Part shown: piece by piece, positions 1-64,000 of the stretch | How positions within the stretch are numbered: position 1 is the stretch's first letter | Layout of the letters: each line of letters starts with the position of its first letter | Source of the DNA: Citreicoccus inhibens | Lineage (GTDB): Bacteria; Myxococcota; Myxococcia; Myxococcales; Myxococcaceae | Reading direction: 5' to 3' | Assembly (NCBI RefSeq): GCF_019039035.1 | Contig: NZ_JAHNZT010000002.1 | Span: 434,001-498,000, forward strand | DNA length: 64,000 nt | The notes under the pieces: model-generated | What the model saw: the letters and a program-made list of their open reading frames with translations, nothing else | What the model was told of the DNA's origin: nothing | The model's database searches: none | Translations under genes and position numbers: made by a program

Positions 1-542
1 CCTTCGGAGTGAGCAGCGCCCCTGCCGAACCGTCTCACGTGCGCACGTGGAGACCCTCGGTCTACTTGCTCAGCGGCGCCGCGCTCGCTCGGGGCGCGAA
101 CGCAGGGCCCATGCTGGCGTTGGGCGCAACGTTGCCTGTCAGGCATGGGCTGGACGCGGAGCTTGAAGTGGGCCTGCGCCATGCCACCCTCGAAGCCTTG
201 GATGAGCGCCGCGAGGATGTCAGCTCCCGCGTCCTGGGGGTCCCCGTGCTGGCGTCCATGCGTGTCACCCTTTTGCAGCAAGAGTCCTTCTCTCTACACG
301 GCCGTGCAGGTGTGGGAGTGATGCCTTTCCGCCACCGGCTCAGTTCGAGCGCCTTCCAGACGGAGCTCGATGAGAGCAAGCTGGGCGCCATGGCCTTCCT
401 CAGCGCACAGGGGGCATATCGGCTCGGGCGCTTCAGCGCGCTGGTGGAGCTGCGGGGCGCGTGGGCGCCCGCGCGCACCTCGGCGCTGAACGCGCAGCTC
501 GGAGGCGCGGGGCTCGCGGTGGGCATGAGGTTCACACCATGA
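1..542 (+). CDS. Outer-membrane beta-barrel-like protein, 5' truncated by window edge
   Basis: The frame is open from the first bases of the window, so the gene probably begins upstream; an in-frame GTG lies at 9. The visible ~177 residues alternate hydrophobic and polar residues with many Gly and aromatic/Arg turns, and end in GLAVGMRFTP. A terminal aromatic-containing strand of this kind is typical of small 8-stranded outer-membrane barrels. No enzyme motif is visible. Its stop overlaps the ATG of the next gene (ATGA), so the two are probably translated together and share an envelope role. Barrel assignment is inferred from pattern only; a soluble beta-rich protein is the alternative. Confidence 0.6.
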   Translation, partial: FGVSSAPAEPSHVRTWRPSVYLLSGAALARGANAGPMLALGATLPVRHGLDAELEVGLRHATLEALDERREDVSSRVLGVPVLASMRVTLLQQESFSLHGRAGVGVMPFRHRLSSSAFQTELDESKLGAMAFLSAQGAYRLGRFSALVELRGAWAPARTSALNAQLGGAGLAVGMRFTP

Positions 543-1324
543 GCCGCGCCGGTGCCCTGCTCGCCCTCCTCCTCTTGTGCGCGTGTGGCAGCAGCAACGC
601 GCCGCTGCCCGCGCCGGAGATTCTCTCGCTCGTCCCCAACTCGCAGCGCACCAACGAGAAGGGAGAGCTCACGGTGTCATTCGACGCCGTCTACGCCGTG
701 CGCGTGGACTACGGCCGTGAGCAGGTCAGCTTCGAGCAGGTGGTGAGCGGGCGCGTGTGGGTGGGCGGCATCGAGGCACGCGTCGTGCGATTCGACGCGG
801 CGGGCACGGTCGTCGTCACCGTCCCCGAGGAGCTTGGCCCCGGTGAGTACGAGGTGAAGCTCGTGCTCGCGGATGGACGAGAAGCGGTGGCGCCGCAGGT
901 CTTCGCCATCCGAACGCCGGGCGAGTCGGATCCTCCCGCGAAGGACCATCCAGATGCGGGCGCCGTGGATGCAGGCCCCGCCTCCGATGCCGGTGCGCAG
1001 GAGGACGACCCGTCGCGCCCGTTGGCCCGAGGCGATGTGACGGGCTACGTCTTCACCAGCGTGGACAGCGTGCAGTACCGCAACGAGTCCTTCACCATCA
1101 CCGTGGAGGCACAGGGCCCGCGCGCCGCGGAGTTCAATGACTGGGTCCTGCTCGTCAGCACGCGCGGCACGGTGACGCCGAGCCTCATCGGCCCGTTCAC
1201 GCAGGGCCGCTGCACGCAGCGCGTCTCGGTGGACGTGAACGGCGGCAACGTGAAGCTCATCGCGTTCGACTACTTCGGCGCGCGCGGTGCTTCCAATGGC
1301 TTCCAGGTACGGCACCGCCACTGA
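539..1324 (+). CDS. Lipoprotein with IPT/TIG-like domain
   Basis: The ATG at 539 overlaps the upstream stop and is chosen because it opens directly into a lipoprotein signal peptide (MSRAGALLALLLLCACGSS, lipobox LCAC). Residues ~25-125 begin PEILSLVPNS and show beta-rich repeats ending in a TIG/IPT-like fold (EYEVKLVLADG, APQVFAIR), a fold common in myxobacterial surface lipoproteins. A low-complexity Asp/Ala/Pro linker (DAGAVDAGPASDAGAQ) separates it from a second beta-rich domain of about 90 residues. No catalytic motif is seen. Probably anchored in the outer membrane with the barrel-like neighbour. It converges on the pseudouridine synthase gene with only seven bases between them. Confidence 0.8.
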   Translation: MSRAGALLALLLLCACGSSNAPLPAPEILSLVPNSQRTNEKGELTVSFDAVYAVRVDYGREQVSFEQVVSGRVWVGGIEARVVRFDAAGTVVVTVPEELGPGEYEVKLVLADGREAVAPQVFAIRTPGESDPPAKDHPDAGAVDAGPASDAGAQEDDPSRPLARGDVTGYVFTSVDSVQYRNESFTITVEAQGPRAAEFNDWVLLVSTRGTVTPSLIGPFTQGRCTQRVSVDVNGGNVKLIAFDYFGARGASNGFQVRHRH

Positions 1325-1331
1325 GCGCGTC

Positions 1332-2027
1332 TCAACCCGCGCGACGCAGCAACACCAGCGCCTGGGCCATGTCCTGCGCGAGCGGAGCCTCCACCGCCCG
1401 AGCCGCCACGCCAGGGAGCTCCGGCCACTCCACCCGCGCGGCATGGAGCGGCGTTCGCGCGAGGACCACGTCGCCACCCTCCCCTCCCAGGTCCGTGGAA
1501 GTGAGGGGCTCGTCGCGCCCGTACTGGTGATCCACCAACAGGGGATGCCCTTGCGAGAGCAAGTGGACGCGAATCTGGTGCGTCCTGCCCGTCAGGGGCT
1601 CGGCCTCGACGAATGAAGCGCGCGCGAACGTCTCCACGGGCCGGATGCGCGTGCGCGAGGGCTTCCCTTCAGGCTCTTCCGGACGCGCCACCCGCATGCG
1701 GCCCTTGCGTCCGGCGATGAGCGGCGCGTCCACCATGCGCGGTGACTCGACGCGCCCCTCCACCAGCGCCACGTAGCGCTTGCGCACCTTGCCGGACTCG
1801 AAGGCCTGAGACAGCGCGCGATGCACGCCCGCATCCAGCGCGAACACGAGCGCGCCCGAGGTGTCCCGATCCAACCGGTGCACCACGAAGACCTTGCGAC
1901 CGAGGCGGCCCTCCAGCGACTCACGCAGGGAGGGACCGCCGTCACGCCCGGGGATGACGACGACTCCCGCGGGCTTGTCCACCACGAGCACCCCGCCGCC
2001 CTCGAAGAGGATGCGGACCTCGGTCAC
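1332..2027 (-). CDS. RluA/RsuA-superfamily RNA pseudouridine synthase
   Basis: Isomerises specific uridines in rRNA or tRNA to pseudouridine in the cytoplasm. The catalytic motif HRLDRDTSG is present with the nucleophilic Asp at about residue 53, followed by the family's later motif GRTHQIRVHL and the segment GHPLLVDHQYG. At 231 residues it lacks an N-terminal S4 domain, so it resembles the short RluA/TruC-like members; the RNA target cannot be read from sequence. The GTG start overlaps the stop of the M16-like gene (GTGA) and has GGAG five bases upstream, so it is the last gene of a translationally coupled minus-strand chain beginning near 7881. Confidence 0.93.
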   Translation of the reverse strand: MTEVRILFEGGGVLVVDKPAGVVVIPGRDGGPSLRESLEGRLGRKVFVVHRLDRDTSGALVFALDAGVHRALSQAFESGKVRKRYVALVEGRVESPRMVDAPLIAGRKGRMRVARPEEPEGKPSRTRIRPVETFARASFVEAEPLTGRTHQIRVHLLSQGHPLLVDHQYGRDEPLTSTDLGGEGGDVVLARTPLHAARVEWPELPGVAARAVEAPLAQDMAQALVLLRRAG

Positions 2028-3538
2028 TCGTACTCCGACGCGGACACCACCGTGATGGGGCCAAGTCCTTCGAGGAGCGGTTTGACCTCGGCGGCCTTGC
2101 CCAGCACGACGATGAGGGGCGCCTCCGCGAAGCAGTACTTCCGCGCCGCGGCGGCCACCTGCTGCGGCGTCACCGCGCGCAACCGGTCCCGGAACTTCTC
2201 CACCCAGTCGTCTCCCAATCCGTACATCCGGATGTCGCAGATGATCGACGCGATGGACTCGTTCGTCTCGGTGCGCAGCGGATACAGGCCCGCCAGGTAG
2301 TTCTGGCCGTCCTGCAGCTCGCGGGGCTTGAGTCCCTTCTGCCGCACGCCCCCGACCTCCGCGAGCGCCACGTCGATGATCTCGCGCGTGGACGCGGTCT
2401 TCGTGAAGGTCGTCACCGCGAACGTGCCACCCGCGTTCATCGGATCGAACCAGGAGCTGACGCCGTAGGTGAGGCCGCGATTGACGCGGATCTCGTTCAT
2501 CAGGCGCGAGGTGAAGCCACCGCCCAGCGCGATGTTCATCGCCGTGGCGGAGAAGTAGTCCGGGTGGCCCATCCGGAAGCCCGGGCCGCCCACGCGCACC
2601 TGTGACTGCGTCTGATCCGGCTTGTCCACCAGCAGGACCTGGCCCGCGCGGGCAATGCCCTCCATGGGGGGCACGACGGGCGCGGAGTCCGGCCCTCCGG
2701 TCCAGTCCGCGAAGGCCTTCTGCGCCTCGGCGGCCACCGTCTCGGGGACGAGCGCGCCCACCACCACGAGCATCGCGACCTGGGGGCCCAGGTGTTCGCG
2801 GTGGAAGCGGACGACGTCATCCCGGGTGAACGTGCCCACGCTTCGCGCGGATCCGCCCACGTCGTGCCCGTAGGGGTGGTCCCCCCAGAGCGCCTGGGAG
2901 AACGCGCGGTCGGCGATGACGGACGGATCATCCAGGTCGTTGGCGAACTGGGCCAGGGCGCGGTCGCGCGCGTCGTCCACCTCCGACTGAGGGAACGAGG
3001 GCTCGCGAACAATCTGGCCGAGGACCTCCATCATCGCGGAGAAGTGCTCGGCGGGCGTGGTGACGTAGACCGAGAACGAGTCCTCGCTGACGCCCGTGGA
3101 GACACTGGCGCCGACGAACTCGATGGCCTCGTCGAGCGCATCCGCGCTCATCCGCGCGGTGCCCCGACGCAGCAAGCGGGCAGTGAAGTCCGCGAGTCCC
3201 GCCTTGCCCACCGGATCCACCGCGCTGCCCGCGCGCATCACCAGCCGCATCGACACGAGCGGCAGAGGCCCACGCTCGGCCGCGATGACCTTCAGGCCGC
3301 TGGACGTGGTGCTCTCGTGCAGCGAGGGCAGCTTGAGCACGCCGGTGGTGGCCTGACGCGTGGCCTGCCTCGGCGCGGCCTTGCGAGCCGGGGCCTTCTT
3401 CGCGGCGGCGCGAGTCTGGCGCGAGGGCGTGGAGGCCCCACGCCGCGCGACCTTCGCGGCCTTCCGGGCGGGCTTCTTCGAGGAGGCGGTCTTTGGGGAG
3501 GCCATGCGCGGGGACTTTCCTTGGGTTGGGCGGCTCAC
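2024..3538 (-). CDS. M16 peptidase-family protein, non-catalytic subunit, with Lys/Ala-rich N-terminus
   Basis: Homologous to the second (non-catalytic) half of bacterial M16B zinc peptidases. The position where HxxEH should be reads GLADFTARLL, so no zinc can be bound; the C-terminal half keeps the RGLTYG / Tyr segment that supplies the substrate-binding Arg-Tyr pair. The partner gene immediately upstream has the intact metal site, so the two probably form a heterodimer. Residues 1-65 are an Ala/Lys/Arg-rich tail (KKPARKAAKVARRG-like) resembling histone H1. The GTG at 3538 overlaps the upstream stop (GTGA); an ATG at 3505 with AAGGA about 12 bases upstream is an equally plausible start and still includes the basic tail. 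Confidence 0.88.
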   Translation of the reverse strand: MSRPTQGKSPRMASPKTASSKKPARKAAKVARRGASTPSRQTRAAAKKAPARKAAPRQATRQATTGVLKLPSLHESTTSSGLKVIAAERGPLPLVSMRLVMRAGSAVDPVGKAGLADFTARLLRRGTARMSADALDEAIEFVGASVSTGVSEDSFSVYVTTPAEHFSAMMEVLGQIVREPSFPQSEVDDARDRALAQFANDLDDPSVIADRAFSQALWGDHPYGHDVGGSARSVGTFTRDDVVRFHREHLGPQVAMLVVVGALVPETVAAEAQKAFADWTGGPDSAPVVPPMEGIARAGQVLLVDKPDQTQSQVRVGGPGFRMGHPDYFSATAMNIALGGGFTSRLMNEIRVNRGLTYGVSSWFDPMNAGGTFAVTTFTKTASTREIIDVALAEVGGVRQKGLKPRELQDGQNYLAGLYPLRTETNESIASIICDIRMYGLGDDWVEKFRDRLRAVTPQQVAAAARKYCFAEAPLIVVLGKAAEVKPLLEGLGPITVVSASEYE

Positions 3539-4851
3539 GCGTCGTCCCCGGCCTCTGGGACGAGCGTCACCACGGAGCGGCGCTCGGGCGCGAAGTACTT
3601 CGCGGCGGCGGCCTTCACCTGCTCGTTGGTCACGGACGCGTAGTACGACGGCAGGGCCAGGCCCTCGCGCCAGTCGCCCAGCAGCGCCTCATAGTGTCCG
3701 AGCGCGTGCCCGCGACCGCTGTTCGTGGCCAGCTCGCGCACGTGGTCCGAGCGCAGGTTGTTCTTCGCCTTCTGCAGCTCGCGCTCACTGACGCCCTCGC
3801 GTGCCAGCCGCTCGAGCTCCGCGTAGAGCAGGCCCTCGACCCTGGCGGGGTCCGAGTCCGGCTTCAGCTCCAGATAGAAGAGGATGGTGCCCGGATCGAT
3901 GCGCCAGCTCCAATCGAGCATCACCGATACGGCTTCCTTCTTCTCGTAGACGAGCGACTTCACGAGCCGGCTGCCCTCGCCCTTGGTGAGGACGTACTGG
4001 GCCACGTCCAGCACGCGCGTGTCCCCGTCGCGCGCGGACGGGCCATGGAAGCCGATCATCACGGACGGAGACTGCGCGGGATGGTGCACGACGGCACGGC
4101 GCTCGCCCTTCTGCGCGGGCTCCGCGTTGAGCACGGGCGCCGGCGCGGGGCCGCGGGGGATGTCGCCGTAGTAGCGGCGCACGAGCGCCAGCGTCTTCTT
4201 CGGATCAATGTCCCCGACGATGTAGAGCACCGCGTTGTTGGGGGCGTAGTACGTGCGGAAGTACGCCTCGCAGTCCTGACGCGTGATCGCCTCGATGTCC
4301 GCCATCCAGCCGATGACGGGCCAGCGGTACGCGTGCGCCTTGTAGACGAGCGTGCCCAGCTCCTCGTCCATCATCCCCGGGATGTCGTTGTCCACGCGAA
4401 CGCGGCGCTCTTCCATGACGACCTGCCGCTCGCTGGCGAGCGTGGTGTCGGAGATGCGCAGCGAGCGCATGCGATCCGACTCCAGGTCGAGGACCGTCTC
4501 CAGCGCGTCCGCGGAGAAGTCGTCGTAGTACACCGTCATGTCATTGGACGTGTACGCGTTCGAGCGACCGCCGTTGGACTCCAGCGTCTTGTCGAACATC
4601 TTGGGGCCGTACTTCTTGGCCCCGTTGAACATCATGTGCTCGAACAGGTGGCTGATGCCGGTGATGCCGGGCCGCTCGTTGCGGCTGCCCACCTGGAAGA
4701 AGGTGTAGAGGCTGACCACCGGGGCCTGATGGTTCGCCAGCAGGCGGACCTTGAGGCCGTTGGGCAGCGTTGCCTCATGCACATCGAAGAGGGACTGGAG
4801 AGCGGGGTCCACCGCGCGCGCGGCAGGGGACCGCGGGGATGCCTTGGGCAT
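3535..4851 (-). CDS. M16 zinc peptidase, catalytic subunit (pitrilysin/processing-peptidase-like)
   Basis: Contains the inverted zinc-binding motif HLFEH (His68, Glu71, His72) in the typical context GISHLFEHMMFNG, with a downstream Glu-rich segment (VVMEERRVRVDND) supplying the third ligand. 438 residues is normal for single-fold M16B subunits, which work as dimers and cleave peptides. No signal peptide is visible (MPKASPRSPAARAVDP), so a cytoplasmic site is likely unless export is non-classical. It precedes and overlaps the non-catalytic subunit by four bases and follows the response regulator gene after 26 bases, suggesting that all are transcribed together. Confidence 0.93.
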   Translation of the reverse strand: MPKASPRSPAARAVDPALQSLFDVHEATLPNGLKVRLLANHQAPVVSLYTFFQVGSRNERPGITGISHLFEHMMFNGAKKYGPKMFDKTLESNGGRSNAYTSNDMTVYYDDFSADALETVLDLESDRMRSLRISDTTLASERQVVMEERRVRVDNDIPGMMDEELGTLVYKAHAYRWPVIGWMADIEAITRQDCEAYFRTYYAPNNAVLYIVGDIDPKKTLALVRRYYGDIPRGPAPAPVLNAEPAQKGERRAVVHHPAQSPSVMIGFHGPSARDGDTRVLDVAQYVLTKGEGSRLVKSLVYEKKEAVSVMLDWSWRIDPGTILFYLELKPDSDPARVEGLLYAELERLAREGVSERELQKAKNNLRSDHVRELATNSGRGHALGHYEALLGDWREGLALPSYYASVTNEQVKAAAAKYFAPERRSVVTLVPEAGDDA

Positions 4852-4877
4852 AGGCCCCCACCGTATACACGCCGTGT

Positions 4878-5543
4878 CTAGAGATCCACGGCTCCGACAC
4901 GCAGGGCCATCACCACGGCCTCCACATGGGAGTTGACGCCCATCTTCCGGTAGATATGCGACAGGTGCGTGCGCACCGTCCGCCGCTCCATCGTCATCAC
5001 CTGCCCCACCTCGGCGTTCGACAACCCCTTGGCCACGAAGCGCAGCACCTCGAACTCCTTGGGCGTCAGGCCCCAGGGGTTCTCGGGCCTGGCCTCCGTG
5101 GGCTTCGCCTGGACGGAGTGGAAGTAGTTCCAGAACTTCCGCGCGATGATGGGCTCCAGCACGGTGCCGCCCTCCATCACCTCCTGGATGCCCGAGCGAA
5201 TCTTCTCCGGGCCCACGCGCTTGACGAGGTAGCCCGAGGCACCCGCCTGGATGGCCTCGTAGACCTTCTGCTCGTCCTCGAACGACGTGAGGATGAGGAT
5301 CTCCACCTCGGGCGCGCGGCGCTTCACCTTCTGGGTGACCTGGATGCCGTGCAGGCCGGGCAGCTCCAGGTCCAGCAACACGAGCTGCGGGCGCTCGCGG
5401 ACGATGTCCTCCACGGCCTGCTCGCCGTCTTGCGACGTGCCCACGACCTCCAGCTCCGCAAAGGTGCCCAGCACCTTCACCAGGTTCTTCAAGAGCTGCG
5501 GCTGATCCTCGACGACGAAGATGCGGGTGCGTTCCATGGTCAT
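4878..5543 (-). CDS. NarL/FixJ-type response regulator (REC + LuxR HTH)
   Basis: N-terminal receiver domain with acidic pocket VVEDQ and phospho-acceptor Asp58 (LVLLDLELPG), conserved Thr (ILTS) and Lys (YLVKR), then a LuxR-type helix-turn-helix from about residue 150 (LTPKEFEVLRFVAKGLSNAEVGQVM...RTVRTHLSHIYRKMGV). A DNA-binding transcription regulator switched by phosphorylation. No histidine kinase gene lies next to it; instead its start overlaps (ATGA) the end of a pseudokinase gene, so the signalling input may come through that protein or from a distant kinase. ATGACCATG gives two possible Met starts, two codons apart. Confidence 0.95.
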   Translation of the reverse strand: MTMERTRIFVVEDQPQLLKNLVKVLGTFAELEVVGTSQDGEQAVEDIVRERPQLVLLDLELPGLHGIQVTQKVKRRAPEVEILILTSFEDEQKVYEAIQAGASGYLVKRVGPEKIRSGIQEVMEGGTVLEPIIARKFWNYFHSVQAKPTEARPENPWGLTPKEFEVLRFVAKGLSNAEVGQVMTMERRTVRTHLSHIYRKMGVNSHVEAVVMALRVGAVDL

Positions 5544-7564
5544 CGCCTCGGGGCCTGGAAGTGCTCCTCCAGCTTCTGGTGCTGCCCGCGCGTGAAGCGC
5601 AGATCGAACGACTTGTCCTCGCCCGTGCCGTTGGCCACCACGCGGATGTGCCGCGAGCCCACCTTCACCGGATAGCGGACCAACGGCGTGCGCCGGTTGA
5701 GACGAACGCCATCGACGTACACGGTGGCGGGCACGTTGGTGTGCAGGGACAGGTAGCCGCGCTGCGAGCGCGTCGCGGCGTCCTCGGCTTCACCTCCATC
5801 ATCCTCCGCGGGGAGCGGCACGGCGGCGGGCGGGGTCGCGGTGATGGGGCGCAGGGCGCTCGGGTTGCGAAACTCTCCGTCCGGAGGATTGGGCGGCGCG
5901 GGCGTGGGCGCGCGGCGAATCATGGGCGGACGCTCGTCCAACGCACTGCCACCCGAGGGCGTGCGGTTGCTCATGCGCCACGCGCCGATCGCGACGACGC
6001 AGGCGCCAATCATGGAAGCGGAGAGCACGAACACGCGCAGGCGCGCCCGCCGCTCCGCGGCCCGAGCCATCGCGAACTCCTCCGTGGCCAGGCGCTTGCC
6101 CACGATGGGGTTGGAGACGCTGGACGGCGGAGGCAGCGCGATGTCGCTGCGGGCCTTTGCATCGGCGCCACGCGGCGGTCCCGCCCGGGCCGCGGCGAGG
6201 GCCGCCGCGCGCCGACTGAAGATGGACGGCTCGTCGTCATCCTCGGGAGGCAGCGGCTCCGCGAAGTCCTCGATGACCTTGACGCGCGGATTGCGCTGCG
6301 CGGGCCTGGCGGAGACAGCGCCGGCGGCGCCATGGTGCGGGCGGCGCGACTTCGCGGGCGCGGCACCGGGCGGAGCTTCCCACGCCTGGGCAATGGCCTC
6401 GGGACTCTCGAAGGCGGTCCCCTCCCCCTCCGCCACGGGCGCCGTGGCCGCGTGGGTCAGCGAGCCGATGGGCGCGTCTTCTTGCGGCTCGAAGTCCTGG
6501 GGGCGGTACTCCTCGAACATCGGGGACGCCTCCTGGGTCTCGGCGACGGCCTCCATGTCGGTGAGGGAGCGGCTGTAGGGCGCGCGCTGGACGACGGAGG
6601 CCTCCAGCTCCTCGGCGTGCAGGGACTCCACCTCGGCGCCGGAGACGGGCAGGAGCGTGAAATCGTCCGAGAACGGCACGGGCCCCAGCGTGGCCACGCT
6701 CACCTCGTTGGGGAACAGCTCGCCGACGAACCGGCGGACATCCTCCGGGCCAGGCATTCCGCCGCTCGCGGACAGGAAGTTGCGGAGCGCGCCGGCGAAC
6801 TCCCCGCACGAGCGGAACCGGCGCTGCGGCGTTGGATCCAGCGCGCGCATGATGATGGGATCCATGCGCGCGTTGAGGCGGCGATCCAACCGACTGGGCG
6901 GCGGCAGTGACTCGCGGCGCGTGCTCACCCCGCTGCCCGGCACCACGGCCTCGCGCAGGGTGAGCAGCTCATACGCCACGGCGCCCAGCGAGTAGATGTC
7001 CGACTGCGCGGAGGGCGCCTCTCCACGAGACACCTCCAGCGCGCGGTACGCGCTGCGCCCCCGGTTCGCGAAGCTCTTCTTGAGCTGCGGCACGGCGAGC
7101 AAGGCCTTCAGCGCGCCGAAGTCACAGACGGCCGGGAGGCCCTCGCGCGACAGCAGCAGGTTGCCCGGGGTGAGCGCGCCGTGGATGACCCCGGCCTCGT
7201 GCGCGAGCTGCACCGCATCCAGGAGCTGGATGACGATGTGCAGTGCCACGGGCGTGGGCAGCAGCACCTCCTTCGTGTTGAGGCGCTGGAGCGCGACGCC
7301 CAGCGTGGCGCCGTCCACATCCTGGCGCACCACCGCGAGCCGCTGCTTCACGAAGCCCATGTCCAGCACGTGCAGGATGCCGGGATGGCGCACCGGCAGC
7401 AGCGCGCGCGTGGTGTCCGCGAGATCCCTCGCGTAGGCGGGATCCGACGTCTTGGGATGGAACAGCTTCACCGAGACTTCGCCCGAGGGCAGCTGGAGGG
7501 CGTCGTACAGCTCCGCGAGGTCGCCGGACTCGACGCGGCCCACGAGACGGTAGGAGGCGCTCAT
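5540..7564 (-). CDS. Membrane-anchored Ser/Thr pseudokinase with PEGA domain
   Basis: N-terminal ~270 residues are a Hanks-type kinase fold: VAIK-like lysine (VSVK, Lys33), DFG present (CDFGALK), YSLG and activation-segment features. The catalytic loop HRDLKPxN reads HGALTPGN from residue 128, so the catalytic Asp is Ala and the following Lys is Thr; phosphotransfer should be abolished or severely impaired. A long acidic/Pro-rich linker follows, then a single membrane segment (VFVLSASMIGACVVAIGAW) and a C-terminal PEGA-like beta domain (GYLSLHTNVPATVYVDGVRL). The ATG at 7564, with GAAAGAAG just upstream, overlaps the stop of the zinc-ribbon gene; its own stop overlaps the response regulator start. 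Probable scaffold or sensor rather than enzyme. Confidence 0.88.
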   Translation of the reverse strand: MSASYRLVGRVESGDLAELYDALQLPSGEVSVKLFHPKTSDPAYARDLADTTRALLPVRHPGILHVLDMGFVKQRLAVVRQDVDGATLGVALQRLNTKEVLLPTPVALHIVIQLLDAVQLAHEAGVIHGALTPGNLLLSREGLPAVCDFGALKALLAVPQLKKSFANRGRSAYRALEVSRGEAPSAQSDIYSLGAVAYELLTLREAVVPGSGVSTRRESLPPPSRLDRRLNARMDPIIMRALDPTPQRRFRSCGEFAGALRNFLSASGGMPGPEDVRRFVGELFPNEVSVATLGPVPFSDDFTLLPVSGAEVESLHAEELEASVVQRAPYSRSLTDMEAVAETQEASPMFEEYRPQDFEPQEDAPIGSLTHAATAPVAEGEGTAFESPEAIAQAWEAPPGAAPAKSRRPHHGAAGAVSARPAQRNPRVKVIEDFAEPLPPEDDDEPSIFSRRAAALAAARAGPPRGADAKARSDIALPPPSSVSNPIVGKRLATEEFAMARAAERRARLRVFVLSASMIGACVVAIGAWRMSNRTPSGGSALDERPPMIRRAPTPAPPNPPDGEFRNPSALRPITATPPAAVPLPAEDDGGEAEDAATRSQRGYLSLHTNVPATVYVDGVRLNRRTPLVRYPVKVGSRHIRVVANGTGEDKSFDLRFTRGQHQKLEEHFQAPRR

Positions 7565-7881
7565 GACTTCTTTCGCGAGGGCTGGCGCCGGCGCACGGCG
7601 GCGAAGACGAACCCGCACCACACACACGACTCTCCGCGTCGGCCCCGAGGGAGCTCCAAGGTGCAACCCGGGCACCGAGGCCTGGCGCGATCCACCGCGG
7701 CAGGCTTCAAGGTCGCGGTGCGCGAGGCGGTGGTCGCGCGCGTGACGGGACGTGGGGCGGCGGCCCGGAGTCGGGCCTCGAGGCGACGCACCCGGTCCTC
7801 GAGCGCGGCGATCCGAGCGGACAAGCGCGCATGGACCTCCTCGGCGGGCACCGAGGTCTGGCGTCGGACAGGGGAGCGCAT
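7561..7881 (-). CDS. Small coiled-coil/zinc-ribbon protein
   Basis: About 106 residues. Residues ~10-45 form a charged heptad-like helix (ARIAALEDRVRRLEARLRAA), followed by a basic linker and a C-terminal zinc ribbon with two knuckles, CPGC and CVWC, separated by about 14 residues, and a basic end. Not recognised as a named family. Its stop overlaps the ATG of the pseudokinase gene (ATGA), so it is the first gene of the coupled chain and may act with the pseudokinase. The ATG at 7881 is preferred; a TTG at 7923 would add 14 residues. It is divergent from the HAD nucleotidase gene, which starts only 73 bases away. Confidence 0.65.
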   Translation of the reverse strand: MRSPVRRQTSVPAEEVHARLSARIAALEDRVRRLEARLRAAAPRPVTRATTASRTATLKPAAVDRARPRCPGCTLELPRGRRGESCVWCGFVFAAVRRRQPSRKKS

Positions 7882-7953
7882 CTTAGGTTCGAGAGCGTGC
7901 CATGCTCCCTCCGAGGCCGGCAAGGAGACGTCGCGCGCATCGGGCCGCGTGTT

Positions 7954-9663
7954 ATGTCTAGCGATCCCGTGTCACCGACCCGCCCTCTCGCGAACCCCAT
8001 CCCTGGCGGACCCTCCGAGGATCCGCTGCACGGCAGCTTCCGCTCCTCCTTGAGCCGCGACCGCGCCGAGGACGCCGCGCGCCGGGCCCAGGAGCTTCTC
8101 ACCGATGAAGGGCTCGGCCGCCTGCTGACCACGCCGCGCGAGCGACGGGAGGTGGTGCCGCGCGCGCGGGAGATCTTCGTCAACCGCAACCTGCGCATGT
8201 CCAGCATCGAGCTTGTCGGCTTCGACATGGACTACACGCTGGCCATCTACCACATGCGCCGGCTGGAGCAGCTCTCGTATGACATGACGTTGGCGAAGCT
8301 GATGACCGAGTACGGCTATCCGCCCGTCATCGGCCACCTGCTCTACGATCATCACTTCGTCATGCGCGGGCTCGCCGTGGACCGCGTCAACGGGAACATC
8401 CTGAAGATGGACCGGTTTGGCCACGTGGGTCGGGCCTACCACGGGCTGCGTCCGCTCCAGCCGTCCGTCTGGCGCGAGCTGTACCGCTACAAGCGCGTGC
8501 GGCTGCGCAACCCCCAGTTCGCCTGGAACGACACGCTGTTCGCGCTGCCGGAGACGTACCTCTACTCGGGCATCATCGAACTGCTGGAGTCGCTCGGCCA
8601 ACGCGTCGACTACGGGAAGCTCTACGACGACATCCGCGAGGCCATCGACACGGTCCACCGCGACAACTCGCTCAAGCGCGAGGTGCGCAAGGACCTGGGG
8701 CGCTACGTCTTCCTGGATCCGGAGTTGGGGCCCGCGCTGCACAAGCTCCGCTCGGGCGGCAAGCGGCTGTTCCTGCTGACGAACTCCGCGTGGGACTACA
8801 CGGACGCGGTGATGCGCTACCTGCTGGAAGGGCAGCTCCCCGAGTACCCAAGCTGGCGCAACTACTTCGACTTCGTCGTGACGAGCGCGCGCAAGCCCTC
8901 GTTCTTCACCGAGGGCAAGCCGTTCCTGGAGCTGGACACGTCCACCGAGGAGGGGCGCCCCTTGCGCGAGGCCACGAGCCTGGAGCGTGGCGCGGTCTAC
9001 TCGGGCGGAAACCTGGCGCAGTTCGAGGACTTCACCGGGCACCGGGGTGAGAACATCCTCTACGTGGGCGACCACATCTATGGCGACATCCTCAAGTCCA
9101 AGAAGTCGTCGCTGTGGCGCACGTGCATGGTCGTCCAGGAGATCGAGGACGAGATTTCCTACACAGACTCGCGACAGGCGGAGATCAACACGCTGTCCGA
9201 AGTCGAGGTCACCCGCGCGCGCCTGGACGACGAGGTGAGCCACCACAAGTCGCGGCTGAACGTCCTGGAGCGCAAGCTGGAGCGCGAGGGGCTGGAGGGC
9301 GACGCGCGAGCGAGCGTGGAGGAGGAGCGCCGCGCAACCAAGGCCGAGTTGGAGAAGCTGCGCCGCGCCCTGAAGTCCTCCACGGAGATCGCGGACACCC
9401 TGGAGCGCGACGTCGAAGAGGGCTTCAATCCGTACTGGGGGTTGCTCTTCAAGGAGGGCAACGAGAACAGCCGGTTCGGCTATCAGGTGGAGCAGTACGC
9501 GTGTCTCTACACGAGCCGCGTGTCGAACTTCCTGCACCACTCGCCCATCCAGTACTACCGCTCGCCGCGCGACCAGATGGCACATGAGCGGGCCGGCGCG
9601 CTGTCCAGCAAGATGTCCCCGCTGGGGAGCGAAGGCCCGCCCAAGGGCTCGGGCCGGGAGTAG
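7954..9663 (+). CDS. HAD-superfamily 5'-nucleotidase (cytosolic purine 5'-nucleotidase-like)
   Basis: Carries the HAD signature FDMDYTLAIY (Asp91 nucleophile, Asp93), motif II LLTNSAW, and the acidic motif YVGDHIYGDILKSKK, in the arrangement of the IMP/GMP-specific 5'-nucleotidase family (NT5C2-like). These enzymes dephosphorylate purine nucleoside monophosphates in the cytoplasm. Near residues 400-490 is a long charged helical hairpin (RARLDDEVSHHKSRLNVLERKLEREG) typical of the longer family members. The ATG at 7954 is chosen because the frame upstream runs into the divergent gene and is poor in family-like sequence. It converges with the methyltransferase gene at 9673. Confidence 0.9.
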   Translation: MSSDPVSPTRPLANPIPGGPSEDPLHGSFRSSLSRDRAEDAARRAQELLTDEGLGRLLTTPRERREVVPRAREIFVNRNLRMSSIELVGFDMDYTLAIYHMRRLEQLSYDMTLAKLMTEYGYPPVIGHLLYDHHFVMRGLAVDRVNGNILKMDRFGHVGRAYHGLRPLQPSVWRELYRYKRVRLRNPQFAWNDTLFALPETYLYSGIIELLESLGQRVDYGKLYDDIREAIDTVHRDNSLKREVRKDLGRYVFLDPELGPALHKLRSGGKRLFLLTNSAWDYTDAVMRYLLEGQLPEYPSWRNYFDFVVTSARKPSFFTEGKPFLELDTSTEEGRPLREATSLERGAVYSGGNLAQFEDFTGHRGENILYVGDHIYGDILKSKKSSLWRTCMVVQEIEDEISYTDSRQAEINTLSEVEVTRARLDDEVSHHKSRLNVLERKLEREGLEGDARASVEEERRATKAELEKLRRALKSSTEIADTLERDVEEGFNPYWGLLFKEGNENSRFGYQVEQYACLYTSRVSNFLHHSPIQYYRSPRDQMAHERAGALSSKMSPLGSEGPPKGSGRE

Positions 9664-9672
9664 GCCGGGCGC

Positions 9673-10446
9673 TCAGCGCGCGGCCACGCGCCCCCAGATG
9701 ACGTCCGTGTAGCGGGAGCCGGGCTCGGGCGTGAGCCCCAGCTTCTGCAGGTCATCCGAGTGCTTGGCCCCCTTCACCACCACCCACCGCCGCGCGACGC
9801 GCCTCCCCTCCTCCAGGGCTTCTGGCGTCAGCGGCGAGTGGTCCGCGAACCGGCGGAGCACCTCGAACGCGGGCTGGGCCTTCTTCGGCTTCGCGAACAT
9901 CGGGTCGAAGAACACGACATCGAACGCGCCCGACGGCTGGGTCTTCAAGTACGCGTGGGCATCCACGTTCTGCACGTCGATGGCGCACGAGTCGTCGCCA
10001 CGCGGATAGCGCCGAAGCCCTTCCCCCGCGACGACGCACAAGGCCGGACTCTTCTCCAGGCCCACCACCCGGCCCGTGGGCCCCACCGCGAGCGACGCCA
10101 TCAGCGCGTCCTGCCCGAGCCCCAAGGTGCAGTCCAACACCGAATCACCGGGGCGAAGCTCGGCCGAGCGCACGAAGGCATCGTCCCGCGCACCCTCGCG
10201 AAAGCGCATGCGCCGCAGGTGCGCCATGCCGGCATGGAAGCCGAAGGTGCCCTCTGGCTCCCACAGCGTCACGCCGTCGCCGCCTACCACGAGGAGCGCC
10301 GCCGCCTTCGTGCCCAGCCACGGCGCGATGCCCTCCTTGGGCTTGCGGGGCAGGAACGGAAGGCCCCAGCGACGGGCCACGGCGCGCGCATCGCGCTCCA
10401 GCTCCGCGTCCTTCTTCGCGCTGGTGGTGACCGCCAGGGGAATCAC
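9673..10446 (-). CDS. RsmJ-like SAM-dependent methyltransferase
   Basis: Class I methyltransferase with motif I VLDCTLGLGQDALMAS and the later motif VVFFDPMFAKPKKAQP, both closely patterned on RsmJ (YhiQ), which makes m2G1516 in 16S rRNA. About 257 residues, the usual length. The N-terminal part (PLAVTTSAKKDAELERDARAVARRWGLPFLPR) is like that of RsmJ homologues. A GTG at 10446 is chosen since the frame upstream lies inside the diguanylate cyclase gene; no strong ribosome site is visible. It ends the minus-strand chain that starts with fur, 22 bases after the cyclase stop. Substrate identity is inferred from family resemblance only. Confidence 0.82.
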   Translation of the reverse strand: MIPLAVTTSAKKDAELERDARAVARRWGLPFLPRKPKEGIAPWLGTKAAALLVVGGDGVTLWEPEGTFGFHAGMAHLRRMRFREGARDDAFVRSAELRPGDSVLDCTLGLGQDALMASLAVGPTGRVVGLEKSPALCVVAGEGLRRYPRGDDSCAIDVQNVDAHAYLKTQPSGAFDVVFFDPMFAKPKKAQPAFEVLRRFADHSPLTPEALEEGRRVARRWVVVKGAKHSDDLQKLGLTPEPGSRYTDVIWGRVAAR

Positions 10447-10468
10447 GCGCGGACCGCCACGAAGGAGC

Positions 10469-12634
10469 TCACGACTCCACGGCCTGGAGCTTCCGACCGC
10501 CCTGCATCTGCGCGACGGTGACGGACTGGTTCCGGCCGTTGCGCTTCGAGTGGTAGAGGCACTGGTCCGCCAGGTCGATGAGCTGCTGCTTCTCCAGGCC
10601 GTTGTCGGGGAACGTGGACACGCCCAGCGACATCGTGACCTTGAGGGGGCCCATCTCGGTCTGGAAGACCTCGGCCATGACGGCCTCGCGGATGCGCTCG
10701 GCGATGGCCTTGGCGCCCGGCACGTCCGTCTCCGGCATGATGAGGACGAACTCCTCACCGCCGTAGCGCGCCACCACGTCCGTGTCCCGCGCCATCGACT
10801 TGATGATGCGCGCCACGCCCTTGAGCACGAGGTCGCCCGTCGGGTGGCCGTAGGTGTCGTTGACGCTCTTGAAGTGGTCCACGTCCGTGAGGACGATGGA
10901 GCACTTGCGCTGGTAGCGCCGCGCCTGCGCGAGGATCTCATCCGCCCGCGACTGGAAGGTGCGGTGGTTGAGCAGCCCGGTGAGACCGTCCGTCGTGGCC
11001 ATCCGCTCCATCTGCTCGTAGAGCTGGGCCCGCAGCACGGCCTGCGCGGCCTGGATGGCGATGACCTCGATCATCCGCAGGACGTCCTGCTCGAAGACGG
11101 ACTTCTTGCGCGAGCCCGCAACCAGCGTGCCCAGGATGCGGTCGCCCGCCACCAGCGGGAAGATCTTCAGCGCGCCGAGCCCGCGGATCTGCGTCTCGTC
11201 ATCGAAGATGACCTGGCGGTCCATCGCCTTGATGTCGCGGCCCGGCAGCGGCGCGCCGTAGCGCACCACGTTGGCCACGAGCCCGTTGTTGTCCACGAAC
11301 GTGCGGCCTTCCAGCGCCTTGCCCTGCGCCGTCACGCCGGTCATCCGGGCCACGCGGTGCACCCGCTTGCCGTCTTGCTCGGACACCAGCGTCACCGCGC
11401 AGAAGTCGAGGCCCGCGAGCTGCCGCGTGCTCTCCAACACCGCCACGAACACCTGATCCGGGCTGCCCGCGCGGTTCAGCTCCTCGATGGCGCGGAAGAA
11501 CCGGTCCTTCTCGTCGCGCGTCTTGCGGATGTAGCTCATCACCCGCTCGACCTCGATGGACCGCAGCACCTCGCCCGCGATGGTCGCCAGCAGCTTCTCG
11601 TCCTGATCGCTGAACGGCTCGTTGCTCAGCTTGTCCGCCACGAGCACGCCGCGCACCAGCCCGCTGCCCTCCAGGATGGGGACCGCGAGCAGCGCCTGCA
11701 CCGAGGGGCCGCCGCTCTCGTAGTAGGTGACGCCCTTGAGGCCCTGGGGCGAGTTCATCCGCACCGGCGCCCGGCGCTTGAGCACGCCGCCGATGACGCC
11801 CTCGCCCGCGTTGAACTTCTCGCGGTGCACGCGCTCGGAGCCCGAGCGGCAATCGTAGAGCTTCAGGCTCCGGTCATCGGAGGTCAGGAGGAACGCGGCG
11901 CACGTGTGCGTGCGCAGGCTCGTCTCGGCGATCTCCAGGGCGGCCTGAACCGCGCCCTCAATCTCCTTCACCGAGGCGACGAGCCACTTCTCGTCCGAGT
12001 TCATCCCGCTGAAGCTGTCCTGCGTCCCGGAGCTCACCAGGCGAAACGTGCGCGCGCGCTCCTCGACCTCGCGGATGCGCTTCTGCACCGCGTCGTTCTC
12101 GGCCCGGCGGGACACCGCGATGCGCGCCGCGAGCACCAGGTGATAGAGGCCCGCGAACAGCGCGAGGAACGTCGCGTGCGTGGCGAAGCCCATGAGGTTG
12201 GGCACCGGCCCGGCCAGCGTCACCACCAGCCCGTCGAACACCAGCGCCACGCCCAGCAGCGTCAACCCGGCGTTGCGCGGCAGGAACGCCACCAGGAACG
12301 CCATCAGCAGATAGACGATGGGGAACAGCTCGGCGCCGCCGATGGCCACGACGATGAAGGCCGCGGAGATGAGGCCACCGCCCAGCTCCAGGTCGTCGCG
12401 CAAGTCGATGACCGCGCCCACCGCGCCGCGCATCGCCCGGCGCCACGCGGCCATCGCGATTCCCACGAGGAGCACGCCCACCAGCGCGGCCTCGGTCCAC
12501 CCCAGCGTCTGGAGGCCGCGGAAGCCTCCGCGCGCCAGGTGGACGAAGGTGGCCAGCGCGGCCGCCACCGGAATCGTCCGCACGAGTTGACGCAGCAGCT
12601 TTCCAGGCGAGGGCACCGCGGGAAGCGAGGTCAT
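10469..12634 (-). CDS. Membrane diguanylate cyclase (multi-TM, tandem GAF, GGDEF)
   Basis: 721 residues. The first ~230 hold about six hydrophobic segments, followed by a short coiled coil, two GAF-like modules (around 260-400 and 410-550) and a C-terminal GGDEF domain. The active site is GGEEF with the expected metal-binding context DVDHFKSVNDTYGH, and an inhibitory I-site RxxD (RDTD) lies at the correct spacing before it, so it should make c-di-GMP with product inhibition. The ATG at 12634 overlaps the stop of the FtsB-like gene (ATGA). The layout matches, to my recollection, the Myxococcus cytokinesis-linked cyclase DmxA; coupling to a divisome gene supports that but does not prove it. Confidence 0.93.
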   Translation of the reverse strand: MTSLPAVPSPGKLLRQLVRTIPVAAALATFVHLARGGFRGLQTLGWTEAALVGVLLVGIAMAAWRRAMRGAVGAVIDLRDDLELGGGLISAAFIVVAIGGAELFPIVYLLMAFLVAFLPRNAGLTLLGVALVFDGLVVTLAGPVPNLMGFATHATFLALFAGLYHLVLAARIAVSRRAENDAVQKRIREVEERARTFRLVSSGTQDSFSGMNSDEKWLVASVKEIEGAVQAALEIAETSLRTHTCAAFLLTSDDRSLKLYDCRSGSERVHREKFNAGEGVIGGVLKRRAPVRMNSPQGLKGVTYYESGGPSVQALLAVPILEGSGLVRGVLVADKLSNEPFSDQDEKLLATIAGEVLRSIEVERVMSYIRKTRDEKDRFFRAIEELNRAGSPDQVFVAVLESTRQLAGLDFCAVTLVSEQDGKRVHRVARMTGVTAQGKALEGRTFVDNNGLVANVVRYGAPLPGRDIKAMDRQVIFDDETQIRGLGALKIFPLVAGDRILGTLVAGSRKKSVFEQDVLRMIEVIAIQAAQAVLRAQLYEQMERMATTDGLTGLLNHRTFQSRADEILAQARRYQRKCSIVLTDVDHFKSVNDTYGHPTGDLVLKGVARIIKSMARDTDVVARYGGEEFVLIMPETDVPGAKAIAERIREAVMAEVFQTEMGPLKVTMSLGVSTFPDNGLEKQQLIDLADQCLYHSKRNGRNQSVTVAQMQGGRKLQAVES

Positions 12635-12912
12635 GGCGACTCCAGGTGGAAGACGATCTCGCCCGGCTTCACATAGCCGAGCTCCTCGCGCACGGCCCGC
12701 TCCAACGCGACGGGGTCCTTGCGCAGGGCGTTGATCTCCTGCTTGAGGACCTCGTTCTGCGCGGCCAGGGTCCGGTTGCGCTCCCGCAACGACTCGACGT
12801 CCTGACGCAGGGACAGGTAACGACGGAAGCCCTTGGCATCCGCCACCGAGGCGAGGCTCAAGGCCACCGCCACCATCGCCGCCACCGCCAGGAGTTTCCG
12901 CCGCGCCGTCAT
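12631..12912 (-). CDS. ftsB: FtsB/DivIC-family septum formation initiator
   Basis: 93 residues: a short cytoplasmic start, one membrane helix (LLAVAAMVAVALSLASV), then a periplasmic coiled coil (SLRQDVESLRERNRTLAAQNEVLKQEINALR) and the family's C-terminal end (DPVALERAVREELGYVKPGEIVFHL). FtsB bridges FtsQ and FtsL in the divisome and is needed for septal wall synthesis. The ATG at 12912 is preferred over a TTG at 12951. The stop overlaps the diguanylate cyclase start by four bases, so the two proteins are expected to be made together; this is the most informative neighbour relationship in the cluster. Confidence 0.88.
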   Translation of the reverse strand: MTARRKLLAVAAMVAVALSLASVADAKGFRRYLSLRQDVESLRERNRTLAAQNEVLKQEINALRKDPVALERAVREELGYVKPGEIVFHLESP

Positions 12913-12995
12913 GAACGCTGGCGAAGGTACCAGCGGTCCCCTCACCCGCAAGAAAACCGCTCCAGCCCTGTAGCAACCTGGGAGTGCGCGGACGC

Positions 12996-13514
12996 TCAGT
13001 CCTGGCGCAGCAGCTTCTCAATGGCCTTGGCAACCTCGGCCTGGCCCTCGATGCCCTGCCACGCGGCCACCGCCCTGCCCCGCTTGTCGAGCAGCACCGT
13101 GCTGGGCAGGGCCCGGATGGGGCCGTAGGCCGTCTGCCCGGCGCGCATGTACGCATCCGAGACGAGCACCGGGTAGTTCAGCGCGTAGTGGTCCGCGAAC
13201 GGCACCAGGACCTTGGCCTCCTCGATGTCCATGCCCACCGCCACCACCTGGAAGCCCTGCGGCCCGTACTGCTTTTGCAGCGCCTCCAGCGTGGGCATGT
13301 CCGCCAGGCACGGGAAGCACCAGGTCGCGAAGAAGGAGACCAGGACGACCTTGCCGGACAGGTTGCGGTAGTCGTACCGGGTGGGTCCCACGGAGGGCAG
13401 GGCCAGGGCCTGGAGGAAGGCCGGCCCCGCGTCCACGGGCTTCGCGCGCAGGTGACACGCCGTCAGCAGCAGCCCGGCCAGGGCACACGCCAGCGCGCGC
13501 CGCATGACCGTCAT
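12996..13514 (-). CDS. TlpA/ResA-like thioredoxin-fold lipoprotein
   Basis: Signal peptide with lipobox LLTAC (Cys20), then a thioredoxin fold with the redox pair Cys66-Phe-Pro-Cys69 in the context SFFATWCFPCLADMPTLEAL, a GMDIEE segment and the cis-Pro loop ALPSTVLLD. Such proteins reduce disulfides in the cell envelope, for example during cytochrome c maturation or oxidative repair; the partner is not visible here. 172 residues is typical. The ATG at 13514 overlaps the stop of the fur-like gene, which suggests shared expression and possibly a link to metal or redox stress. An in-frame ATG three codons later is an alternative start. Confidence 0.9.
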   Translation of the reverse strand: MTVMRRALACALAGLLLTACHLRAKPVDAGPAFLQALALPSVGPTRYDYRNLSGKVVLVSFFATWCFPCLADMPTLEALQKQYGPQGFQVVAVGMDIEEAKVLVPFADHYALNYPVLVSDAYMRAGQTAYGPIRALPSTVLLDKRGRAVAAWQGIEGQAEVAKAIEKLLRQD

Positions 13515-13996
13515 GCCTCCGTCTTCGGGCCCAGGCCCCCGCTCTGGCAGTTGCGGCACAGGCCGTACAGCTCCATCTTGTGCGACGTCACCGAGAAGCC
13601 GTGCTTGCGCGCCACCGCGTCCTGCATCGCCTCGATGCGGTCGTTCTCGAACTCGACGATCGTCCCGCAGCGCGTGCAGATGAGGTGATCGTGGTGCTCG
13701 CGTCCCGCCGCGGCCTCGTAGCGCGTCTGGCCGTCCCCGAAGTTGCGCGCGTGGGCCAGCCCGCACTCGTTGAGCAGCTTCATGGTCCGGTAGACGGTGG
13801 CCACCGAGACCTTGGCGTCCTGCTCCCGGACCTTGTTCCACAGCTCCTCGACGGACAGGTGGCCCCCCACCGAGAAGAACGTGTCGATGATGAGGCTGCG
13901 CTGGCGGGTGCTCTTCAGGCCATGCTGGGCCATGTAGCGGGCCAGCACCTCGTCCTTGTTCTCGTCGTGTCCGGGGTGAGTGTGAGTCATGGTCAT
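13511..13996 (-). CDS. fur: Fur-family metal-responsive transcription regulator
   Basis: 161 residues with an N-terminal winged helix (RQRSLIIDTFFSVGGHLSVEELWNKVREQDAKVSVATVYRTMKLL) and the Fur C-terminal metal region HHDHLICTRCG...CRNC; Cys107, Cys110, Cys147 and Cys150 form the structural zinc site. The ATG at 13996 has AAGG eight bases upstream and is preferred over an upstream ATG at 14035. Fur, Zur and PerR share this plan; the HHDH and Glu-rich segment EFEND favour Fur-like iron sensing, but Zur or PerR cannot be ruled out. First gene of the Fur-TlpA-FtsB-cyclase-RsmJ chain. Confidence 0.92.
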   Translation of the reverse strand: MTMTHTHPGHDENKDEVLARYMAQHGLKSTRQRSLIIDTFFSVGGHLSVEELWNKVREQDAKVSVATVYRTMKLLNECGLAHARNFGDGQTRYEAAAGREHHDHLICTRCGTIVEFENDRIEAMQDAVARKHGFSVTSHKMELYGLCRNCQSGGLGPKTEA

Positions 13997-14190
13997 CTGC
14001 GAGCCTTCAATCGCCCCACGGGTGCCAGCGTGCATCGAGCCTCCTCGGGGAGCGGCCGGGCGCCCCCCGACCGACGGCCCCCCTTGTAACGACGTGCCGT
14101 GCTCCGCGCGAGGGGGGACCTTTCATGGAAGGATGCCCCAGACGCCGAAGGAAATGGCGACCCGGAGTGTTGTACGCAGGATGTCATCCC

Positions 14191-14226
14191 CCGGTCGCCG
14201 GGGGGCCATGCGGCCGGCGCGACCGG
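14191..14226. repeat. Inverted repeat / hairpin 1
   Basis: Perfect outer arms CCGGTCGC (14191-14198) and GCGACCGG (14219-14226), extended inward by three more pairs with a two-base bulge. It sits between divergent genes, where no terminator is expected. Confidence 0.5.
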
Positions 14227-14239
14227 TCGCAAGAACGTC

Positions 14240-14264
14240 CGCAAGCCCCCGCCGAGGGCTTGCG
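14240..14264. repeat. Inverted repeat / hairpin 2
   Basis: Perfect 9-bp arms CGCAAGCCC (14240-14248) and GGGCTTGCG (14256-14264) around a 7-base loop, 14 bases after hairpin 1. On the plus strand it is followed by a short TGTTTAAGTT stretch, so a terminator of a small unannotated RNA is possible. Confidence 0.5.
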
Positions 14265-14303
14265 CGGTCCGCTGGCTGTTTAAGTTGAGGTTGGACTGGC
14301 TCA

Positions 14304-14331
14304 TTGACACCTGTCTGGCGGCGAAGATAGA
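14304..14331 (+). promoter_or_regulatory. Sigma70-like promoter candidate for the gene at 14373
   Basis: TTGACA at 14304-14309, 16 bases, then GATAGA at 14326-14331. The -35 is a perfect consensus; the -10 is weak. The ATG is 41 bases downstream. The first eleven bases (TTGACACCTGT) are identical to those of the promoter candidate at 18225. Confidence 0.4.
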
Positions 14332-14372
14332 GGCAACCGCCCTCGTAAACGAGCAATTTTCCGCTACTTTCC

Positions 14373-15584
14373 ATGACCAGTCCCTGGCAGAGAAGACGAC
14401 AGCCCGATGATGTCCCCACCCCCGTGGCTGTCGCCGTGTCGGACTATTGCCGACGCGCGAAGGCCCCGGCTCCCGCGGCCGATGTCCGCGAGGCGCTTGC
14501 CCTCCTGGCAGACGAGGATGACTTCCGCGTCCGCGCGTTGACCGACGTCGACCCGGAGATGACCCCGTTGGGGCCCTTCGCCGTGGTGGACATCCTCCGA
14601 GGCACCGCCGCGGGAGTGGCCGCTCAGCGACAGACCTGCGGCTACTACGACGTCGTCCAGGAACTGGCGCGCGTGCGCGAGGAGAAGACGCCTCCCCCCA
14701 CCCCGGCCCCCCAGGCGCCCACCTTCGCGATTCCGGCCCCCCGGCCCGTGCCCGCGGGCGATCCCGACGAGGCGGCGCGCAAGCCCGAGCCGTCGGTCGC
14801 GGATCGGATCGCGCCGCGCAAGCGCATCGCGCCGGAGCCCGAGGCCGTCGCGGCCCTGGATGAGGAGGCGAGCGAGAGCGCCTTCCCCAAGAAGGATCTG
14901 CCCCGTCCGCGCGGGCGCTTCACCCGCGTGGAGGCCCCGCGCATCGCGTTCTTCGAGCTGACGCGCATGGAGGGCAAGGCCCTCCTGGAGGAGGCCATCG
15001 CGGCCGCGGAGCACCGCTTCTCGCTCCTGAAGACGCTCTCCCACCGGTTCAACGGCTCGCGCGGCGAGCTGACCCAGGTGGACATGGAGAACGTCCTCCG
15101 GGACCACGGCCTGATGGCCTCCCTGGAGGCCAAGGAGAAGGGCAACCTCATCGAGGCCTACTCCACGCACCGAGGCGCCTCGGGGCGCGTGGCCTGGGCG
15201 CTCGGGTTGAGCCCGCATGAGCTGCAGCGGCTGACGGCCGCGCTGCTGCTGACGGAGGAAGTGGAGATGGTGCGCGAGCGCTTCCGGCGCGAGGCCCTGT
15301 CGACCTCTTCCCACCTCACCCAGCGGTTGGACCTGCTCGGCCGGGACAAGTACCTGGTCGACCTGGGCATCAAGAAGCGCTTCACCGACACGCTCCGCAA
15401 GGAGCTGGAGCGGCTGGTGCGCGATCAGCTGCCCGACGCGACGGATCTCCACTCGCTCGCCGAGGCCGTGGGCCGCAAGCATGGCGCCCCGGGCGAGCTG
15501 GTCACCCGCGCCTTCGAGCGCCTGGGCATGAGTGAGTCGCTGCGCAAGCAGCTCTCGCCCGGCACTCCCCACTCTTCGCCCTGA
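14373..15584 (+). CDS. Conserved protein with Fis-like HTH segment
   Basis: 403 residues, not recognised as a named family. The N-terminal ~95 residues are compact and helical (VAVSDYCRRAKAPAPAADVREALALLADEDDFRVRAL). A Pro/Glu/Ala-rich linker follows (~105-195), then an all-helical C-terminal half. Around residues 230-290 there is a segment resembling a Fis-type helix-turn-helix as found at the ends of sigma54 activators (THRGASGRVAWALGLSPHELQRL). There is no AAA+ domain, so it is not itself such an activator. DNA binding is inferred from this one segment. It starts at an ATG without an obvious ribosome site and is followed 12 bases later by the FmdB-family gene. Confidence 0.75.
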   Translation: MTSPWQRRRQPDDVPTPVAVAVSDYCRRAKAPAPAADVREALALLADEDDFRVRALTDVDPEMTPLGPFAVVDILRGTAAGVAAQRQTCGYYDVVQELARVREEKTPPPTPAPQAPTFAIPAPRPVPAGDPDEAARKPEPSVADRIAPRKRIAPEPEAVAALDEEASESAFPKKDLPRPRGRFTRVEAPRIAFFELTRMEGKALLEEAIAAAEHRFSLLKTLSHRFNGSRGELTQVDMENVLRDHGLMASLEAKEKGNLIEAYSTHRGASGRVAWALGLSPHELQRLTAALLLTEEVEMVRERFRREALSTSSHLTQRLDLLGRDKYLVDLGIKKRFTDTLRKELERLVRDQLPDATDLHSLAEAVGRKHGAPGELVTRAFERLGMSESLRKQLSPGTPHSSP

Positions 15585-15596
15585 CGAGGACGCAAC

Positions 15597-15941
15597 ATGC
15601 CCATCTACGAGTACTCCTGCCAGAGCTGTGGAAAGACCATTGATGTGCTGCAGAAGATCTCGGATCCGACTCCCGAGGCCTGCACCGCGTGTGGCGCCGC
15701 CGGCTCGCTGAGCCGAGTGGTCAGCCGCTCCAGCTTCGTGCTCAAGGGCGGCGGCTGGTACGCCGACCTGTACGGCTCCACCAAGAAGGACGGGGGCTCC
15801 TCCTCGTCGTCTTCGTCCTCCTCGTCTTCGGCGTCCACGTCGACGAGCAGCACCAGCGGTGGCGGCGATTCGAGCAGCAGCGCGTCGTCCTCGACGGCCG
15901 CGGCCGCTCCCGCGGCGACGTCCTCCACGCCCAAGACGTAG
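15597..15941 (+). CDS. FmdB-family zinc-ribbon protein with Ser-rich tail
   Basis: Begins MPIYEYSCQSCGK, the hallmark of the FmdB/CxxC-CxxC-SSSS family, with zinc knuckles CQSC and CTAC. The body ends near residue 55 (FVLKGGGWYADLYG). The remaining ~55 residues are almost entirely Ser, Thr, Ala and Gly, an extreme form of the Ser tail common in this family. FmdB was first described as a regulator of formamidase/amidase expression, but the family function is unsettled. It lies 12 bases after the Fis-like gene and is probably co-transcribed. Confidence 0.9.
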   Translation: MPIYEYSCQSCGKTIDVLQKISDPTPEACTACGAAGSLSRVVSRSSFVLKGGGWYADLYGSTKKDGGSSSSSSSSSSSASTSTSSTSGGGDSSSSASSSTAAAAPAATSSTPKT

Positions 15942-16255
15942 ACATCTGGACCTCCGTGCAGGGCCTGGCGGAAAACTCGCGAGGCCCCGCGGAGGGCCTC
16001 AGACTGGGGGCGTGCCCTTCCCGCCCTCCAGTCGCCCCCCTCGCCACTGCGCGCTGTGCGGTCACCCGGAGCTGACGGACGCTCGGGGGCTCGGTCGCTT
16101 CCTCCTCGTGCCGGACCTCCAGGGCCGAGGCCCCGTCTGCCCTCCGCAGCGGGGCTGCCGAGGCAAGCCGGCCGCCTCCACGGCGACACTGACGCACGCG
16201 GCGCGGTGAGCTAAAGCAGACCTCACGCGCTCCCTTGTCCTCGCGCGGAGGTGCC
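15942..16255. other. Intergenic stretch with one possible small gene
   Basis: 314 bases between the FmdB-like gene and a lipoprotein gene. The only content I can support is the small Cys-containing frame at 16012-16209. No hairpin or promoter stands out. Confidence 0.45.
16012..16209 (+). CDS. Possible small Cys-rich (zinc-knuckle) protein
   Basis: A 65-residue frame opening at a GTG with a G-rich stretch upstream (GGAGGGCC about 20 bases away, then CTGGGGGC). It encodes CALCGHPELTDARGLGRFLLVPD followed by a second Cys pair (VCPPQRGC), a spacing that could bind zinc. The surrounding composition is ordinary and I know no named homologue, so it may be a chance frame; it is listed because the Cys pattern and its position after another zinc-ribbon gene are suggestive. 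Confidence 0.4.
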   Translation: MPFPPSSRPPRHCALCGHPELTDARGLGRFLLVPDLQGRGPVCPPQRGCRGKPAASTATLTHAAR

Positions 16256-17002
16256 ATGCCGACAGCTCGCTCCTTTCGACTCTCTCTCCTCGCCCTCGCG
16301 ATGCTCCTGGGAACGGGCTGCGCGTCGTACACGCGGATGTCCCCCGAGGATCGCTCGGCGTTGGAGCACCGCCTCACGGGCGTGGACGCGGAGCAGTACC
16401 TGCGCGTCTCCAGCTACGTCACGCCCTTCTTCGGCGATGCGTCCCGGCGCCTGCTGACGCCCTACTCCCCCGAGGACGTGGAGTTCCTCAACGACACCCA
16501 GGGCAAGCCCATCTCGCCGGGCCCCATCCAGGCCACGGTGCCTGCCGGGGCGCGCGTGCGCATCACCCAGGTCGAGTTCCCCACGGCATGGGTCGTCACG
16601 GAGCGCGTCCTGTACTCGCCGCGCACGTGGCCCTGGGTGTATCTGGAGGTGGAGGGCGCCCCCAAGGGTCCGCCGCTCGTCCTGGTGCTGCCGCCGCAGC
16701 TCGACAAGCCGGAGGACTTCCGCGCCGAGTTGGAGAAGTACCTCTCCCCGCGCTCCCTGAAGCCGGAGCTGGAGGCCCTGCCGGCGCTGGTGAGGGACGC
16801 GGTGCGAGAGAAGCGGCTCGTCGCGGCCATGCCCGCGGATGCGGTGCGCATGGCCTGGGGCCCGCCCGAGACGGTGCGTCGCTCCATGGAGGGAGCCGCG
16901 CGCCTCGAGGCGTGGACGTGGCCCACCCAGCGTCGCGTGGCGAACCTCTCCGACGGCCGACTGGTGCGTGCCGAGGAGGCGGGGAAGTCGCTGCTGCCGT
17001 GA
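16256..17002 (+). CDS. Hypothetical lipoprotein
   Basis: The ATG at 16256 is preceded by GGAGG at good spacing and opens into a lipoprotein signal (SLLALAMLLGTGCASYTRM, lipobox GTGC). The mature ~225 residues contain short beta segments (VPAGARVRITQVEFPTAWVVTERV; WVYLEVEG) and near the C-terminus a segment AMPADAVRMAWGPPETV...LEAWTWP that resembles the short outer-membrane SmpA/BamE-like motif (a glycine-proline turn followed by a beta-strand pair). Function unknown. Its stop is four bases from that of the convergent PHP-domain gene. Confidence 0.82.
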   Translation: MPTARSFRLSLLALAMLLGTGCASYTRMSPEDRSALEHRLTGVDAEQYLRVSSYVTPFFGDASRRLLTPYSPEDVEFLNDTQGKPISPGPIQATVPAGARVRITQVEFPTAWVVTERVLYSPRTWPWVYLEVEGAPKGPPLVLVLPPQLDKPEDFRAELEKYLSPRSLKPELEALPALVRDAVREKRLVAAMPADAVRMAWGPPETVRRSMEGAARLEAWTWPTQRRVANLSDGRLVRAEEAGKSLLP

Positions 17003-17006
17003 CGGC

Positions 17007-17726
17007 CTAGCGGCGGCGCTGCTGGCGGCGCTTGCCGCCTCCGGACTTGCGCGCGGCCTGGGCCTCGCCTGGGCGCGTGAGGCGGGGCAGTTCTCCGGCC
17101 ATCACCGGCCAGTACTCGCCCTTGAGCAACTCCTGGACGAGCTGCGCCTGGGTCTGGATGTCGCGCTTGAAGAACGTGGCGCCGCGGCCGACCTCGTCCA
17201 GGGAGCCGCGCGCGTCGCTGCCGCCCACGCAGGGCAGCTTGAGGGCGTCCGCGGCCTCGACGGCGAGGTCGTTGGCGGTCTGCTTCACCTTGGCGTTGTA
17301 GCCCTCCACCGCGCTCAGCACGTTGAGCGTGCGGATGAAGTCCATGGCGGGGTTGGGGCTGTCGCGATCATACGGCCGCGCCGCGACGATGGCGGCCCCC
17401 AGGGACTTCACCTTCGGCAGGCACTCGGCGGCGCTCCAGGGCTTCTCGCGGTTGCTGCCCCACATCTGCACGGGCTCGGGTGCCAGCTCCGGCTTCGGGA
17501 AGAAGCACAGGTACTGGCCGCGGTCCGTCACCAGCTCCAACCCGACGAAGACCTTGAGCTTCGACCTGGCGGCCATGTCGAACAGCTCGTCGCATCCGTC
17601 CTGGGTGTTCGTCTCGGTGAACGCCACCCCATCCAGTCCGAACAGCGCCGCTCGCTCCAGCACGGCGCGCGGATCCAACTCGCAACCCTTGGACAGGTGG
17701 GAATGGGCGTGCAGGTCGATGAGCAT
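17007..17726 (-). CDS. PHP-domain metal-dependent phosphoesterase
   Basis: PHP motif I is MLIDLHAHSHLSKG, motif II includes GLDGVAFTETN, followed by VFVGLELVTD and a C-terminal GGSDAR motif, which together form the polynuclear metal site of this superfamily. Members hydrolyse phosphoesters such as nucleoside 3',5'-bisphosphate or oligonucleotide ends in the cytoplasm; the substrate is not fixed by sequence. The C-terminus ends in a very basic tail (KSGGGKRRQQRRR). 239 residues is short but complete. Confidence 0.9.
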   Translation of the reverse strand: MLIDLHAHSHLSKGCELDPRAVLERAALFGLDGVAFTETNTQDGCDELFDMAARSKLKVFVGLELVTDRGQYLCFFPKPELAPEPVQMWGSNREKPWSAAECLPKVKSLGAAIVAARPYDRDSPNPAMDFIRTLNVLSAVEGYNAKVKQTANDLAVEAADALKLPCVGGSDARGSLDEVGRGATFFKRDIQTQAQLVQELLKGEYWPVMAGELPRLTRPGEAQAARKSGGGKRRQQRRR

Positions 17727-17791
17727 GGGCGCCGCTCCCTAACAGGCTCCCTGGGAGCTGTCGAGCCTGCCGCGTGCGCGCTGCCCGAGGC

Positions 17792-18061
17792 TCAGGCGAA
17801 GGCGTAGGCCTGGAAGGAGCCCTGCTTGGCCTGGGTGTTCTTCTCCTCGTAGGTGCGGATGAGGTAGCCCATCAGCATCAGCGAGGAAGTGTTCTCCAGC
17901 ACGCGGGCCGGGTCCTTGGAGATGAGGTTGGCGCTGTAGTTCAGGAAGAACTGGGCCAGCTCCTCCCCTGCCTCCTTGACGATCAGGGCATTGAGCGCGC
18001 CCGGGTCCATCGTCCGGATGGTGTTGATGAAATCCACCGCCAGGTCCTTCTTGGTCTTCAC
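17792..18061 (-). CDS. Small conserved helical protein
   Basis: About 89 residues, mostly helical (KKDLAVDFINTIRTMDPGALNALIVKEAGEELAQFFLNYSANLI), ending QGSFQAYAFA. No membrane segment, Cys or enzyme motif. Start chosen at the GTG at 18061 because AAGG lies eight bases upstream; a GTG at 18067 would add two residues. Not recognised. It is divergent from the small gene at 18299 and its downstream neighbour on the same strand is the PHP gene 65 bases away. Confidence 0.7.
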   Translation of the reverse strand: MKTKKDLAVDFINTIRTMDPGALNALIVKEAGEELAQFFLNYSANLISKDPARVLENTSSLMLMGYLIRTYEEKNTQAKQGSFQAYAFA

Positions 18062-18224
18062 GTCCACGGCCTTCCCCCTTCGCCCCCGCCCCCGCGCGGT
18101 GCGTCCGTGCGCCGCGCTGCCCCACCCGAACCGGGTACGACTGGGAAAATCTAGGCACGCCCGGCGCCCTGCACACCCCCGCCCCGGGCCGCCCCCCGCC
18201 TTCACGTTCCAGGAAGCCGGCTTT

Positions 18225-18254
18225 TTGACACCTGTGAACGGCGTGTGCGATAAG
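18225..18254 (+). promoter_or_regulatory. Sigma70-like promoter candidate for the gene at 18299
   Basis: Perfect -35 TTGACA (18225-18230), then CGATAA (18248-18253, 17-base spacer) or GATAAG (18-base spacer). The start codon is about 45 bases further on. It shares the eleven-base start TTGACACCTGT with the candidate promoter at 14304. Confidence 0.5.
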
Positions 18255-18298
18255 CCTCGGTCAGCCTTTTCTCACCACCGCACAAGGAGTGGCAGGCG

Positions 18299-18499
18299 AT
18301 GTTCACGGGCGTGAAGGTGTTCTCTGCCACCAAGGCCAAGGAGCGGGAGGAGCTGGGTGAGAACGTCACCCGTTGGCTCAAGAGCAACGCGGATCTGGAG
18401 ATCGTGGACCGCGTCGTGTGCCAGTCCTCCGACAACGAGTTCCACTGCTACACGATGGTGCTCTTCTACAAGCACGCGAAGGGCCAGCAGCAGCCGTAG
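18299..18499 (+). CDS. Small conserved protein, 66 aa
   Basis: A short alpha/beta protein (MFTGVKVFSATKAKEREELG...VTRWLKSN...EIVDRVVCQSSDNEFHCYTMVLFYKH) with a strong ribosome site AAGGAG ten bases before the ATG and a consensus-like promoter upstream. The pattern (basic helix then two strands ending in a hydrophobic strand) looks like a small dodecin- or ferredoxin-sized fold, but I do not recognise the family. Converges with the Ser/Thr kinase gene. Confidence 0.75.
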   Translation: MFTGVKVFSATKAKEREELGENVTRWLKSNADLEIVDRVVCQSSDNEFHCYTMVLFYKHAKGQQQP

Positions 18500-18534
18500 T
18501 CCTCGCCGGGCGCACGTCCGGGCCCGGCCCCCCA

Positions 18535-21048
18535 TCAGTGCCCACGCCCCATCATCATCTGCGCCCATGAGAGCTGCGCCTTCACCCACCCCCGCTTCGG
18601 GTGGTTCGCGGGCGCGAGGTTCAGGAACCGCCGATAGTGGCGTGTTCCCTCCTCCAGGTTCTTGAGTTGGCAGTGAGTGAGTCCCAGCAGGAGCTGGCAC
18701 TCCGCGTTGTCCGGGGCCTTCTGCGCGCAGTCCTTCGCCACGGAGTTCGCTAGCGAGTACTCCTTCGCGCGGACGAGGTCGCGCCCCTCGTTGATCAGCT
18801 GTTGGATCTCCGTAGGGACGGGCCCCTCTCCCCTCCCCCGATTCACGCTCGCCTTGTCCGCCCCTGGGGTGACCTTCTCCACGTGCAGCAGCAGGGTCCC
18901 CTTGTTGTCGGCGGGGTCATCATCGATGACGCCGCAGCGAAGCGCTCTCACGCCCGTGATGTCACCCGCGATCCCCTCGTGAAGCAGGAGGGTGTGCGGC
19001 TTCGGTTCAGGCCTGGCGAGTGACTCCTCCGCGCGCGGTGGCGCTTCCAGGCAGGCCACCACCTGCGTCGCCCCTTTGCCGCGGCCCTCGGTGAACGCGC
19101 CGCTCCCTTCTGACTCGAACTTGAGACGGAAGGTCCCACTGACCGAGAGGCCCTCGAGCGACAGGGCGCCGTGGTGCGTCACATTCATCCAATTGGGCTG
19201 CACCCGAAGCTGTGCCTTGCGGTGGGTCTCGGTGTTCAGGACGTTGACGTTCCGGTCCTTGGCGAGCTTGGGCGGGGTCAGGCTCATCGACCAGCTGGGC
19301 TCCTTCTTGGGAGGGCGGTCGAACTCGGGCGCGAGGGTGAAGACGTACAACATGGAGGCGCCATGGATTTCGGTGGGCAGTGGGGAGAGTTCCCCCACCG
19401 CGTCCTCCGCGGACACGCGGGGGCCCTTCAGGAAGTAGATGAGCGGTGACGACTCCGTGGCCCGTGAGGAGTCCGACGCAGCCTCCGACAGCAGATAGTG
19501 CGTGTCCGCGTTGAGGACCATGACGGCGGCCTTCGCCGCGGACACGAGGAGCACGTGGCGCTGCGCATCCAGGCGGATGCTGTTCGCAGGCCACGTCAGC
19601 GTGTCTGGCTCCTCGACTTTCGGGGGAGGCGCGCTGCGCGCCGTGACATTCACAGGAGTCGCTGTTGGTCCGGCGGCTGCGACCGGCGCCACGTTTCCGG
19701 CCAGAAGGAGCGCGCGCGGATCGGGGGCGGGCGCCGGCGCGATGGGCCGAGGCTCCTCTGGTCGCGTCTCGGCGGGCGGCGCGGCGGACTCACGCGCCCC
19801 CGAGAAGACCCCCGCCATCCCCAGCAGGAAGACCAGGGACAGGCCGGTCCCCAGCCAGATCCACCGCCACTGCGCAGGCTCGATGGAATGGGGCGCCGCG
19901 GAGAGAGAGGCCGTGTCGGGGAGAGGCAGCGCGCCGAGCGCACGCGCCTCCTCCCGCGCCGTGGTGGGACGCGCGGACGGAGGCTCGAGAGGGAGCGGCT
20001 TCGGTGGCGCGGAGGCGCGCCAGAGCGACAGCTCCTCCTCGAACGAAGGGGGGACCTTGGTGTCGCGGCCCAACGCGGAGAGGTCCTCGCGAAAGAGCAT
20101 CCGCAGCAGATGGGCCAGGTGCATCGCCGAGAAGCGCGGCGCGGCGGAGTAGAGGAACCCGGCCAGCGCATCCGCGAACTCATGGCACGACGGGTATCGC
20201 TGCTCCCAGTCCACGGACAGCGCGCGCATCAAGATGCGCTCCAGTGCCACGGGCAGATCCGGACGCAGCTGTCGGGGACGCGGAAACTGCCCCTCCATCA
20301 AGCGGGGCATCACCAGGTACTCCGGCCCGGCGAGCGGCAACTTGCCACACAGCATTTCATAGAGGACCACGCCCGTGGCCCACACATCGGTGCGCCCGTC
20401 CACGTCTTCGCCGCGCGCCTGCTCGGGCGAGAAGAACAGGTACTTGCCCTTCACCACGCCGGGCGCGGTGTTCGCCGAACTCAGCGAGCGCGCCTTCGCG
20501 ATGCCGAAGTCGACGATCTTCACCTGCCCTTCGAAGCTGACGATGACGTTGTCGGGAGAGATGTCGCGGTGGACGATGCCCAGCGGCGCGCCGTTCTCCG
20601 CCGTTCGCGTGTGCGCGTAGTGCAAGCCTCGGCACATCTCCATCGCGATGAAGGTCGCGATGGGCGCGGGAATGGCGGTCAGCCCTGAGTGGAACGCGCG
20701 CTTGAGGATGCGATTGAGCGGCTGGCCATCCACGAACTCCATGGCCAGGAAGTACTCGCCATCCACCTCACCGAAGTCGAAGACCTGCGCGATGTTGCCG
20801 TGCGAGAGCGTCGCGGAGATGCGCGCCTCGCTGATGAACATGGAGGTGAATGCGTCGTCGGAGGCGTACTCCTGAAGCACCTTCTTGATCAGCACCGACT
20901 TGGTGACGCCCGCGGCCCCCATCAATCGGGCTTGCCAGGTCTCGGCCATACCCCCACGGCCGATCCGCGACACCAGCTCGTACCGGCCAAACCGATCCCG
21001 CTCCGTGCTTGCCATTCCTCGGGACGATAGCGGCTTGTCCGGAGACAT
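18535..21048 (-). CDS. Ser/Thr protein kinase with membrane anchor and TPR region
   Basis: 837 residues. An active Hanks-type kinase: Gly loop IGRGGMAETWQA, catalytic loop HRDISPDNVI, DFG (VDFGIAKA) and the activation segment before SPEQARGE. One membrane segment (WLGTGLSLVFLLGMAGVFSG) near residue 395 separates the cytoplasmic kinase from a large beta-rich outer part with a Pro/Ala linker. The C-terminal ~75 residues contain TPR-like helices (YSLANSVAKDCAQKAPDNAECQLLLGLTHCQLKN). The ATG at 21048 has AAAGG five bases upstream; a second Met at 21015 is possible. A promoter candidate lies directly upstream. The substrate is unknown; the pseudokinase at 5540 has the same overall plan. Confidence 0.93.
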   Translation of the reverse strand: MSPDKPLSSRGMASTERDRFGRYELVSRIGRGGMAETWQARLMGAAGVTKSVLIKKVLQEYASDDAFTSMFISEARISATLSHGNIAQVFDFGEVDGEYFLAMEFVDGQPLNRILKRAFHSGLTAIPAPIATFIAMEMCRGLHYAHTRTAENGAPLGIVHRDISPDNVIVSFEGQVKIVDFGIAKARSLSSANTAPGVVKGKYLFFSPEQARGEDVDGRTDVWATGVVLYEMLCGKLPLAGPEYLVMPRLMEGQFPRPRQLRPDLPVALERILMRALSVDWEQRYPSCHEFADALAGFLYSAAPRFSAMHLAHLLRMLFREDLSALGRDTKVPPSFEEELSLWRASAPPKPLPLEPPSARPTTAREEARALGALPLPDTASLSAAPHSIEPAQWRWIWLGTGLSLVFLLGMAGVFSGARESAAPPAETRPEEPRPIAPAPAPDPRALLLAGNVAPVAAAGPTATPVNVTARSAPPPKVEEPDTLTWPANSIRLDAQRHVLLVSAAKAAVMVLNADTHYLLSEAASDSSRATESSPLIYFLKGPRVSAEDAVGELSPLPTEIHGASMLYVFTLAPEFDRPPKKEPSWSMSLTPPKLAKDRNVNVLNTETHRKAQLRVQPNWMNVTHHGALSLEGLSVSGTFRLKFESEGSGAFTEGRGKGATQVVACLEAPPRAEESLARPEPKPHTLLLHEGIAGDITGVRALRCGVIDDDPADNKGTLLLHVEKVTPGADKASVNRGRGEGPVPTEIQQLINEGRDLVRAKEYSLANSVAKDCAQKAPDNAECQLLLGLTHCQLKNLEEGTRHYRRFLNLAPANHPKRGWVKAQLSWAQMMMGRGH

Positions 21049-21064
21049 CCGAGCCTTTCAAGAA

Positions 21065-21093
21065 ATTAGAGACATCCATGGCGAATCCGCCAA
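21065..21093 (-). promoter_or_regulatory. Sigma70-like promoter candidate for the Ser/Thr kinase
   Basis: Read on the minus strand: TTGGCG (21093-21088), 17 bases, TCTAAT (21070-21065). Four and five matches to the two consensus hexamers. The predicted transcript would start about ten bases before the ATG at 21048, which leaves a very short leader and gives some weight to the internal start at 21015. Confidence 0.45.
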
Positions 21094-21262
21094 TCCCGAG
21101 GCGTGCCCCGGGGGTGGCTGGAATGTCTGCCCGTCAACACTTCGGGCCGGTCGGGGCTGCCTGCTCCTCGCGTTCGTCCGGAACGAGGCGACGCGCCTCC
21201 CGGTCGGATTGTCTCCCACCCTCCCCCTCCCATCTTTCGCATGCACCGGAGGAGCGAGCGCC

Positions 21263-21706
21263 ATGAGGTCGTCGGGGTGGATATTGCTGGTCGCCGTGGC
21301 CGTGGGAATGACAGGCGCGGCCTGCACGCGACAGGGATCAATCGCAGACGCCACGGGAGGGTCGCGAGGCGCGCGGCAAACGACGGCGCAGACCCTTCCC
21401 TGGGAGGAGTTGCTCGCGCCCGGCCGTGGCGGCGCCGCGGAGCTGGAGTTCCTGGGGACAGTCACGGCCACCGGTGGCTCGGGCTTCTCCGCGGAGGACA
21501 TCGACGGCGTCGAGCGCCCCTTCGTCGTGGGCCCCAGCACGCGCTTCCTGCTCGATGGGCACCCCGTGCAGCTCTCACAGCTGCAACCGGGCGCCCAGGT
21601 CCACACGCTCTATGACGAGGAGCAGGGCGAGTGGCTCGCCGAGGAAGTGGAGATCTACCCCGGCACTCCCGCGACGGATCATCCCACCGCGGGGGCGAGT
21701 CAGTAG
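21263..21706 (+). CDS. Hypothetical lipoprotein, 147 aa
   Basis: Signal peptide and lipobox (ILLVAVAVGMTGAACTRQG). The mature part contains a compact beta domain: LEFLGTVTATGGSGFSAEDIDG, PFVVGPSTRFLLDGHPVQLSQLQPGAQVHTLYDEEQGEWLAEEVEIYP. The strand order, with the phrase PVQLSQLQPGAQV, resembles small OB-like domains seen in other secreted proteins (DUF5666-type). Function unknown. GGAGGAGCGAGCGCC precedes the ATG. The last seven bases overlap the end of the convergent lipoprotein gene. Confidence 0.8.
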   Translation: MRSSGWILLVAVAVGMTGAACTRQGSIADATGGSRGARQTTAQTLPWEELLAPGRGGAAELEFLGTVTATGGSGFSAEDIDGVERPFVVGPSTRFLLDGHPVQLSQLQPGAQVHTLYDEEQGEWLAEEVEIYPGTPATDHPTAGASQ

Positions 21707-22656
21707 ACGGCCAGCGACTGCGGCAGGTGATAGCTGACGATGGTGAGCACTGGGATGCCGGTGCCCTCCTCGTCATCGCTGGCGGCGCCCGCCATCAGGC
21801 GCATGCCATCGAAGCGAGCGAGGATGACGTAATCGCGACGCGGTTCCAGGAAGGGATCCGGCGCGGCCAGACGTCCCAGCGCCTCGCGCCCCGTCTCGTC
21901 GGAGAGGTTGTCGTAGCGCTTCACGCTGGCCGAGTGGCTGACCCGCTCACGCGTGGACAACGCACCGCCCAGGTGGCCGTCGCCCGTGAGCTCGCTCCGC
22001 CCGGCCACATCGCCGGACGTGGTGCGGTCCGAGTCCACGCGATAGCTGACGCCGAGGTCCTGGTTCGACGGCGCTGACTCCAACGCATGCTCGACCAGCC
22101 ACACGGTGGGGCGCTCACCCTCTTCCCGTTGATCCGCGACCTGCGCGCGCAGCAGCACGTAGCGGCCCTTGTAGGTATCCGGGCGAGAGACCGCGGACGC
22201 GAGCGAGAAGATGGGGACCTTGTGGTCGCTGAGCGTCCGCAGCTCACCGTCCACTCCCCCGCCCCGCTGCGCCACGACGCGCGCGATGAGGTCGGCACCG
22301 TCCGGGCGCACGAGCAGCTCATCGGACCAGGGGCGCCCCAGCAGCACGGAGAGCTGCGTGAACGGCGTCAACTCGACACAGGCCTTGAGGGCGGCCCAGG
22401 CCTCATCAGGCGAGGTGGCCTGGAGGCGCCGCGCCGCGGCCTCGCACATGCCCGGGGTGGGAAAGCGGGCGACGAACGCTTTGGGATCGCTGACGGACGG
22501 AGCCGGCTCCGCGGGCGGCACCAGCGTGGGGAGTCGGTGCGACTCGGCGGGCGGAGGCGCCGACGCATCGGCGCGCAGCGCGTGGGTATGCGACGCGCTA
22601 CACCCCAGCGTGAGGGCCCCCAGCGCGGCCAGGGCGGTTCTCGGGAAGCGGGACAT
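21700..22656 (-). CDS. Hypothetical lipoprotein, 318 aa
   Basis: Signal peptide with lipobox LTLGC (TALAALGALTLGCSAS). After a Pro/Ala-rich spacer the protein has a helical part with conserved-looking Cys residues (GMCEAAARRL, ALKACVELTPF) and a beta-rich C-terminal half (YKGRYVLLRAQVADQREEGERPTVWLVEHAL; RRDYVILARFDGMRL). No family recognised. The gene directly upstream on the same strand also encodes a secreted Cys-rich protein, so the two may form a small envelope operon (29-base gap). Confidence 0.78.
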   Translation of the reverse strand: MSRFPRTALAALGALTLGCSASHTHALRADASAPPPAESHRLPTLVPPAEPAPSVSDPKAFVARFPTPGMCEAAARRLQATSPDEAWAALKACVELTPFTQLSVLLGRPWSDELLVRPDGADLIARVVAQRGGGVDGELRTLSDHKVPIFSLASAVSRPDTYKGRYVLLRAQVADQREEGERPTVWLVEHALESAPSNQDLGVSYRVDSDRTTSGDVAGRSELTGDGHLGGALSTRERVSHSASVKRYDNLSDETGREALGRLAAPDPFLEPRRDYVILARFDGMRLMAGAASDDEEGTGIPVLTIVSYHLPQSLAVY

Positions 22657-22685
22657 CGTGCACCTCGACTCGAAATGAAAGGGGC

Positions 22686-23390
22686 CTAGAGCGAGGCCGA
22701 ACCCGCGCGCCCCGCCGCCTTCTGGGGCGCGTGCCCCGCCGCGGGGGCGGGCGCCGCGCGAGGAATGGACGCAGAGGGCGGCAGCATCATCGAGCAGGCG
22801 TCATGACAGCGCGTGTCCAGGCACGCGAGCGCCGCGGGCGAAGACTGCTGGTGGGACACGTCCGCGTAGCAGCGCTCTCCCGTGCCGGGGCAGCCGCTGC
22901 GCGCGGCGCACTCGCAACACGGCGAGGCCACGGCCGCCATGAGCTGCACCTCCTGGAGCACCGAGGACAGGGCGCGGTAGCAGGCGCGTGCGCCAGGAGC
23001 GAAGCGACCCTTGGCATCCACCACGGGCGATACGCCCTCGAGTCCGCACTGCCCCACGACGCGGGCGTAGTTGCGCTCGCAGACGGCCGTGAGGTTCGCG
23101 TCGGACTGGCCATCTCGTGCCACGCGAATGGCCTCGCCACAGAGCGCGCGCGAAGCGTCCTTGAGCAACTGGATGTTGGCGGCGTCCTGCTGCGCGTTCG
23201 GCGCGCCGACCTTGAGATCGGCCTCGAAGACACACTCCTTTCCAGAGCGGAGCGTGTCGATGGTGCAGGACCACGCGGTGGGCGACTCATCCACACGAGG
23301 TGGGGCCGCGAGAGCATCGGGGGGCAGCGCCGGTGTGGACTCACGCGGCGCTGCGCCGAGGAGAAGCAGGGACACGAGCATCGCCTTCAT
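22686..23390 (-). CDS. Secreted Cys-rich hypothetical protein
   Basis: The ATG at 23390 opens into a hydrophobic signal segment (MKAMLVSLLLLGAAPRES). The mature protein has about 13 Cys residues, clustered in a segment CCECAARSGCPGTGERC and near the end CLDTRCHDAC, a pattern consistent with several disulfides in an exported protein. No enzyme motif. A Pro/Ala-rich tail follows. No clear ribosome site is visible; an upstream in-frame start at 23429 would spoil the signal peptide. Not recognised. Confidence 0.75.
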   Translation of the reverse strand: MKAMLVSLLLLGAAPRESTPALPPDALAAPPRVDESPTAWSCTIDTLRSGKECVFEADLKVGAPNAQQDAANIQLLKDASRALCGEAIRVARDGQSDANLTAVCERNYARVVGQCGLEGVSPVVDAKGRFAPGARACYRALSSVLQEVQLMAAVASPCCECAARSGCPGTGERCYADVSHQQSSPAALACLDTRCHDACSMMLPPSASIPRAAPAPAAGHAPQKAAGRAGSASL

Positions 23391-23728
23391 GGGGCGAAGA
23401 GCGTAGGCCGAGGAGCCCTCGTTCTCCAACCTACCCGACGAGGACTGTTCCCCTCATGTCACCCCTCTGCACGGTTCGACGTGAGAGGTCCCCTCCCTTT
23501 GTCGAGTCTCCCCCGGCGCATCCCACTGCCGGGCGGGACTCCATTGAAAGGTGAGCCGTCCCTCGTCACGCGGCAACCGCGCGGGGCCACCCCAAGGGGC
23601 CCGATTGCCCCGGGCACGTCCAACGGAGCATGCGGTTCCCGCGCCCCAGCCCTCACGCGAAAGTCCCGGTCCCACGGAGGAACCATGCTCTGCTGCGCGC
23701 CCACCTGAACGCCCAAGGAGCCGCGACG
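23391..23728. other. Divergent intergenic region with a mini reading frame
   Basis: 338 bases between the Cys-rich protein gene (minus) and the small gene at 23729 (plus). It contains the seven-codon frame MLCCAPT with a strong ribosome site at 23685-23708. I see no convincing promoter hexamers and no other coding frame. Confidence 0.5.
23685..23708 (+). CDS. Possible leader peptide MLCCAPT
   Basis: A seven-codon frame beginning with ATG four bases after GGAGG and ending in TGA, 20 bases before the start of the next gene. Two consecutive UGC Cys codons are unusual and could allow translation of the leader to respond to Cys-tRNA supply. It is short enough to be coincidental; the strong ribosome site is the main support. 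Confidence 0.3.
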   Translation: MLCCAPT

Positions 23729-24076
23729 ATGACCGAGGACACCGCCTGGAGCCCCTTCGAGGATGGGAACACGCTGGGCGGGCCCGGCTCGCAAGGCGGC
23801 GCCATCATGCGGGATGAAGCGGTTCCCGGTCAGTTGCGACTCACGTACGAAGCGGATGCCTCGCGCGACTTCCACGCAGTGTCGTGCCTGGTGACAGGGT
23901 GGATCCTCCACCACCGGTTCTTCGACAGCGAGCAGAAGGCCCTGGCCGCGTTCGAGGAGATGAAGCCCGCGCTGGTGGCGCTCCAGGCGCAGCTCCATCC
24001 AGGCGGGCCTCGCTCGTCCGCGGAGGCGCGCGCGGCCGGACCCCTGCTGGCGCGCTTCCAGGTGCGGTTCTCCTGA
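23729..24076 (+). CDS. Small conserved protein, 115 aa
   Basis: Starts at an ATG with AAGGAG upstream. The N-terminus WSPFEDGNTLGGPGSQGGAIMRDEA is a Gly-rich pattern that I recall from an uncharacterised bacterial family (W-x-PFEDG-x-T-x-G...GG-x-I-x-RDE). A central strand pair (GQLRLTYEADASRDFHAVSCLVTGWILHHRFFDS) and one long helix (EQKALAAFEEMKPALVALQAQL) follow. Probably a soluble cytoplasmic protein. No function can be assigned. Converges on the ECF sigma gene. Confidence 0.75.
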   Translation: MTEDTAWSPFEDGNTLGGPGSQGGAIMRDEAVPGQLRLTYEADASRDFHAVSCLVTGWILHHRFFDSEQKALAAFEEMKPALVALQAQLHPGGPRSSAEARAAGPLLARFQVRFS

Positions 24077-24083
24077 CGGAGCC

Positions 24084-24698
24084 TCAGCGCGAGGGCTCGC
24101 GCAACAGCGCGCTCAGCTTCTCCAGCGCCAGCCGCGCGCGCGTCTTCACCGTGCCGAGGGGATCTCCGGTGCGCGCGGAGATCTCCCGCTGGGTCAGCCC
24201 ATCGAAGTAGGCCAGCTCCACCACGTGGCGCTGCTCCCAGGGCAGCTGCCGCAGCGCCGCAAGCACGCGTGAGCGCTCCTCCCCCACGGCGACCGCCACG
24301 TCCGGACTGACGGGCGTCGCGCTCACCGGAGGCGGGCTGTGCGTCGCGCCTTCCACCGTCCGCGCCACCGTGCCCAGCGCGCGCAGGCGATCGATGGCAC
24401 GCGTGCGCGCAATGGTCGCCACCCACGTCTCCATGCCGCCACGCGAAGGATCGAACTCACGCGCGCGCCGCCAGACTTCGAGGAAGGTCTCCTGGAGCAG
24501 TTCCTCGGCGTCGGCTCGCGCGGGCAACAGGCGCAGACAGAGCGCGAACGCGCGGCCCGCGCAGCGCGCATAGACATCCCGCATGGCCTGGCTGTCCCCG
24601 AGCGCGACCTGCAGAAGCAGGGCCCGGTCATCCGCCGGGTCGCTCGCTCGGGCTGCGGAGGGTTCGGTGGGCGCCATGTGCGATGCCGGATACCGCAT
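24084..24698 (-). CDS. ECF-type RNA polymerase sigma factor
   Basis: Region 2 includes DAEELLQETFLEVWRRAREFDPSRGGMETWVATIARTRAIDRLRAL and region 4 is LRQLPWEQRHVVELAYFDGLTQREISARTGDPLGTVKTRARLALEKL, the standard two-domain ECF plan that recognises stress-type promoters. No anti-sigma gene lies beside it; the neighbours are a small conserved gene and the glgE operon, from which it is divergently transcribed, so control may be at transcription or through a distant partner. Two Met starts are possible (24698 and 24677). Confidence 0.92.
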   Translation of the reverse strand: MRYPASHMAPTEPSAARASDPADDRALLLQVALGDSQAMRDVYARCAGRAFALCLRLLPARADAEELLQETFLEVWRRAREFDPSRGGMETWVATIARTRAIDRLRALGTVARTVEGATHSPPPVSATPVSPDVAVAVGEERSRVLAALRQLPWEQRHVVELAYFDGLTQREISARTGDPLGTVKTRARLALEKLSALLREPSR

Positions 24699-24782
24699 CC
24701 TGCCAGGAGGATCCCAGCTTCAAGTACGGGCAGGCAATCCAGCGCGCTCCACGGGGTGGGCGCCCGCTGGCCTCGTTCCTAA

Positions 24783-24829
24783 CGTTGACGAGCCAACGCG
24801 ACCCGCGCGCGTGGCGTTGTGCATCAACG
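24783..24829. promoter_or_regulatory. Two similar operator-like inverted repeats before glgE
   Basis: CGTTG-N6-CAACG at 24783-24798 and CGTTG-N5-CAACG at 24815-24829. Their starts are 32 bases apart, about three helical turns, so a dimeric regulator could bind both on one face of the DNA. They lie in the divergent region between the ECF sigma gene and glgE. A TATAAG box at 24872-24877 could be the glgE -10. Confidence 0.35.
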
Positions 24830-24891
24830 GCCTCGTCAGCATGCCTCGGCGGCGCCATCGCCACGCGGACCTATAAGGGCCTTGAGCCGCC

Positions 24892-26889
24892 ATGACCGAC
24901 CGAATCGGAAGCGTGTTCATCGAGGGCGTGCAACCGGAGCTGGACGCGGGGCGCCATCCCATCAAGCGCATCGCGGGTGAGCCCCTCATCGTTCGCGCGG
25001 ACATCTTCAAGGAAGGCCACGACGTCCTCGCCGCCGTCGTGCGCTGGCGACAGCAAACTCCCGTCTCACAGCGCACCGACTGGGCCGAGGTCCCCATGCG
25101 CGCGCTCGGCAACGACGCTTGGGAGGCCAGCGTGCCGCTCAGGAACAACGGCCGCTACGAGTACACGATTGAAGCGTGGCCGGACCTCTTCCGAACCTGG
25201 ACCTCCGAGCTGAAGCGCAAGGTGGACGCGGGCCGCGATGTGCGCAGCGAGCTGCTGGAGGGCGCCGCGCTGTTGGAGGGCGCCGCCGCCCGCGCCCGCG
25301 CGAGCTCGGCCCAAGAAGATGCGCGAGTGCTCGCCGACGCGGGAGCGCGACTGCGGCAGCCCGCCTCGCCGGACCTGCTCGCCGTGGCGCTCGCGCCGGA
25401 GTTGGTGGACCTGGCGTCGCACCACCCCGACCGGAGCCTCGCGCGACGATATGAGCCGGTGCTCGAGGTGTTCGCGGACCGAGAGAAGGCGCGCTTCAGC
25501 GCGTGGTACGAGTTCTTCCCTCGCTCCGCGCTGCGCGACGGGGTGACGCACGCGACCCTGCTCGATGCGCGCGAGTGGCTGCCGTACGTCCAGCGCCTGG
25601 GCTTCGACGTCGTCTATCTGCCGCCCATCCATCCCATCGGCGTCACCGCGCGCAAGGGCAGGAACAACAGCCTTCAAGCGCAGCCGGACGATGTCGGCAG
25701 CCCGTGGGCCATCGGCGCGCAAGAGGGCGGTCACATGGCGGTGCATCCTCGCCTGGGCACGCTGGAAGACTTCCGCTCACTGGTGGAGGCGGCCGCGCGT
25801 CACGGCATCGAGGTCGCGTTGGATCTCGCGTTCCAGTGCTCGCCGGATCACCCCTATGTCCGCGAGCACCCCGAGTGGTTCCAGCATCGGCCGGATGGAA
25901 CCATCAAGACGGCGGAGAACCCGCCCAAGCGCTACGAGGACATCGTCAACTTCGACTGGATGGGGCCGCACCGCGAGGCGCTCTGGCACGAGCTGCGCGC
26001 GGTGGTGCTGCACTGGGTGCGGCAGGGCGTGCGCATCTTCCGCGTGGACAACCCCCACACCAAGCCCATCCAGTTCTGGGCGTGGCTCATCCGCGAGGTC
26101 CAGGACACGCACCCCGACGTGCTCTTTCTCTCGGAGGCCTTCACGCGCCCCAAGGTGATGCAGGCGCTCGCGAAGGTGGGGTTCACCCAGTCATACACGT
26201 ACTTCACGTGGCGCAACTTCAAGGACGAGCTGACGGCCTACTTGGAGGAGATCACCCGACCGCCCGTGTCGGACTATTTCCGAGGCAACCTCTGGCCCAA
26301 CACGCCGGACATCCTGCCGGAGCTGCTCCAGGGCGCGGGCCCCGGGGCCTTCCGGCTTCGCGCCGCGCTGGCCGCGACGCTCTCGTCCTCGTGGGGCATC
26401 TACTGCGGCTTCGAGCTGTGCGAAGGCCGCCACCTCCCGGGCAAGGAGGAGTACCTCGACTCGGAGAAGTACCAGCTCGTGGCGTGGGACCTGGAGCGGC
26501 CCGGCAACATCCAGGAGTGGATTGCGCGGCTGAACGCCGCGCGCGCCCAGCATGCGGCCCTGCACCAATACGGCTCGCTCACGTTCTTCACCGCGGACAA
26601 TGAGCGCGTGCTGTTCTACGGCAAGCGTTCACCCGATGGAGCCAGCACGGTGCTGGTGGCGGTGAGCTTGGATCCCTACGCGGCCCAGGACGCGGTGCTC
26701 CAGGTGCCGTGGGAGTGGCTGGGCGCGCGCCCGGACGAGACGCTCCCGGTGCGCGAGCTGATGTCGGGCTCGCACGCGCTCTGGAACGGCCCGCGAGCGC
26801 GCGTGCACCTGACGCCCGAGCAGCCCGCGGCCTTGTGGGTCGTGACCCGCTTCCGCCGGACCGAGCACGGCTTCGACTACTACGCGTGA
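24892..26889 (+). CDS. glgE: Alpha-1,4-glucan:maltose-1-phosphate maltosyltransferase
   Basis: GH13_3 enzyme that adds maltosyl units from alpha-maltose 1-phosphate to glucan chains in the cytoplasm. 665 residues, the usual size. N-terminal beta domain and helical segment (residues ~1-200), then the (beta/alpha)8 barrel with the family segments [25 protein letters not shown] (nucleophile Asp), [13 protein letters not shown] (acid/base Glu) and [11 protein letters not shown] (third Asp), and a C-terminal beta domain. It opens the glgE-treS-mak-glgB operon: together these convert trehalose to maltose, then maltose 1-phosphate, then branched alpha-glucan. Confidence 0.97.
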
Positions 26890-26905
26890 GCGCAGCGAGA
26901 GACGC

Positions 26906-28557
<1,652 letters not shown>

Positions 28558-28561
<4 letters not shown>

Positions 28562-29886
28562 CTTCCTTGGACCTGACGAAGCTGCCGGACTTCCTCAAGA
28601 GCCAGCGATGGTTCGCCGGCAAGGCGTGGCCCATCAAGAGCGTCAACGTCGTGGACCACGTGCCGCTGGACCTGGGCTCTTGCTCGTTCACCCTCGCGGT
28701 GGTGGAGGTGGTGTACGAGTTGGGCCAGCCGGAGCGCTACCTCCTGTTGGCGAAGCCTGCCGCCGAGGGCATCCAGAGCGCGATGGACACGGATGACTGC
28801 GTGCGCGCGCTGTTCCACATCCTGCGCGAGGGTCGCACCGTGCCTGCTGGCTCGGGCCGGGTCGTGGGGGAGTGGATCGGCCCCGCCGACGCGACGTTCC
28901 CCTCCCCTGTGCCGGTGCGTCGCCTCAACGTGGAGCAGAGCAACACCTCGGTGGTGTTGGCCGAGCAGGTCATCCTGAAGATCATCCGCAAGCTCGAAGC
29001 GGGCGTGAATCCCGAGTACGAGGTGGGCCGCTTCCTCGCGACGAAGACGGAGTTCCGCTCCACGCCCCGCCTCCTGGGCGCGCTCACGCTGGAGGGCGCG
29101 GCGGGCGCCACGCTCGCGCTCGCGCATCGCTTCGTGCCGGACGCGGTGGACGGCTGGCGGTACACGTTGGAGCGGCTGCGCCAGGAGCGGGCCCTGAGCG
29201 AGCGCTTCCTCAACGAGATGCGCGAGATGGGCCGATGCGTGGGCGAGCTGCACCAGGCCTTCGCCTCGGCCTCCCCCGACGATGCCGCGTTCGCGCCCGA
29301 GCCGGTGCTTCAAGAGGATCTACAGCGCTGGAGCGCGTCCATCGTGGGCGAGTTGGGCGTGACGCTCGCGGACGCGGGCCGACTGCACCCGGACCTGGAG
29401 GGACGGAGAGAGCGGCTCATCGAGCAGGCGCGTCGGCTCGCGCTCATTCCGCCCTCGGGGCAGAAGACGCGCACCCATGGCGACCTCCACCTGGGCCAGG
29501 TATTGCGCTCGCATGGCGAGTGGCTCCTGTTCGACTTCGAGGGAGAGCCGTCGCGCTCGTTCACCGCTCGGCGCGAGAAGTACAATCCGCTGCGCGACGT
29601 GGCGGGCATGTTGCGCTCATTCGATTACGCGGAGGCCACGGTGTCGCTGGAGGGAGGCACACCGCAGTCGCGCGTGGAACCAACCCGCGCGGCATTCCTG
29701 GAAGGTTACCGCCGCGCCACAGAAGGCGCGGTCTTCCTGCCCACGACGGAGGCGTCCTTCCACGTGATGCTGAGCGCGTTCGAGTTGGAGAAGCTCCTGT
29801 ACGAAGTGCGCTATGAACTCCAGAACCGCCCGGACTGGGTGCGCATCCCGGTCCAGGCCCTCTTGCGCATGGAGAACACCCAGTGA
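28558..29886 (+). CDS. mak: Maltokinase (ATP:maltose 1-phosphotransferase)
   Basis: Phosphorylates maltose to alpha-maltose 1-phosphate, the GlgE substrate. 442 residues with the N-terminal cap segment [21 protein letters not shown] found in maltokinases, and the aminoglycoside-kinase-like catalytic motifs [13 protein letters not shown] and [10 protein letters not shown]. The GTG start overlaps the treS stop (GTGA) and has AGGGAGGA seven bases upstream; its own stop overlaps the glgB start. The tight coupling with TreS matches the known TreS-Mak partnership. Confidence 0.95.
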
Positions 29887-32090
29887 AGAACCCGGCCGAG
29901 GCGGCTCAGGTCGACACGGAGCTCAACCGCGTGGTGGAGCTGCGCCACCCCGAGCCCCACGCCGTACTGGGGCTGCACTCGGACGCAGACGGGGCGCTCA
30001 TCCGCGCCTTCCGCCCGGAGGCAGTGTCCGTGCAGGTCGTCCTGCCCGAGTCTGGCGAGCGCATCGCGATGTCTCATCGCCGGGGGGGCATCTTCGAAGC
30101 GCGCCTCCCCTCGCGCCCCGGGCCCATCCAGTACCTGCTGGAGGTGGAGTACCCGGGCAAGAAGGTCTTCACGCTGCGCGACCCGTACAGCTTCCTGCCC
30201 ACGCTCGGGGAGATGGACCTGTACTTCGCGGGCGAGGGGCGGCACGAGCGGCTCTGGGAGCGAATGGGCGCGCATCCGCTGCATCACCATGGCGTGAGCG
30301 GCGTGTCCTTCGCGGTGTGGGCGCCCACCGCAGCCGGCGTCTCCGTGGTGGGTGACTTCAATGGGTGGGACGGGCGACTGCACGCCATGCGTCGCATGGG
30401 CGCCTCGGGCATCTGGGAGCTGTTCGTCCCCGAGGTTGGTGAAGGCGCGCGCTACAAGTTCGAGGTCCGTCCCGGGCATGGTGGGCCGCGACTGTTGAAG
30501 GCGGATCCGTTCGCCTTCCGCACCGAGACGCCGCCCGCCACGGCCTCCGTCGTCCATGACCTCGCGCGCTACCGCTGGGCGGACGCCGCCTGGATGGCTG
30601 CGCGCGCGCAGCGCACGGACGTGCACCACCAGCCGTGGAGCGTCTACGAGGTGCACCTGGAGAGCTGGCGCCGGGTGGTGGAGGACGGCGACCGCCCCAT
30701 GACGTACCGCGAGTTGGCCCCCGCGCTCGCCGAGTACACGCGGGCCATGGGCTTCACGCACGTGGAGCTGCTGCCCGTGGCCGAGCATCCCTACGGTGGC
30801 TCCTGGGGATATCAGGTGGGCGGCTACTACGCGCCCACCGCGCGCTTTGGCCACCCGGATGACTTCCGCTTCCTGGTGGATCAGCTGCATCAAGCGGGTA
30901 TCGGCGTCATCGTGGATTGGGTGCCCGGGCACTTCCCGCGCGATGCCCATGCGCTCGGCGAGTTCGACGGCACCGCGCTCTATGAGCACGCGGATCCTCG
31001 CAAGGGCGCGCAGCCGGACTGGGGCACGCTCGTCTTCAACTTCGGCCGCAACGAGGTCCGCAACTTCCTCATCGCCAACGCGCTCTTCTGGCTGGAGGAG
31101 TACCACGTCGATGGCCTGCGCGTGGATGCGGTCGCCTCCATGCTGTACCTCGACTACAGCCGCAAGCAGGGCGAGTGGATCCCCAACCGCTGGGGTGGCC
31201 GCGAGAACGAAGAGGCCATCCAGTTCATGCGCGAGCTCAACGACACCGTGCGCCGCAAGCACCCGGGCGCGGTGATGATCGCCGAGGAGTCCACCGCGTG
31301 GCCCCGCGTGAGCCAGCCCACCAGCGAGGGCGGCCTGGGCTTCCACTTCAAATGGAACATGGGGTGGATGCACGACACGCTGTCGTACTTCTCCAAGGAC
31401 GCCATCTATCGGCAGTACCACCACAACCAGCTCACCTTCGGCCTGCTCTATGCGTTCAGCGAGCACTTCATGCTCCCGCTGAGCCACGACGAAGTCGTGC
31501 ACGGCAAGGGCAGCCTCTACGGGCGCATGCCCGGCGACGCGTGGCAGAAGCGCGCCAACCTGCGAGCGCTGTTCGCGTGGATGTGGGCCCACCCGGGCAA
31601 GAAGCTGCTCTTCATGGGCGGCGAGTTCGGACAGCCCGCCGAGTGGAACCACGACCGCAGCCTGGACTGGCACCTGCTCGAGGACGCGGGGCACCGCGGC
31701 ATTCACTCGCTCGTGCGTGACTTGAACCGCCTGTACCGCGACCTGCCCGCGCTCTACGACGCGGACAGCGAGCCGGTGGGCTTCCAGTGGCTTCAGCCAG
31801 ACGCGTCCGCGGCGAACGTGTTCGCGTTCGTGCGGCGCGCTCGCCAGCCCGGCCGTCATGTGGTCTGCGTGGCCAACCTGTCCCCCGTCCCCCGCGAGGG
31901 CTACCGGGTGGGCTTCCCGCTGCATGGTCGCTACGTGGAGCTGCTCAACACCGACGCGAGCGACTACGGCGGCTCGGGCCTGGGCAACCAGGGCTGGGTG
32001 AGCACCGAGCCCACGGGCTGGGATGGCCAGCCCGCGTCCGCGCTCCTCACGCTGCCCCCGCTCTCCGTGCTCTGGCTCACCCCAGGCTGA
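29883..32090 (+). CDS. glgB: 1,4-alpha-glucan branching enzyme
   Basis: 735 residues: an N-terminal module (~1-110), a CBM48 beta domain (VSFAVWAPTAAGVSVVGDFNGWDGRLHAM), then the GH13_9 barrel with VDGLRVDAVASMLYLDYSRKQGEW (nucleophile Asp), AVMIAEESTAWPRVS (acid/base Glu) and LPLSHDEVVHGKGSL, and a C-terminal all-beta domain. It makes alpha-1,6 branches in the glucan built by GlgE. GTG start overlaps the mak stop by four bases. A hairpin about 45 bases past the stop may end the operon. Confidence 0.97.
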   Translation: MKNPAEAAQVDTELNRVVELRHPEPHAVLGLHSDADGALIRAFRPEAVSVQVVLPESGERIAMSHRRGGIFEARLPSRPGPIQYLLEVEYPGKKVFTLRDPYSFLPTLGEMDLYFAGEGRHERLWERMGAHPLHHHGVSGVSFAVWAPTAAGVSVVGDFNGWDGRLHAMRRMGASGIWELFVPEVGEGARYKFEVRPGHGGPRLLKADPFAFRTETPPATASVVHDLARYRWADAAWMAARAQRTDVHHQPWSVYEVHLESWRRVVEDGDRPMTYRELAPALAEYTRAMGFTHVELLPVAEHPYGGSWGYQVGGYYAPTARFGHPDDFRFLVDQLHQAGIGVIVDWVPGHFPRDAHALGEFDGTALYEHADPRKGAQPDWGTLVFNFGRNEVRNFLIANALFWLEEYHVDGLRVDAVASMLYLDYSRKQGEWIPNRWGGRENEEAIQFMRELNDTVRRKHPGAVMIAEESTAWPRVSQPTSEGGLGFHFKWNMGWMHDTLSYFSKDAIYRQYHHNQLTFGLLYAFSEHFMLPLSHDEVVHGKGSLYGRMPGDAWQKRANLRALFAWMWAHPGKKLLFMGGEFGQPAEWNHDRSLDWHLLEDAGHRGIHSLVRDLNRLYRDLPALYDADSEPVGFQWLQPDASAANVFAFVRRARQPGRHVVCVANLSPVPREGYRVGFPLHGRYVELLNTDASDYGGSGLGNQGWVSTEPTGWDGQPASALLTLPPLSVLWLTPG

Positions 32091-32132
32091 GCGCGGCTGA
32101 ACCCACACGCGCTCACGCGTCAGCGAAGACCC

Positions 32133-32156
32133 CGCCGCACAGTGAAACATGCGGCG
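32133..32156 (+). terminator. Hairpin downstream of glgB
   Basis: Perfect 7-bp arms CGCCGCA (32133-32139) and TGCGGCG (32150-32156) with a 10-base loop. No immediate T-tract, but a T-rich stretch (TGTCTGTCTTTT) begins about 15 bases later. It is well placed to end the glg operon transcript. Confidence 0.45.
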
Positions 32157-32246
32157 AGGGCACGCGCGCGGTGTCTGTCTTTTGCGTGGCTTTGCGCCCG
32201 ATTCCCAGACAACCAACCCGGCGCGCCGAGGGTCGGGGTTCACCCC

Positions 32247-32275
32247 TTGAGGCAGGGCAGTGTTTTCGGCATAAC
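32247..32275 (+). promoter_or_regulatory. Sigma70-like promoter candidate for the STAS gene
   Basis: TTGAGG (32247-32252), 17 bases, CATAAC (32270-32275); four matches to each consensus hexamer and ideal spacing. The ATG at 32329 is 53 bases downstream. Confidence 0.45.
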
Positions 32276-32328
32276 GCTTGAAGTCTGCCCGGACTCACGC
32301 CCCCCGCGATCCGGGTCCGCGATCCCCC

Positions 32329-33021
32329 ATGCCCAACCAGCCTTCGTCCCAGATGCTCGAAGTCGATGTGGACCGCCTCGAGCGCATTCGCGATGTGCTC
32401 GCGATGATCTCGCTCGGTGAGTTTGACCCGGCGCACCACCTCATCCCGGTGGAGAATCACGACGCGTTCTCCTCCTTCGAGGAGACCATCAACCTCTTCG
32501 CCCGGCAGCTCCACGCATCGGTCCGCGAGAACGAGGCCTCCATCCAGAAGCTCGACGCGGCGCGGCGGGACCTGGAGGAGAAGCTCTCCACCATCGAGCG
32601 GCAGCGGATGGCGATTCGCGACCTGTCCACGCCCATCATCGAGCTGTGGGAGGACATCCTCACGCTGCCCATCGTGGGCGTGGTGGACACGCAGCGCTCG
32701 TTGGAGATGACCGAGCGGCTGCTGCACCGCATCTCTCAGGGCAAGGCCCGCTGCGCCATCATCGACATCACCGGCGTCGAGGTGGTGGACACGGCGACGG
32801 CCAACCACTTCGTGAAGATGGTGACCGCGGCGCGCCTGTTGGGCACGTACTGCGTCGTCACTGGCATCAGCCCCGTCATCGCGCAGACGCTCAGCCAGAT
32901 TGGCGTGGACCTGCGGGACGTGAAGACGCTCGGGAGCCTGCGAGACGGCCTGCGCGAGTGCTTCTTGTACCTGCGCAGCCAGGCCGCGCACCGCGCCTTC
33001 GAGTCCAGCCGTCAGGGCTGA
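32329..33021 (+). CDS. RsbR-type STAS protein (stressosome-like)
   Basis: 230 residues. The N-terminal ~95 form a helical sensor/linker with a coiled coil (SIQKLDAARRDLEEKLSTIERQRMAI). The STAS domain begins at IRDLSTPIIELWEDILTLPIVGVVDTQRS, closely matching the RsbR family, and continues CAIIDITGVEVVDTATANHF...LLGTYCVVTGISPVIAQTLSQIGVDL. RsbR paralogues build stressosomes and are phosphorylated on Thr/Ser of the STAS domain by an RsbT-like switch kinase; no such kinase is encoded next to it here. The ATG at 32329 follows the candidate promoter at 32247. Confidence 0.92.
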   Translation: MPNQPSSQMLEVDVDRLERIRDVLAMISLGEFDPAHHLIPVENHDAFSSFEETINLFARQLHASVRENEASIQKLDAARRDLEEKLSTIERQRMAIRDLSTPIIELWEDILTLPIVGVVDTQRSLEMTERLLHRISQGKARCAIIDITGVEVVDTATANHFVKMVTAARLLGTYCVVTGISPVIAQTLSQIGVDLRDVKTLGSLRDGLRECFLYLRSQAAHRAFESSRQG

Positions 33022-33065
33022 GCCCCTCCCCTTTCGCGAACGCACGACTTCCTCCGAGACCCCAC

Positions 33066-33662
33066 ATGCAACAGGCCCCCCACGCGCCCGGCATCACCGT
33101 CACGGGCTCCAGCGTCTATTCCATCGTCGAGGCCGTCCGCTCGTTCTCCGTGCTCGTCGCCACGCTCCTGGAGGTGATGAAGGTCCAGACGCGTGACGCC
33201 ACGGGCGCGCTCGCCATCGATCCGAACGCCTGGTACCCCATCGAGGACTACCTGCTGGCGTACCGGAAGATCGACAGCCTCCTGGGCGGCCGCGGCCTGG
33301 AGAAGGTGGGCACGATGGTGCCCAAGAACGCCGTGCTTCCTCCGGACATCAACAGCATCCAGAAGGCGCTCCAGTCGCTGGACATCGCCTTCCACATGAA
33401 CCACCGCCGCGACGGCAAGGACATGTTCGATCCGGCCACGGGCATCATGCTCGAGGGCATTGGCCACTACGGCTGTCAGCCCGTGGCGGGGAAGAACGAG
33501 ATCCACGTGGTCTGCGAGAACCCCTATCCGTGCCGCTTCGACCTCGGGCTCGTCCGGGGCATGTCGCAGCGCTTCGAGCCGAACGCCTCGGTCGAGCACC
33601 ACGCCTCGAACGGCTGCCGCAACAAGGGCGGCACGGCGTGCACCTACGTCGTCACGTGGTGA
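33066..33662 (+). CDS. V4R-like sensory domain protein
   Basis: 198 residues. The first half is helical (YSIVEAVRSFSVLVATLLEVMKVQTR). The second half (YPIEDYLLAYRKID..., GHYGCQPVAGKNEIHVVCENPYPCRFDLGLVRGM...SNGCRNKGGTACTYVVTW) has the strand pattern and Cys residues of V4R/4-vinyl-reductase-like or heme-NO-binding-type small-molecule domains, which end in a C-x-G-x-x-x-C motif followed by a beta strand. The ligand is unknown. It follows the STAS gene after 44 bases on the same strand and is probably its signalling partner. Confidence 0.6.
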   Translation: MQQAPHAPGITVTGSSVYSIVEAVRSFSVLVATLLEVMKVQTRDATGALAIDPNAWYPIEDYLLAYRKIDSLLGGRGLEKVGTMVPKNAVLPPDINSIQKALQSLDIAFHMNHRRDGKDMFDPATGIMLEGIGHYGCQPVAGKNEIHVVCENPYPCRFDLGLVRGMSQRFEPNASVEHHASNGCRNKGGTACTYVVTW

Positions 33663-33694
33663 CGCCTCCGCACTGAACTGCCAGCGGAGCGGCT

Positions 33695-33731
33695 CGAGGA
33701 TTCGCATAGCCTGGGCGCATGCGAATCCTCG
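33695..33731. repeat. Perfect 13-bp inverted repeat spanning the start codon of the next gene
   Basis: Left arm CGAGGATTCGCAT (33695-33707), 11-base loop (33708-33718), right arm ATGCGAATCCTCG (33719-33731). The right arm begins with the ATG of the hydrolase gene, so in RNA the start codon would be paired. In DNA it is a 37-base palindromic site suited to a dimeric regulator. Confidence 0.75.
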
Positions 33732-34282
33732 TGTTGCATTCCGCCTATGGACTGCGCCCCGCGGTGCGGGAGGCCGTCCAACGCCTGGAGGCCGCGGGCC
33801 ATACCGCGACCGCACCGGACCTCTACGCGGGCCAGACCGCCGACGCGCTCGAGCACGCGATTGCACTGCGCGACGCCATGGGCCGCCAGGAGCTTCTCGC
33901 GCGCGCGATGGCGGCCACCGAGGACTTCCGGCCTGACGCCATCCTGGGCTTCAGTCTGGGCGCATCGCTCGCCCAACGCGTCGCGGTGAGGCGCGGGGCG
34001 CCCCTGCGGCTCGTCCTCATCCATGGCGCGGCGGAGAACGCCGAGCGCCCGCATCCTGGACTGCGCATGGTGCTGCACGCTGCCCATGGGGATCCGTTCG
34101 TTCCCGACGATGAACTCGCCGTCTGGACAGACTCCTTCGTGCGAGCGGGTGCCGACGTGACGGTGCATCGCTACGCGGGCGGCGGCCATCTGTTCACTGA
34201 CCCGGGCCTCCCTGACTTCCATCCCGCCTCGACCGCGCGCACGTGGGACAACACCCTCCGGTGGCTCGCGGAGGCAGGCTGA
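33719..34282 (+). CDS. Dienelactone hydrolase-family protein
   Basis: A small alpha/beta hydrolase (187 residues). Nucleophile elbow GFSLGA (Ser79 where classical dienelactone hydrolases have Cys), acid HAAHGDPFVPDDE and catalytic His in GGGHLFTDPGLPDF, all typical of the DLH family's short members. Substrate unknown; classical DLH hydrolyses dienelactone in chloroaromatic breakdown, but most bacterial relatives are unassigned esterases. The ATG lies inside a perfect inverted repeat, suggesting translational or operator control, and the gene is 56 bases after the V4R-like gene. Confidence 0.88.
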   Translation: MRILVLHSAYGLRPAVREAVQRLEAAGHTATAPDLYAGQTADALEHAIALRDAMGRQELLARAMAATEDFRPDAILGFSLGASLAQRVAVRRGAPLRLVLIHGAAENAERPHPGLRMVLHAAHGDPFVPDDELAVWTDSFVRAGADVTVHRYAGGGHLFTDPGLPDFHPASTARTWDNTLRWLAEAG

Positions 34283-34415
34283 GGACCTGTCTTGCCTATC
34301 TGTTTTCACTGCGGTTGCTTGAGTTTCTTACATCGGAGTGGCACACGGCGATCCACACCCGGGCCGGGCCCACGGGATGAACGCGGGCCCGCCCACTCGA
34401 CACGAGGTGGAGACG

Positions 34416-35420
34416 ATGCGTCGCAACGGGATGAAGGCAGCGGTGTTGTGGATGCTCCCTGTGGGTTGGCTGAGCGCCTGTGGAGGCGCGCCCGAGGCGG
34501 AGGCGCCCGACGCGGTCGCGGTGAGCCACCAGGCCCTGTTGTCGCCACCGGCCACGCCCGTGAGCGGAAACATCGGAGACAGCTTCCCGTACACCTCCGC
34601 GCTGACGGTGGGCGGAGCCAAACAAGCGCAGTGTGACTCCGTGCCGGGCTATGCCGGCTACACGCTCCAGGCGCAGGCAGGCAGCCAACTCAAGCTGGAG
34701 ATCACCCACCTGGGCAGCTCCATGGGGCTCGACACGGGGCTGTATGTCTATGGGCCCAAGAACGCCTCGGGCAGCTACGGCTCGGTGGTGCAATATCAGG
34801 ACGATGACTCGGGCTATGGCGAGCTCAGCAAGATTGGCTTCGCCACGTTCACGCAAGGCGGCGAGTACCTGGTGGCGGTGGGCTGGGGCAACGCCGCGGG
34901 CAAGCAGTACCGGCTCCAGGTGGATTGCGTAGGAGGCTCGTGCCTGAGCGCACCGCCGGACGCGCCCTCCGGCTACACGTTGACGCTGGCGGAGCAGCCC
35001 ATCACCGCGGCGCTCCAGGCCCTGCTCGCGGCGGAGAACACGGTGCGCGAGGATCAGTTCTCGTACCTGCGGCGAATCGACTTCCTGTGGCCGTACGCGG
35101 GTGAGGCGGCGCTCGATCGCGCGGCGGAGTCCGTCCTGGCGCAATCGCTGTACACCGGCTACCGGAACTATCAGGCCACCGTGCCGCCCGTGGTGATCAC
35201 GTATCCGGACTTGCTGAGCACCATGTACAACGCCTATCAGCCGCTGCACGCGGCCATCCTGGCCGCCTACGGCAACGGCACCGAGTCAGTGCAAGTGAAG
35301 TCCTACTTCCGCGCGTTCTCCACTGGACCCAACGGCGACGCATGGGGGCGGCTGAACTTCATCCTCTTCCCGCAGTCGAAGAAGATCATCGTCTTCGAGC
35401 AGACGGGCCACGAGATCTAA
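34416..35420 (+). CDS. Lipoprotein with PPC-like beta domain
   Basis: The ATG at 34416 is preceded by GAGGTGGAGACG and opens into a lipoprotein signal (MKAAVLWMLPVGWLSACGG, lipobox LSAC). Residues ~45-190 resemble a bacterial pre-peptidase C-terminal (PPC) beta-sandwich: SGNIGDSFPYTSALTVGG, YTLQAQAGSQLKLEITHLG, DTGLYVYGPK, GGEYLVAVGW. The C-terminal ~150 residues are mixed (LAAENTVREDQFSYLRRIDFLWPYAGEAALDRAAESVL) and end near INFILFPQSKKIIVFEQTGHEI. No protease catalytic motif is visible. Secreted or outer-membrane binding role inferred. Confidence 0.75.
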   Translation: MRRNGMKAAVLWMLPVGWLSACGGAPEAEAPDAVAVSHQALLSPPATPVSGNIGDSFPYTSALTVGGAKQAQCDSVPGYAGYTLQAQAGSQLKLEITHLGSSMGLDTGLYVYGPKNASGSYGSVVQYQDDDSGYGELSKIGFATFTQGGEYLVAVGWGNAAGKQYRLQVDCVGGSCLSAPPDAPSGYTLTLAEQPITAALQALLAAENTVREDQFSYLRRIDFLWPYAGEAALDRAAESVLAQSLYTGYRNYQATVPPVVITYPDLLSTMYNAYQPLHAAILAAYGNGTESVQVKSYFRAFSTGPNGDAWGRLNFILFPQSKKIIVFEQTGHEI

Positions 35421-35425
35421 CCGGC

Positions 35426-36460
35426 ATGACCGTCGACGCGCACACTCCTTCGGAGATTCGCACGGGGCTCATCGGCTTCGGGCTCTCGGGCTCGACGTTC
35501 CATGCGCCGCTGCTCGCGGCGAATCCGGCCTTCCGATTGACGGCCATCGCCACGCGCAAGGCGGACGTGGCGATGCCCGGGGTGCGCGCGACGACGGTGG
35601 AGGCGCTGCTCTCGGACGCCGCCGTGTCGCTGGTGATCATCACCACGCCCAACGCCACGCATGCCTCGCTGGTGGAGGCGGCGCTGAACGCGGGCAAGCA
35701 CGTGGTGGTGGAGAAGCCGTTCGCGTTGGAGGTGCGGGACGCGGAGCGCCTCACCGCGCTCGCTCGGGAGCGCGGGCTGTGCTTGACGGTCTTTCACAAC
35801 CGCCGCTGGGATGGCGACTTCCTCACGGTGCGACAGCTGCTGACAGATGGCGCGCTGGGGCGGCTCTACAGCTTCGAGAGCCACTTCGATCGCCTGCGCC
35901 CCCAGGTCAAGGCGCGCTGGAAAGAGGAGGACGTCCCGGGCGCGGGCACGCTGTGGGATTTGGGCTCGCACCTCATCGACCAGGCCGTGCAGCTCTTCGG
36001 GCTCCCGGACACCGTCCTCGCGGACCTGGGCCACCAGCGCCCCGGAGCGAAGGCGGTGGACTGGGTCCATCTGGTGCTGCGCTACGGAGAGCTGCGCGTC
36101 GTGTTGCACTCCGGCTCGGTGGTCCACGAGCCCTGGCCGCGCTTCGTCGTGCGCGGCGATCGCGATGCCTACGTGAAGACGGGGCTCGATCCTCAGGAGG
36201 CCCAACTCCATGAAGGCTTGCGGCCCGGACAAGCGGGCTGGGGCGTCGAGCCCGCCGAGCGCCACGGTCGCTTGCTCGCCAGCGCGCAGTCAGTGCCCAC
36301 CCTCCCCGGGACCTACGAGGCGTTCTACCGGCAGCTCGCGAGCGCCATCACCCACGATGCTCCGGTGCCCGTGTCCCCGGACAGCGCGCAGGATGTCCTG
36401 CGCGTGGTGGAGGCCGCGCTGAGGAGTGACGCCGAGGGGCGGCGCGTGGCCCTGCGCTGA
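35426..36460 (+). CDS. Gfo/Idh/MocA-family oxidoreductase
   Basis: 344 residues with the NAD(P)-binding Rossmann start GLIGFGLSGSTFHAPLLAANP and the family motif VVVEKPFALEVRDAERL, in which Lys is catalytic. The C-terminal substrate domain includes WDLGSHLIDQAVQLFGLP. These enzymes oxidise or reduce sugars, inositols or bile pigments; the pattern GFGLSGSTFHAP is that of YdgJ/scyllo-inositol-type members, but the substrate is not fixed. Starts six bases after the preceding stop. Confidence 0.92.
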   Translation: MTVDAHTPSEIRTGLIGFGLSGSTFHAPLLAANPAFRLTAIATRKADVAMPGVRATTVEALLSDAAVSLVIITTPNATHASLVEAALNAGKHVVVEKPFALEVRDAERLTALARERGLCLTVFHNRRWDGDFLTVRQLLTDGALGRLYSFESHFDRLRPQVKARWKEEDVPGAGTLWDLGSHLIDQAVQLFGLPDTVLADLGHQRPGAKAVDWVHLVLRYGELRVVLHSGSVVHEPWPRFVVRGDRDAYVKTGLDPQEAQLHEGLRPGQAGWGVEPAERHGRLLASAQSVPTLPGTYEAFYRQLASAITHDAPVPVSPDSAQDVLRVVEAALRSDAEGRRVALR

Positions 36461-36513
36461 CGGCTGGCGATTTCGATGGATTCACCCGACCGGGCTTCCT
36501 ATTCAGGCCGGGC

Positions 36514-38691
36514 ATGCTGCACCCGCGTTTGGTGGAACACTCGAAAGAGGTCGCCCGGTTCGCGCCGGTGAAGCCCGCGGTCAAGGCGGGCCTTCGCGCG
36601 GCGCTGGCCACGGTGCTCCCCGTCCTGCTCTCCACCAGCCTGAACCTGCCAGGCGGCTTGTGGATGAGCGTGGGAGGCTTCAACACCTCGTTCTCGGACA
36701 AGGGGGGCTCCTACGGCACGCGCGCCCGGAGCATGGCCATCGCGGCCGTGGCCGGAGCCTTGTCGGTGCTCGTGGGGAGCCTCGCGGGTCACCATCCCGC
36801 CATCGCCATCCCCGTGACGTTGGTCTGGGTGTCGTTGTGCAGCTTCGCGGGCGTCCATGGCGCGGCGGCGAACCTCGCGGGCAACACCGCGGCGAGCACG
36901 TTCGTCATCTCGCTGGCGCTGCCCGCGGCGAGCGTGGGCGCCGCGTTCGAGGAGAGCCTCTTTCTCCTCGCGGGCGCGCTCTGGGCGATGGTCCTGTCGC
37001 TCGTCCTGTGGCCCATTCGTCCCTACCGTCCCGCGCGGCTCGCCATCGCGCGGTGTTTCCGGCTGGTGGCGGACTACGCGGCGGAGCTGGAGCGGCTCGC
37101 CCCCGGCACGGATGAGGCCGCATGGCAGGCGCTCATTCAGGCGCAGCATGGCCGCATTCGCGAGGCGCTCGAGGACGCGCGGATCACCCTGGTCGCCACG
37201 CGACGGGGGCGTGGCGAGCGGGGACGGGGTGAGAAGCTGCTCGTCCTGCTCCAGTCCGCGGACATGATGTTCATGTCCCTCATCGCCCTGGGAGATGACC
37301 TGGAGAGCCTGCGGATGCGGCGGCCGGGCGCGCCGGGGACATCCGTCGCGACGTCGCTGAGCGCCCTGTCTCGCACGCTCCAGGAGATTGCCCACCTCGT
37401 GGAGACCGAGGGCCGCGCGCGGCAGCTCCCCGCGCTCGACTGGCCGACACCCCGGATCCCGCCCGAGGTCGCGCCTTCGCGGGACACCGTCCGGCATGCG
37501 CTCAGTGAGCACCTGGTGGGCGTCCTGGCACAGCTTCGCGAGTACGCGGGGACAGCCATCGACACGGCGGCGAGCCTCCCGGACAGTCGCCCGCTGCCGA
37601 GGGAGCGCGCCCTTTCCGCCAGCCCGCTCGTCGAGCCGGAGCTGTCGCTGTGGGCTCCGGTGAAGGAGAACCTGACGCTCGACTCCGTGGTGCTGCGGCA
37701 CGCGCTGCGCGTCGGCCTGACGACGACGGTGGCCGTGGGCATCACCACGCTACTGCGCCCGAGCCACGGCTACTGGGTCACCATCACCGTGCTCACCATC
37801 CTCCTGCCCTACACCGGGCCCACGTTCCTCAAGGCGCTCCAGCGCGTTCTGGGCACCGTGGTGGGCGGCATCCTCGCCATCGGCATCGCCTCGTGGCTGC
37901 ATGATCCGCACGCGCTCATGGCCCTGGTGTTCGTCACGGCCACGGTCTGCGTCAGCGTCATCTCGCTCAACTACGGGCTCTACACCGTCTTCGTCACGCT
38001 CACCTTCGTGCTCCTCGCCGAGGTGGGGACCGGCGACTGGAGCCTCGCCCAGGTGCGCATCGACAACACGCTCATCGGAGGCGCCCTGGCGCTCGCGGGG
38101 AGCTGGTTGCTGTGGGAGCGCTCCGAGCGCGAGCGCTTCCCCACCCAGATCGCCGCGGCCCTGCGCGCGAACGCGGCGCTGCTCCACCAGGTCCTGCCCG
38201 GACATCTGGGCGAGGCCCGCGCGCCAACTCCTGTCGCGAGCGAGGCCCGTCGAGCGCTCGGACTGGCGGCGCTCAATGCAGAGGCTTCGTTCCAGCGTCT
38301 CCTCTCGGAGCCACGGCGGCGTTCGGAGTCACTCGAACCGTTGATGACCCTCCTCGCCTTCACCCGGCGGTTCGCCGCGGCGGTCATCACCCTGGCCTCC
38401 ACCCGACACCCACGCCCCAGTGAGCCGGCGCTCCGAGCCGTGGAGCGCTTCACGCGGGCCTCGGAACAGTCCTTGGAGGATCTCGCCGAGGCGCTGTCGC
38501 AGCGACGCGCGCCGGTTCCCCTCCCCCCATTCACGGAGCTGCTCGGCTGGAATGTGCCGCATGCCTCGCCCGACGCGAGGACCCTGGCGCTGGAGTCGCC
38601 GCTGCTTCAGGCTCAGCTCGAGCGAATCTCGCGACAGCTCACCATCCTCCACGGAGCGGCCTTGCGGCGACAGGGCTCCTTGCGAGGCTGA
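36514..38691 (+). CDS. FUSC-family inner-membrane protein (YccS/AaeB-like)
   Basis: 725 residues with two blocks of about six membrane segments each (residues ~25-170 and ~390-530), separated by a soluble helical region, the layout of FUSC/YccS/AaeB proteins implicated in efflux of aromatic acids or other small molecules. Examples of segments are ALATVLPVLLSTSLNLPGGLW and VAVGITTLLRPSHGYWVTITVLTILL. A soluble helical C-terminus follows. No adjacent membrane-fusion or outer-membrane component is present, so a full AaeAB-type pump cannot be claimed. Confidence 0.9.
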   Translation: MLHPRLVEHSKEVARFAPVKPAVKAGLRAALATVLPVLLSTSLNLPGGLWMSVGGFNTSFSDKGGSYGTRARSMAIAAVAGALSVLVGSLAGHHPAIAIPVTLVWVSLCSFAGVHGAAANLAGNTAASTFVISLALPAASVGAAFEESLFLLAGALWAMVLSLVLWPIRPYRPARLAIARCFRLVADYAAELERLAPGTDEAAWQALIQAQHGRIREALEDARITLVATRRGRGERGRGEKLLVLLQSADMMFMSLIALGDDLESLRMRRPGAPGTSVATSLSALSRTLQEIAHLVETEGRARQLPALDWPTPRIPPEVAPSRDTVRHALSEHLVGVLAQLREYAGTAIDTAASLPDSRPLPRERALSASPLVEPELSLWAPVKENLTLDSVVLRHALRVGLTTTVAVGITTLLRPSHGYWVTITVLTILLPYTGPTFLKALQRVLGTVVGGILAIGIASWLHDPHALMALVFVTATVCVSVISLNYGLYTVFVTLTFVLLAEVGTGDWSLAQVRIDNTLIGGALALAGSWLLWERSERERFPTQIAAALRANAALLHQVLPGHLGEARAPTPVASEARRALGLAALNAEASFQRLLSEPRRRSESLEPLMTLLAFTRRFAAAVITLASTRHPRPSEPALRAVERFTRASEQSLEDLAEALSQRRAPVPLPPFTELLGWNVPHASPDARTLALESPLLQAQLERISRQLTILHGAALRRQGSLRG

Positions 38692-38694
38692 GCG

Positions 38695-39453
38695 TCACTT
38701 CAAGCAGACGAGAGGCACCGCGGGAGGGTTCTCCAGCAACGGCCGCCAGTGCTCACGGCCGAACAGCTCCTCCCCTTCGGGGGAGACGGACAGCGGGGGC
38801 CAGGCGATCTCCCGGAAGCCCGCGGCGCGCAGCTCATCTTCGAGCGTGGCGCGACGCCAGCGACAGGGCCGCACATCAATGGGCTTGCCCTGGATGTGAG
38901 ACACGAGGCGGAGCGGAGCGCCGTCGGGAAGCTCCGCGAGCGCGGCATGCTCGGCGTTCGCCGGCAGGATCTGCATGCCATGCGCGGCGAAGTAGTCCCG
39001 GCGTGAGAACTCGCCGACAGGATTCACGGCGACCGCGACCAGCCGACCGCCGGGTCGTACGGCCTCCGCCATGCCTCGACACATGCCACGGAGTACTTCG
39101 CGTGTCTCGGCATACGGCAGCACGTAGACCGCCGTGACGATGTCGAAGCGTCCCAGGCGCCCCGCATTGGCCGCATCCTCCAGGACATACTCGATGCCCA
39201 GGGGCGCTTCGGCCTCTCGCATCCGGGCGTGCGCGAGCATGTTGGTGGCAATGTCGAAGCCTACGACTCGCGCCGCGCCCCGCTCGCGCAGCCGTCGGGT
39301 GTAGAGCCCCGCGCCACATCCCGCGTCCAGGACCGAGGCGCCTCGGACATCGCCCAGCGCGTTGAAGAAAGACCAGGCCTCGAAATAGCGCCGATAGTGA
39401 AAGTTCTCGTCATCCTCATAGGCACGGACGAATGCGTTGAATGGAGGTTCCAT
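38695..39453 (-). CDS. Class I SAM-dependent methyltransferase
   Basis: The ATG at 39453 has an excellent ribosome site (AAGGAAGG, seven bases). The protein contains motif I SVLDAGCGAGLYTRRL, a following acidic residue VVGFDIA, and motif IV RFDIVTAVYVLPYAE, the common small-molecule methyltransferase plan (ubiquinone/menaquinone-like). The N-terminus NAFVRAYEDDENFHYRRYFEAWSFFNAL is typical of enzymes acting on small metabolites. Substrate unknown. Its stop is four bases beyond the convergent FUSC gene's stop. Confidence 0.92.
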   Translation of the reverse strand: MEPPFNAFVRAYEDDENFHYRRYFEAWSFFNALGDVRGASVLDAGCGAGLYTRRLRERGAARVVGFDIATNMLAHARMREAEAPLGIEYVLEDAANAGRLGRFDIVTAVYVLPYAETREVLRGMCRGMAEAVRPGGRLVAVAVNPVGEFSRRDYFAAHGMQILPANAEHAALAELPDGAPLRLVSHIQGKPIDVRPCRWRRATLEDELRAAGFREIAWPPLSVSPEGEELFGREHWRPLLENPPAVPLVCLK

Positions 39454-39604
39454 CGGCACCTTCCTTGAATCACCGATGATAACAGACAAGGGGGCGAGCC
39501 CTGGATTGCCACCCCGAGTCACAAGCAAGCCTGCGTCAACGCAGTGCGTCCTCATGCGAGCCCCTTTCGCTGACACGAGCGCGCCCCCACCGTGACAAGC
39601 AACC

Positions 39605-39892
39605 ATGTCTACGAACGCGCCGACCGCCCTTTCTGATCGCTCGAAGTGGCTCCTCCTGGCGGGGCTCGTGGCCCTTCCGCTCTACGTTCTGCCCGTGGGG
39701 TTCCGCGGACTGCGCGCCATGCGGCCCCTGTTGCTGCGCGATGCCCTCGGAGGAGCCATCGCGCTGGGAGCGCTCTCCTTGTCGCAGATGGCGCTCTGCC
39801 GAGCCCTGAGCGCGAAGAAGCCCCGGGCCCTGCCGCGGTTCCAGCCATTCTGCTCGGAAGAATTCGCCGCCTCCGCCGCGTCTGGGCATTGA
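39605..39892 (+). CDS. Possible small membrane protein, 95 aa
   Basis: Two hydrophobic segments (WLLLAGLVALPLYVLPVGF and DALGGAIALGALSLSQMAL) separated by a basic loop (FRGLRAMRPLLLR), then a soluble tail. Only a weak ribosome site precedes the ATG, and I know no family. It could be a short inner-membrane protein or a chance frame in GC-rich DNA; it is the first gene-like frame before the long repeat-bearing gap. Confidence 0.45.
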   Translation: MSTNAPTALSDRSKWLLLAGLVALPLYVLPVGFRGLRAMRPLLLRDALGGAIALGALSLSQMALCRALSAKKPRALPRFQPFCSEEFAASAASGH

Positions 39893-40012
39893 AGCCAGCC
39901 TCAGCGGGAGGGCCAATGACTGTCATTAATGCCAAATCAAACACAAACAAGATCTCGATTTGTGAGATTGTCTTTGAAGTGTGACCGCAGGTGCCCGTCA
40001 CTCGCGCGCGAC

Positions 40013-40249
40013 TGCCTGATAGTTCGTTCAGGTAGGCAACATACCCATCATTCGCAGCCGGAATGCAGGGGAAATGCCTGATGATATGTTCAGGTAGACA
40101 TGTGTTGTCGTCGATGCGGCAACACTGCTTGAATGTTCACGTAGGCAGTGGCGCCCGGTGCGACCCTTGATGCACTGACAATGTGTTCATGTAGGCATGG
40201 TGTCTCGCGCGACCGGGCAAAAACACCTACAGGTTCGTTCATGTAGGCA
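40013..40249. repeat. Array of five diverged 26-bp palindromic repeats
   Basis: Units at 40013-40038, 40075-40100, 40122-40147, 40172-40197 and 40224-40249. All share the 3' core GTTCANGTAGRCA and a CT at unit positions 4-5; unit 1 has arms CCTGA...TCAGG and TGCCT...AGGCA, so each can fold or bind as an imperfect palindrome. Gaps between units are 36, 21, 24 and 26 bases (centre-to-centre 47-62). The spacing recalls CRISPR, but the repeats are too diverged and there is no cas gene. Function unknown. Confidence 0.8.
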
Positions 40250-40262
40250 TGGCGGAACGAGA

Positions 40263-40295
40263 ACGGCCCCCACGAGGTGCGCTCGTGGAGGCCGT
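40263..40295. terminator. Long hairpin at the convergent gene ends
   Basis: Arms ACGGCC (40263-40268) and CCACGAG (40270-40276) pair with CTCGTGG (40282-40288) and GGCCGT (40290-40295), with one mismatch and a 5-base loop. It lies 63 bases beyond the GGCT-like gene's stop. There is no T-tract on either side. Confidence 0.5.
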
Positions 40296-40357
40296 GGAAC
40301 ACGATTCATGTCTGAGCCGCCGGCGCCCCACCCTCGAGGCGGAGGCTCACGGATGCG

Positions 40358-40879
40358 TCACTCGCCGCGCGACAGCCGGGCGATGTAGTCCGCCGGCAGC
40401 CCCGCGCTGCGGGCACCGCGAACGAGCGCCTCGATGAACCGCGGGCTCACGGGCCCATCCTGGGACGCGCGACGAGGATTGGTGACGAAGGCCGTGGCCT
40501 CCAGCTCTCGCCCGTTGACCCGAACGCGCACCGGACGCTCGATGCACATGCCGGTGACGAAGCCCTCCTTGTGCTGAACGATGGGCCAGTCCTTCCCAGC
40601 GATCTCGAACAGCCGGCCGTACACCCGGCGCCCCGGGACATCCGTGAGGCCCGCCACGCGGCCACCCCACCACCGGGAGGGGAAGTCATAGACGAGGTCG
40701 ACGTCCACCGCCTCGGCCACCTCCCCCGCCGGGAGGTCGAAGAAGCCGTAGCTGTGTTGATCCCGCCACTCCTCGAAGGCCGCTCGGTCGAGGATGGTCG
40801 AGTACGCGAAATACAGCCGCGGCGCCGCGCCCTCTGCCGCCCCGCGCGCCTTCATCACCTGATCGTAATGTGAGTCCAT
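40358..40879 (-). CDS. Gamma-glutamylcyclotransferase-like (GGCT) protein
   Basis: 173 residues with the GGCT/AIG2-like fold pattern RLYFAY...VDVDLVYDFPSRWWGGRVAGLTDVPGRRVYGRLFEIAGKDWPIVQHKEGF, the HKEG segment containing the expected catalytic Glu, and a family-like end SPRFIEALVRGARSAGLPADYIARL. The substrate-binding loop, normally YGSNL near the N-terminus, reads AYSTIL, so substrate may differ from gamma-glutamyl amines. A strong ribosome site (GGAGAGGGAG) precedes the ATG. Third gene after the prenyl synthase and GbsR genes; no membrane or Cys features. Confidence 0.8.
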   Translation of the reverse strand: MDSHYDQVMKARGAAEGAAPRLYFAYSTILDRAAFEEWRDQHSYGFFDLPAGEVAEAVDVDLVYDFPSRWWGGRVAGLTDVPGRRVYGRLFEIAGKDWPIVQHKEGFVTGMCIERPVRVRVNGRELEATAFVTNPRRASQDGPVSPRFIEALVRGARSAGLPADYIARLSRGE

Positions 40880-40889
40880 GCTCCCTCTC

Positions 40890-41480
40890 CTACCTGCCCT
40901 TGCGCGCGCCCGTGTCGTCGCGGAAGGCACCGAGCACTCCCGCCACGTCCAACCGGGACGTCTTGATGAACAGTCGTAATGCGCGCTCGACGTGGTCGCC
41001 CAGGGTGGCCATGCGCTCCAGCCGCTGCAACCGCTCGTGGGGAACGTTGCCGGCCTGCTCCGCCAGACGCCGCGCCTCCGCCAGGTCCGCGCGGATGCGC
41101 GCCACGAAGCCCGCCTCGCGCTCCTCGATGACGTGCGTCACCATGCGCACCAGGTCCGTCTCCGCGCGGTAGCGCCAGACGGTGTCCTGCGGCACGCGCA
41201 CGCGCTGGACGACGCCCCAGCGCTCCAAGTCTCGGAGCAGCATGGAGACGCCGCCCTTGGAGAGATCCAGCTCGCGCTCAATCTCTCCCGCCGTCAGCGG
41301 CTCGCCGCGCAGGTAGAGCAGCCCCCAGACGCGTCCCTGGTTGCGCTTGAAGCCCCAGAACTCGATGACGTTGCCCACCGCGTCCACCGCGATGGCTTCC
41401 CACGGCGCCAGCCGGGCGTTCTCTGTTGGCGCCTCGGGGCGCTGGCTACCGGGCCCCCCCGTCCACAGGTAGCCTTTCAT
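40890..41480 (-). CDS. GbsR/MarR-family transcription regulator
   Basis: 196 residues with a winged helix-turn-helix typical of GbsR (LLYLRGEPLTAGEIERELDLSKGGVSMLLRDLERWGVVQRVRVPQDTVWRYRAETD) and a helical C-terminus. GbsR regulators commonly repress choline/glycine-betaine genes but other members act on unrelated operons. Start ATG at 41480 overlaps the stop of the prenyl synthase gene. The perfect inverted repeat at 42503-42522 next to the -10 of the operon is the obvious candidate operator, which would make it autoregulated. Confidence 0.9.
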   Translation of the reverse strand: MKGYLWTGGPGSQRPEAPTENARLAPWEAIAVDAVGNVIEFWGFKRNQGRVWGLLYLRGEPLTAGEIERELDLSKGGVSMLLRDLERWGVVQRVRVPQDTVWRYRAETDLVRMVTHVIEEREAGFVARIRADLAEARRLAEQAGNVPHERLQRLERMATLGDHVERALRLFIKTSRLDVAGVLGAFRDDTGARKGR

Positions 41481-42475
41481 GCAGCGCGTCCTTTCACCTG
41501 TTCCGCGATGCCTTCCGACAGCCGGCGCGCCCAGCTCACCAACTCCGCGCCCGCGGGCACGTCGGCGTAGTGCCCGAGCTTGTCGAGCGACGCCTCGATC
41601 TCCAGGTTCATGTGCGCCATGGAGGACTCCACCGCGCCCGTCGCCTCGATGGCGGCGCCGATCTCCCGCGTGCGCTCCGGCGTGATCACGGAGAAGGCCC
41701 ACGCGTCCTTCAGCTTGCGGCGCAGGGACTCATCCTTCGCCACGGCCAGGAGGATGGGCATGGAGGGCGTGCGCGAGTGCACGTCCGCGTAGCGCGGCTT
41801 GCCCACGTCGGTGCCGAGGATGTCGCGGATGTCGTCGGCGATCTGGAACGCCACGCCCAGGTGGCGACCGAACCCGTCGAAGCGCGCCACCGCGTCCGGC
41901 GCCATCCCGAGCGTGGCGGCGGCGTTGCCGCACCAGCCGAACAGCGAACCCGTCTTGCCCTCGGCGATGAACCGCAGGCGGGACATGGGCAGGTCCAGGT
42001 CGCCGCGCGCCTCCACCTCGGCGATGGCGGCGCGGGTCATCTCCGCGACCACGGACAGCGCGCTCTGCGTCAGCCGCGAATCCAGCTCGGACAGGCGCTG
42101 CAACCCCGTGGAGAGGATGAGGTCGCCGCTCATCACCGCGACGATGTTGCCCCAGCGAGCGTTCACGGTGGGCCGTCCGCGACGGAACATGCCCGCGTCC
42201 ACCACGTCATCATGCAGGAGGCTGGCCGAGTGGATCAGCTCGGCCGCCACGGCCACGTCCACCAGCTTCTCCGCCTCCACCCCGACCGCGGCGCCGAACA
42301 GCCGCACCAGCATGGGGCGCGCCCGCTTGCTGCCGCTGCCCAGGCACAGGTGACGGGCCGCCTCCATCAGCGTGTCGCCCTTCACGTCTGGACCGGCATT
42401 CCCATCCACCAACATGGAGCCCAGCCGCTGCTCCACATTCCCCAGAAAATCCGTCAGCTCGCGAGCCAGATCCAT
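41477..42475 (-). CDS. Trans-isoprenyl diphosphate synthase
   Basis: 332 residues with both Asp-rich motifs: FARM LLHDDVVDAG (Asp89, Asp90, Asp93) and SARM FQIADDIRDILG, plus GSKRARPMLV. Builds an all-trans prenyl diphosphate from IPP and an allylic primer. The two residues before the FARM (LL) set product length, but chain length cannot be called reliably. First gene of a three-gene operon with a GbsR regulator and a GGCT-like protein; a carotenoid or quinone role is possible but no partner genes are near. Confidence 0.93.
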   Translation of the reverse strand: MDLARELTDFLGNVEQRLGSMLVDGNAGPDVKGDTLMEAARHLCLGSGSKRARPMLVRLFGAAVGVEAEKLVDVAVAAELIHSASLLHDDVVDAGMFRRGRPTVNARWGNIVAVMSGDLILSTGLQRLSELDSRLTQSALSVVAEMTRAAIAEVEARGDLDLPMSRLRFIAEGKTGSLFGWCGNAAATLGMAPDAVARFDGFGRHLGVAFQIADDIRDILGTDVGKPRYADVHSRTPSMPILLAVAKDESLRRKLKDAWAFSVITPERTREIGAAIEATGAVESSMAHMNLEIEASLDKLGHYADVPAGAELVSWARRLSEGIAEQVKGRAA

Positions 42476-42497
42476 GTGCGCCCTCTCCTGGTCCGTT

Positions 42498-42522
42498 CAT
42501 ATAGTTCAAGACCGCTTGAACT
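42498..42522 (-). promoter_or_regulatory. Promoter -10 with palindromic operator candidate
   Basis: On the minus strand a TATATG hexamer (42503-42498) is immediately preceded by the perfect inverted repeat AGTTCAAG-N4-CTTGAACT (42503-42522), which fills the spacer between -10 and -35. A protein bound there would block RNA polymerase. No good -35 is visible. The start codon of the prenyl synthase is 23 bases downstream of the -10. Confidence 0.55.
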
Positions 42523-42602
42523 GCACCTGAATCCCGCCGAGGCGCCGGGCGAGGAGTCAGGGGGATTCGAGGGTCGTGGCCGGCGGGTGGGCAGGCGTGC
42601 GT

Positions 42603-42634
42603 CGAGGGTTCACCGGACGTCCGGTTGAGCCTCG
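42603..42634. repeat. 32-bp imperfect palindrome with perfect 14-bp core
   Basis: Core ACCGGACGTCCGGT (42612-42625), flanked symmetrically by CGAGG (42603-42607) and CCTCG (42630-42634). A dimeric-protein site or hairpin; it lies about 165 bases before the MFS gene's ATG. Confidence 0.6.
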
Positions 42635-42799
42635 TCCGCGGGCCATGCGACAGACGGGAGGACTCGCAACACCTCGCTTGAAATCGCGTTGCCTCCCACC
42701 GCGCTCCGCCGCCATGTCGCTCGGGGACTCGGGGCTCTCGCCTCGGGCGTCCCATTGTTCCGCCCAGGCACCTCGCTGCCGGGCGCCAGCGCGCCCCTG

Positions 42800-44188
42800 A
42801 TGGGCGCTCCGCCCCCGGGTGCTGCGAAGGCGAGAGGGATCACGCGGGGGCGACTGAGGCAGTCGCTGCGGGTGTCCGTGACGGAGGGGATGTTCGCGGA
42901 GGTGTTCACCGCGTGCGCCGGGGCGACGGTGCTCACGGCGTGGGCCGTCGCGCTGAAGCTGGGCCCGTTCCTCGTGGGGGTGATGACGGCGCTGCCCTTC
43001 TTCGCGCAGTTCGTTCAGTTCCCGGCGGCGTGGCTGACAGGCGGGTTCGGCCACCGGCGCGTGGCGCTCGCGGCGGTGTGCCTGTCGCGCCTGGTGATGT
43101 TCCCGCTCGCGCTGGTGCCCTGGCTGGACTGGGGGCTCGTGGCCACGCAGCGGTTGCTCCTGGCCATCGCGGGCGCATCGGCGGTGCTCGGTGTGGTGGG
43201 CAACAATGCCTGGGTGGCGTGGATGGGCGAGTTGGTGCCGCACGCCGTCCGAGGCCGCTTCTTCGGGCGGCGCACCGCGCTCACCACCCTGGCGGGAACG
43301 GTCGTGTCGCTCGCGGCGGGCGGGCTCATGGATCGCTTGCGCCCCGACGGGGGCGTGGGTGTGGCCCTCCCCCTGCTCGCCCTGGTGGGATGTGGGATCG
43401 GGATCATCACCACGTTGCTGATGGCCCTTCAGCACGACCCCGCGCCTCCGGGCCCCCTCCCAGCGCGCGCGATGCAGGCCGCGCTTCAACCGTTGAAGGA
43501 CGTCCGCGTGCGCGGCGTGCTCGTGTACCAGGTGGCGTGGAACGCGGCGGTGGGTGTGTCCGCGCCGTTCTTCGCGCTGCACAGCCTCCAGAACCTCCAG
43601 ATGACGTTCGTCCTCATGGCGCTGCACGCGGCGGCCGTCGCGGCGGTTCGCATCCTCACCGTGCCTTGGTGGGGGCAGGTGATTGATCGCGTGGGCGCGC
43701 AGCCCGTGTTGCTTGGGTGCTCGCTGGGCATCGGCGTCATCCCCGCGCTGTGGCTGCTGCCCTCGGCGGACTGCCTGTGGCCGCTGGTGTTCGACGCGGT
43801 GCTCGCGGGCGCGCTCTGGGGAGGTCATGCCCTGGCCATCTTCGCGCTGCCCCTCACGGTCGCGCCGCGCGAGGGGCGCCCCTTCTACCTCGCGGCCTTC
43901 GCCACGGCCGGAGGGCTGGCCTACACGGCGGCGGCGGCGCTCGGGGGAGGCATCGCCGCGCGACTCCCCGCCACCTTCACGCTCGGCGGGCTGCCGTGGG
44001 TCAACCTCCACGTGCTGTTCGTGCTCTCGTCGGTGGCACGGCTGGCGGCCGCGTTGCTCGTCACGCACGTGGACGAGCCAGGAGCGCGACCCGTGCGCTC
44101 CCTGGGCGCGCTCCTGCCGCGCTGGCTGACTCGGCCTGCCTTTGACACGGCGCTCGCTCGGTCGCGAGCGCGCGCGCCCCGGCGCTGA
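42800..44188 (+). CDS. MFS transporter
   Basis: About 462 residues with roughly 12 hydrophobic segments, for example FLVGVMTALPFFAQFVQFPAAWL, VALPLLALVGCGIGIITTLLMAL and VLLGCSLGIGVIPALWLLPSA, and the cytoplasmic loop GGFGHRRVAL in the position of the MFS A-motif. A major-facilitator carrier in the inner membrane; substrate unknown. The ATG at 42800 is chosen because the conserved part begins near ITRGRLRQSLRVSVTEGMFAEVF; an upstream TTG at 42689 would add 37 Pro/Ala-rich residues. Converges with the MCP gene. Confidence 0.88.
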   Translation: MGAPPPGAAKARGITRGRLRQSLRVSVTEGMFAEVFTACAGATVLTAWAVALKLGPFLVGVMTALPFFAQFVQFPAAWLTGGFGHRRVALAAVCLSRLVMFPLALVPWLDWGLVATQRLLLAIAGASAVLGVVGNNAWVAWMGELVPHAVRGRFFGRRTALTTLAGTVVSLAAGGLMDRLRPDGGVGVALPLLALVGCGIGIITTLLMALQHDPAPPGPLPARAMQAALQPLKDVRVRGVLVYQVAWNAAVGVSAPFFALHSLQNLQMTFVLMALHAAAVAAVRILTVPWWGQVIDRVGAQPVLLGCSLGIGVIPALWLLPSADCLWPLVFDAVLAGALWGGHALAIFALPLTVAPREGRPFYLAAFATAGGLAYTAAAALGGGIAARLPATFTLGGLPWVNLHVLFVLSSVARLAAALLVTHVDEPGARPVRSLGALLPRWLTRPAFDTALARSRARAPRR

Positions 44189-44203
44189 ATCACCTCCGCG
44201 GCA

Positions 44204-45775
44204 TCAGATGCGGTAGTCGCTCACCACTTCGGCCACGCGCTCCGAGAGCGTCTTGAGCGCCTGGGCCGAGTCGCTGGTCGTGGAGATGCGCTTCACCGTG
44301 TCGCCCATCACCACGTTCAGCTCGTTCACGGCGGTGAAGATCTGCTCGATGCCGGTGGCCTGCTGGTTGACCGTCTGGGCGATCTGCCGGGCGGACACCA
44401 CGCTGTCGCGCACGATGGAGGACAGCTGGGTCAGCGTGTCTCCGGACGTGCGCACCTGCGCGAGCCCCGACTCCATGCGCTGGGTTCCCGCGGCGGTGAT
44501 CTCCACCGTGGCGATGATGGCCGTGCTGATGTCCGCGAGGATCTGCCGCACCTGGTTGGTCGCGCGGATGGACTGGTCCGCCAGCCCGCGAATCTCGCGC
44601 GCCACCACCGCGAAGCCCTTGCCGTGCTCACCCGAGCGCGCCGCCTCGATGGCCGCGTTGACGGCCAAGAGGTGGGACTGGTCCGCCAGATCCTTCACCG
44701 TCTCGGTGATGCCGCTGATCTGCTCGGTGCGCTCGCCCAGCGCCATGATGCGCTCGGCGATCTGCTCCACCTGCGTGCGCAGGTTCACCAGCCCATCGAT
44801 GCTCGCGCTGATGGCGGACTCGCCCGTGCGCCCGAGGGCCTCCGCGCGCTCGGCCACCTCGATGACCGCCTCCGCTGAGCGCGAGGCCATGCTCGACGTC
44901 TGGCGAATCTCCTGCGCGGTGACCTGGGTCTCCTGGAGCGCGGCGGCGTGACGGGCCACCATCTCGTTCTGCTTGCCCGCCGAGTCCGTCAGGTGGCTCA
45001 CCGAGCTGCGCAGCGCCTCGGACGACGACTGAAGCTGCTGGAGCAGGTCCTTCAGCTTGCCCACCATCATCGCGAACGCGCGCGCCAGCTGCCCCACTTC
45101 ATCCGAGGACTGGATCTCCACCGGCACGCGCAGGTCGCCCTTCTCCGCGATGCGCCAGGCCACCTCGGTGAGCTGCACGAGCGGCGCGGCGATGCGCCGC
45201 CCCGTCACCACGCCCACCACGCCGAAGACGACCAGCGCGAGCACCAGCACCACGCTCACCTTCGCGGTGATGGCCTCCACCTTCGAGCGCGCGGCCGTTC
45301 GATCGAAGCCCACGTGCACGCTGCCCGATCCGCCCGCCACCGTCGCGCTCAGGTCGAGCAGCTCGGAGTCTCGGACATGGAAGAGCGCGCCGTTCTCCGC
45401 CTTGGCCAGCCGCTCTCGCAGCTCGCGCATGGCGTTGGCGTGATCTCCGGACACGGCCACCAGTTGGCCCGCGCCGTTGAACACCGCCACGTAGGCCACC
45501 TTGCCCGAGCGCGACACCGAGTCGATGGCCGACTGGATGGTGGCGTACTCGCGCGCGCTCAGCGCCTCCACGAGCGTGGAGGCCAGCGCGGATGGCAACC
45601 CCATCCCCACCTCCCGCGCCTGGTCCTCGAACGCCGCGCTGAGGCGCGGGATGAGGTACCCGAAAGAGAGGACGGAGAAGAAGAGCGCCACCGCGAGGGG
45701 CGCGAGCGTCAACTTCTGGGACAGAGAGAGTCGCATCCGGGCGTCGGGGACCGTAGGGCTTTCCGCGGGCGTCAC
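44204..45775 (-). CDS. Methyl-accepting chemotaxis protein
   Basis: 523 residues: N-terminal membrane helix (LTLAPLAVALFFSVLSFGYLI), a periplasmic ligand domain of ~130 residues, second membrane helix (VSVVLVLALVVFGVVGVVTGRR), HAMP domain and the cytoplasmic signalling helix with the conserved hairpin tip DLADQSHLLAVNAAIEAARSGEHGKGFAVVAREIRGLADQS. The GTG at 45775 has AGGA eight bases upstream. No che genes are adjacent, so this is an orphan receptor feeding a distant chemosensory system (motility, or one of the developmental Che pathways of myxobacteria). Confidence 0.95.
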   Translation of the reverse strand: MTPAESPTVPDARMRLSLSQKLTLAPLAVALFFSVLSFGYLIPRLSAAFEDQAREVGMGLPSALASTLVEALSAREYATIQSAIDSVSRSGKVAYVAVFNGAGQLVAVSGDHANAMRELRERLAKAENGALFHVRDSELLDLSATVAGGSGSVHVGFDRTAARSKVEAITAKVSVVLVLALVVFGVVGVVTGRRIAAPLVQLTEVAWRIAEKGDLRVPVEIQSSDEVGQLARAFAMMVGKLKDLLQQLQSSSEALRSSVSHLTDSAGKQNEMVARHAAALQETQVTAQEIRQTSSMASRSAEAVIEVAERAEALGRTGESAISASIDGLVNLRTQVEQIAERIMALGERTEQISGITETVKDLADQSHLLAVNAAIEAARSGEHGKGFAVVAREIRGLADQSIRATNQVRQILADISTAIIATVEITAAGTQRMESGLAQVRTSGDTLTQLSSIVRDSVVSARQIAQTVNQQATGIEQIFTAVNELNVVMGDTVKRISTTSDSAQALKTLSERVAEVVSDYRI

Positions 45776-45944
45776 GGGGAGTCCTTTCCACGCGAAGACG
45801 GGGAAGCTGAGCCCCTCTGGAGAATCCAGCGAGGCCCCATATTGTGAACGCGCCCGCCAAAGCAGCGCAACGCCCCTCGTCAGGAAACCCGTGCGGTCCC
45901 GCGGTTCCCGGGTACGCCGCGACCCGCGCGGTCCGAGCGTGACC

Positions 45945-47117
45945 TCAGGGCGCGAGTCGCGGATCCGGCGCGGACTGTTGACGCGTGGTCAACCGCTGAC
46001 GCAACCCGCGGCGCGCGGGCTCCTCCACGTAGCGGAAAACCGCCAGGGACACGGCCACGGACAGGAGCGCATAGGCCGTGAAGAAGCCGGGCCCGCGCGA
46101 CCACCAGCCCAGGCGCAGCGTCTGATCCACCGCGCGCAGCCAGTTGTTGAGGGGCGCGTGCAGCAGATAGAGCGCGTAGCTGGCCTCGCCCAGCCGCACG
46201 CAGATGCGATGCGACAGCGCACGCCCCAGGGGCTCTGTCCCGCCCGCGAGCCCCCACAACACGCACGCGAAGCCGGGCAGCAGCGCCACATCCTTGAACG
46301 CGAGCGCGGTGGGCTCCCAGCCATGCGCCATCAGCCCGAGGCTGGCCAGCCCGCCCACCGCGACGAGGGCCGCATCCCAGGGGGGAGACGCGCTCACGCG
46401 CTGGCGGCGCAGGCAGTACAGCCGACCGAGGAACACGCCCAGCAGGAAGTGCGGCAGCCGCAGCAGCGGGTTGTAGGCCCCGACCACCATCCACGCGTCA
46501 TGCGACAGCAGGCCCCCCGGCGCCGCGACCGTGCGCTCCACCGCGAGCCACGCGACGACCAGGGCCGCCCCCGCGAGCACGCTGAGCCCCAGGGCCATGA
46601 CGAGCCGCCGTGGCCCGAGGCGCAGCACCGGGAGCGCCGCGAAAGGGAACACCAGGTAGAAGAAGGCCTCGACGGACAGCGACCAGCCCGGACAGTTCCA
46701 CTGGCACGCCGCGGCGGGAACCCACGCCTGGACCAACCCCGCGACGGCGGCACCCACTCCGCCGAGTTCCAACAGCGAGGCGCCCGAGAGCCCGCGCTCC
46801 TGCAACCCCTTGCTCACGAAGACAGGCGCCGCGAGGAGCAGGCCCACCAGGTACACGGGGTAGACGCGCGCGAACCGGGCGGCCCAGAAGGCTCGCGCCG
46901 GGACGCGCGCATTCGGCTCCGCACCCAGGTAGCTGTAGGCCAGGATGAAACCAGACAGCACGAAGAACAGCGTCACGCTGTTGGGCCCGCTCATGAGCGT
47001 CTGAACGAGCCAGCCCGGCATCCCCTCGCGATCCAGGTAGTGGAAAACCACGACGTGCGAGGCCGCGAGGAAGCGCAGACCGGTGAGCGCGGGCAACGAA
47101 CGAGGAGCGAGGCTCAT
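45945..47117 (-). CDS. Acyltransferase 3-family membrane protein
   Basis: 390 residues, about ten membrane segments, starting LPALTGLRFLAASHVVVFHYLDR with the conserved early His, and the motif SLSVEAFFYLVFP typical of acyltransferase-3 (OafA/NodX) proteins, which O-acylate polysaccharides or lipids from the inner membrane. A GTG at 47141 would add eight residues; the ATG at 47117 starts just before the conserved MSLAPRSLPALTG. No partner SGNH domain or polysaccharide genes are adjacent. Confidence 0.92.
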   Translation of the reverse strand: MSLAPRSLPALTGLRFLAASHVVVFHYLDREGMPGWLVQTLMSGPNSVTLFFVLSGFILAYSYLGAEPNARVPARAFWAARFARVYPVYLVGLLLAAPVFVSKGLQERGLSGASLLELGGVGAAVAGLVQAWVPAAACQWNCPGWSLSVEAFFYLVFPFAALPVLRLGPRRLVMALGLSVLAGAALVVAWLAVERTVAAPGGLLSHDAWMVVGAYNPLLRLPHFLLGVFLGRLYCLRRQRVSASPPWDAALVAVGGLASLGLMAHGWEPTALAFKDVALLPGFACVLWGLAGGTEPLGRALSHRICVRLGEASYALYLLHAPLNNWLRAVDQTLRLGWWSRGPGFFTAYALLSVAVSLAVFRYVEEPARRGLRQRLTTRQQSAPDPRLAP

Positions 47118-47152
47118 GGAGGCAGGCGCGGCAGCATGCACGAGCCTCTTGG

Positions 47153-47194
47153 GGACGGCAACGCCGGCGCGCTCAGCCGAGGCGTGTGCCGTCC
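47153..47194 (-). terminator. Hairpin between the hydrolase/SnoaL and acyltransferase genes
   Basis: Arms GGACGGCAACGCC (47153-47165) and GGCGTGTGCCGTCC (47181-47194) pair over 13 bp with one bulged base around a 15-base loop. It begins 17 bases beyond the hydrolase stop (reading on the minus strand). No T-tract follows. Confidence 0.55.
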
Positions 47195-47210
47195 GGACGC
47201 CGCCTGCCGA

Positions 47211-48398
47211 CTAGCCCGCCTGCCGATGGGGCGCGCTCTCATCCCACCGCTGCATGATGGTGTTGGACGGAAGCGTCTCGTCCACCAGCTTCTTCGCCGC
47301 GTCCCCGCCCACGACCGGCAAGCCCTGCGGATCCAACAGGCCAATCTGCACCAGCACCGACGCCTGATCCCAATAGATGTGCTCGTGGCAGAGCTTGTCA
47401 CCGCGGAAGTTCACGATGGCCACCAGCGGCACCTCCACGTACTTCCCCGTGGGCGCGATGCCCGGGAGCATCCAGTCCATCTCCACGTCGTGCGTGAAGC
47501 AGAACAGCACCTCGTCCACCAGCCGGTCCGCGCCGAGCGTGCGCGACATGGGGATCATCTTCGTGTCCTTGGGATTCTTGTGCACGAAGTGGTTCGCGTA
47601 GAAGCGCCGCAGGTGGTTGTAGCCCACGCCGCCGGTCATCACCGGGATGCTGTTGACGTACGGGTGCGCCACCATGGTGGCCATCGTCGCGTCCGCGTCC
47701 CGCGTGCCGAACTCGAACTCGCAGTGCTTCTCCCAGAGCATGCCCAGGTCGTAGTTCGGGCCCATCACCCGGTGGAACAGCGCGATGGAGCGCGAGTGCG
47801 CCATCATCTCCGCCGGGCGGTCATACGCCGCGGTGCCGTGGCGGTGAAACCCGTGGCGCACGTTCGGATACACATACAGCTCCACGGGCGAGTCCTTGCC
47901 CACGCGCTCCTTCACGCGCGCCACCGCGGTGGGCGGCACGAAGCCATCCTTCTCCGCGAAGTGCAGCACCATGGGCGCGCTCCCAGCTCCCGCCTCCGCC
48001 AGCACGTCATCCAGCCCGATGCCGCAGTAGGCCACCGCGCAGTCCACCAGGCCGCTCGCCGCGACCCGACACGCCAACGTCCCGCCCAGCCCGAATCCGA
48101 GCAGGCCCACCTTCTTGTCCCCCTTCTGCCCCACCACCTCGGGCATCGCCCGCGCCGCGTTCACCGTCGCCACGATGTCCGCCACTTCGGGCTCGCCTCG
48201 CCCGACCAGATCCGGCACCAGGACGACGTAGCCCTCCTCCGCGTAGAGCTCCGCCACTTGTCTCAGATGCGCGTTGCCGTCGAAGTCCTCCACCAGCAGC
48301 AGCACGAGCGCGGGACCACTCCCGCTCGCGGGACGGGTGATCCATGCCCGAAATGAGCTTCCGTCCTCGGCCGGAACTTCCAGATAGGTGTCGTTCAT
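47211..48398 (-). CDS. Dienelactone-hydrolase-like + SnoaL-like two-domain protein
   Basis: 395 residues. Residues ~5-230 form a DLH-type alpha/beta hydrolase, but the nucleophile position in the elbow reads GFGLGG with Gly103 instead of Cys or Ser, while the acid (HFAEKDGFVPP) and His (VRHGFH) remain. This domain is probably non-hydrolytic. Residues ~245-395 are NTF2/SnoaL-like (MGPNYDLGMLWEKHCEFEF, ...LVAIVNFRGDKLCHEHIYWDQASVLVQIGLL), a polyketide-cyclase-like fold. The ATG at 48398 has GGGGAGGG at good spacing. An extended -10 promoter candidate lies just upstream. DLH-SnoaL fusions are known; the missing nucleophile is the odd point. Confidence 0.85.
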   Translation of the reverse strand: MNDTYLEVPAEDGSSFRAWITRPASGSGPALVLLLVEDFDGNAHLRQVAELYAEEGYVVLVPDLVGRGEPEVADIVATVNAARAMPEVVGQKGDKKVGLLGFGLGGTLACRVAASGLVDCAVAYCGIGLDDVLAEAGAGSAPMVLHFAEKDGFVPPTAVARVKERVGKDSPVELYVYPNVRHGFHRHGTAAYDRPAEMMAHSRSIALFHRVMGPNYDLGMLWEKHCEFEFGTRDADATMATMVAHPYVNSIPVMTGGVGYNHLRRFYANHFVHKNPKDTKMIPMSRTLGADRLVDEVLFCFTHDVEMDWMLPGIAPTGKYVEVPLVAIVNFRGDKLCHEHIYWDQASVLVQIGLLDPQGLPVVGGDAAKKLVDETLPSNTIMQRWDESAPHRQAG

Positions 48399-48462
48399 TG
48401 TCTCGCGCCCTCCCCGAGCGGACATTTTCACTGCGGCTGCGTCTCAACTGGAGACATCTTGG

Positions 48463-48468
48463 ATTGTA
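48463..48468 (-). promoter_or_regulatory. Extended -10 promoter candidate for the hydrolase gene
   Basis: On the minus strand TGATACAAT contains an extended -10 (TGN) and TACAAT, five of six matches. The predicted start is about 58 bases before the ATG at 48398. The inverted repeat GTCTC-N5-GAGAC at 48441-48455 overlaps the predicted start region. Confidence 0.35.
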
Positions 48469-48605
48469 TCACCATGCGAGGCTTTGTGCTCGATTTTGGT
48501 TGTTTGATTCTCGCGAACACTTCGCGTCTGTCTTTGGTGGATGAATCAGCTCGCACTGCAATGACTGACAATGTCTCAGGGGTCTGTCCTGCCCCACGCG
48601 AAGGC

Positions 48606-49880
48606 TCACGCGTGGAGCGGGGGCGCGGAGCCGCGCGAGTCCCCGGCGCCCGCGGTGCGCTCCGGGGGCTGGCGGGGTAGACAGACGACGAAGGAGGTCC
48701 CATCCGTCGCGCTGGACGTCACGCGCAGAGAACCGCCGTGGGCCCGGACGATGCTCCGGGCGATGTAGAGGCCCAGCCCCAGGCCCTCGCGCGCGGAGGT
48801 CGTGGTGGCTTCGTCACCACGGCGGAACGGCTCGAAGAGCCGGGCCTGCAGGTGCGCGGGGATCGGCGCTCCCGCATTGTGGACTTCCACGATGGCCAGC
48901 TCCGAGCCGGAGACGCGCGTCGTCAGGCGCACCGGTGAGTCCGGCGGGCTGTATTTGAGGGCGTTGTCCAGCAGGTTGGCGACCACCTGCCCCAACCGGT
49001 CGAGGTCCCAAACACCCGGGAGGGAGTCACGACTGAACTCGCCTTGGATGACGCGCTGGGGATGCACCGTGCGCAGCTCATCCACCACCTTGCGGCACAG
49101 CTCGTTGAGGTCGCCCTCGCGAGGCGACACGGGGATGCCCGCCCCCAGGCTGGCGCGCGTGAAGTCGAGCAGCAGATCCACGATGTGGTGGATCCGCTCG
49201 CCGCCGCGCAGCACCCGCTCGAAGGCCTTGCGCTGCGCCCCGGGCAAGGCGGCCAGGGCGAGCTGCGACTGCGCCGTGGCGAGGATGGCGGACAGGGGCG
49301 TGCGGATGTCGTGGCCCACGATTCCCACCAGCTGGCGCTCCAGCTCGGTCGCGCGGGCCTGGGCCTCGGCGGCGTGGCGGCGCTCGGCCAGCTCGACGTC
49401 CTGGAGGCGGAGGCGCTCGCCGCGCAGGTACAGCTCCACGAAGACGGAGACCTTGGCCCGGAGGATGTCGGGGTCCACCGGCTTGAGGAGGTAGTCCACG
49501 GCGCCCTGCGCATACCCCCGCGTGACGTAGGTCGCCTCTCGGCTGATCGCGGTGATGAAGAGGATGGGCAGGTGCCGGGTGCGCTCTCGCGCGCGGATGA
49601 GGCGGGCCGTCTCCAGGCCGTCCAGCCCGGGCATCTGCACGTCCATCACCACGCAGGCGTAGTCATCCAGGAGCAGCGCCTTGAGCGCCTCGGCCCCTGA
49701 TTGCACGGACACGACCTGCTGACCGAGCGGCTCCAGCGTCGCCTCCATGGCGGTCAGGTTCGCGGGGACGTCATCCACGACGAGGATGCGGGCACGTCCG
49801 ACATGGCTCGCGGTATCGGGCGGTGGATTCGGCGGGGAGGAGGATGGGCGCATGGAGGTGGCTCGGTCAGTGGCCGGCAT
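48606..49880 (-). CDS. Receiver-histidine kinase hybrid protein
   Basis: N-terminal receiver (ARILVVDD, acceptor Asp in YACVVMDVQMPG, TAISRE, LLKP), then a coiled linker, a HisKA domain with LVGIVGHDIRTPLSAIL, and the ATPase with NLLDNALKYSPPDSP, GAPIPAHLQARLFEPF and GLGLGLYIARSIV. Receiver-first kinases usually take input from an upstream phosphodonor. No output response regulator is adjacent. Three starts are possible (GTG 49901, ATG 49880, ATG 49853) with no clear ribosome site; all include the entire receiver domain. Confidence 0.92.
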   Translation of the reverse strand: MPATDRATSMRPSSSPPNPPPDTASHVGRARILVVDDVPANLTAMEATLEPLGQQVVSVQSGAEALKALLLDDYACVVMDVQMPGLDGLETARLIRARERTRHLPILFITAISREATYVTRGYAQGAVDYLLKPVDPDILRAKVSVFVELYLRGERLRLQDVELAERRHAAEAQARATELERQLVGIVGHDIRTPLSAILATAQSQLALAALPGAQRKAFERVLRGGERIHHIVDLLLDFTRASLGAGIPVSPREGDLNELCRKVVDELRTVHPQRVIQGEFSRDSLPGVWDLDRLGQVVANLLDNALKYSPPDSPVRLTTRVSGSELAIVEVHNAGAPIPAHLQARLFEPFRRGDEATTTSAREGLGLGLYIARSIVRAHGGSLRVTSSATDGTSFVVCLPRQPPERTAGAGDSRGSAPPLHA

Positions 49881-50240
49881 GGGCCGATGTCTCAGTGACA
49901 CGCCCCCTGCGGTCGTGCCTCTGGGTCCAACAGCGCGCGCGAAAGACTCTCTTCCTCGTAACGCACCGCCCGCCGTTTATTTCGAAACACGACGGTGCGG
50001 TTGTTCGCCAGCCAACACCTCATCAGTCCCAGGGATGATGTGACTGATGGATTGAAGCCGGAAGACACCCGGGCTCGGCGTGTTCTCGCCCTGCCCCCTT
50101 GCCTGTCCGCCACCGTGGGGTCCGGCCTCAGGCCACGATTCAACAGGGCTGCCCTCCCCGCGTGCCCGGGTTGATGCGGGGCCCATCGTCCCTACCTCTC
50201 GTCGCGCCGCGAGTCCAAGCGGCCCTGCATGGGAGATGAC
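49881..50240. other. Divergent intergenic region with an inverted repeat
   Basis: About 360 bases between the receiver-kinase gene and the beta-helix lipoprotein gene. Contains the inverted repeat CATCAGTC-N13-GACTGATG at 50021-50049. No promoter pair is convincing and no further coding frame is credible. Confidence 0.5.
50021..50049. repeat. 8-bp inverted repeat upstream of the beta-helix lipoprotein
   Basis: Perfect arms CATCAGTC (50021-50028) and GACTGATG (50042-50049) with a 13-base gap, a size suited to a dimeric regulator or a hairpin. Confidence 0.4.
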
Positions 50241-51701
50241 ATGAAGCTCGGGAAGACAATTCTGGCGTTGCTCGTCGAGGCCTGCGCGCTGCCGCTCACC
50301 GGATGTCTGGGACCGGAGGACGCCGCCACCGTGGATCCGCCCGCGGAGACCTGCGTGGGCGAGGAGTGTCCGTCACGCGGCAAGACGGAGACAGGCGTGC
50401 TGCTGCCCCAGGGCTACGCGGACGAGTGCGGCTTCGTGCCGTGTCCGGTGGTCATCGCGGGCTCGGTGTTGAAGCTGGCCGCGGACTGCACGACGGACAC
50501 GGGCATCGCCGTGCCCAATGGGTTCACCTTGGATGGCGCCGGCTACACGGTGACGGCGGTGGATCCGCCCCAGGATCACTTCCGGGGCGCCATCGTCCGC
50601 AACTGCGGGAAGGCGGCGTACTTGAGGAACCTGCGGATCGCCGCCGAGGGACTCAAGGACATCTGTGACGCGGGTGAGGACGCGCTCCGCGGCATCCTGC
50701 TCGACGGCGCCTCCGGCTCCGTCTTCGATTCAGAGGTCTCGGGAATCAACCAGGGCGGCGGCCACAGCGGCTGTCAGGAAGGCACCGCCATCGAGGTGCG
50801 CAACCACGGCCACAACGCGCAGCTCCGGCAGGTGGATGTCCGCGGCAACATCGTTTCGACCTATCAGAAGTGCGGCATCCGGGCGGACGGCGCCGTGAAG
50901 GTGAACGTCTCCGACAACGTGCTCGCGGGCGTGGGCCCCACGCATGACATCGCGCAGATCGGCATCGAGTTCAGCGGCGGCGCCACCGGCACCATCATCG
51001 CGAACGACATCGCGGGTCACTCGTATACGGGCGCCACCGTGGCCAGCGGCATCCTGGTGGTGGGCGGTGAACTGTATGAACAGCCGCTCACCCACAAGCT
51101 CACCATCCAGCACAACCGGCTCGAGGACAACGACGTCGGCATCAACCTGGCGCAGGCCGAGGCGGAGGGAGATCCGCCCTCACGTCGAACAGACATCGAG
51201 GTGACCAACAACGTCCTGCGCTCCGCCGGGGTGACGAACGGCTTCGTCTACCAGTCGGCCATCGCGGACCTCGGCACGCACAACCACATCCACCACAACC
51301 TCATCTCGGGCCCGGGCTACGACCCGGCCACCCGGCCCGGCGCCACCTTCGCGGTGGACGTAACGGCGGGCGCTCCCGCGCGCGTGGACTTCGTCACCAC
51401 CGAGCAGACCGTGCCCGTGGGCGCCTGTTCGAGCGAAGTGCTCGTGCAGAGCCAGGACGCCAACCGCAACCTCGTCGTCCCTCGCGAGACTCGCTTCACC
51501 CTCACCGCGACGGGCGCGGCGTCCCCGGGCTTCCACTTCTACGCGGACCCGACGTGCTCCGGCCCCACCCTCTCGCACGTCGAGCTGTCCAATCCCCAGG
51601 CCGAGGCGACCTTCTACTTCCGGGCGGTGCGTCCCGGCATGGTGACGCTGAAGGTCTCGAACGCCGAGCTGCATCAATCCCAGACACAACACATCCAGTA
51701 A
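50241..51701 (+). CDS. Lipoprotein with right-handed beta-helix
   Basis: The ATG at 50241 is preceded by GGAGATGAC and opens into a lipoprotein signal (MKLGKTILALLVEACALPLTGCLG). The core of about 300 residues repeats short beta turns (GSVLKLAADCTTDTGIAVPNGFTLDGAGYTV; VRNHGHNAQLRQVDVRGNIVS; IQHNRLEDNDVGINLAQ; TNNVLRSAGVTNG), the pattern of pectate-lyase-like parallel beta-helices. A C-terminal Ig-like domain follows (QTVPVGACSSEVLVQSQDANRNLVV). No catalytic set is evident, so a binding or surface role is as likely as lyase activity. Confidence 0.85.
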   Translation: MKLGKTILALLVEACALPLTGCLGPEDAATVDPPAETCVGEECPSRGKTETGVLLPQGYADECGFVPCPVVIAGSVLKLAADCTTDTGIAVPNGFTLDGAGYTVTAVDPPQDHFRGAIVRNCGKAAYLRNLRIAAEGLKDICDAGEDALRGILLDGASGSVFDSEVSGINQGGGHSGCQEGTAIEVRNHGHNAQLRQVDVRGNIVSTYQKCGIRADGAVKVNVSDNVLAGVGPTHDIAQIGIEFSGGATGTIIANDIAGHSYTGATVASGILVVGGELYEQPLTHKLTIQHNRLEDNDVGINLAQAEAEGDPPSRRTDIEVTNNVLRSAGVTNGFVYQSAIADLGTHNHIHHNLISGPGYDPATRPGATFAVDVTAGAPARVDFVTTEQTVPVGACSSEVLVQSQDANRNLVVPRETRFTLTATGAASPGFHFYADPTCSGPTLSHVELSNPQAEATFYFRAVRPGMVTLKVSNAELHQSQTQHIQ

Positions 51702-51710
51702 CGGGCGCCA

Positions 51711-51743
51711 CCGGGCCGGTGGACCCGCGTCTCGCCGGCCCGG
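51711..51743. terminator. Bidirectional hairpin between convergent genes
   Basis: Perfect 9-bp arms CCGGGCCGG (51711-51719) and CCGGCCCGG (51735-51743) with a 15-base loop, filling the 44-base gap between the beta-helix gene and the convergent porin gene. Confidence 0.65.
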
Positions 51744-51745
51744 CC

Positions 51746-53077
51746 TCAGAAGGCCAGGTTGACCTGCAACGTGATGACGTTGGTGGTGCCCACGTCCTTG
51801 GCCAGCTGCACGTCGCCCACGAGCGCGGGGTCAGGCGACTGCTGGTGCGCAAGCTGATAGCGCAGCTTGAACGCCAGGGTGGGCGCGTCCACGAACCAGG
51901 CGAGCTGGACCTCTTCGATGTACAGCAGATCGTGGGCCAGCTCGGTGCTGGGGTTCAGGAAGCTCAGTCGCACGCCCACGTCGACGACCTTCTTGTAGAC
52001 GACGTAGTCGGCCTGCACCCACGCGCCCACGCTGGTGAACCGCGGCGCGCCGTCCCCCTCCGGCTCGGTGCGCCGCAAGTAGGCCTCTCCAAAGAACGTG
52101 AAGCGCTGGGCCTGCACCATCAGGTCCACGCCGCCCGTGACGAACTTGCGCGGCCCCTTGGGCACGAGTTGGAACACGCCGGACTCGATGTTGAAGTTCT
52201 CGTCGATCTGCTCGATCTTCCCGCCCGCGCCCTGCACCGTGAAGGACACGCGGAACGGCGCGCCCTCCTTCCCGGACATGATGTACGGCAGCTCGCCGTA
52301 GCCCATGGGCCCCATGGGGCTGACGGTGAGGCGCAGGTTGGACACCCAGCGCCCGGGCATGGAGCGGATCGAGCGCAGCGGCGAGCCGCTGTAGATGCCG
52401 GCGTAGTACTCCAGCGTGTCCGTCGTCCCCAGGAACGTGATGCCCTTGTCGCGGCCGGTCCAGAAGTAGTTCGCCACCGGCGCGAACTCGGGGAAGAGGA
52501 TCTGCTGCGGCCCCCAGGACTCGTGCCGGCTGAGGGGCGTGTAGTACTGCCCCACGCGCAAGCCCGCGGGCTTGAACGGCTGGAGGTCGATGAACGAGTC
52601 CAGCAGGTACGGCGCCAGCGGGGACGCCAGCTCCAGCGACGTCCAGAAGCTGATCCACGGCCGGTAGATGGTGCCGAACAGACGGGGCCGCAGGAACGGG
52701 AAGGCGGTGCGCGACTGCCCCTTTCCATCCACCCAGACCGGCTCGAGCTTGTAGGCGCTCTGGAGGCCGATTCCCAGAGAGTAGTTCCCATCGTCCGACA
52801 CGATGCGGAAGCCCTTCTCCTTGGTGAAGCCCGTCTTGGGAGGCGCGTCCTTCTTCTCGTCCGAGGCGCCGGAGTCCTCGGACGTGCCCGAGCCGCCAGT
52901 GCCCTCGGCCGCTGGGGGCTTCGCGCCCTCCTGGGACGCGGAGGCATCCCCTTCGGGCACCGCGGACAGGGGGTTCTCCACCGGGGGATCGGACTGCTGC
53001 GCCTCGGCGCGCGCCCCCAGGCCCATCAAGCCCATCCACCCCGCGACCACCCAGCCCGCGCCCCACCACCGCCGCAT
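51746..53077 (-). CDS. Porin-like outer-membrane protein
   Basis: 443 residues with a signal peptide (WVVAGWMGLMGLGARAEAQ), an acidic Ser/Gly/Glu linker (~40-85), and a barrel part with alternating strands: RIVSDDGNYSLGIGLQSAYKLEPVWVD, FPFLRPRLFGTIYRPWISFWTSLELA, ending TTNVITLQVNLAF with the terminal Phe expected of outer-membrane proteins. The plan resembles phosphate-selective porin O/P or related large porins; the substrate is not known. It is divergent from the AspT-type antiporter and opens the amino-acid exchange cluster on this side. Confidence 0.85.
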   Translation of the reverse strand: MRRWWGAGWVVAGWMGLMGLGARAEAQQSDPPVENPLSAVPEGDASASQEGAKPPAAEGTGGSGTSEDSGASDEKKDAPPKTGFTKEKGFRIVSDDGNYSLGIGLQSAYKLEPVWVDGKGQSRTAFPFLRPRLFGTIYRPWISFWTSLELASPLAPYLLDSFIDLQPFKPAGLRVGQYYTPLSRHESWGPQQILFPEFAPVANYFWTGRDKGITFLGTTDTLEYYAGIYSGSPLRSIRSMPGRWVSNLRLTVSPMGPMGYGELPYIMSGKEGAPFRVSFTVQGAGGKIEQIDENFNIESGVFQLVPKGPRKFVTGGVDLMVQAQRFTFFGEAYLRRTEPEGDGAPRFTSVGAWVQADYVVYKKVVDVGVRLSFLNPSTELAHDLLYIEEVQLAWFVDAPTLAFKLRYQLAHQQSPDPALVGDVQLAKDVGTTNVITLQVNLAF

Positions 53078-53327
53078 GCGCCCGCTCCCACGCTTTCCCG
53101 GTCAAGGACTCGGAGGATGGTGGAGCGAACCCAAGGGGGCGGCATCACCGCCGCCAGTATGAACGCCTGTCCGCCAGCAGACGCCCCAGCGAGGGGCGGA
53201 AGCGGTGGGCGGACTCGCGCCATGCGAGGCCCCGGCGGCCCGTCCGCCCCACCCTGAAGAACATGCTCCGCGCTGACGCCGGTCCCTACCGTGAGCCCAT
53301 GGGCCACGACTCGGGAGGTTTCCCCTG

Positions 53328-55151
53328 ATGCGACCTGCTACCCGTCACACCGTCCTGCTCACGGCGGGGACCGTCGTCGGTCTCGCGGCGCTCGCCTTCG
53401 CACAAGGCGGAGCACCGGCCGCGCAACCCGAGGCACGTCCCAGCGGGCTCTTCGGCTCGGTGTTGTACTTCCTGCACCTCCAGCCGTTCATCCTGCTCTT
53501 CGTCGTCGTCGCGGCGGGATACGCGCTCGGCGAGCTGAAGATCAAAGGCGTGGGGCTCGGCACCACCGCCGCCACGCTCTTGCTGGCGCTGGCCGTGAGC
53601 CTGTGGGCCTACCACGGCCATCACATCCAATACACCATCCCGGAGTTCACCAGCACCGTCTTCTTCAACCTCTTCATCTTCGCCATCGGCATGAAGGTGG
53701 GGCCGCAATTCATCGGTGGGCTCGAGCGCGAAGGCCGCCACCTCATCGTCCTGTCGCTGCTGTTGCCCATCCTCTCCGCGGCCATCGTCCTGGCCTTCCG
53801 CTCGGTGATGCACCTGGGGCCCGGGCTCCTCTCGGGCATCCTCTCCGGCGCCAACACCGCCACGCCTGGCTTCGGCGCGGCCCAGGCCGCGCTGAGTGAA
53901 CGTAGCAACGCAAACCCGCAGGCAGCCGCGAACCTCACCACGTCCTATGCGCTCATGTACTGCGTCAGCATGGTGCTCTTCACGGTGATGGTGAAGTTCA
54001 TGCCGGGCTGGTTCGGCCGTGACGCGGTGGCGGACGCGAAGAAGATGGAGAAGGAGCTGTCCGGCTCGGAGCAGGCGCCCTTGCCCGGCACCTCGGATTC
54101 GTTCCTCCGCGGCTACGTCCCCATGGACGTGCGCGTCTACCGGATGGAGAAGTCCGAGTTCGAGGGGCGCACCGTGGCGGACGTCTACCATGCGTTCCCG
54201 CGCGTGGCCGTCGAGCGCGTGCTGCAGGACGGGCGCGTCTACAATCCGCCGCCGGACCTGGTGCTCCACAAAGGCGCGGAGCTGGCGCTGGCCGGCCCCT
54301 TGTCGCAGCTGCTCACCAGCCCCGCGAAGATCGGGCCCGAGGTGGACGACTCGAAGCTGCGGGACATCCGCTTCGAGACGGTGGAGATGATCGCGCACCG
54401 GCCCGAGTTGGTGGGCCACACCCTGGGCGAGCTGGGCCGCGAGGAGGGCGAGGGGCTCTACCTCAACGCCATCTTCCGCGCCGGCGATCAGCTCCCCATC
54501 AGCCGCGATCAGGTCATCCGCAAGGGCGACGTGCTGCGCGTCACCGGCACCAAGCGCCGCCTCAATGCCATCCAGGCGAAGGTGGGCACCCTTTTGCGGC
54601 CCAGCCTCGCCACGGACATCATCACCCTGGGCCTCGGGCTCTCGGCCGGTGCGCTGCTCGGCACCTTCACCGTGTCCATGTTCGGCGTGAAGCTCAGCCT
54701 CGGCTCCGCGGTGGGGCTGCTCATCGTCAGCATCACGTTGAGCACGCTGCGCACCCACAACCCGGCGCTCGGTGGCCCGTTCCCCGAGCCCGCGCGCGAA
54801 CTGCTCGAAGACCTGGGCCTCAACGTCTTCATCGCCATCCTGGGCATCAACTCGGGCGCGGGCGTCGCCAGCGCCATCGCCGGAGGCACCATCGGCCCGG
54901 TCCTCATCGTCGGGCTGGTGTCCATGCTGGTGCCCACGTTCATCTGCTGGGCCATTGGCCAGTACGCGATGAAGATGAACACGGCCGTCCTCATGGGCGC
55001 CATCGCCGGGGCCCGCTGCAACAGCGCCGGCATGCGCGCCTCGCAGGAGGCCACGGGCAGCATCGTCCCGGCCATTGGCTACCCGGTGACCTTCGCGGTC
55101 TCCAACCTCGTCCTCACGCTGATCGCCTACGTGTTCGCGCTGATGGGCTGA
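53328..55151 (+). CDS. AspT/YidE-family amino-acid antiporter
   Basis: 607 residues. A hydrophobic duplication (two blocks of about five to six membrane segments) flanks a soluble pair of TrkA-C-like domains (VYRMEKSEFEGRTVADVYHAFPRVAVERVLQDGRVYNP; DIRFETVEMIAHRPELVGHTLGELG), the architecture of the aspartate:alanine exchanger AspT and the YidE/YbjL duplication family. Motifs SGANTATPGFGAAQAAL and GAIAGARCNSAGMRASQEATGS are family hallmarks. AspT imports aspartate and exports alanine, with decarboxylation generating a proton gradient. Here it precedes a decarboxylase by 54 bases, but of a different family (see next gene). Start ATG has GGGAGG nearby. Confidence 0.93.
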   Translation: MRPATRHTVLLTAGTVVGLAALAFAQGGAPAAQPEARPSGLFGSVLYFLHLQPFILLFVVVAAGYALGELKIKGVGLGTTAATLLLALAVSLWAYHGHHIQYTIPEFTSTVFFNLFIFAIGMKVGPQFIGGLEREGRHLIVLSLLLPILSAAIVLAFRSVMHLGPGLLSGILSGANTATPGFGAAQAALSERSNANPQAAANLTTSYALMYCVSMVLFTVMVKFMPGWFGRDAVADAKKMEKELSGSEQAPLPGTSDSFLRGYVPMDVRVYRMEKSEFEGRTVADVYHAFPRVAVERVLQDGRVYNPPPDLVLHKGAELALAGPLSQLLTSPAKIGPEVDDSKLRDIRFETVEMIAHRPELVGHTLGELGREEGEGLYLNAIFRAGDQLPISRDQVIRKGDVLRVTGTKRRLNAIQAKVGTLLRPSLATDIITLGLGLSAGALLGTFTVSMFGVKLSLGSAVGLLIVSITLSTLRTHNPALGGPFPEPARELLEDLGLNVFIAILGINSGAGVASAIAGGTIGPVLIVGLVSMLVPTFICWAIGQYAMKMNTAVLMGAIAGARCNSAGMRASQEATGSIVPAIGYPVTFAVSNLVLTLIAYVFALMG

Positions 55152-55205
55152 GCCGCCGCGCTCCGCCCGAGCCATTGCCTTCCACTCGCACCGAGGTCGC
55201 CCACC

Positions 55206-58007
55206 ATGACGACGCCCCTGACGCACACGCCCCTCAAGGCCCGGCTGCTCTCCGCGCTCGCGGACCCGCAGCAGACGCGGCTGGACTTGTGGAACCGCAT
55301 CCGCGAGGAGGCCGTCCGCCTCGCGGCGCGGCAATCCGCGGGAGAGGACATGTCACGGCTGCGCGGCGAGCTGCTCGCGCAGTTCAACCTCCTGCGGCCC
55401 CTGGAGCGGCTGTGGGCCTTCCCAGGCCCGCGCCTGCTCGCGCGGCTGGAGGAGCGCTCGCAGCATGGCGACTTCGATCTGCTCGCCTCCGACATCCGCG
55501 AGATGGTGCGGCTGCTCAGCCGCTATGAGGACCGCGCGTGCCTGCTCGGCGACAACCTCCAGACCGCGCGCCGCGAGGAGGAGCGCCTCTTCGGCCCCGG
55601 GGCGCCGCACTACTTCACCGTGATGGTGGTGGACACGCTCTCGCCCGAAGCGATGGATGAGCTGCGCCGCGAGCTGCGAGAGGCCCAGCGCGGCGAGCAC
55701 GAGTTCGTCTATCAGCTGCTGCCCGTGCACAGCCTGGAGGACGCGCTGCTCGCCGCGCTCTTCAACTCGGACATCCAGGCGTGCGTGCTGCGCCATGACT
55801 TCCCCCTGGCGTCGAGCCAGCCGCTGGAAGTGCTGCGCGAGGCGATGGAGGAGATCCGCCAGGAGGTGCGCGCCGCCACCCGTCCGCGCGGCTACGTGCT
55901 GGCGGAGTTGCTGCGCCGCTACATGCCGAACCTGGACCTCTACCTGCTCACCGACGAGTCCCTGGCCGAGCGTGGCGCGCCGACCGAGCGCCTCTTCCGG
56001 CGCGTCTTCTACCGCTACGAGTCCTCCAACGAGCTGCACGCCACGCTCGTGGATGGCGTGCGCGACCGCTACGAGACGCCCTTCTTCGACGCCCTCCGCC
56101 ACTACGCCTCCCGGCCCATCGGCAACTTCCACGCCCTGCCCGTCGCGCGCGGCCACTCGGTCTTCAACTCCAAGTGGATCCGCGACATGGGCGACTTCTA
56201 CGGGCCCAACATCTTCATGGCCGAGTCCAGCTCGACCAGCGGCGGCCTGGACTCGCTCTTGGAACCCACGGGGGCCATCAAGCGCGCCCAGGAGAAGGCG
56301 GCCCGCGCGTTCGGCGCGCAGCGAAGCTGGTTCGTCACCAACGGCACGTCGACCTCGAACAAGATCGTCCTGCAGGCGCTCACCAAGCCGGGCGACATCG
56401 TCCTCATCGATCGCAACTGCCACAAGTCGCACCACTACGGGCTCGCGCTGGTCGGCGCCCATCCGGTCTACCTGGACGCGTATCCGCTCCAGCCCTTCGC
56501 CATCTACGGCGCGGTGCCGCTGCGCACCCTCAAGGAGAAGCTCCTCGAGTTGAAGCGCGCCGGGCGCCTGGACGCCGTGAAGATGGTGCTGCTCACCAAC
56601 TGCACCTTCGACGGCATCACCTACCACCCGCTGCACGTGATGGAGGAGGTGCTGGCGATCAAACCCGACGTCTGCTTCCTCTGGGACGAGGCCTGGTATG
56701 GCTTCGCCGGCTTCATGCCGCTGTCGCGCCTGCGCACGGCGATGTTCGCCGCCCAGGAGCTGTCACGACGGCTGGCGAGCCGCGAGTACCGCGAGGAGTA
56801 CGCCGCCTGGAAGGCCCGCATGCCCGCGATGGAAGGCAATGAGTCCGCCTGGCTGAATCAGCGGCTCATGCCGGATCCCGACAAGGCCCGGGTGCGCGTC
56901 TACTCCACGCAGTCCACGCACAAGTCCCTGTCCGCGTTCCGGCAAGGCTCGATGATCCACGCGTGGGATCAGGACTTCGAGCGCCGCGCCGCCGAGCCCT
57001 TCGAGGAGGCGTACTTCACGCACACCAGCACGTCCCCCAACTACCAACTCGTCGCGTCGTTGGACCTCGCGCGCCGGCAGGTGGAGCTGGAGGGCTACGG
57101 CATGGTGAAGCGCGTGTATCAGCTCGCGCTGCGCTGCCGCGAACGCGTGCATGACGATCCCTTGCTCAAGCGCTACTACCGCTTCCTGGAGCCCGCGGAC
57201 CTCGTGCCCGAGGCCTTCCGTCGCTCGGGGCTCGCGGGCTTCCGCGATCGCTCGGGCTCGGCGGACCACCTGCGCTCGGTGACCCAGGCCTGGGGCCACG
57301 ACGAGTTCGTGCTCGACCCCACCCGCATGACGCTCTTCCTGGGGGACGCCGGCATCGGCGGTACGGAGTTCCGCACGCGCGTCCTGATGAACCGGCTGGG
57401 CATCCAGGTCAACAAGACGTCCATCAACAGCGTGCTGTTCATCGCGACCATCGGCGCCACGTGGGGCTCCCTGTCGTTCCTCATGGATGGCCTGCGCGAC
57501 TACGCGGAGCACTTGGACCGCGAGCTGGCGGGCGCGAGCGCCGCGGAGCGCCGGCTGCATGAGCGCCACGTCAGCGCGCTCACCACGGGCCTGCCGCCGC
57601 TGCCGGACTTCAGCGCCTTCCACGAGGCCTTCCGTCCGTACCCTGGCAGCCCCGAGGGCGAGATGCGCGGCGCGTTCTTCCTCGCCTACGGCGAAGAGAA
57701 CCGTGAGCACATTCCGCTGGCCCAGGCCCTGGACGCGGTGGAGTCCGGTCGCGAGCTGGTCTCCACCAGCCTCGTCGTCCCCTATCCGCCGGGCTTCCCC
57801 ATCCTCGTCCCGGGTCAGGTCATCAGCCCGCAGATCCTCGACTTCATGCTCAAGCTGGACGTGAAGGAGGTGCACGGGTACCGCGCCGACCTGGGCCTGT
57901 CCGTCTTCACCGACCGAGCCCTCGCGGACTACGCGGGCCGACAGGGACGCGCGCTCGTGGCCCGAGGCCGCCGCGCCGCCGAGGCGGGCGCGCCGCTCCC
58001 ACACTGA
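55206..58007 (+). CDS. Orn/Lys/Arg-type PLP-dependent amino-acid decarboxylase
   Basis: 933 residues. PLP-binding segments of the Orn/Lys/Arg family are intact: SWFVTNGTSTSNKIV, DRNCHKSHHYGL, WDEAWYGFAGF and the Schiff-base Lys573 in STHKSLSAFRQGS, followed by the C-terminal subdomain. The N-terminal ~250 residues exceed the usual wing domain of 715-760-residue enzymes and include a long helical part; the extra length may bind regulators or partners. The amino acid decarboxylated is not readable from sequence. Directly downstream of the AspT-type antiporter, so uptake, decarboxylation (consuming a proton) and product export would form one unit. Confidence 0.93.
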   Translation: MTTPLTHTPLKARLLSALADPQQTRLDLWNRIREEAVRLAARQSAGEDMSRLRGELLAQFNLLRPLERLWAFPGPRLLARLEERSQHGDFDLLASDIREMVRLLSRYEDRACLLGDNLQTARREEERLFGPGAPHYFTVMVVDTLSPEAMDELRRELREAQRGEHEFVYQLLPVHSLEDALLAALFNSDIQACVLRHDFPLASSQPLEVLREAMEEIRQEVRAATRPRGYVLAELLRRYMPNLDLYLLTDESLAERGAPTERLFRRVFYRYESSNELHATLVDGVRDRYETPFFDALRHYASRPIGNFHALPVARGHSVFNSKWIRDMGDFYGPNIFMAESSSTSGGLDSLLEPTGAIKRAQEKAARAFGAQRSWFVTNGTSTSNKIVLQALTKPGDIVLIDRNCHKSHHYGLALVGAHPVYLDAYPLQPFAIYGAVPLRTLKEKLLELKRAGRLDAVKMVLLTNCTFDGITYHPLHVMEEVLAIKPDVCFLWDEAWYGFAGFMPLSRLRTAMFAAQELSRRLASREYREEYAAWKARMPAMEGNESAWLNQRLMPDPDKARVRVYSTQSTHKSLSAFRQGSMIHAWDQDFERRAAEPFEEAYFTHTSTSPNYQLVASLDLARRQVELEGYGMVKRVYQLALRCRERVHDDPLLKRYYRFLEPADLVPEAFRRSGLAGFRDRSGSADHLRSVTQAWGHDEFVLDPTRMTLFLGDAGIGGTEFRTRVLMNRLGIQVNKTSINSVLFIATIGATWGSLSFLMDGLRDYAEHLDRELAGASAAERRLHERHVSALTTGLPPLPDFSAFHEAFRPYPGSPEGEMRGAFFLAYGEENREHIPLAQALDAVESGRELVSTSLVVPYPPGFPILVPGQVISPQILDFMLKLDVKEVHGYRADLGLSVFTDRALADYAGRQGRALVARGRRAAEAGAPLPH

Positions 58008-58013
58008 CGTCCT

Positions 58014-58046
58014 CGGGGCGCCGCCCAGCGTCAGGGGGGCGCCCCG
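58014..58046. terminator. Bidirectional hairpin between decarboxylase and glutaminase
   Basis: Perfect 9-bp arms CGGGGCGCC (58014-58022) and GGCGCCCCG (58038-58046) with a 15-base loop in the short convergent gap. Confidence 0.6.
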
Positions 58047-58054
58047 TCGGCGGC

Positions 58055-58996
58055 TCACGTCGCGAAGAGGTTGAGCCCCAGCACGGCGGAGAGCTGACGC
58101 GACGCGAGCTGTCCGCGCACGCTGTTACCGAAGCGATCCAACGGCGGGCTGAACGTGGCGATGGCCAACCTGCCCGGAACGACCGCGAGGATTCCCCCGC
58201 CCACGCCACTCTTGCCCGGCAGGCCCACTTCGTACTGCCACGTCCCGGTGTTGTCATAGAGACCGCTCATGGTCATCTCGGCCAGGATGCGCGGGACATG
58301 CTCCGCGCGGATCGCGCGCTGCCGCGTCACCGGGTTGATGCCGCCCGCCGCGAGCGTGGCCCCCATCACCGCGAGGTCCCACGTCGTGATGCCCACCGAG
58401 CACTGCCGGGTATAGACGTCGGTGGCCTCGGTGGGATCGCTGTAGAGGGTGTGAGCGCTGTCGAGCAACCAGGCCAGCGCGCGGTTGTGCTGATTGGTGG
58501 CCGACTCGGAGCGATACACCTCGTCCATCACCTCCAGGTCGCGGCCCGCGAAGGCGCGCTGCGTCCCGAGGATCTGCTCCCAGCGATGCGCCGCCGAATC
58601 AGCGGCGAGCAGGCTGACCGTCGCGATGGCGCCTGCGTTCACGAACGGATTGAGCGGCTTGCCGCCATGCACGACGAGCGCGTGCACCGACGAGAACGAC
58701 TCTCCCGTGGGGTTATCACCAATCTTCTGGCGAACGCCGTCCGCCCCCACCGTGTCGAGCGCCCGAGCGAGCGTGAAGACCTTGGAGATGGACTCGATGG
58801 CGAAGAGAGAGCGCGTGTCCCCCGCCTCGGCGGCCTTCCCATCCGCGAGCATGACCACGATGCCGAAGCGCGAGGGGTCCACCTTCGCCAGCACCGGGAT
58901 GTAGTCGGCGTTCTGCCCGTCGGTGACACCTTGGAACGCGCGATGCGCCTCAGTGGTCGCCGCTTGGATGGCGGTCAACGTCAACGCCGTGCCCAT
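58055..58996 (-). CDS. glsA: Glutaminase (GlsA family)
   Basis: 313 residues with the serine-dependent beta-lactamase-like catalytic site: SxxK in FAIESISKVFTLARAL, the Tyr-containing segment YDNTGTWQYEVGLPGKSGVGGGILAVVPG and the Asn/Glu pocket (PLNPFVNAGAI). Hydrolyses glutamine to glutamate and ammonia. In E. coli the homologue YbaS with GadC gives glutamine-dependent acid resistance by releasing ammonia; here a GadC-like antiporter gene is directly upstream and overlaps this start by 47 bases. A strong ribosome site (GAGGAGGGG) precedes the ATG. Confidence 0.95.
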   Translation of the reverse strand: MGTALTLTAIQAATTEAHRAFQGVTDGQNADYIPVLAKVDPSRFGIVVMLADGKAAEAGDTRSLFAIESISKVFTLARALDTVGADGVRQKIGDNPTGESFSSVHALVVHGGKPLNPFVNAGAIATVSLLAADSAAHRWEQILGTQRAFAGRDLEVMDEVYRSESATNQHNRALAWLLDSAHTLYSDPTEATDVYTRQCSVGITTWDLAVMGATLAAGGINPVTRQRAIRAEHVPRILAEMTMSGLYDNTGTWQYEVGLPGKSGVGGGILAVVPGRLAIATFSPPLDRFGNSVRGQLASRQLSAVLGLNLFAT

Positions 58997-60557
58997 TGGG
59001 TCCCCTCCTCACGTGCGGGTGATCCAGCGCTTCGCCCTCGTCCGCCCCCTGCGGCACTCCGGGCCGCCCTGGCGCGCCAGGCTTCTCCCAGTTGAAGGGC
59101 GCCAGGTCCTGCATGCGAGAGGCGCTGCGCCAGTCGGGCCTGCGCCGCGCGTACAAGACGAGCGGGATGGCCACGAAGAGGATGTTGCCCGCGACGAGGA
59201 TGAGCACATACGTCACGGGGCTCCCGACCTTGATCTGCGACGGCGGGATGAAGCTCAGGACGAACGCGACGAGCGAGCCGATGAGGCCCGCGCCACCAAT
59301 CACCCACATGCCGGCCTCGCCGCCAGGCACGCGGTACGAGCGCGGCGTGTGGGGCTCGCTGTAGCGCAGGTAGATGGCCGCCGCGAACATCAGCATGTAC
59401 ATGATGAGGTAGAGCGTGGACGTGAGCTGGCTGAGGATTTGATACGCCGACTGCACGGACGGAAGGATGACGAACATCAGCGCGAGGAACGTCACCAGCA
59501 GCCCCTGCGCGAGCAGAATGTGGCTGGGCGCTCCATGCGCGTTCACCCGCTGGAAGAACGGCGGCAGGTAGCCCGCGCGCCCCACCACGCCCAGCGCCGT
59601 CGAGGGACCCGAGACCCACACCGTCACGCTGCCGAGCACGCCGAGGAACAGCGCCGCGGCCACCACGGGCGACAGCCACCCCAGGCCGAACGCCTTGAAG
59701 AAGTCGCGGTACGACACGAGCAAGCTCTGCGTCAGGTTGATCTGCGTCTTGGGGATGATGAAGCTGATGGCCAGCGTGCCGAGCACGAAGACGGCCACCG
59801 TCGTCACCGACGCGATGAGGATGGCGAGCGGATAGGTGCGCGAGGGGTCCTTCGCGTCCTTGACGTGGATCGCGTTCATCTCCATGCCCGCGTAGAACAG
59901 GAAGATGCTGGCCGCGAGCACCAGGTTCCCGAACTGAGTGAAGTCCGGGATCACCTTGTCCCAGCCCAGGTGGATCTGCAGCGGCCGTCCTTGGAACAGG
60001 TACGTCAACCCCAGGAGGATGAGCACGCCGGCCGGGATGATGGTGCCGATGAGCCCCGCCCACTTGGACACCGTGGCGGACGCCTTGAGCCCTCGCATGG
60101 CGACAATCGTCGCGGCCCAGTACAGGCCCAGCACGATGACGATGGTGTAGAACTTGTTCGACGACAGCGCCTGATCCCACCGCTGGTTGGGCCCCACGAA
60201 GGCCAGCGACACCGCGCCGTACGTGAGCACGGTCGGGAACCAGATGGTGGACTCGAGCCACACCAGACAGATGGCGAGGAAGCCCCAGCGCGGTCCGAAC
60301 GCCTCGCCCACCCAGCGGAACACGCCGCCCTGCTCGGGCCAGCCCGTGGCCAACTCGGCCGCCACCAACGAGACCGGGATGAGGAAGAACAGCGCCGCGA
60401 AAGTGTAATAGAAAATGGACGTGAGGCCGTACTCCGCCTCGGCGGGCAGGCCGCGCAGGCTCACCACCGCCGTCACGTTCATGATGGCCAACGTGAGCAC
60501 GCCCAGCCCAGGCGCCGCTTTGGCGACGGTGGACGCGCTCGGTTTCCCAGACGCCAT
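58950..60557 (-). CDS. APC-superfamily amino-acid antiporter, GadC-like
   Basis: About 535 residues, 12 or more membrane segments. Start APGLGVLTLAIMNVTAVVSLRGLPAEAEYG, with repeats including FALLFLIPVS-type segments and FYAGMEMNAIHVKDAKDPSRTYPLA, closely resembles glutamate:GABA antiporters (GadC/YjeM group). The C-terminus (EKPGAPGRPGVPQGADEG) extends into the glutaminase gene. ATG at 60557 has GAGGAG nine bases upstream; a GTG at 60563 is two codons earlier. It probably exchanges a glutamate-family amino acid for a decarboxylated or neutral product. Confidence 0.9.
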   Translation of the reverse strand: MASGKPSASTVAKAAPGLGVLTLAIMNVTAVVSLRGLPAEAEYGLTSIFYYTFAALFFLIPVSLVAAELATGWPEQGGVFRWVGEAFGPRWGFLAICLVWLESTIWFPTVLTYGAVSLAFVGPNQRWDQALSSNKFYTIVIVLGLYWAATIVAMRGLKASATVSKWAGLIGTIIPAGVLILLGLTYLFQGRPLQIHLGWDKVIPDFTQFGNLVLAASIFLFYAGMEMNAIHVKDAKDPSRTYPLAILIASVTTVAVFVLGTLAISFIIPKTQINLTQSLLVSYRDFFKAFGLGWLSPVVAAALFLGVLGSVTVWVSGPSTALGVVGRAGYLPPFFQRVNAHGAPSHILLAQGLLVTFLALMFVILPSVQSAYQILSQLTSTLYLIMYMLMFAAAIYLRYSEPHTPRSYRVPGGEAGMWVIGGAGLIGSLVAFVLSFIPPSQIKVGSPVTYVLILVAGNILFVAIPLVLYARRRPDWRSASRMQDLAPFNWEKPGAPGRPGVPQGADEGEALDHPHVRRGPNGHGVDVDRHPSGDH

Positions 60558-60587
60558 GGACACTCTCTCCTCGAGTCCTGCGATGAA

Positions 60588-61940
60588 TCAGTAGCGATAC
60601 TGGAGGGTGAGCTGTCCCCGGACCGCCTGCCCGGAGAGGCCGTCGATGGCGCGGTTGTAGCCCCACAGCCCCTCGATGCCCGCGAGCACACCTTTCATGG
60701 GCCGCGCCACCAGGTTCAGGGACGCGTACTGCGAGCGCCGCAAGCCCTTGGACGTGAGCGACCGCTCCTCGTTCCGGTCCCACAGCTCCAACCAGCCATA
60801 GGTCGCGGTCGAGCTGAGCATGGGACACCACTCGACCTTCGCGCCGACGTATGCCCCGAGGAGCGGGAGGGCCTTGAGGTCACCCGCCGCGTTCAGGGCC
60901 GCGTCGTACTGCGCGCCCCCCGTGTCGTTGAAGTAGGCGCCCAGCCCCTGCCCGCCCGCGACCCCCACGAGCAGCGTGTGCCGATGCGACAGGTGCACCG
61001 CCCCCGTCAGGTTGCCGCCCACGCCCGCCACCGAGTGGCTCTCATTCCGGTTCTCGGCCTGCGTGCCAATGACGCGCACGATCCCCGCGAGCTGCGCGTG
61101 GCCCCAGGCCCCCTCGGCTCGCCACGCGGCGACCACGTCGGGCATCCACGAGCGCGCGGTGCCCGCGTCCGTCGGGACGTCCACCTCGGGCTGCTCCAGC
61201 GAGAGGTGGAGGAACATGCGCCGATGCGGATCCGCCGACAGCTTGTGGCTGTAGCGCACCACGGCGTGGCGGGAGAACACGAGCGCGTTGGGGCCCTCGA
61301 AGTCGAGGGTGCTCGGGTAGGCGTCCACATCCACGAACGTCGAGTCAGTGAAGCCCGCGAGCACGCTGCCGATCTGGGCGTAGAAGTAGTCTGGATGGAA
61401 CCCGAAGGTGGGCCGCGCCTGCGCGAAGCTCGTCTTGAAGAGCATCCGCATGGGGCCCAGCTCGGTCTTGCCGCGCATCTCCACCGAGACATCCGACGGG
61501 TTCGCCGTGGCCACCGTCTGCGCGCCCGCCGAGTGGAACAGCGGCTGGCCGCGCACGGGAATCGAGGACGTGGTGAACCAGGTGGGCGTGCCCAACACCT
61601 TCGAGGTCACCATGAAGTCGGTGGTGGCCCCGAGCCCCAGCTTCACGAACACCTTCGTGTTCGGAACCTGGAAGTAGCCTGGCAACGAAGGATCGAACGT
61701 CGCGTGGTCCGGGCGGGGCGCGAAGTACTGCACATTGGACGGAAGCTGCTGGTCGAGGAACGGCAGCGCGTCCAGCGCCATCTGTTCGCCCGGGGTGGGG
61801 TTCGCGGAGGCGACCCCCGGCCCCACGCTCTGCGCTCGGGCTTCGCCCAGACAGAGCCCGAGCGACGCCAGGGCAAGCCCCATCCAGCGAGGACGGCGAG
61901 GACACCGGGAATGTAAAGGACCCATCGCGTTCGTGACCAT
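60588..61940 (-). CDS. DcaP-like outer-membrane porin
   Basis: 450 residues with a cleavable signal peptide (MGLALASLGLCLGEARA) and a beta-barrel segment typical of DcaP-like trimeric channels: PSLPGYFQVPNTKVFVKLGLGATTDFMVT, VEMRGKTELGPMRMLFKTSF, FHPDYFYAQIGSVLAGFTDSTFVDVDAYPST, ending QAVRGQLTLQYRY with a C-terminal aromatic. DcaP-like porins admit dicarboxylic acids in known cases; a match to glutamate/aspartate uptake across the outer membrane would fit this cluster but is inferred. Starts at ATG 61940 (an ATG at 61925 is possible) 30 bases after... the antiporter gene lies downstream on the same strand. Confidence 0.83.
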   Translation of the reverse strand: MVTNAMGPLHSRCPRRPRWMGLALASLGLCLGEARAQSVGPGVASANPTPGEQMALDALPFLDQQLPSNVQYFAPRPDHATFDPSLPGYFQVPNTKVFVKLGLGATTDFMVTSKVLGTPTWFTTSSIPVRGQPLFHSAGAQTVATANPSDVSVEMRGKTELGPMRMLFKTSFAQARPTFGFHPDYFYAQIGSVLAGFTDSTFVDVDAYPSTLDFEGPNALVFSRHAVVRYSHKLSADPHRRMFLHLSLEQPEVDVPTDAGTARSWMPDVVAAWRAEGAWGHAQLAGIVRVIGTQAENRNESHSVAGVGGNLTGAVHLSHRHTLLVGVAGGQGLGAYFNDTGGAQYDAALNAAGDLKALPLLGAYVGAKVEWCPMLSSTATYGWLELWDRNEERSLTSKGLRRSQYASLNLVARPMKGVLAGIEGLWGYNRAIDGLSGQAVRGQLTLQYRY

Positions 61941-62027
61941 GGCGGAGTGGTCGCGAACGTAGAGGGCCCCTGAGTGCCCGGCACCCTGCGCGCGGAGGGC
62001 ACGCCGCTGTCGGACCGCCGACGCCTG

Positions 62028-63359
62028 TCAGCGAGGTTGGGAGTGCGGCAACTCCGGGTGATGCCGCGACTTCAACAGCCACTGCACCAACGCGCTGCCC
62101 CCCACCGCGACGACCACCAGCAACAGCGACACGGGCTGCTTGCGCGCCGTGCTGGCCAGGAACGTGAGCAGGACGATGCCCATGAGCACCAGGCCCGTTC
62201 CAATCACCGCCCGCGAGGCCCCCGTCTGGCGCGAGAGCTTCCAACACGCCACGAACGCGGCCAGGTAACAGATGAGGAAGGTGGCGCTGGCGATGTTCGC
62301 GATCGCCCCCAGGCTCAAGGTGTTGATCATCACCAGGATGGCGACGACGCCCCAGGTGAAGCCCCGGGTGCTCTTGCCCTCCAGCGGCGTCGAGAAGGCC
62401 TTGGGGAGTTGCTCGGCGCGGGCCAGCGCGGTCGAGACATTGAGCGCGGCGAACAACGTGGCGTTGATGGCGGACGCGGTCGCCAGCAGCGCGCCGAGCG
62501 CGACCACCGTGAAGCCCGCGTTGCCGAGCACTGGGCGGGCCGCTTGAGCGACCGCGGTGTCCGCGTCACGCGCCAACTCGGCCGGCGACACCTGGGACAG
62601 GACGGTGATGGACAAGCCCACGTACAGCAGCGTCACCACGCCAATGGCCAGATAGATGGCCTTCGGAATCGTCTTGCGCGGCTCGGCCACGTCCGCGCCC
62701 GCGTTGGCCATCATTCCAAAGCCCGAGTAGGCGAAGAAGCACAGGCCCACGCTCGACACGAAGGCCGCGGGCCCCAGGTCCAGATGCTCGGTGAGGTGGT
62801 GCGAGCCCTCTTGGGACATGGACCAGAGCCCCACGGCCAGGAGGCCCACCAGGATGGTGAGTTTGATCGACACCAGGAACACCTCGGCCCGTCCCACCGC
62901 GCCCGAACCCGCCGCGTTGAGCCCCGCGAGGACGATGACGATGAGCGACCCGAGGACACCGAACCAGACGTGGCCGCCCCTCGGGAGGAACAGCCGCGTG
63001 GCATACGCGCCGAAGGTCTTCGCCACCATGGCCACGCTGATGGCGAGGGTGACCAGGTAGATGAGGGACAAGGTGCCCGAGAGCACGCCCCGGCCGAAGC
63101 CCTTCTCATAGAAGAGCGTGATGCCTCCGGAGCTGGGGTATCGCGCGCTGAGCTTCGCGTACGAGTAGCCCGACAGCGCGGCCACCACGCCCGCGAGCGC
63201 GAAGGCGAGCCACGTCTCGGGGCCCACGAGCACCGCGGCCTGCCCGAGCAAGGCGAAGATGCCCGCGCCCACCATCGAGCCGATGCCGAGCGCGGCGACC
63301 GCCCAGACGGTCATGGTGCCCCGGCGCCCGGGTGGATTGGGGGTGGAAGCTTCAGCCAT
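62028..63359 (-). CDS. APC-superfamily amino-acid/cationic transporter
   Basis: 443 residues with about 12 membrane segments starting GIGSMVGAGIFALLGQAAVLVGPETWLAFALAGVVAAL, the hallmark GxGIF-like first segment of APC permeases, and later FFAYSGFGMMANAGADVAEPRKTIPKAIYLA. Different in sequence from the GadC-like antiporter at 58950. GGGAGG lies five bases before the ATG. Substrate unknown; its place between a porin and a CorA/ZntB transporter suggests amino-acid uptake or exchange. Confidence 0.9.
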   Translation of the reverse strand: MAEASTPNPPGRRGTMTVWAVAALGIGSMVGAGIFALLGQAAVLVGPETWLAFALAGVVAALSGYSYAKLSARYPSSGGITLFYEKGFGRGVLSGTLSLIYLVTLAISVAMVAKTFGAYATRLFLPRGGHVWFGVLGSLIVIVLAGLNAAGSGAVGRAEVFLVSIKLTILVGLLAVGLWSMSQEGSHHLTEHLDLGPAAFVSSVGLCFFAYSGFGMMANAGADVAEPRKTIPKAIYLAIGVVTLLYVGLSITVLSQVSPAELARDADTAVAQAARPVLGNAGFTVVALGALLATASAINATLFAALNVSTALARAEQLPKAFSTPLEGKSTRGFTWGVVAILVMINTLSLGAIANIASATFLICYLAAFVACWKLSRQTGASRAVIGTGLVLMGIVLLTFLASTARKQPVSLLLVVVAVGGSALVQWLLKSRHHPELPHSQPR

Positions 63360-63377
63360 GACGACCTCCCAAGACAG

Positions 63378-64000
63378 TCACACCAGCTCTCGCCGGCGAA
63401 GCGCCCGCCACTCGCCTACGGCCAACGCGACGAGGGCGGCGCAGAGGATGAGGAACGAACCCGGCCAGGTTCGTCCCGGGATACCCGCCACGTTCACGCC
63501 CAACAGGCCGGTGATGAAGGACAGCGGCAGGAAGACCCCCGAGATGAGGGTGAGCAGGTACAGCGTCCGCTGCGTCTTCGCGTCCTGGCGAGACTTCAGC
63601 TCGTCATTCAGGATGCGCCCCCGTTCGATCAAGGTGTCCAGCTCCTTGAGCTGACTGCCCGTGCGGTCCGCGACGAGTTGAAGCGAGCGGCCCTCATCGT
63701 GGACCCAGTCGATGTCCAGCAGGTCCACTCGAACGAGCGCATCCCGACAGAGCGAGACGAAGCGGCGCTGCGCGATGAGGGCGCGGCGCAAGGCGCGCAG
63801 CTCGTCACTGGAATCCGCCCGCTGCGCTTCGAGTCGCTCCTCCAGGTCCGCCAGCGCTTCGTCCAGCTCGGCGTCCCGCAAGGTGGCGTTCGAGGCCACC
63901 GCCTCCCCCAAGTCCTGCAACATGGCCGCGGTGCGCGGGCCCGTCCCACGGGACAGGCGCGTCTCGAGCGCGATGAGCGCGGGCTGCCGCAGGTCGGCGA
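63378..64000 (-). CDS. CorA-superfamily (ZntB-like) divalent-cation transporter, 5' truncated by window edge
   Basis: The frame remains open to the window edge, so the start lies beyond base 64000. The visible part is a long acidic/charged helix (ELDEALADLEERLEAQRADSSDELRALRRALIAQRRFVSLCRDALVRVD), a second helix, and two membrane segments (LYLLTLISGVFLPLSFITGLLGVNVAG; SFLILCAALVALAVGEW). The tip motif is GVN with VAGIPG, as in ZntB (GxN with xGGIPG), not the GMN of magnesium CorA. A zinc or other cation carrier is likely; magnesium cannot be excluded. Confidence 0.85.
   Translation of the reverse strand, partial: ADLRQPALIALETRLSRGTGPRTAAMLQDLGEAVASNATLRDAELDEALADLEERLEAQRADSSDELRALRRALIAQRRFVSLCRDALVRVDLLDIDWVHDEGRSLQLVADRTGSQLKELDTLIERGRILNDELKSRQDAKTQRTLYLLTLISGVFLPLSFITGLLGVNVAGIPGRTWPGSFLILCAALVALAVGEWRALRRRELV

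Follow-up and report, generated by a model that had tools for sequence, protein, structure and literature searches.

A perfect 13-bp inverted repeat overlaps the start codon of a dienelactone-hydrolase-family gene in the window (the whole 64-kb stretch of DNA analysed). The repeat is genuine and conserved, is probably functional, and lies at a probable leaderless promoter. The explanation favoured over both a DNA operator and chance, although put forward tentatively and with less than even confidence, is that the repeat marks this promoter and silences RNA that was begun elsewhere. Conservation within the genus was assessed against one other genome, G001. The elements concerned are:

32278..33021, + strand: STAS-domain protein gene (PF01740, E 3.3e-12), preceding the V4R-like gene and with an uncertain start codon
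33066..33662, + strand: upstream co-directional 'V4R-like' gene, 198 aa, 95% identical in G001; presumed source of read-through RNA
33663..33694, + strand: spacer of 32 nt from the upstream stop codon to the left arm, unusually divergent (17/32 identical to G001)
33695..33707, + strand: left arm, CGAGGATTCGCAT, in non-coding sequence at -24 to -12 relative to the ATG, 13/13 identical in G001
33707..33712, + strand: TAGCCT, putative -10 element of a leaderless promoter, identical in G001
33708..33718, + strand: loop/spacer, AGCCTGGGCGC, 11 nt, with a single G-to-C difference at 33714 in G001
33719..33731, + strand: right arm, ATGCGAATCCTCG, coinciding with nt 1-13 of the hydrolase gene, 13/13 identical in G001
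33719..34282, + strand: dienelactone-hydrolase-family gene, 187 aa (PF01738, Pfam E 9.1e-18)

The inverted repeat and its predicted fold

The initial annotation had described a perfect 13-bp inverted repeat whose right arm coincides with the ATG, and this holds to the base: the arms at 33695-33707 and 33719-33731 form 13/13 Watson-Crick pairs around an 11-nt loop, and the right arm starts exactly at the ATG of the hydrolase gene. The start codon itself is secure, since the N-terminus of the hydrolase (MRILVLHSAYGLRPA) is invariant in all four of the four orthologues. The repeat is the sole such site in the 64-kb window, its centre of symmetry (33713) falls between the -10 box and the ATG, and each arm is nearly palindromic on its own (ATTCGCAT/ATGCGAAT, 6/8). 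A fold much more stable than random had also been claimed, and prediction agrees, with -27.9 kcal/mol for the 47-nt element (z -4.68, none of 200 shuffles as good) and -56.2 for a 108-nt context (z -3.56). Transcribed whole, the repeat would by this prediction bury the AUG.

A strong predicted fold lying 32 nt past the stop codon of the V4R-like gene might suggest an element that stops or stabilises the STAS/V4R-like transcript at its 3' end. This is considered improbable, as no terminator-like site was found by consensus (in a scan allowing loops of 3-8 only), neither arm is followed by a U tract, and such an element would overlap the start of the next gene.

The V4R-like gene had been proposed to encode a sensor acting on the repeat. 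A functional link between its product and the hydrolase or the repeat is not supported: 51 of 96 genomes of the family encode relatives of the V4R-like protein, as against four of 96 for the hydrolase orthologue, and the two genes lie on different contigs in both other-genus genomes that carry both. Nor is the name confirmed, as the protein matches no Pfam or NCBIfam model, that of V4R included, at E<=1e-3. Its family is rich in paralogues within the bacterial family, with up to eight matches per genome.

Conservation within the genus and beyond

In G001 both arms are 13/13 identical and the loop 10/11, while the remainder of the hydrolase gene is identical at 468 of 548 positions. The 32-nt spacer that separates the left arm from the upstream stop codon has the same length in both genomes and is identical at only 17 positions. 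Among 5,157 overlapping 32-nt windows of non-coding sequence, 17 are as low; overall non-coding identity is 91%, a figure that includes missed genes. Among 88 ORFs of a 129-kb syntenic stretch, for which later start codons were allowed and the upstream sequence of at least 56 nt need not be true intergenic space, the hydrolase gene is alone in having an identity of 60% or less at -56 to -25. A left arm identical at 13/13 positions has a probability of 2.7e-4 at the rate of this spacer, of 0.076 at a rate of 0.82 and of 0.29 at 0.91.

These numbers bear on the simplest alternative, namely that the sequence upstream is conserved as a promoter and that downstream as coding sequence, their complementarity being accidental, in which case little follows. 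The syntenic stretch is 93% identical overall between the two genomes, conservation before the start is common (at least 23 of 24 positions at -24 to -1 in 60 of the 88 ORFs), and, of 14 repeats there with 10 bp or more, six remain fully paired in G001, all of which fits with chance. The spacer immediately upstream, however, has the lowest identity among the 88 ORFs (hence the P of 2.7e-4), and the only other long start-codon repeat compared, one of 11 bp, lost two of its 11 pairs in G001. Accident is judged unlikely, though far from negligible. This second repeat spans the ATG of a gene of 274 aa (G000:C46:243691-243722, G000 denoting the genome of the window). Elsewhere on the same contig (G000:C46:416656) lies a perfect 18-bp inverted repeat with a loop of 5, non-coding and AT-rich for the genome, which keeps 16 of 18 pairs in G001.

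The initial annotation had proposed checking whether the repeat is conserved in homologous loci. It is in the sister species, where the arms are identical, but not beyond it: hydrolase orthologues in two genomes of another genus (63-64% identity) have other neighbours and no repeat, an absence that also speaks for chance. The repeat is thus not needed for the hydrolase gene in general. The exact dyad was recovered from two of 60 relatives searched, both of the same genus, hydrolase orthologues from four of 195 genomes of the phylum at E<=1e-25, and a scan of named genomes gave nothing beyond a 31% relative. On the question of RNA or DNA, the spacer immediately flanking the arms is not the same in the two species, yet in both the predicted stem gains three to four pairs there, G-U pairs among them, which lends weak support to a role as RNA. 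Inside the arms nothing has changed across the two genomes, and the comparison cannot decide between RNA and DNA function.

Rarity of the repeat

The repeat was placed against a survey of 864 kb, made up of 40 pieces of 20 kb of the same genome plus the window, with no overlap between them. Six perfect repeats in this survey have arms of 13 or more and loops of 3-20; one order-3 Markov simulation produced 16 repeats of length 11, four of length 12 and nothing beyond that. The present helix is the longest to bridge a start codon in a set of 2,795 candidate starts (up to four per ORF; the gene lists come from an in-house ORF filter rather than a gene caller, and this filter missed the V4R-like gene). 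When upstream regions and starts were re-paired at random, helices of at least 13 arose in three of 55,900 combinations, or about 0.4 per genome if a round figure of 7,500 genes is assumed. This expectation is in keeping with chance, and rarity alone settles nothing: the repeat is exceptional for a given gene, yet not beyond chance genome-wide. Start-codon hairpins as a class show no clear excess among the 2,795 candidate starts, with 29 of at least 9 bp versus 21.7 expected and four of at least 11 bp versus 1.7. In groups chosen by their box, the longest helix is 13 among 37 leaderless-like starts (the second-longest being 8) and 7 among 22 Shine-Dalgarno-led starts. The conservation of the left arm beside a diverged spacer is a stronger argument for function than rarity.

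A probable leaderless promoter

In both the window and G001, TAGCCT begins at -12 and is followed by six bases and then the ATG, the arrangement of a TANNNT-type box. The box shares its first T with the end of the left arm, and its opening TAG forms a stop codon in frame with the gene. No Shine-Dalgarno sequence is seen in GCCTGGGCGC before the ATG, with no GGAG, AGGA or GAGG within 14 nt; a -35-like hexamer is likewise lacking and a sigma-70 consensus scan was negative. A sigma-54 site was also considered and discarded. Such sites have 10 bases between GG and GC, and the GG and GC in the left-arm region are separated by 9.

As TAG at -12 doubles as a stop codon, a simple promoter count is confounded; the uncorrected TANNNT count at -12 (7/192) suffers from such in-frame stop codons, for which a comparison of TAR with TGA corrects. 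Among 782 starts of the genome, in-frame TAR occurs 32 times at -12 and 27 times at -15 versus 4-16 times at each remaining offset between -6 and -45, and in-frame TGA is flat across offsets (13-25). The sixth base of the hexamer that opens with such a TAR is T in 24 of 59 cases at -12/-15 versus 15 of 108 elsewhere (P 2e-4), the two offsets having been pooled after the data were seen; -12 alone against all others gives P 0.018. Starts carrying TANNNT at -12 or -13 number 21, and two of these have a Shine-Dalgarno-like word, in a count likewise confounded by in-frame stop codons. The enrichment of TAR at -15 may reflect starts at a second distance from the box, or start codons placed one codon too far downstream. 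A survey of TANNNT boxes and leaderless genes is reportedly due to Zheng et al. 2011. According to the accessible part of the published survey, TANNNT lies about 12 bp before leaderless starts, and leaderless genes occur in eight of 33 delta-proteobacterial genomes (PMC3160421).

Together, TAGCCT-N6-ATG without a Shine-Dalgarno sequence, the genomic TAR peak and the survey indicate that the hydrolase gene is probably leaderless, with transcription putatively starting from the A at 33719. Transcription beginning with this base would leave the native mRNA without the left arm, so that the hairpin could form only in RNA coming from upstream. The idea that the start codon is buried in an RNA stem thus holds, by prediction, for RNA transcribed whole, and probably fails for the gene's own mRNA.

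This promoter signature also weighs against the proposal that the hairpin is a switch within the normal mRNA, opened by temperature, ligand or a ribosome from the upstream gene. A stable stem over the start codon is what such a switch would have, but each of the three triggers fares poorly. In read-through RNA the AUG is predicted to be buried from 20 to 60 C, with the stem still closed at 60 C (unpaired probability 0.001 for the last base and 0.13 for the first), and an RNA thermometer was accordingly rejected; there is no Rfam match at E<=1, and hence no known riboswitch or other RNA family; and the stop codon of the V4R-like gene ends 32 nt before the left arm, which speaks against opening by its ribosomes. 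Such a switch is very improbable.

Possible silencing of read-through RNA, or a possible DNA operator

The favoured explanation, that the repeat silences read-through RNA, would work as follows. RNA polymerase would recognise TAGCCT (33707-33712) and begin transcription with the A of the ATG (33719). This putative start site would separate the two arms, the right one beginning at it. The hydrolase's own mRNA would then hold the right arm alone and stay translatable as a leaderless message. Read-through RNA from the STAS and V4R-like genes would carry both arms, which would fold into the 13-bp stem, bury the start codon and silence translation, and the hydrolase would thus be made solely when its own promoter fires. 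In the predicted folds at 37 C the three bases of the AUG are unpaired with probabilities of 0.046, 0.004 and 0.000 in the read-through RNA and of 0.434, 0.287 and 0.028 in the leaderless RNA. Several points count against this explanation. The leaderless AUG is itself predicted to be partly paired (0.028 for the third base), read-through RNA without a Shine-Dalgarno sequence would in any case be poorly translated and the benefit may be small, the arms contain no compensatory change in the two sequences compared, and start-codon hairpins lack a clear excess, as noted above. A sharper form of the argument, in which the repeat is split exactly by the leaderless transcription start and one coding sequence is translated or silent according to the origin of its RNA, a one-gene check that the RNA is its own, is offered as a doubtful possibility. 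If silencing does operate, the locus would show how a leaderless gene can be shielded from a busy neighbour upstream with no terminator between them, and would offer an easy way to test whether the AUG must be the very 5' end for leaderless initiation.

The arms could instead act as DNA. Placed symmetrically to either side of the -10 box and the start site, they would be bound by a dimeric or tetrameric regulator, and the promoter would be blocked or remodelled. The initial annotation had raised an operator as well, and the symmetry around the -10 box keeps this a reasonable possibility, although it is judged somewhat unlikely. The centre of symmetry between box and ATG suits an operator, as do the near-palindromic arms (6/8 each). 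The conserved element begins at the left arm, with no conserved -35 region upstream, and this arm covers the -35/-10 spacer, where conservation is not otherwise expected. On the other hand, no convincing second site was found in either of the two genomes of the genus, and so no regulon (9-bp arms, at most three mismatches, N11), the further matches being a weak site and another, within an apparent coding stretch, that looks like chance. With 37 bp in all and 13-bp arms, the dyad is also longer than common repressors usually bind. Nor is there a regulator gene next to the repeat. A scan of 10 neighbours placed the closest regulator-like genes 7-9 kb off:

24084-24698: ECF sigma factor
40890-41702: MarR-type protein

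Were the repeat an operator, it would point to an unknown regulator of a hydrolase.

Comparison with known systems

Leaderless TANNNT genes share with the hydrolase gene the box, its spacing and the absence of a Shine-Dalgarno sequence, and differ in that the accessible parts of the two reports mention no inverted repeat around the box (PMC3160421, PMC12340547). In literature on read-through hairpins, leaderless genes (including those of Myxococcus), TANNNT and IS10, judged mostly from listings, the present arrangement was not found described. Dyad operators overlapping -10 and +1 exist and are comparable in position and symmetry; here, in contrast, the arms are longer and neither a regulon nor an adjacent regulator is apparent. 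In gene e (lysozyme) of phage T4, which has early and late transcripts, the long ones hide the start in a hairpin and shorter ones starting inside it do not. The hydrolase gene would resemble this in that the start is hidden in long transcripts only, whereas T4 has a Shine-Dalgarno sequence and a developmental phage switch. In IS10/Tn10, read-through transposase transcripts are silenced by fold-back. Here the gene is a chromosomal hydrolase gene with no insertion sequence recognised, and its native message is apparently leaderless. What the two would have in common is an inverted repeat that straddles the native transcription start, so that the start codon is covered by folding in RNA begun outside but not in native RNA.
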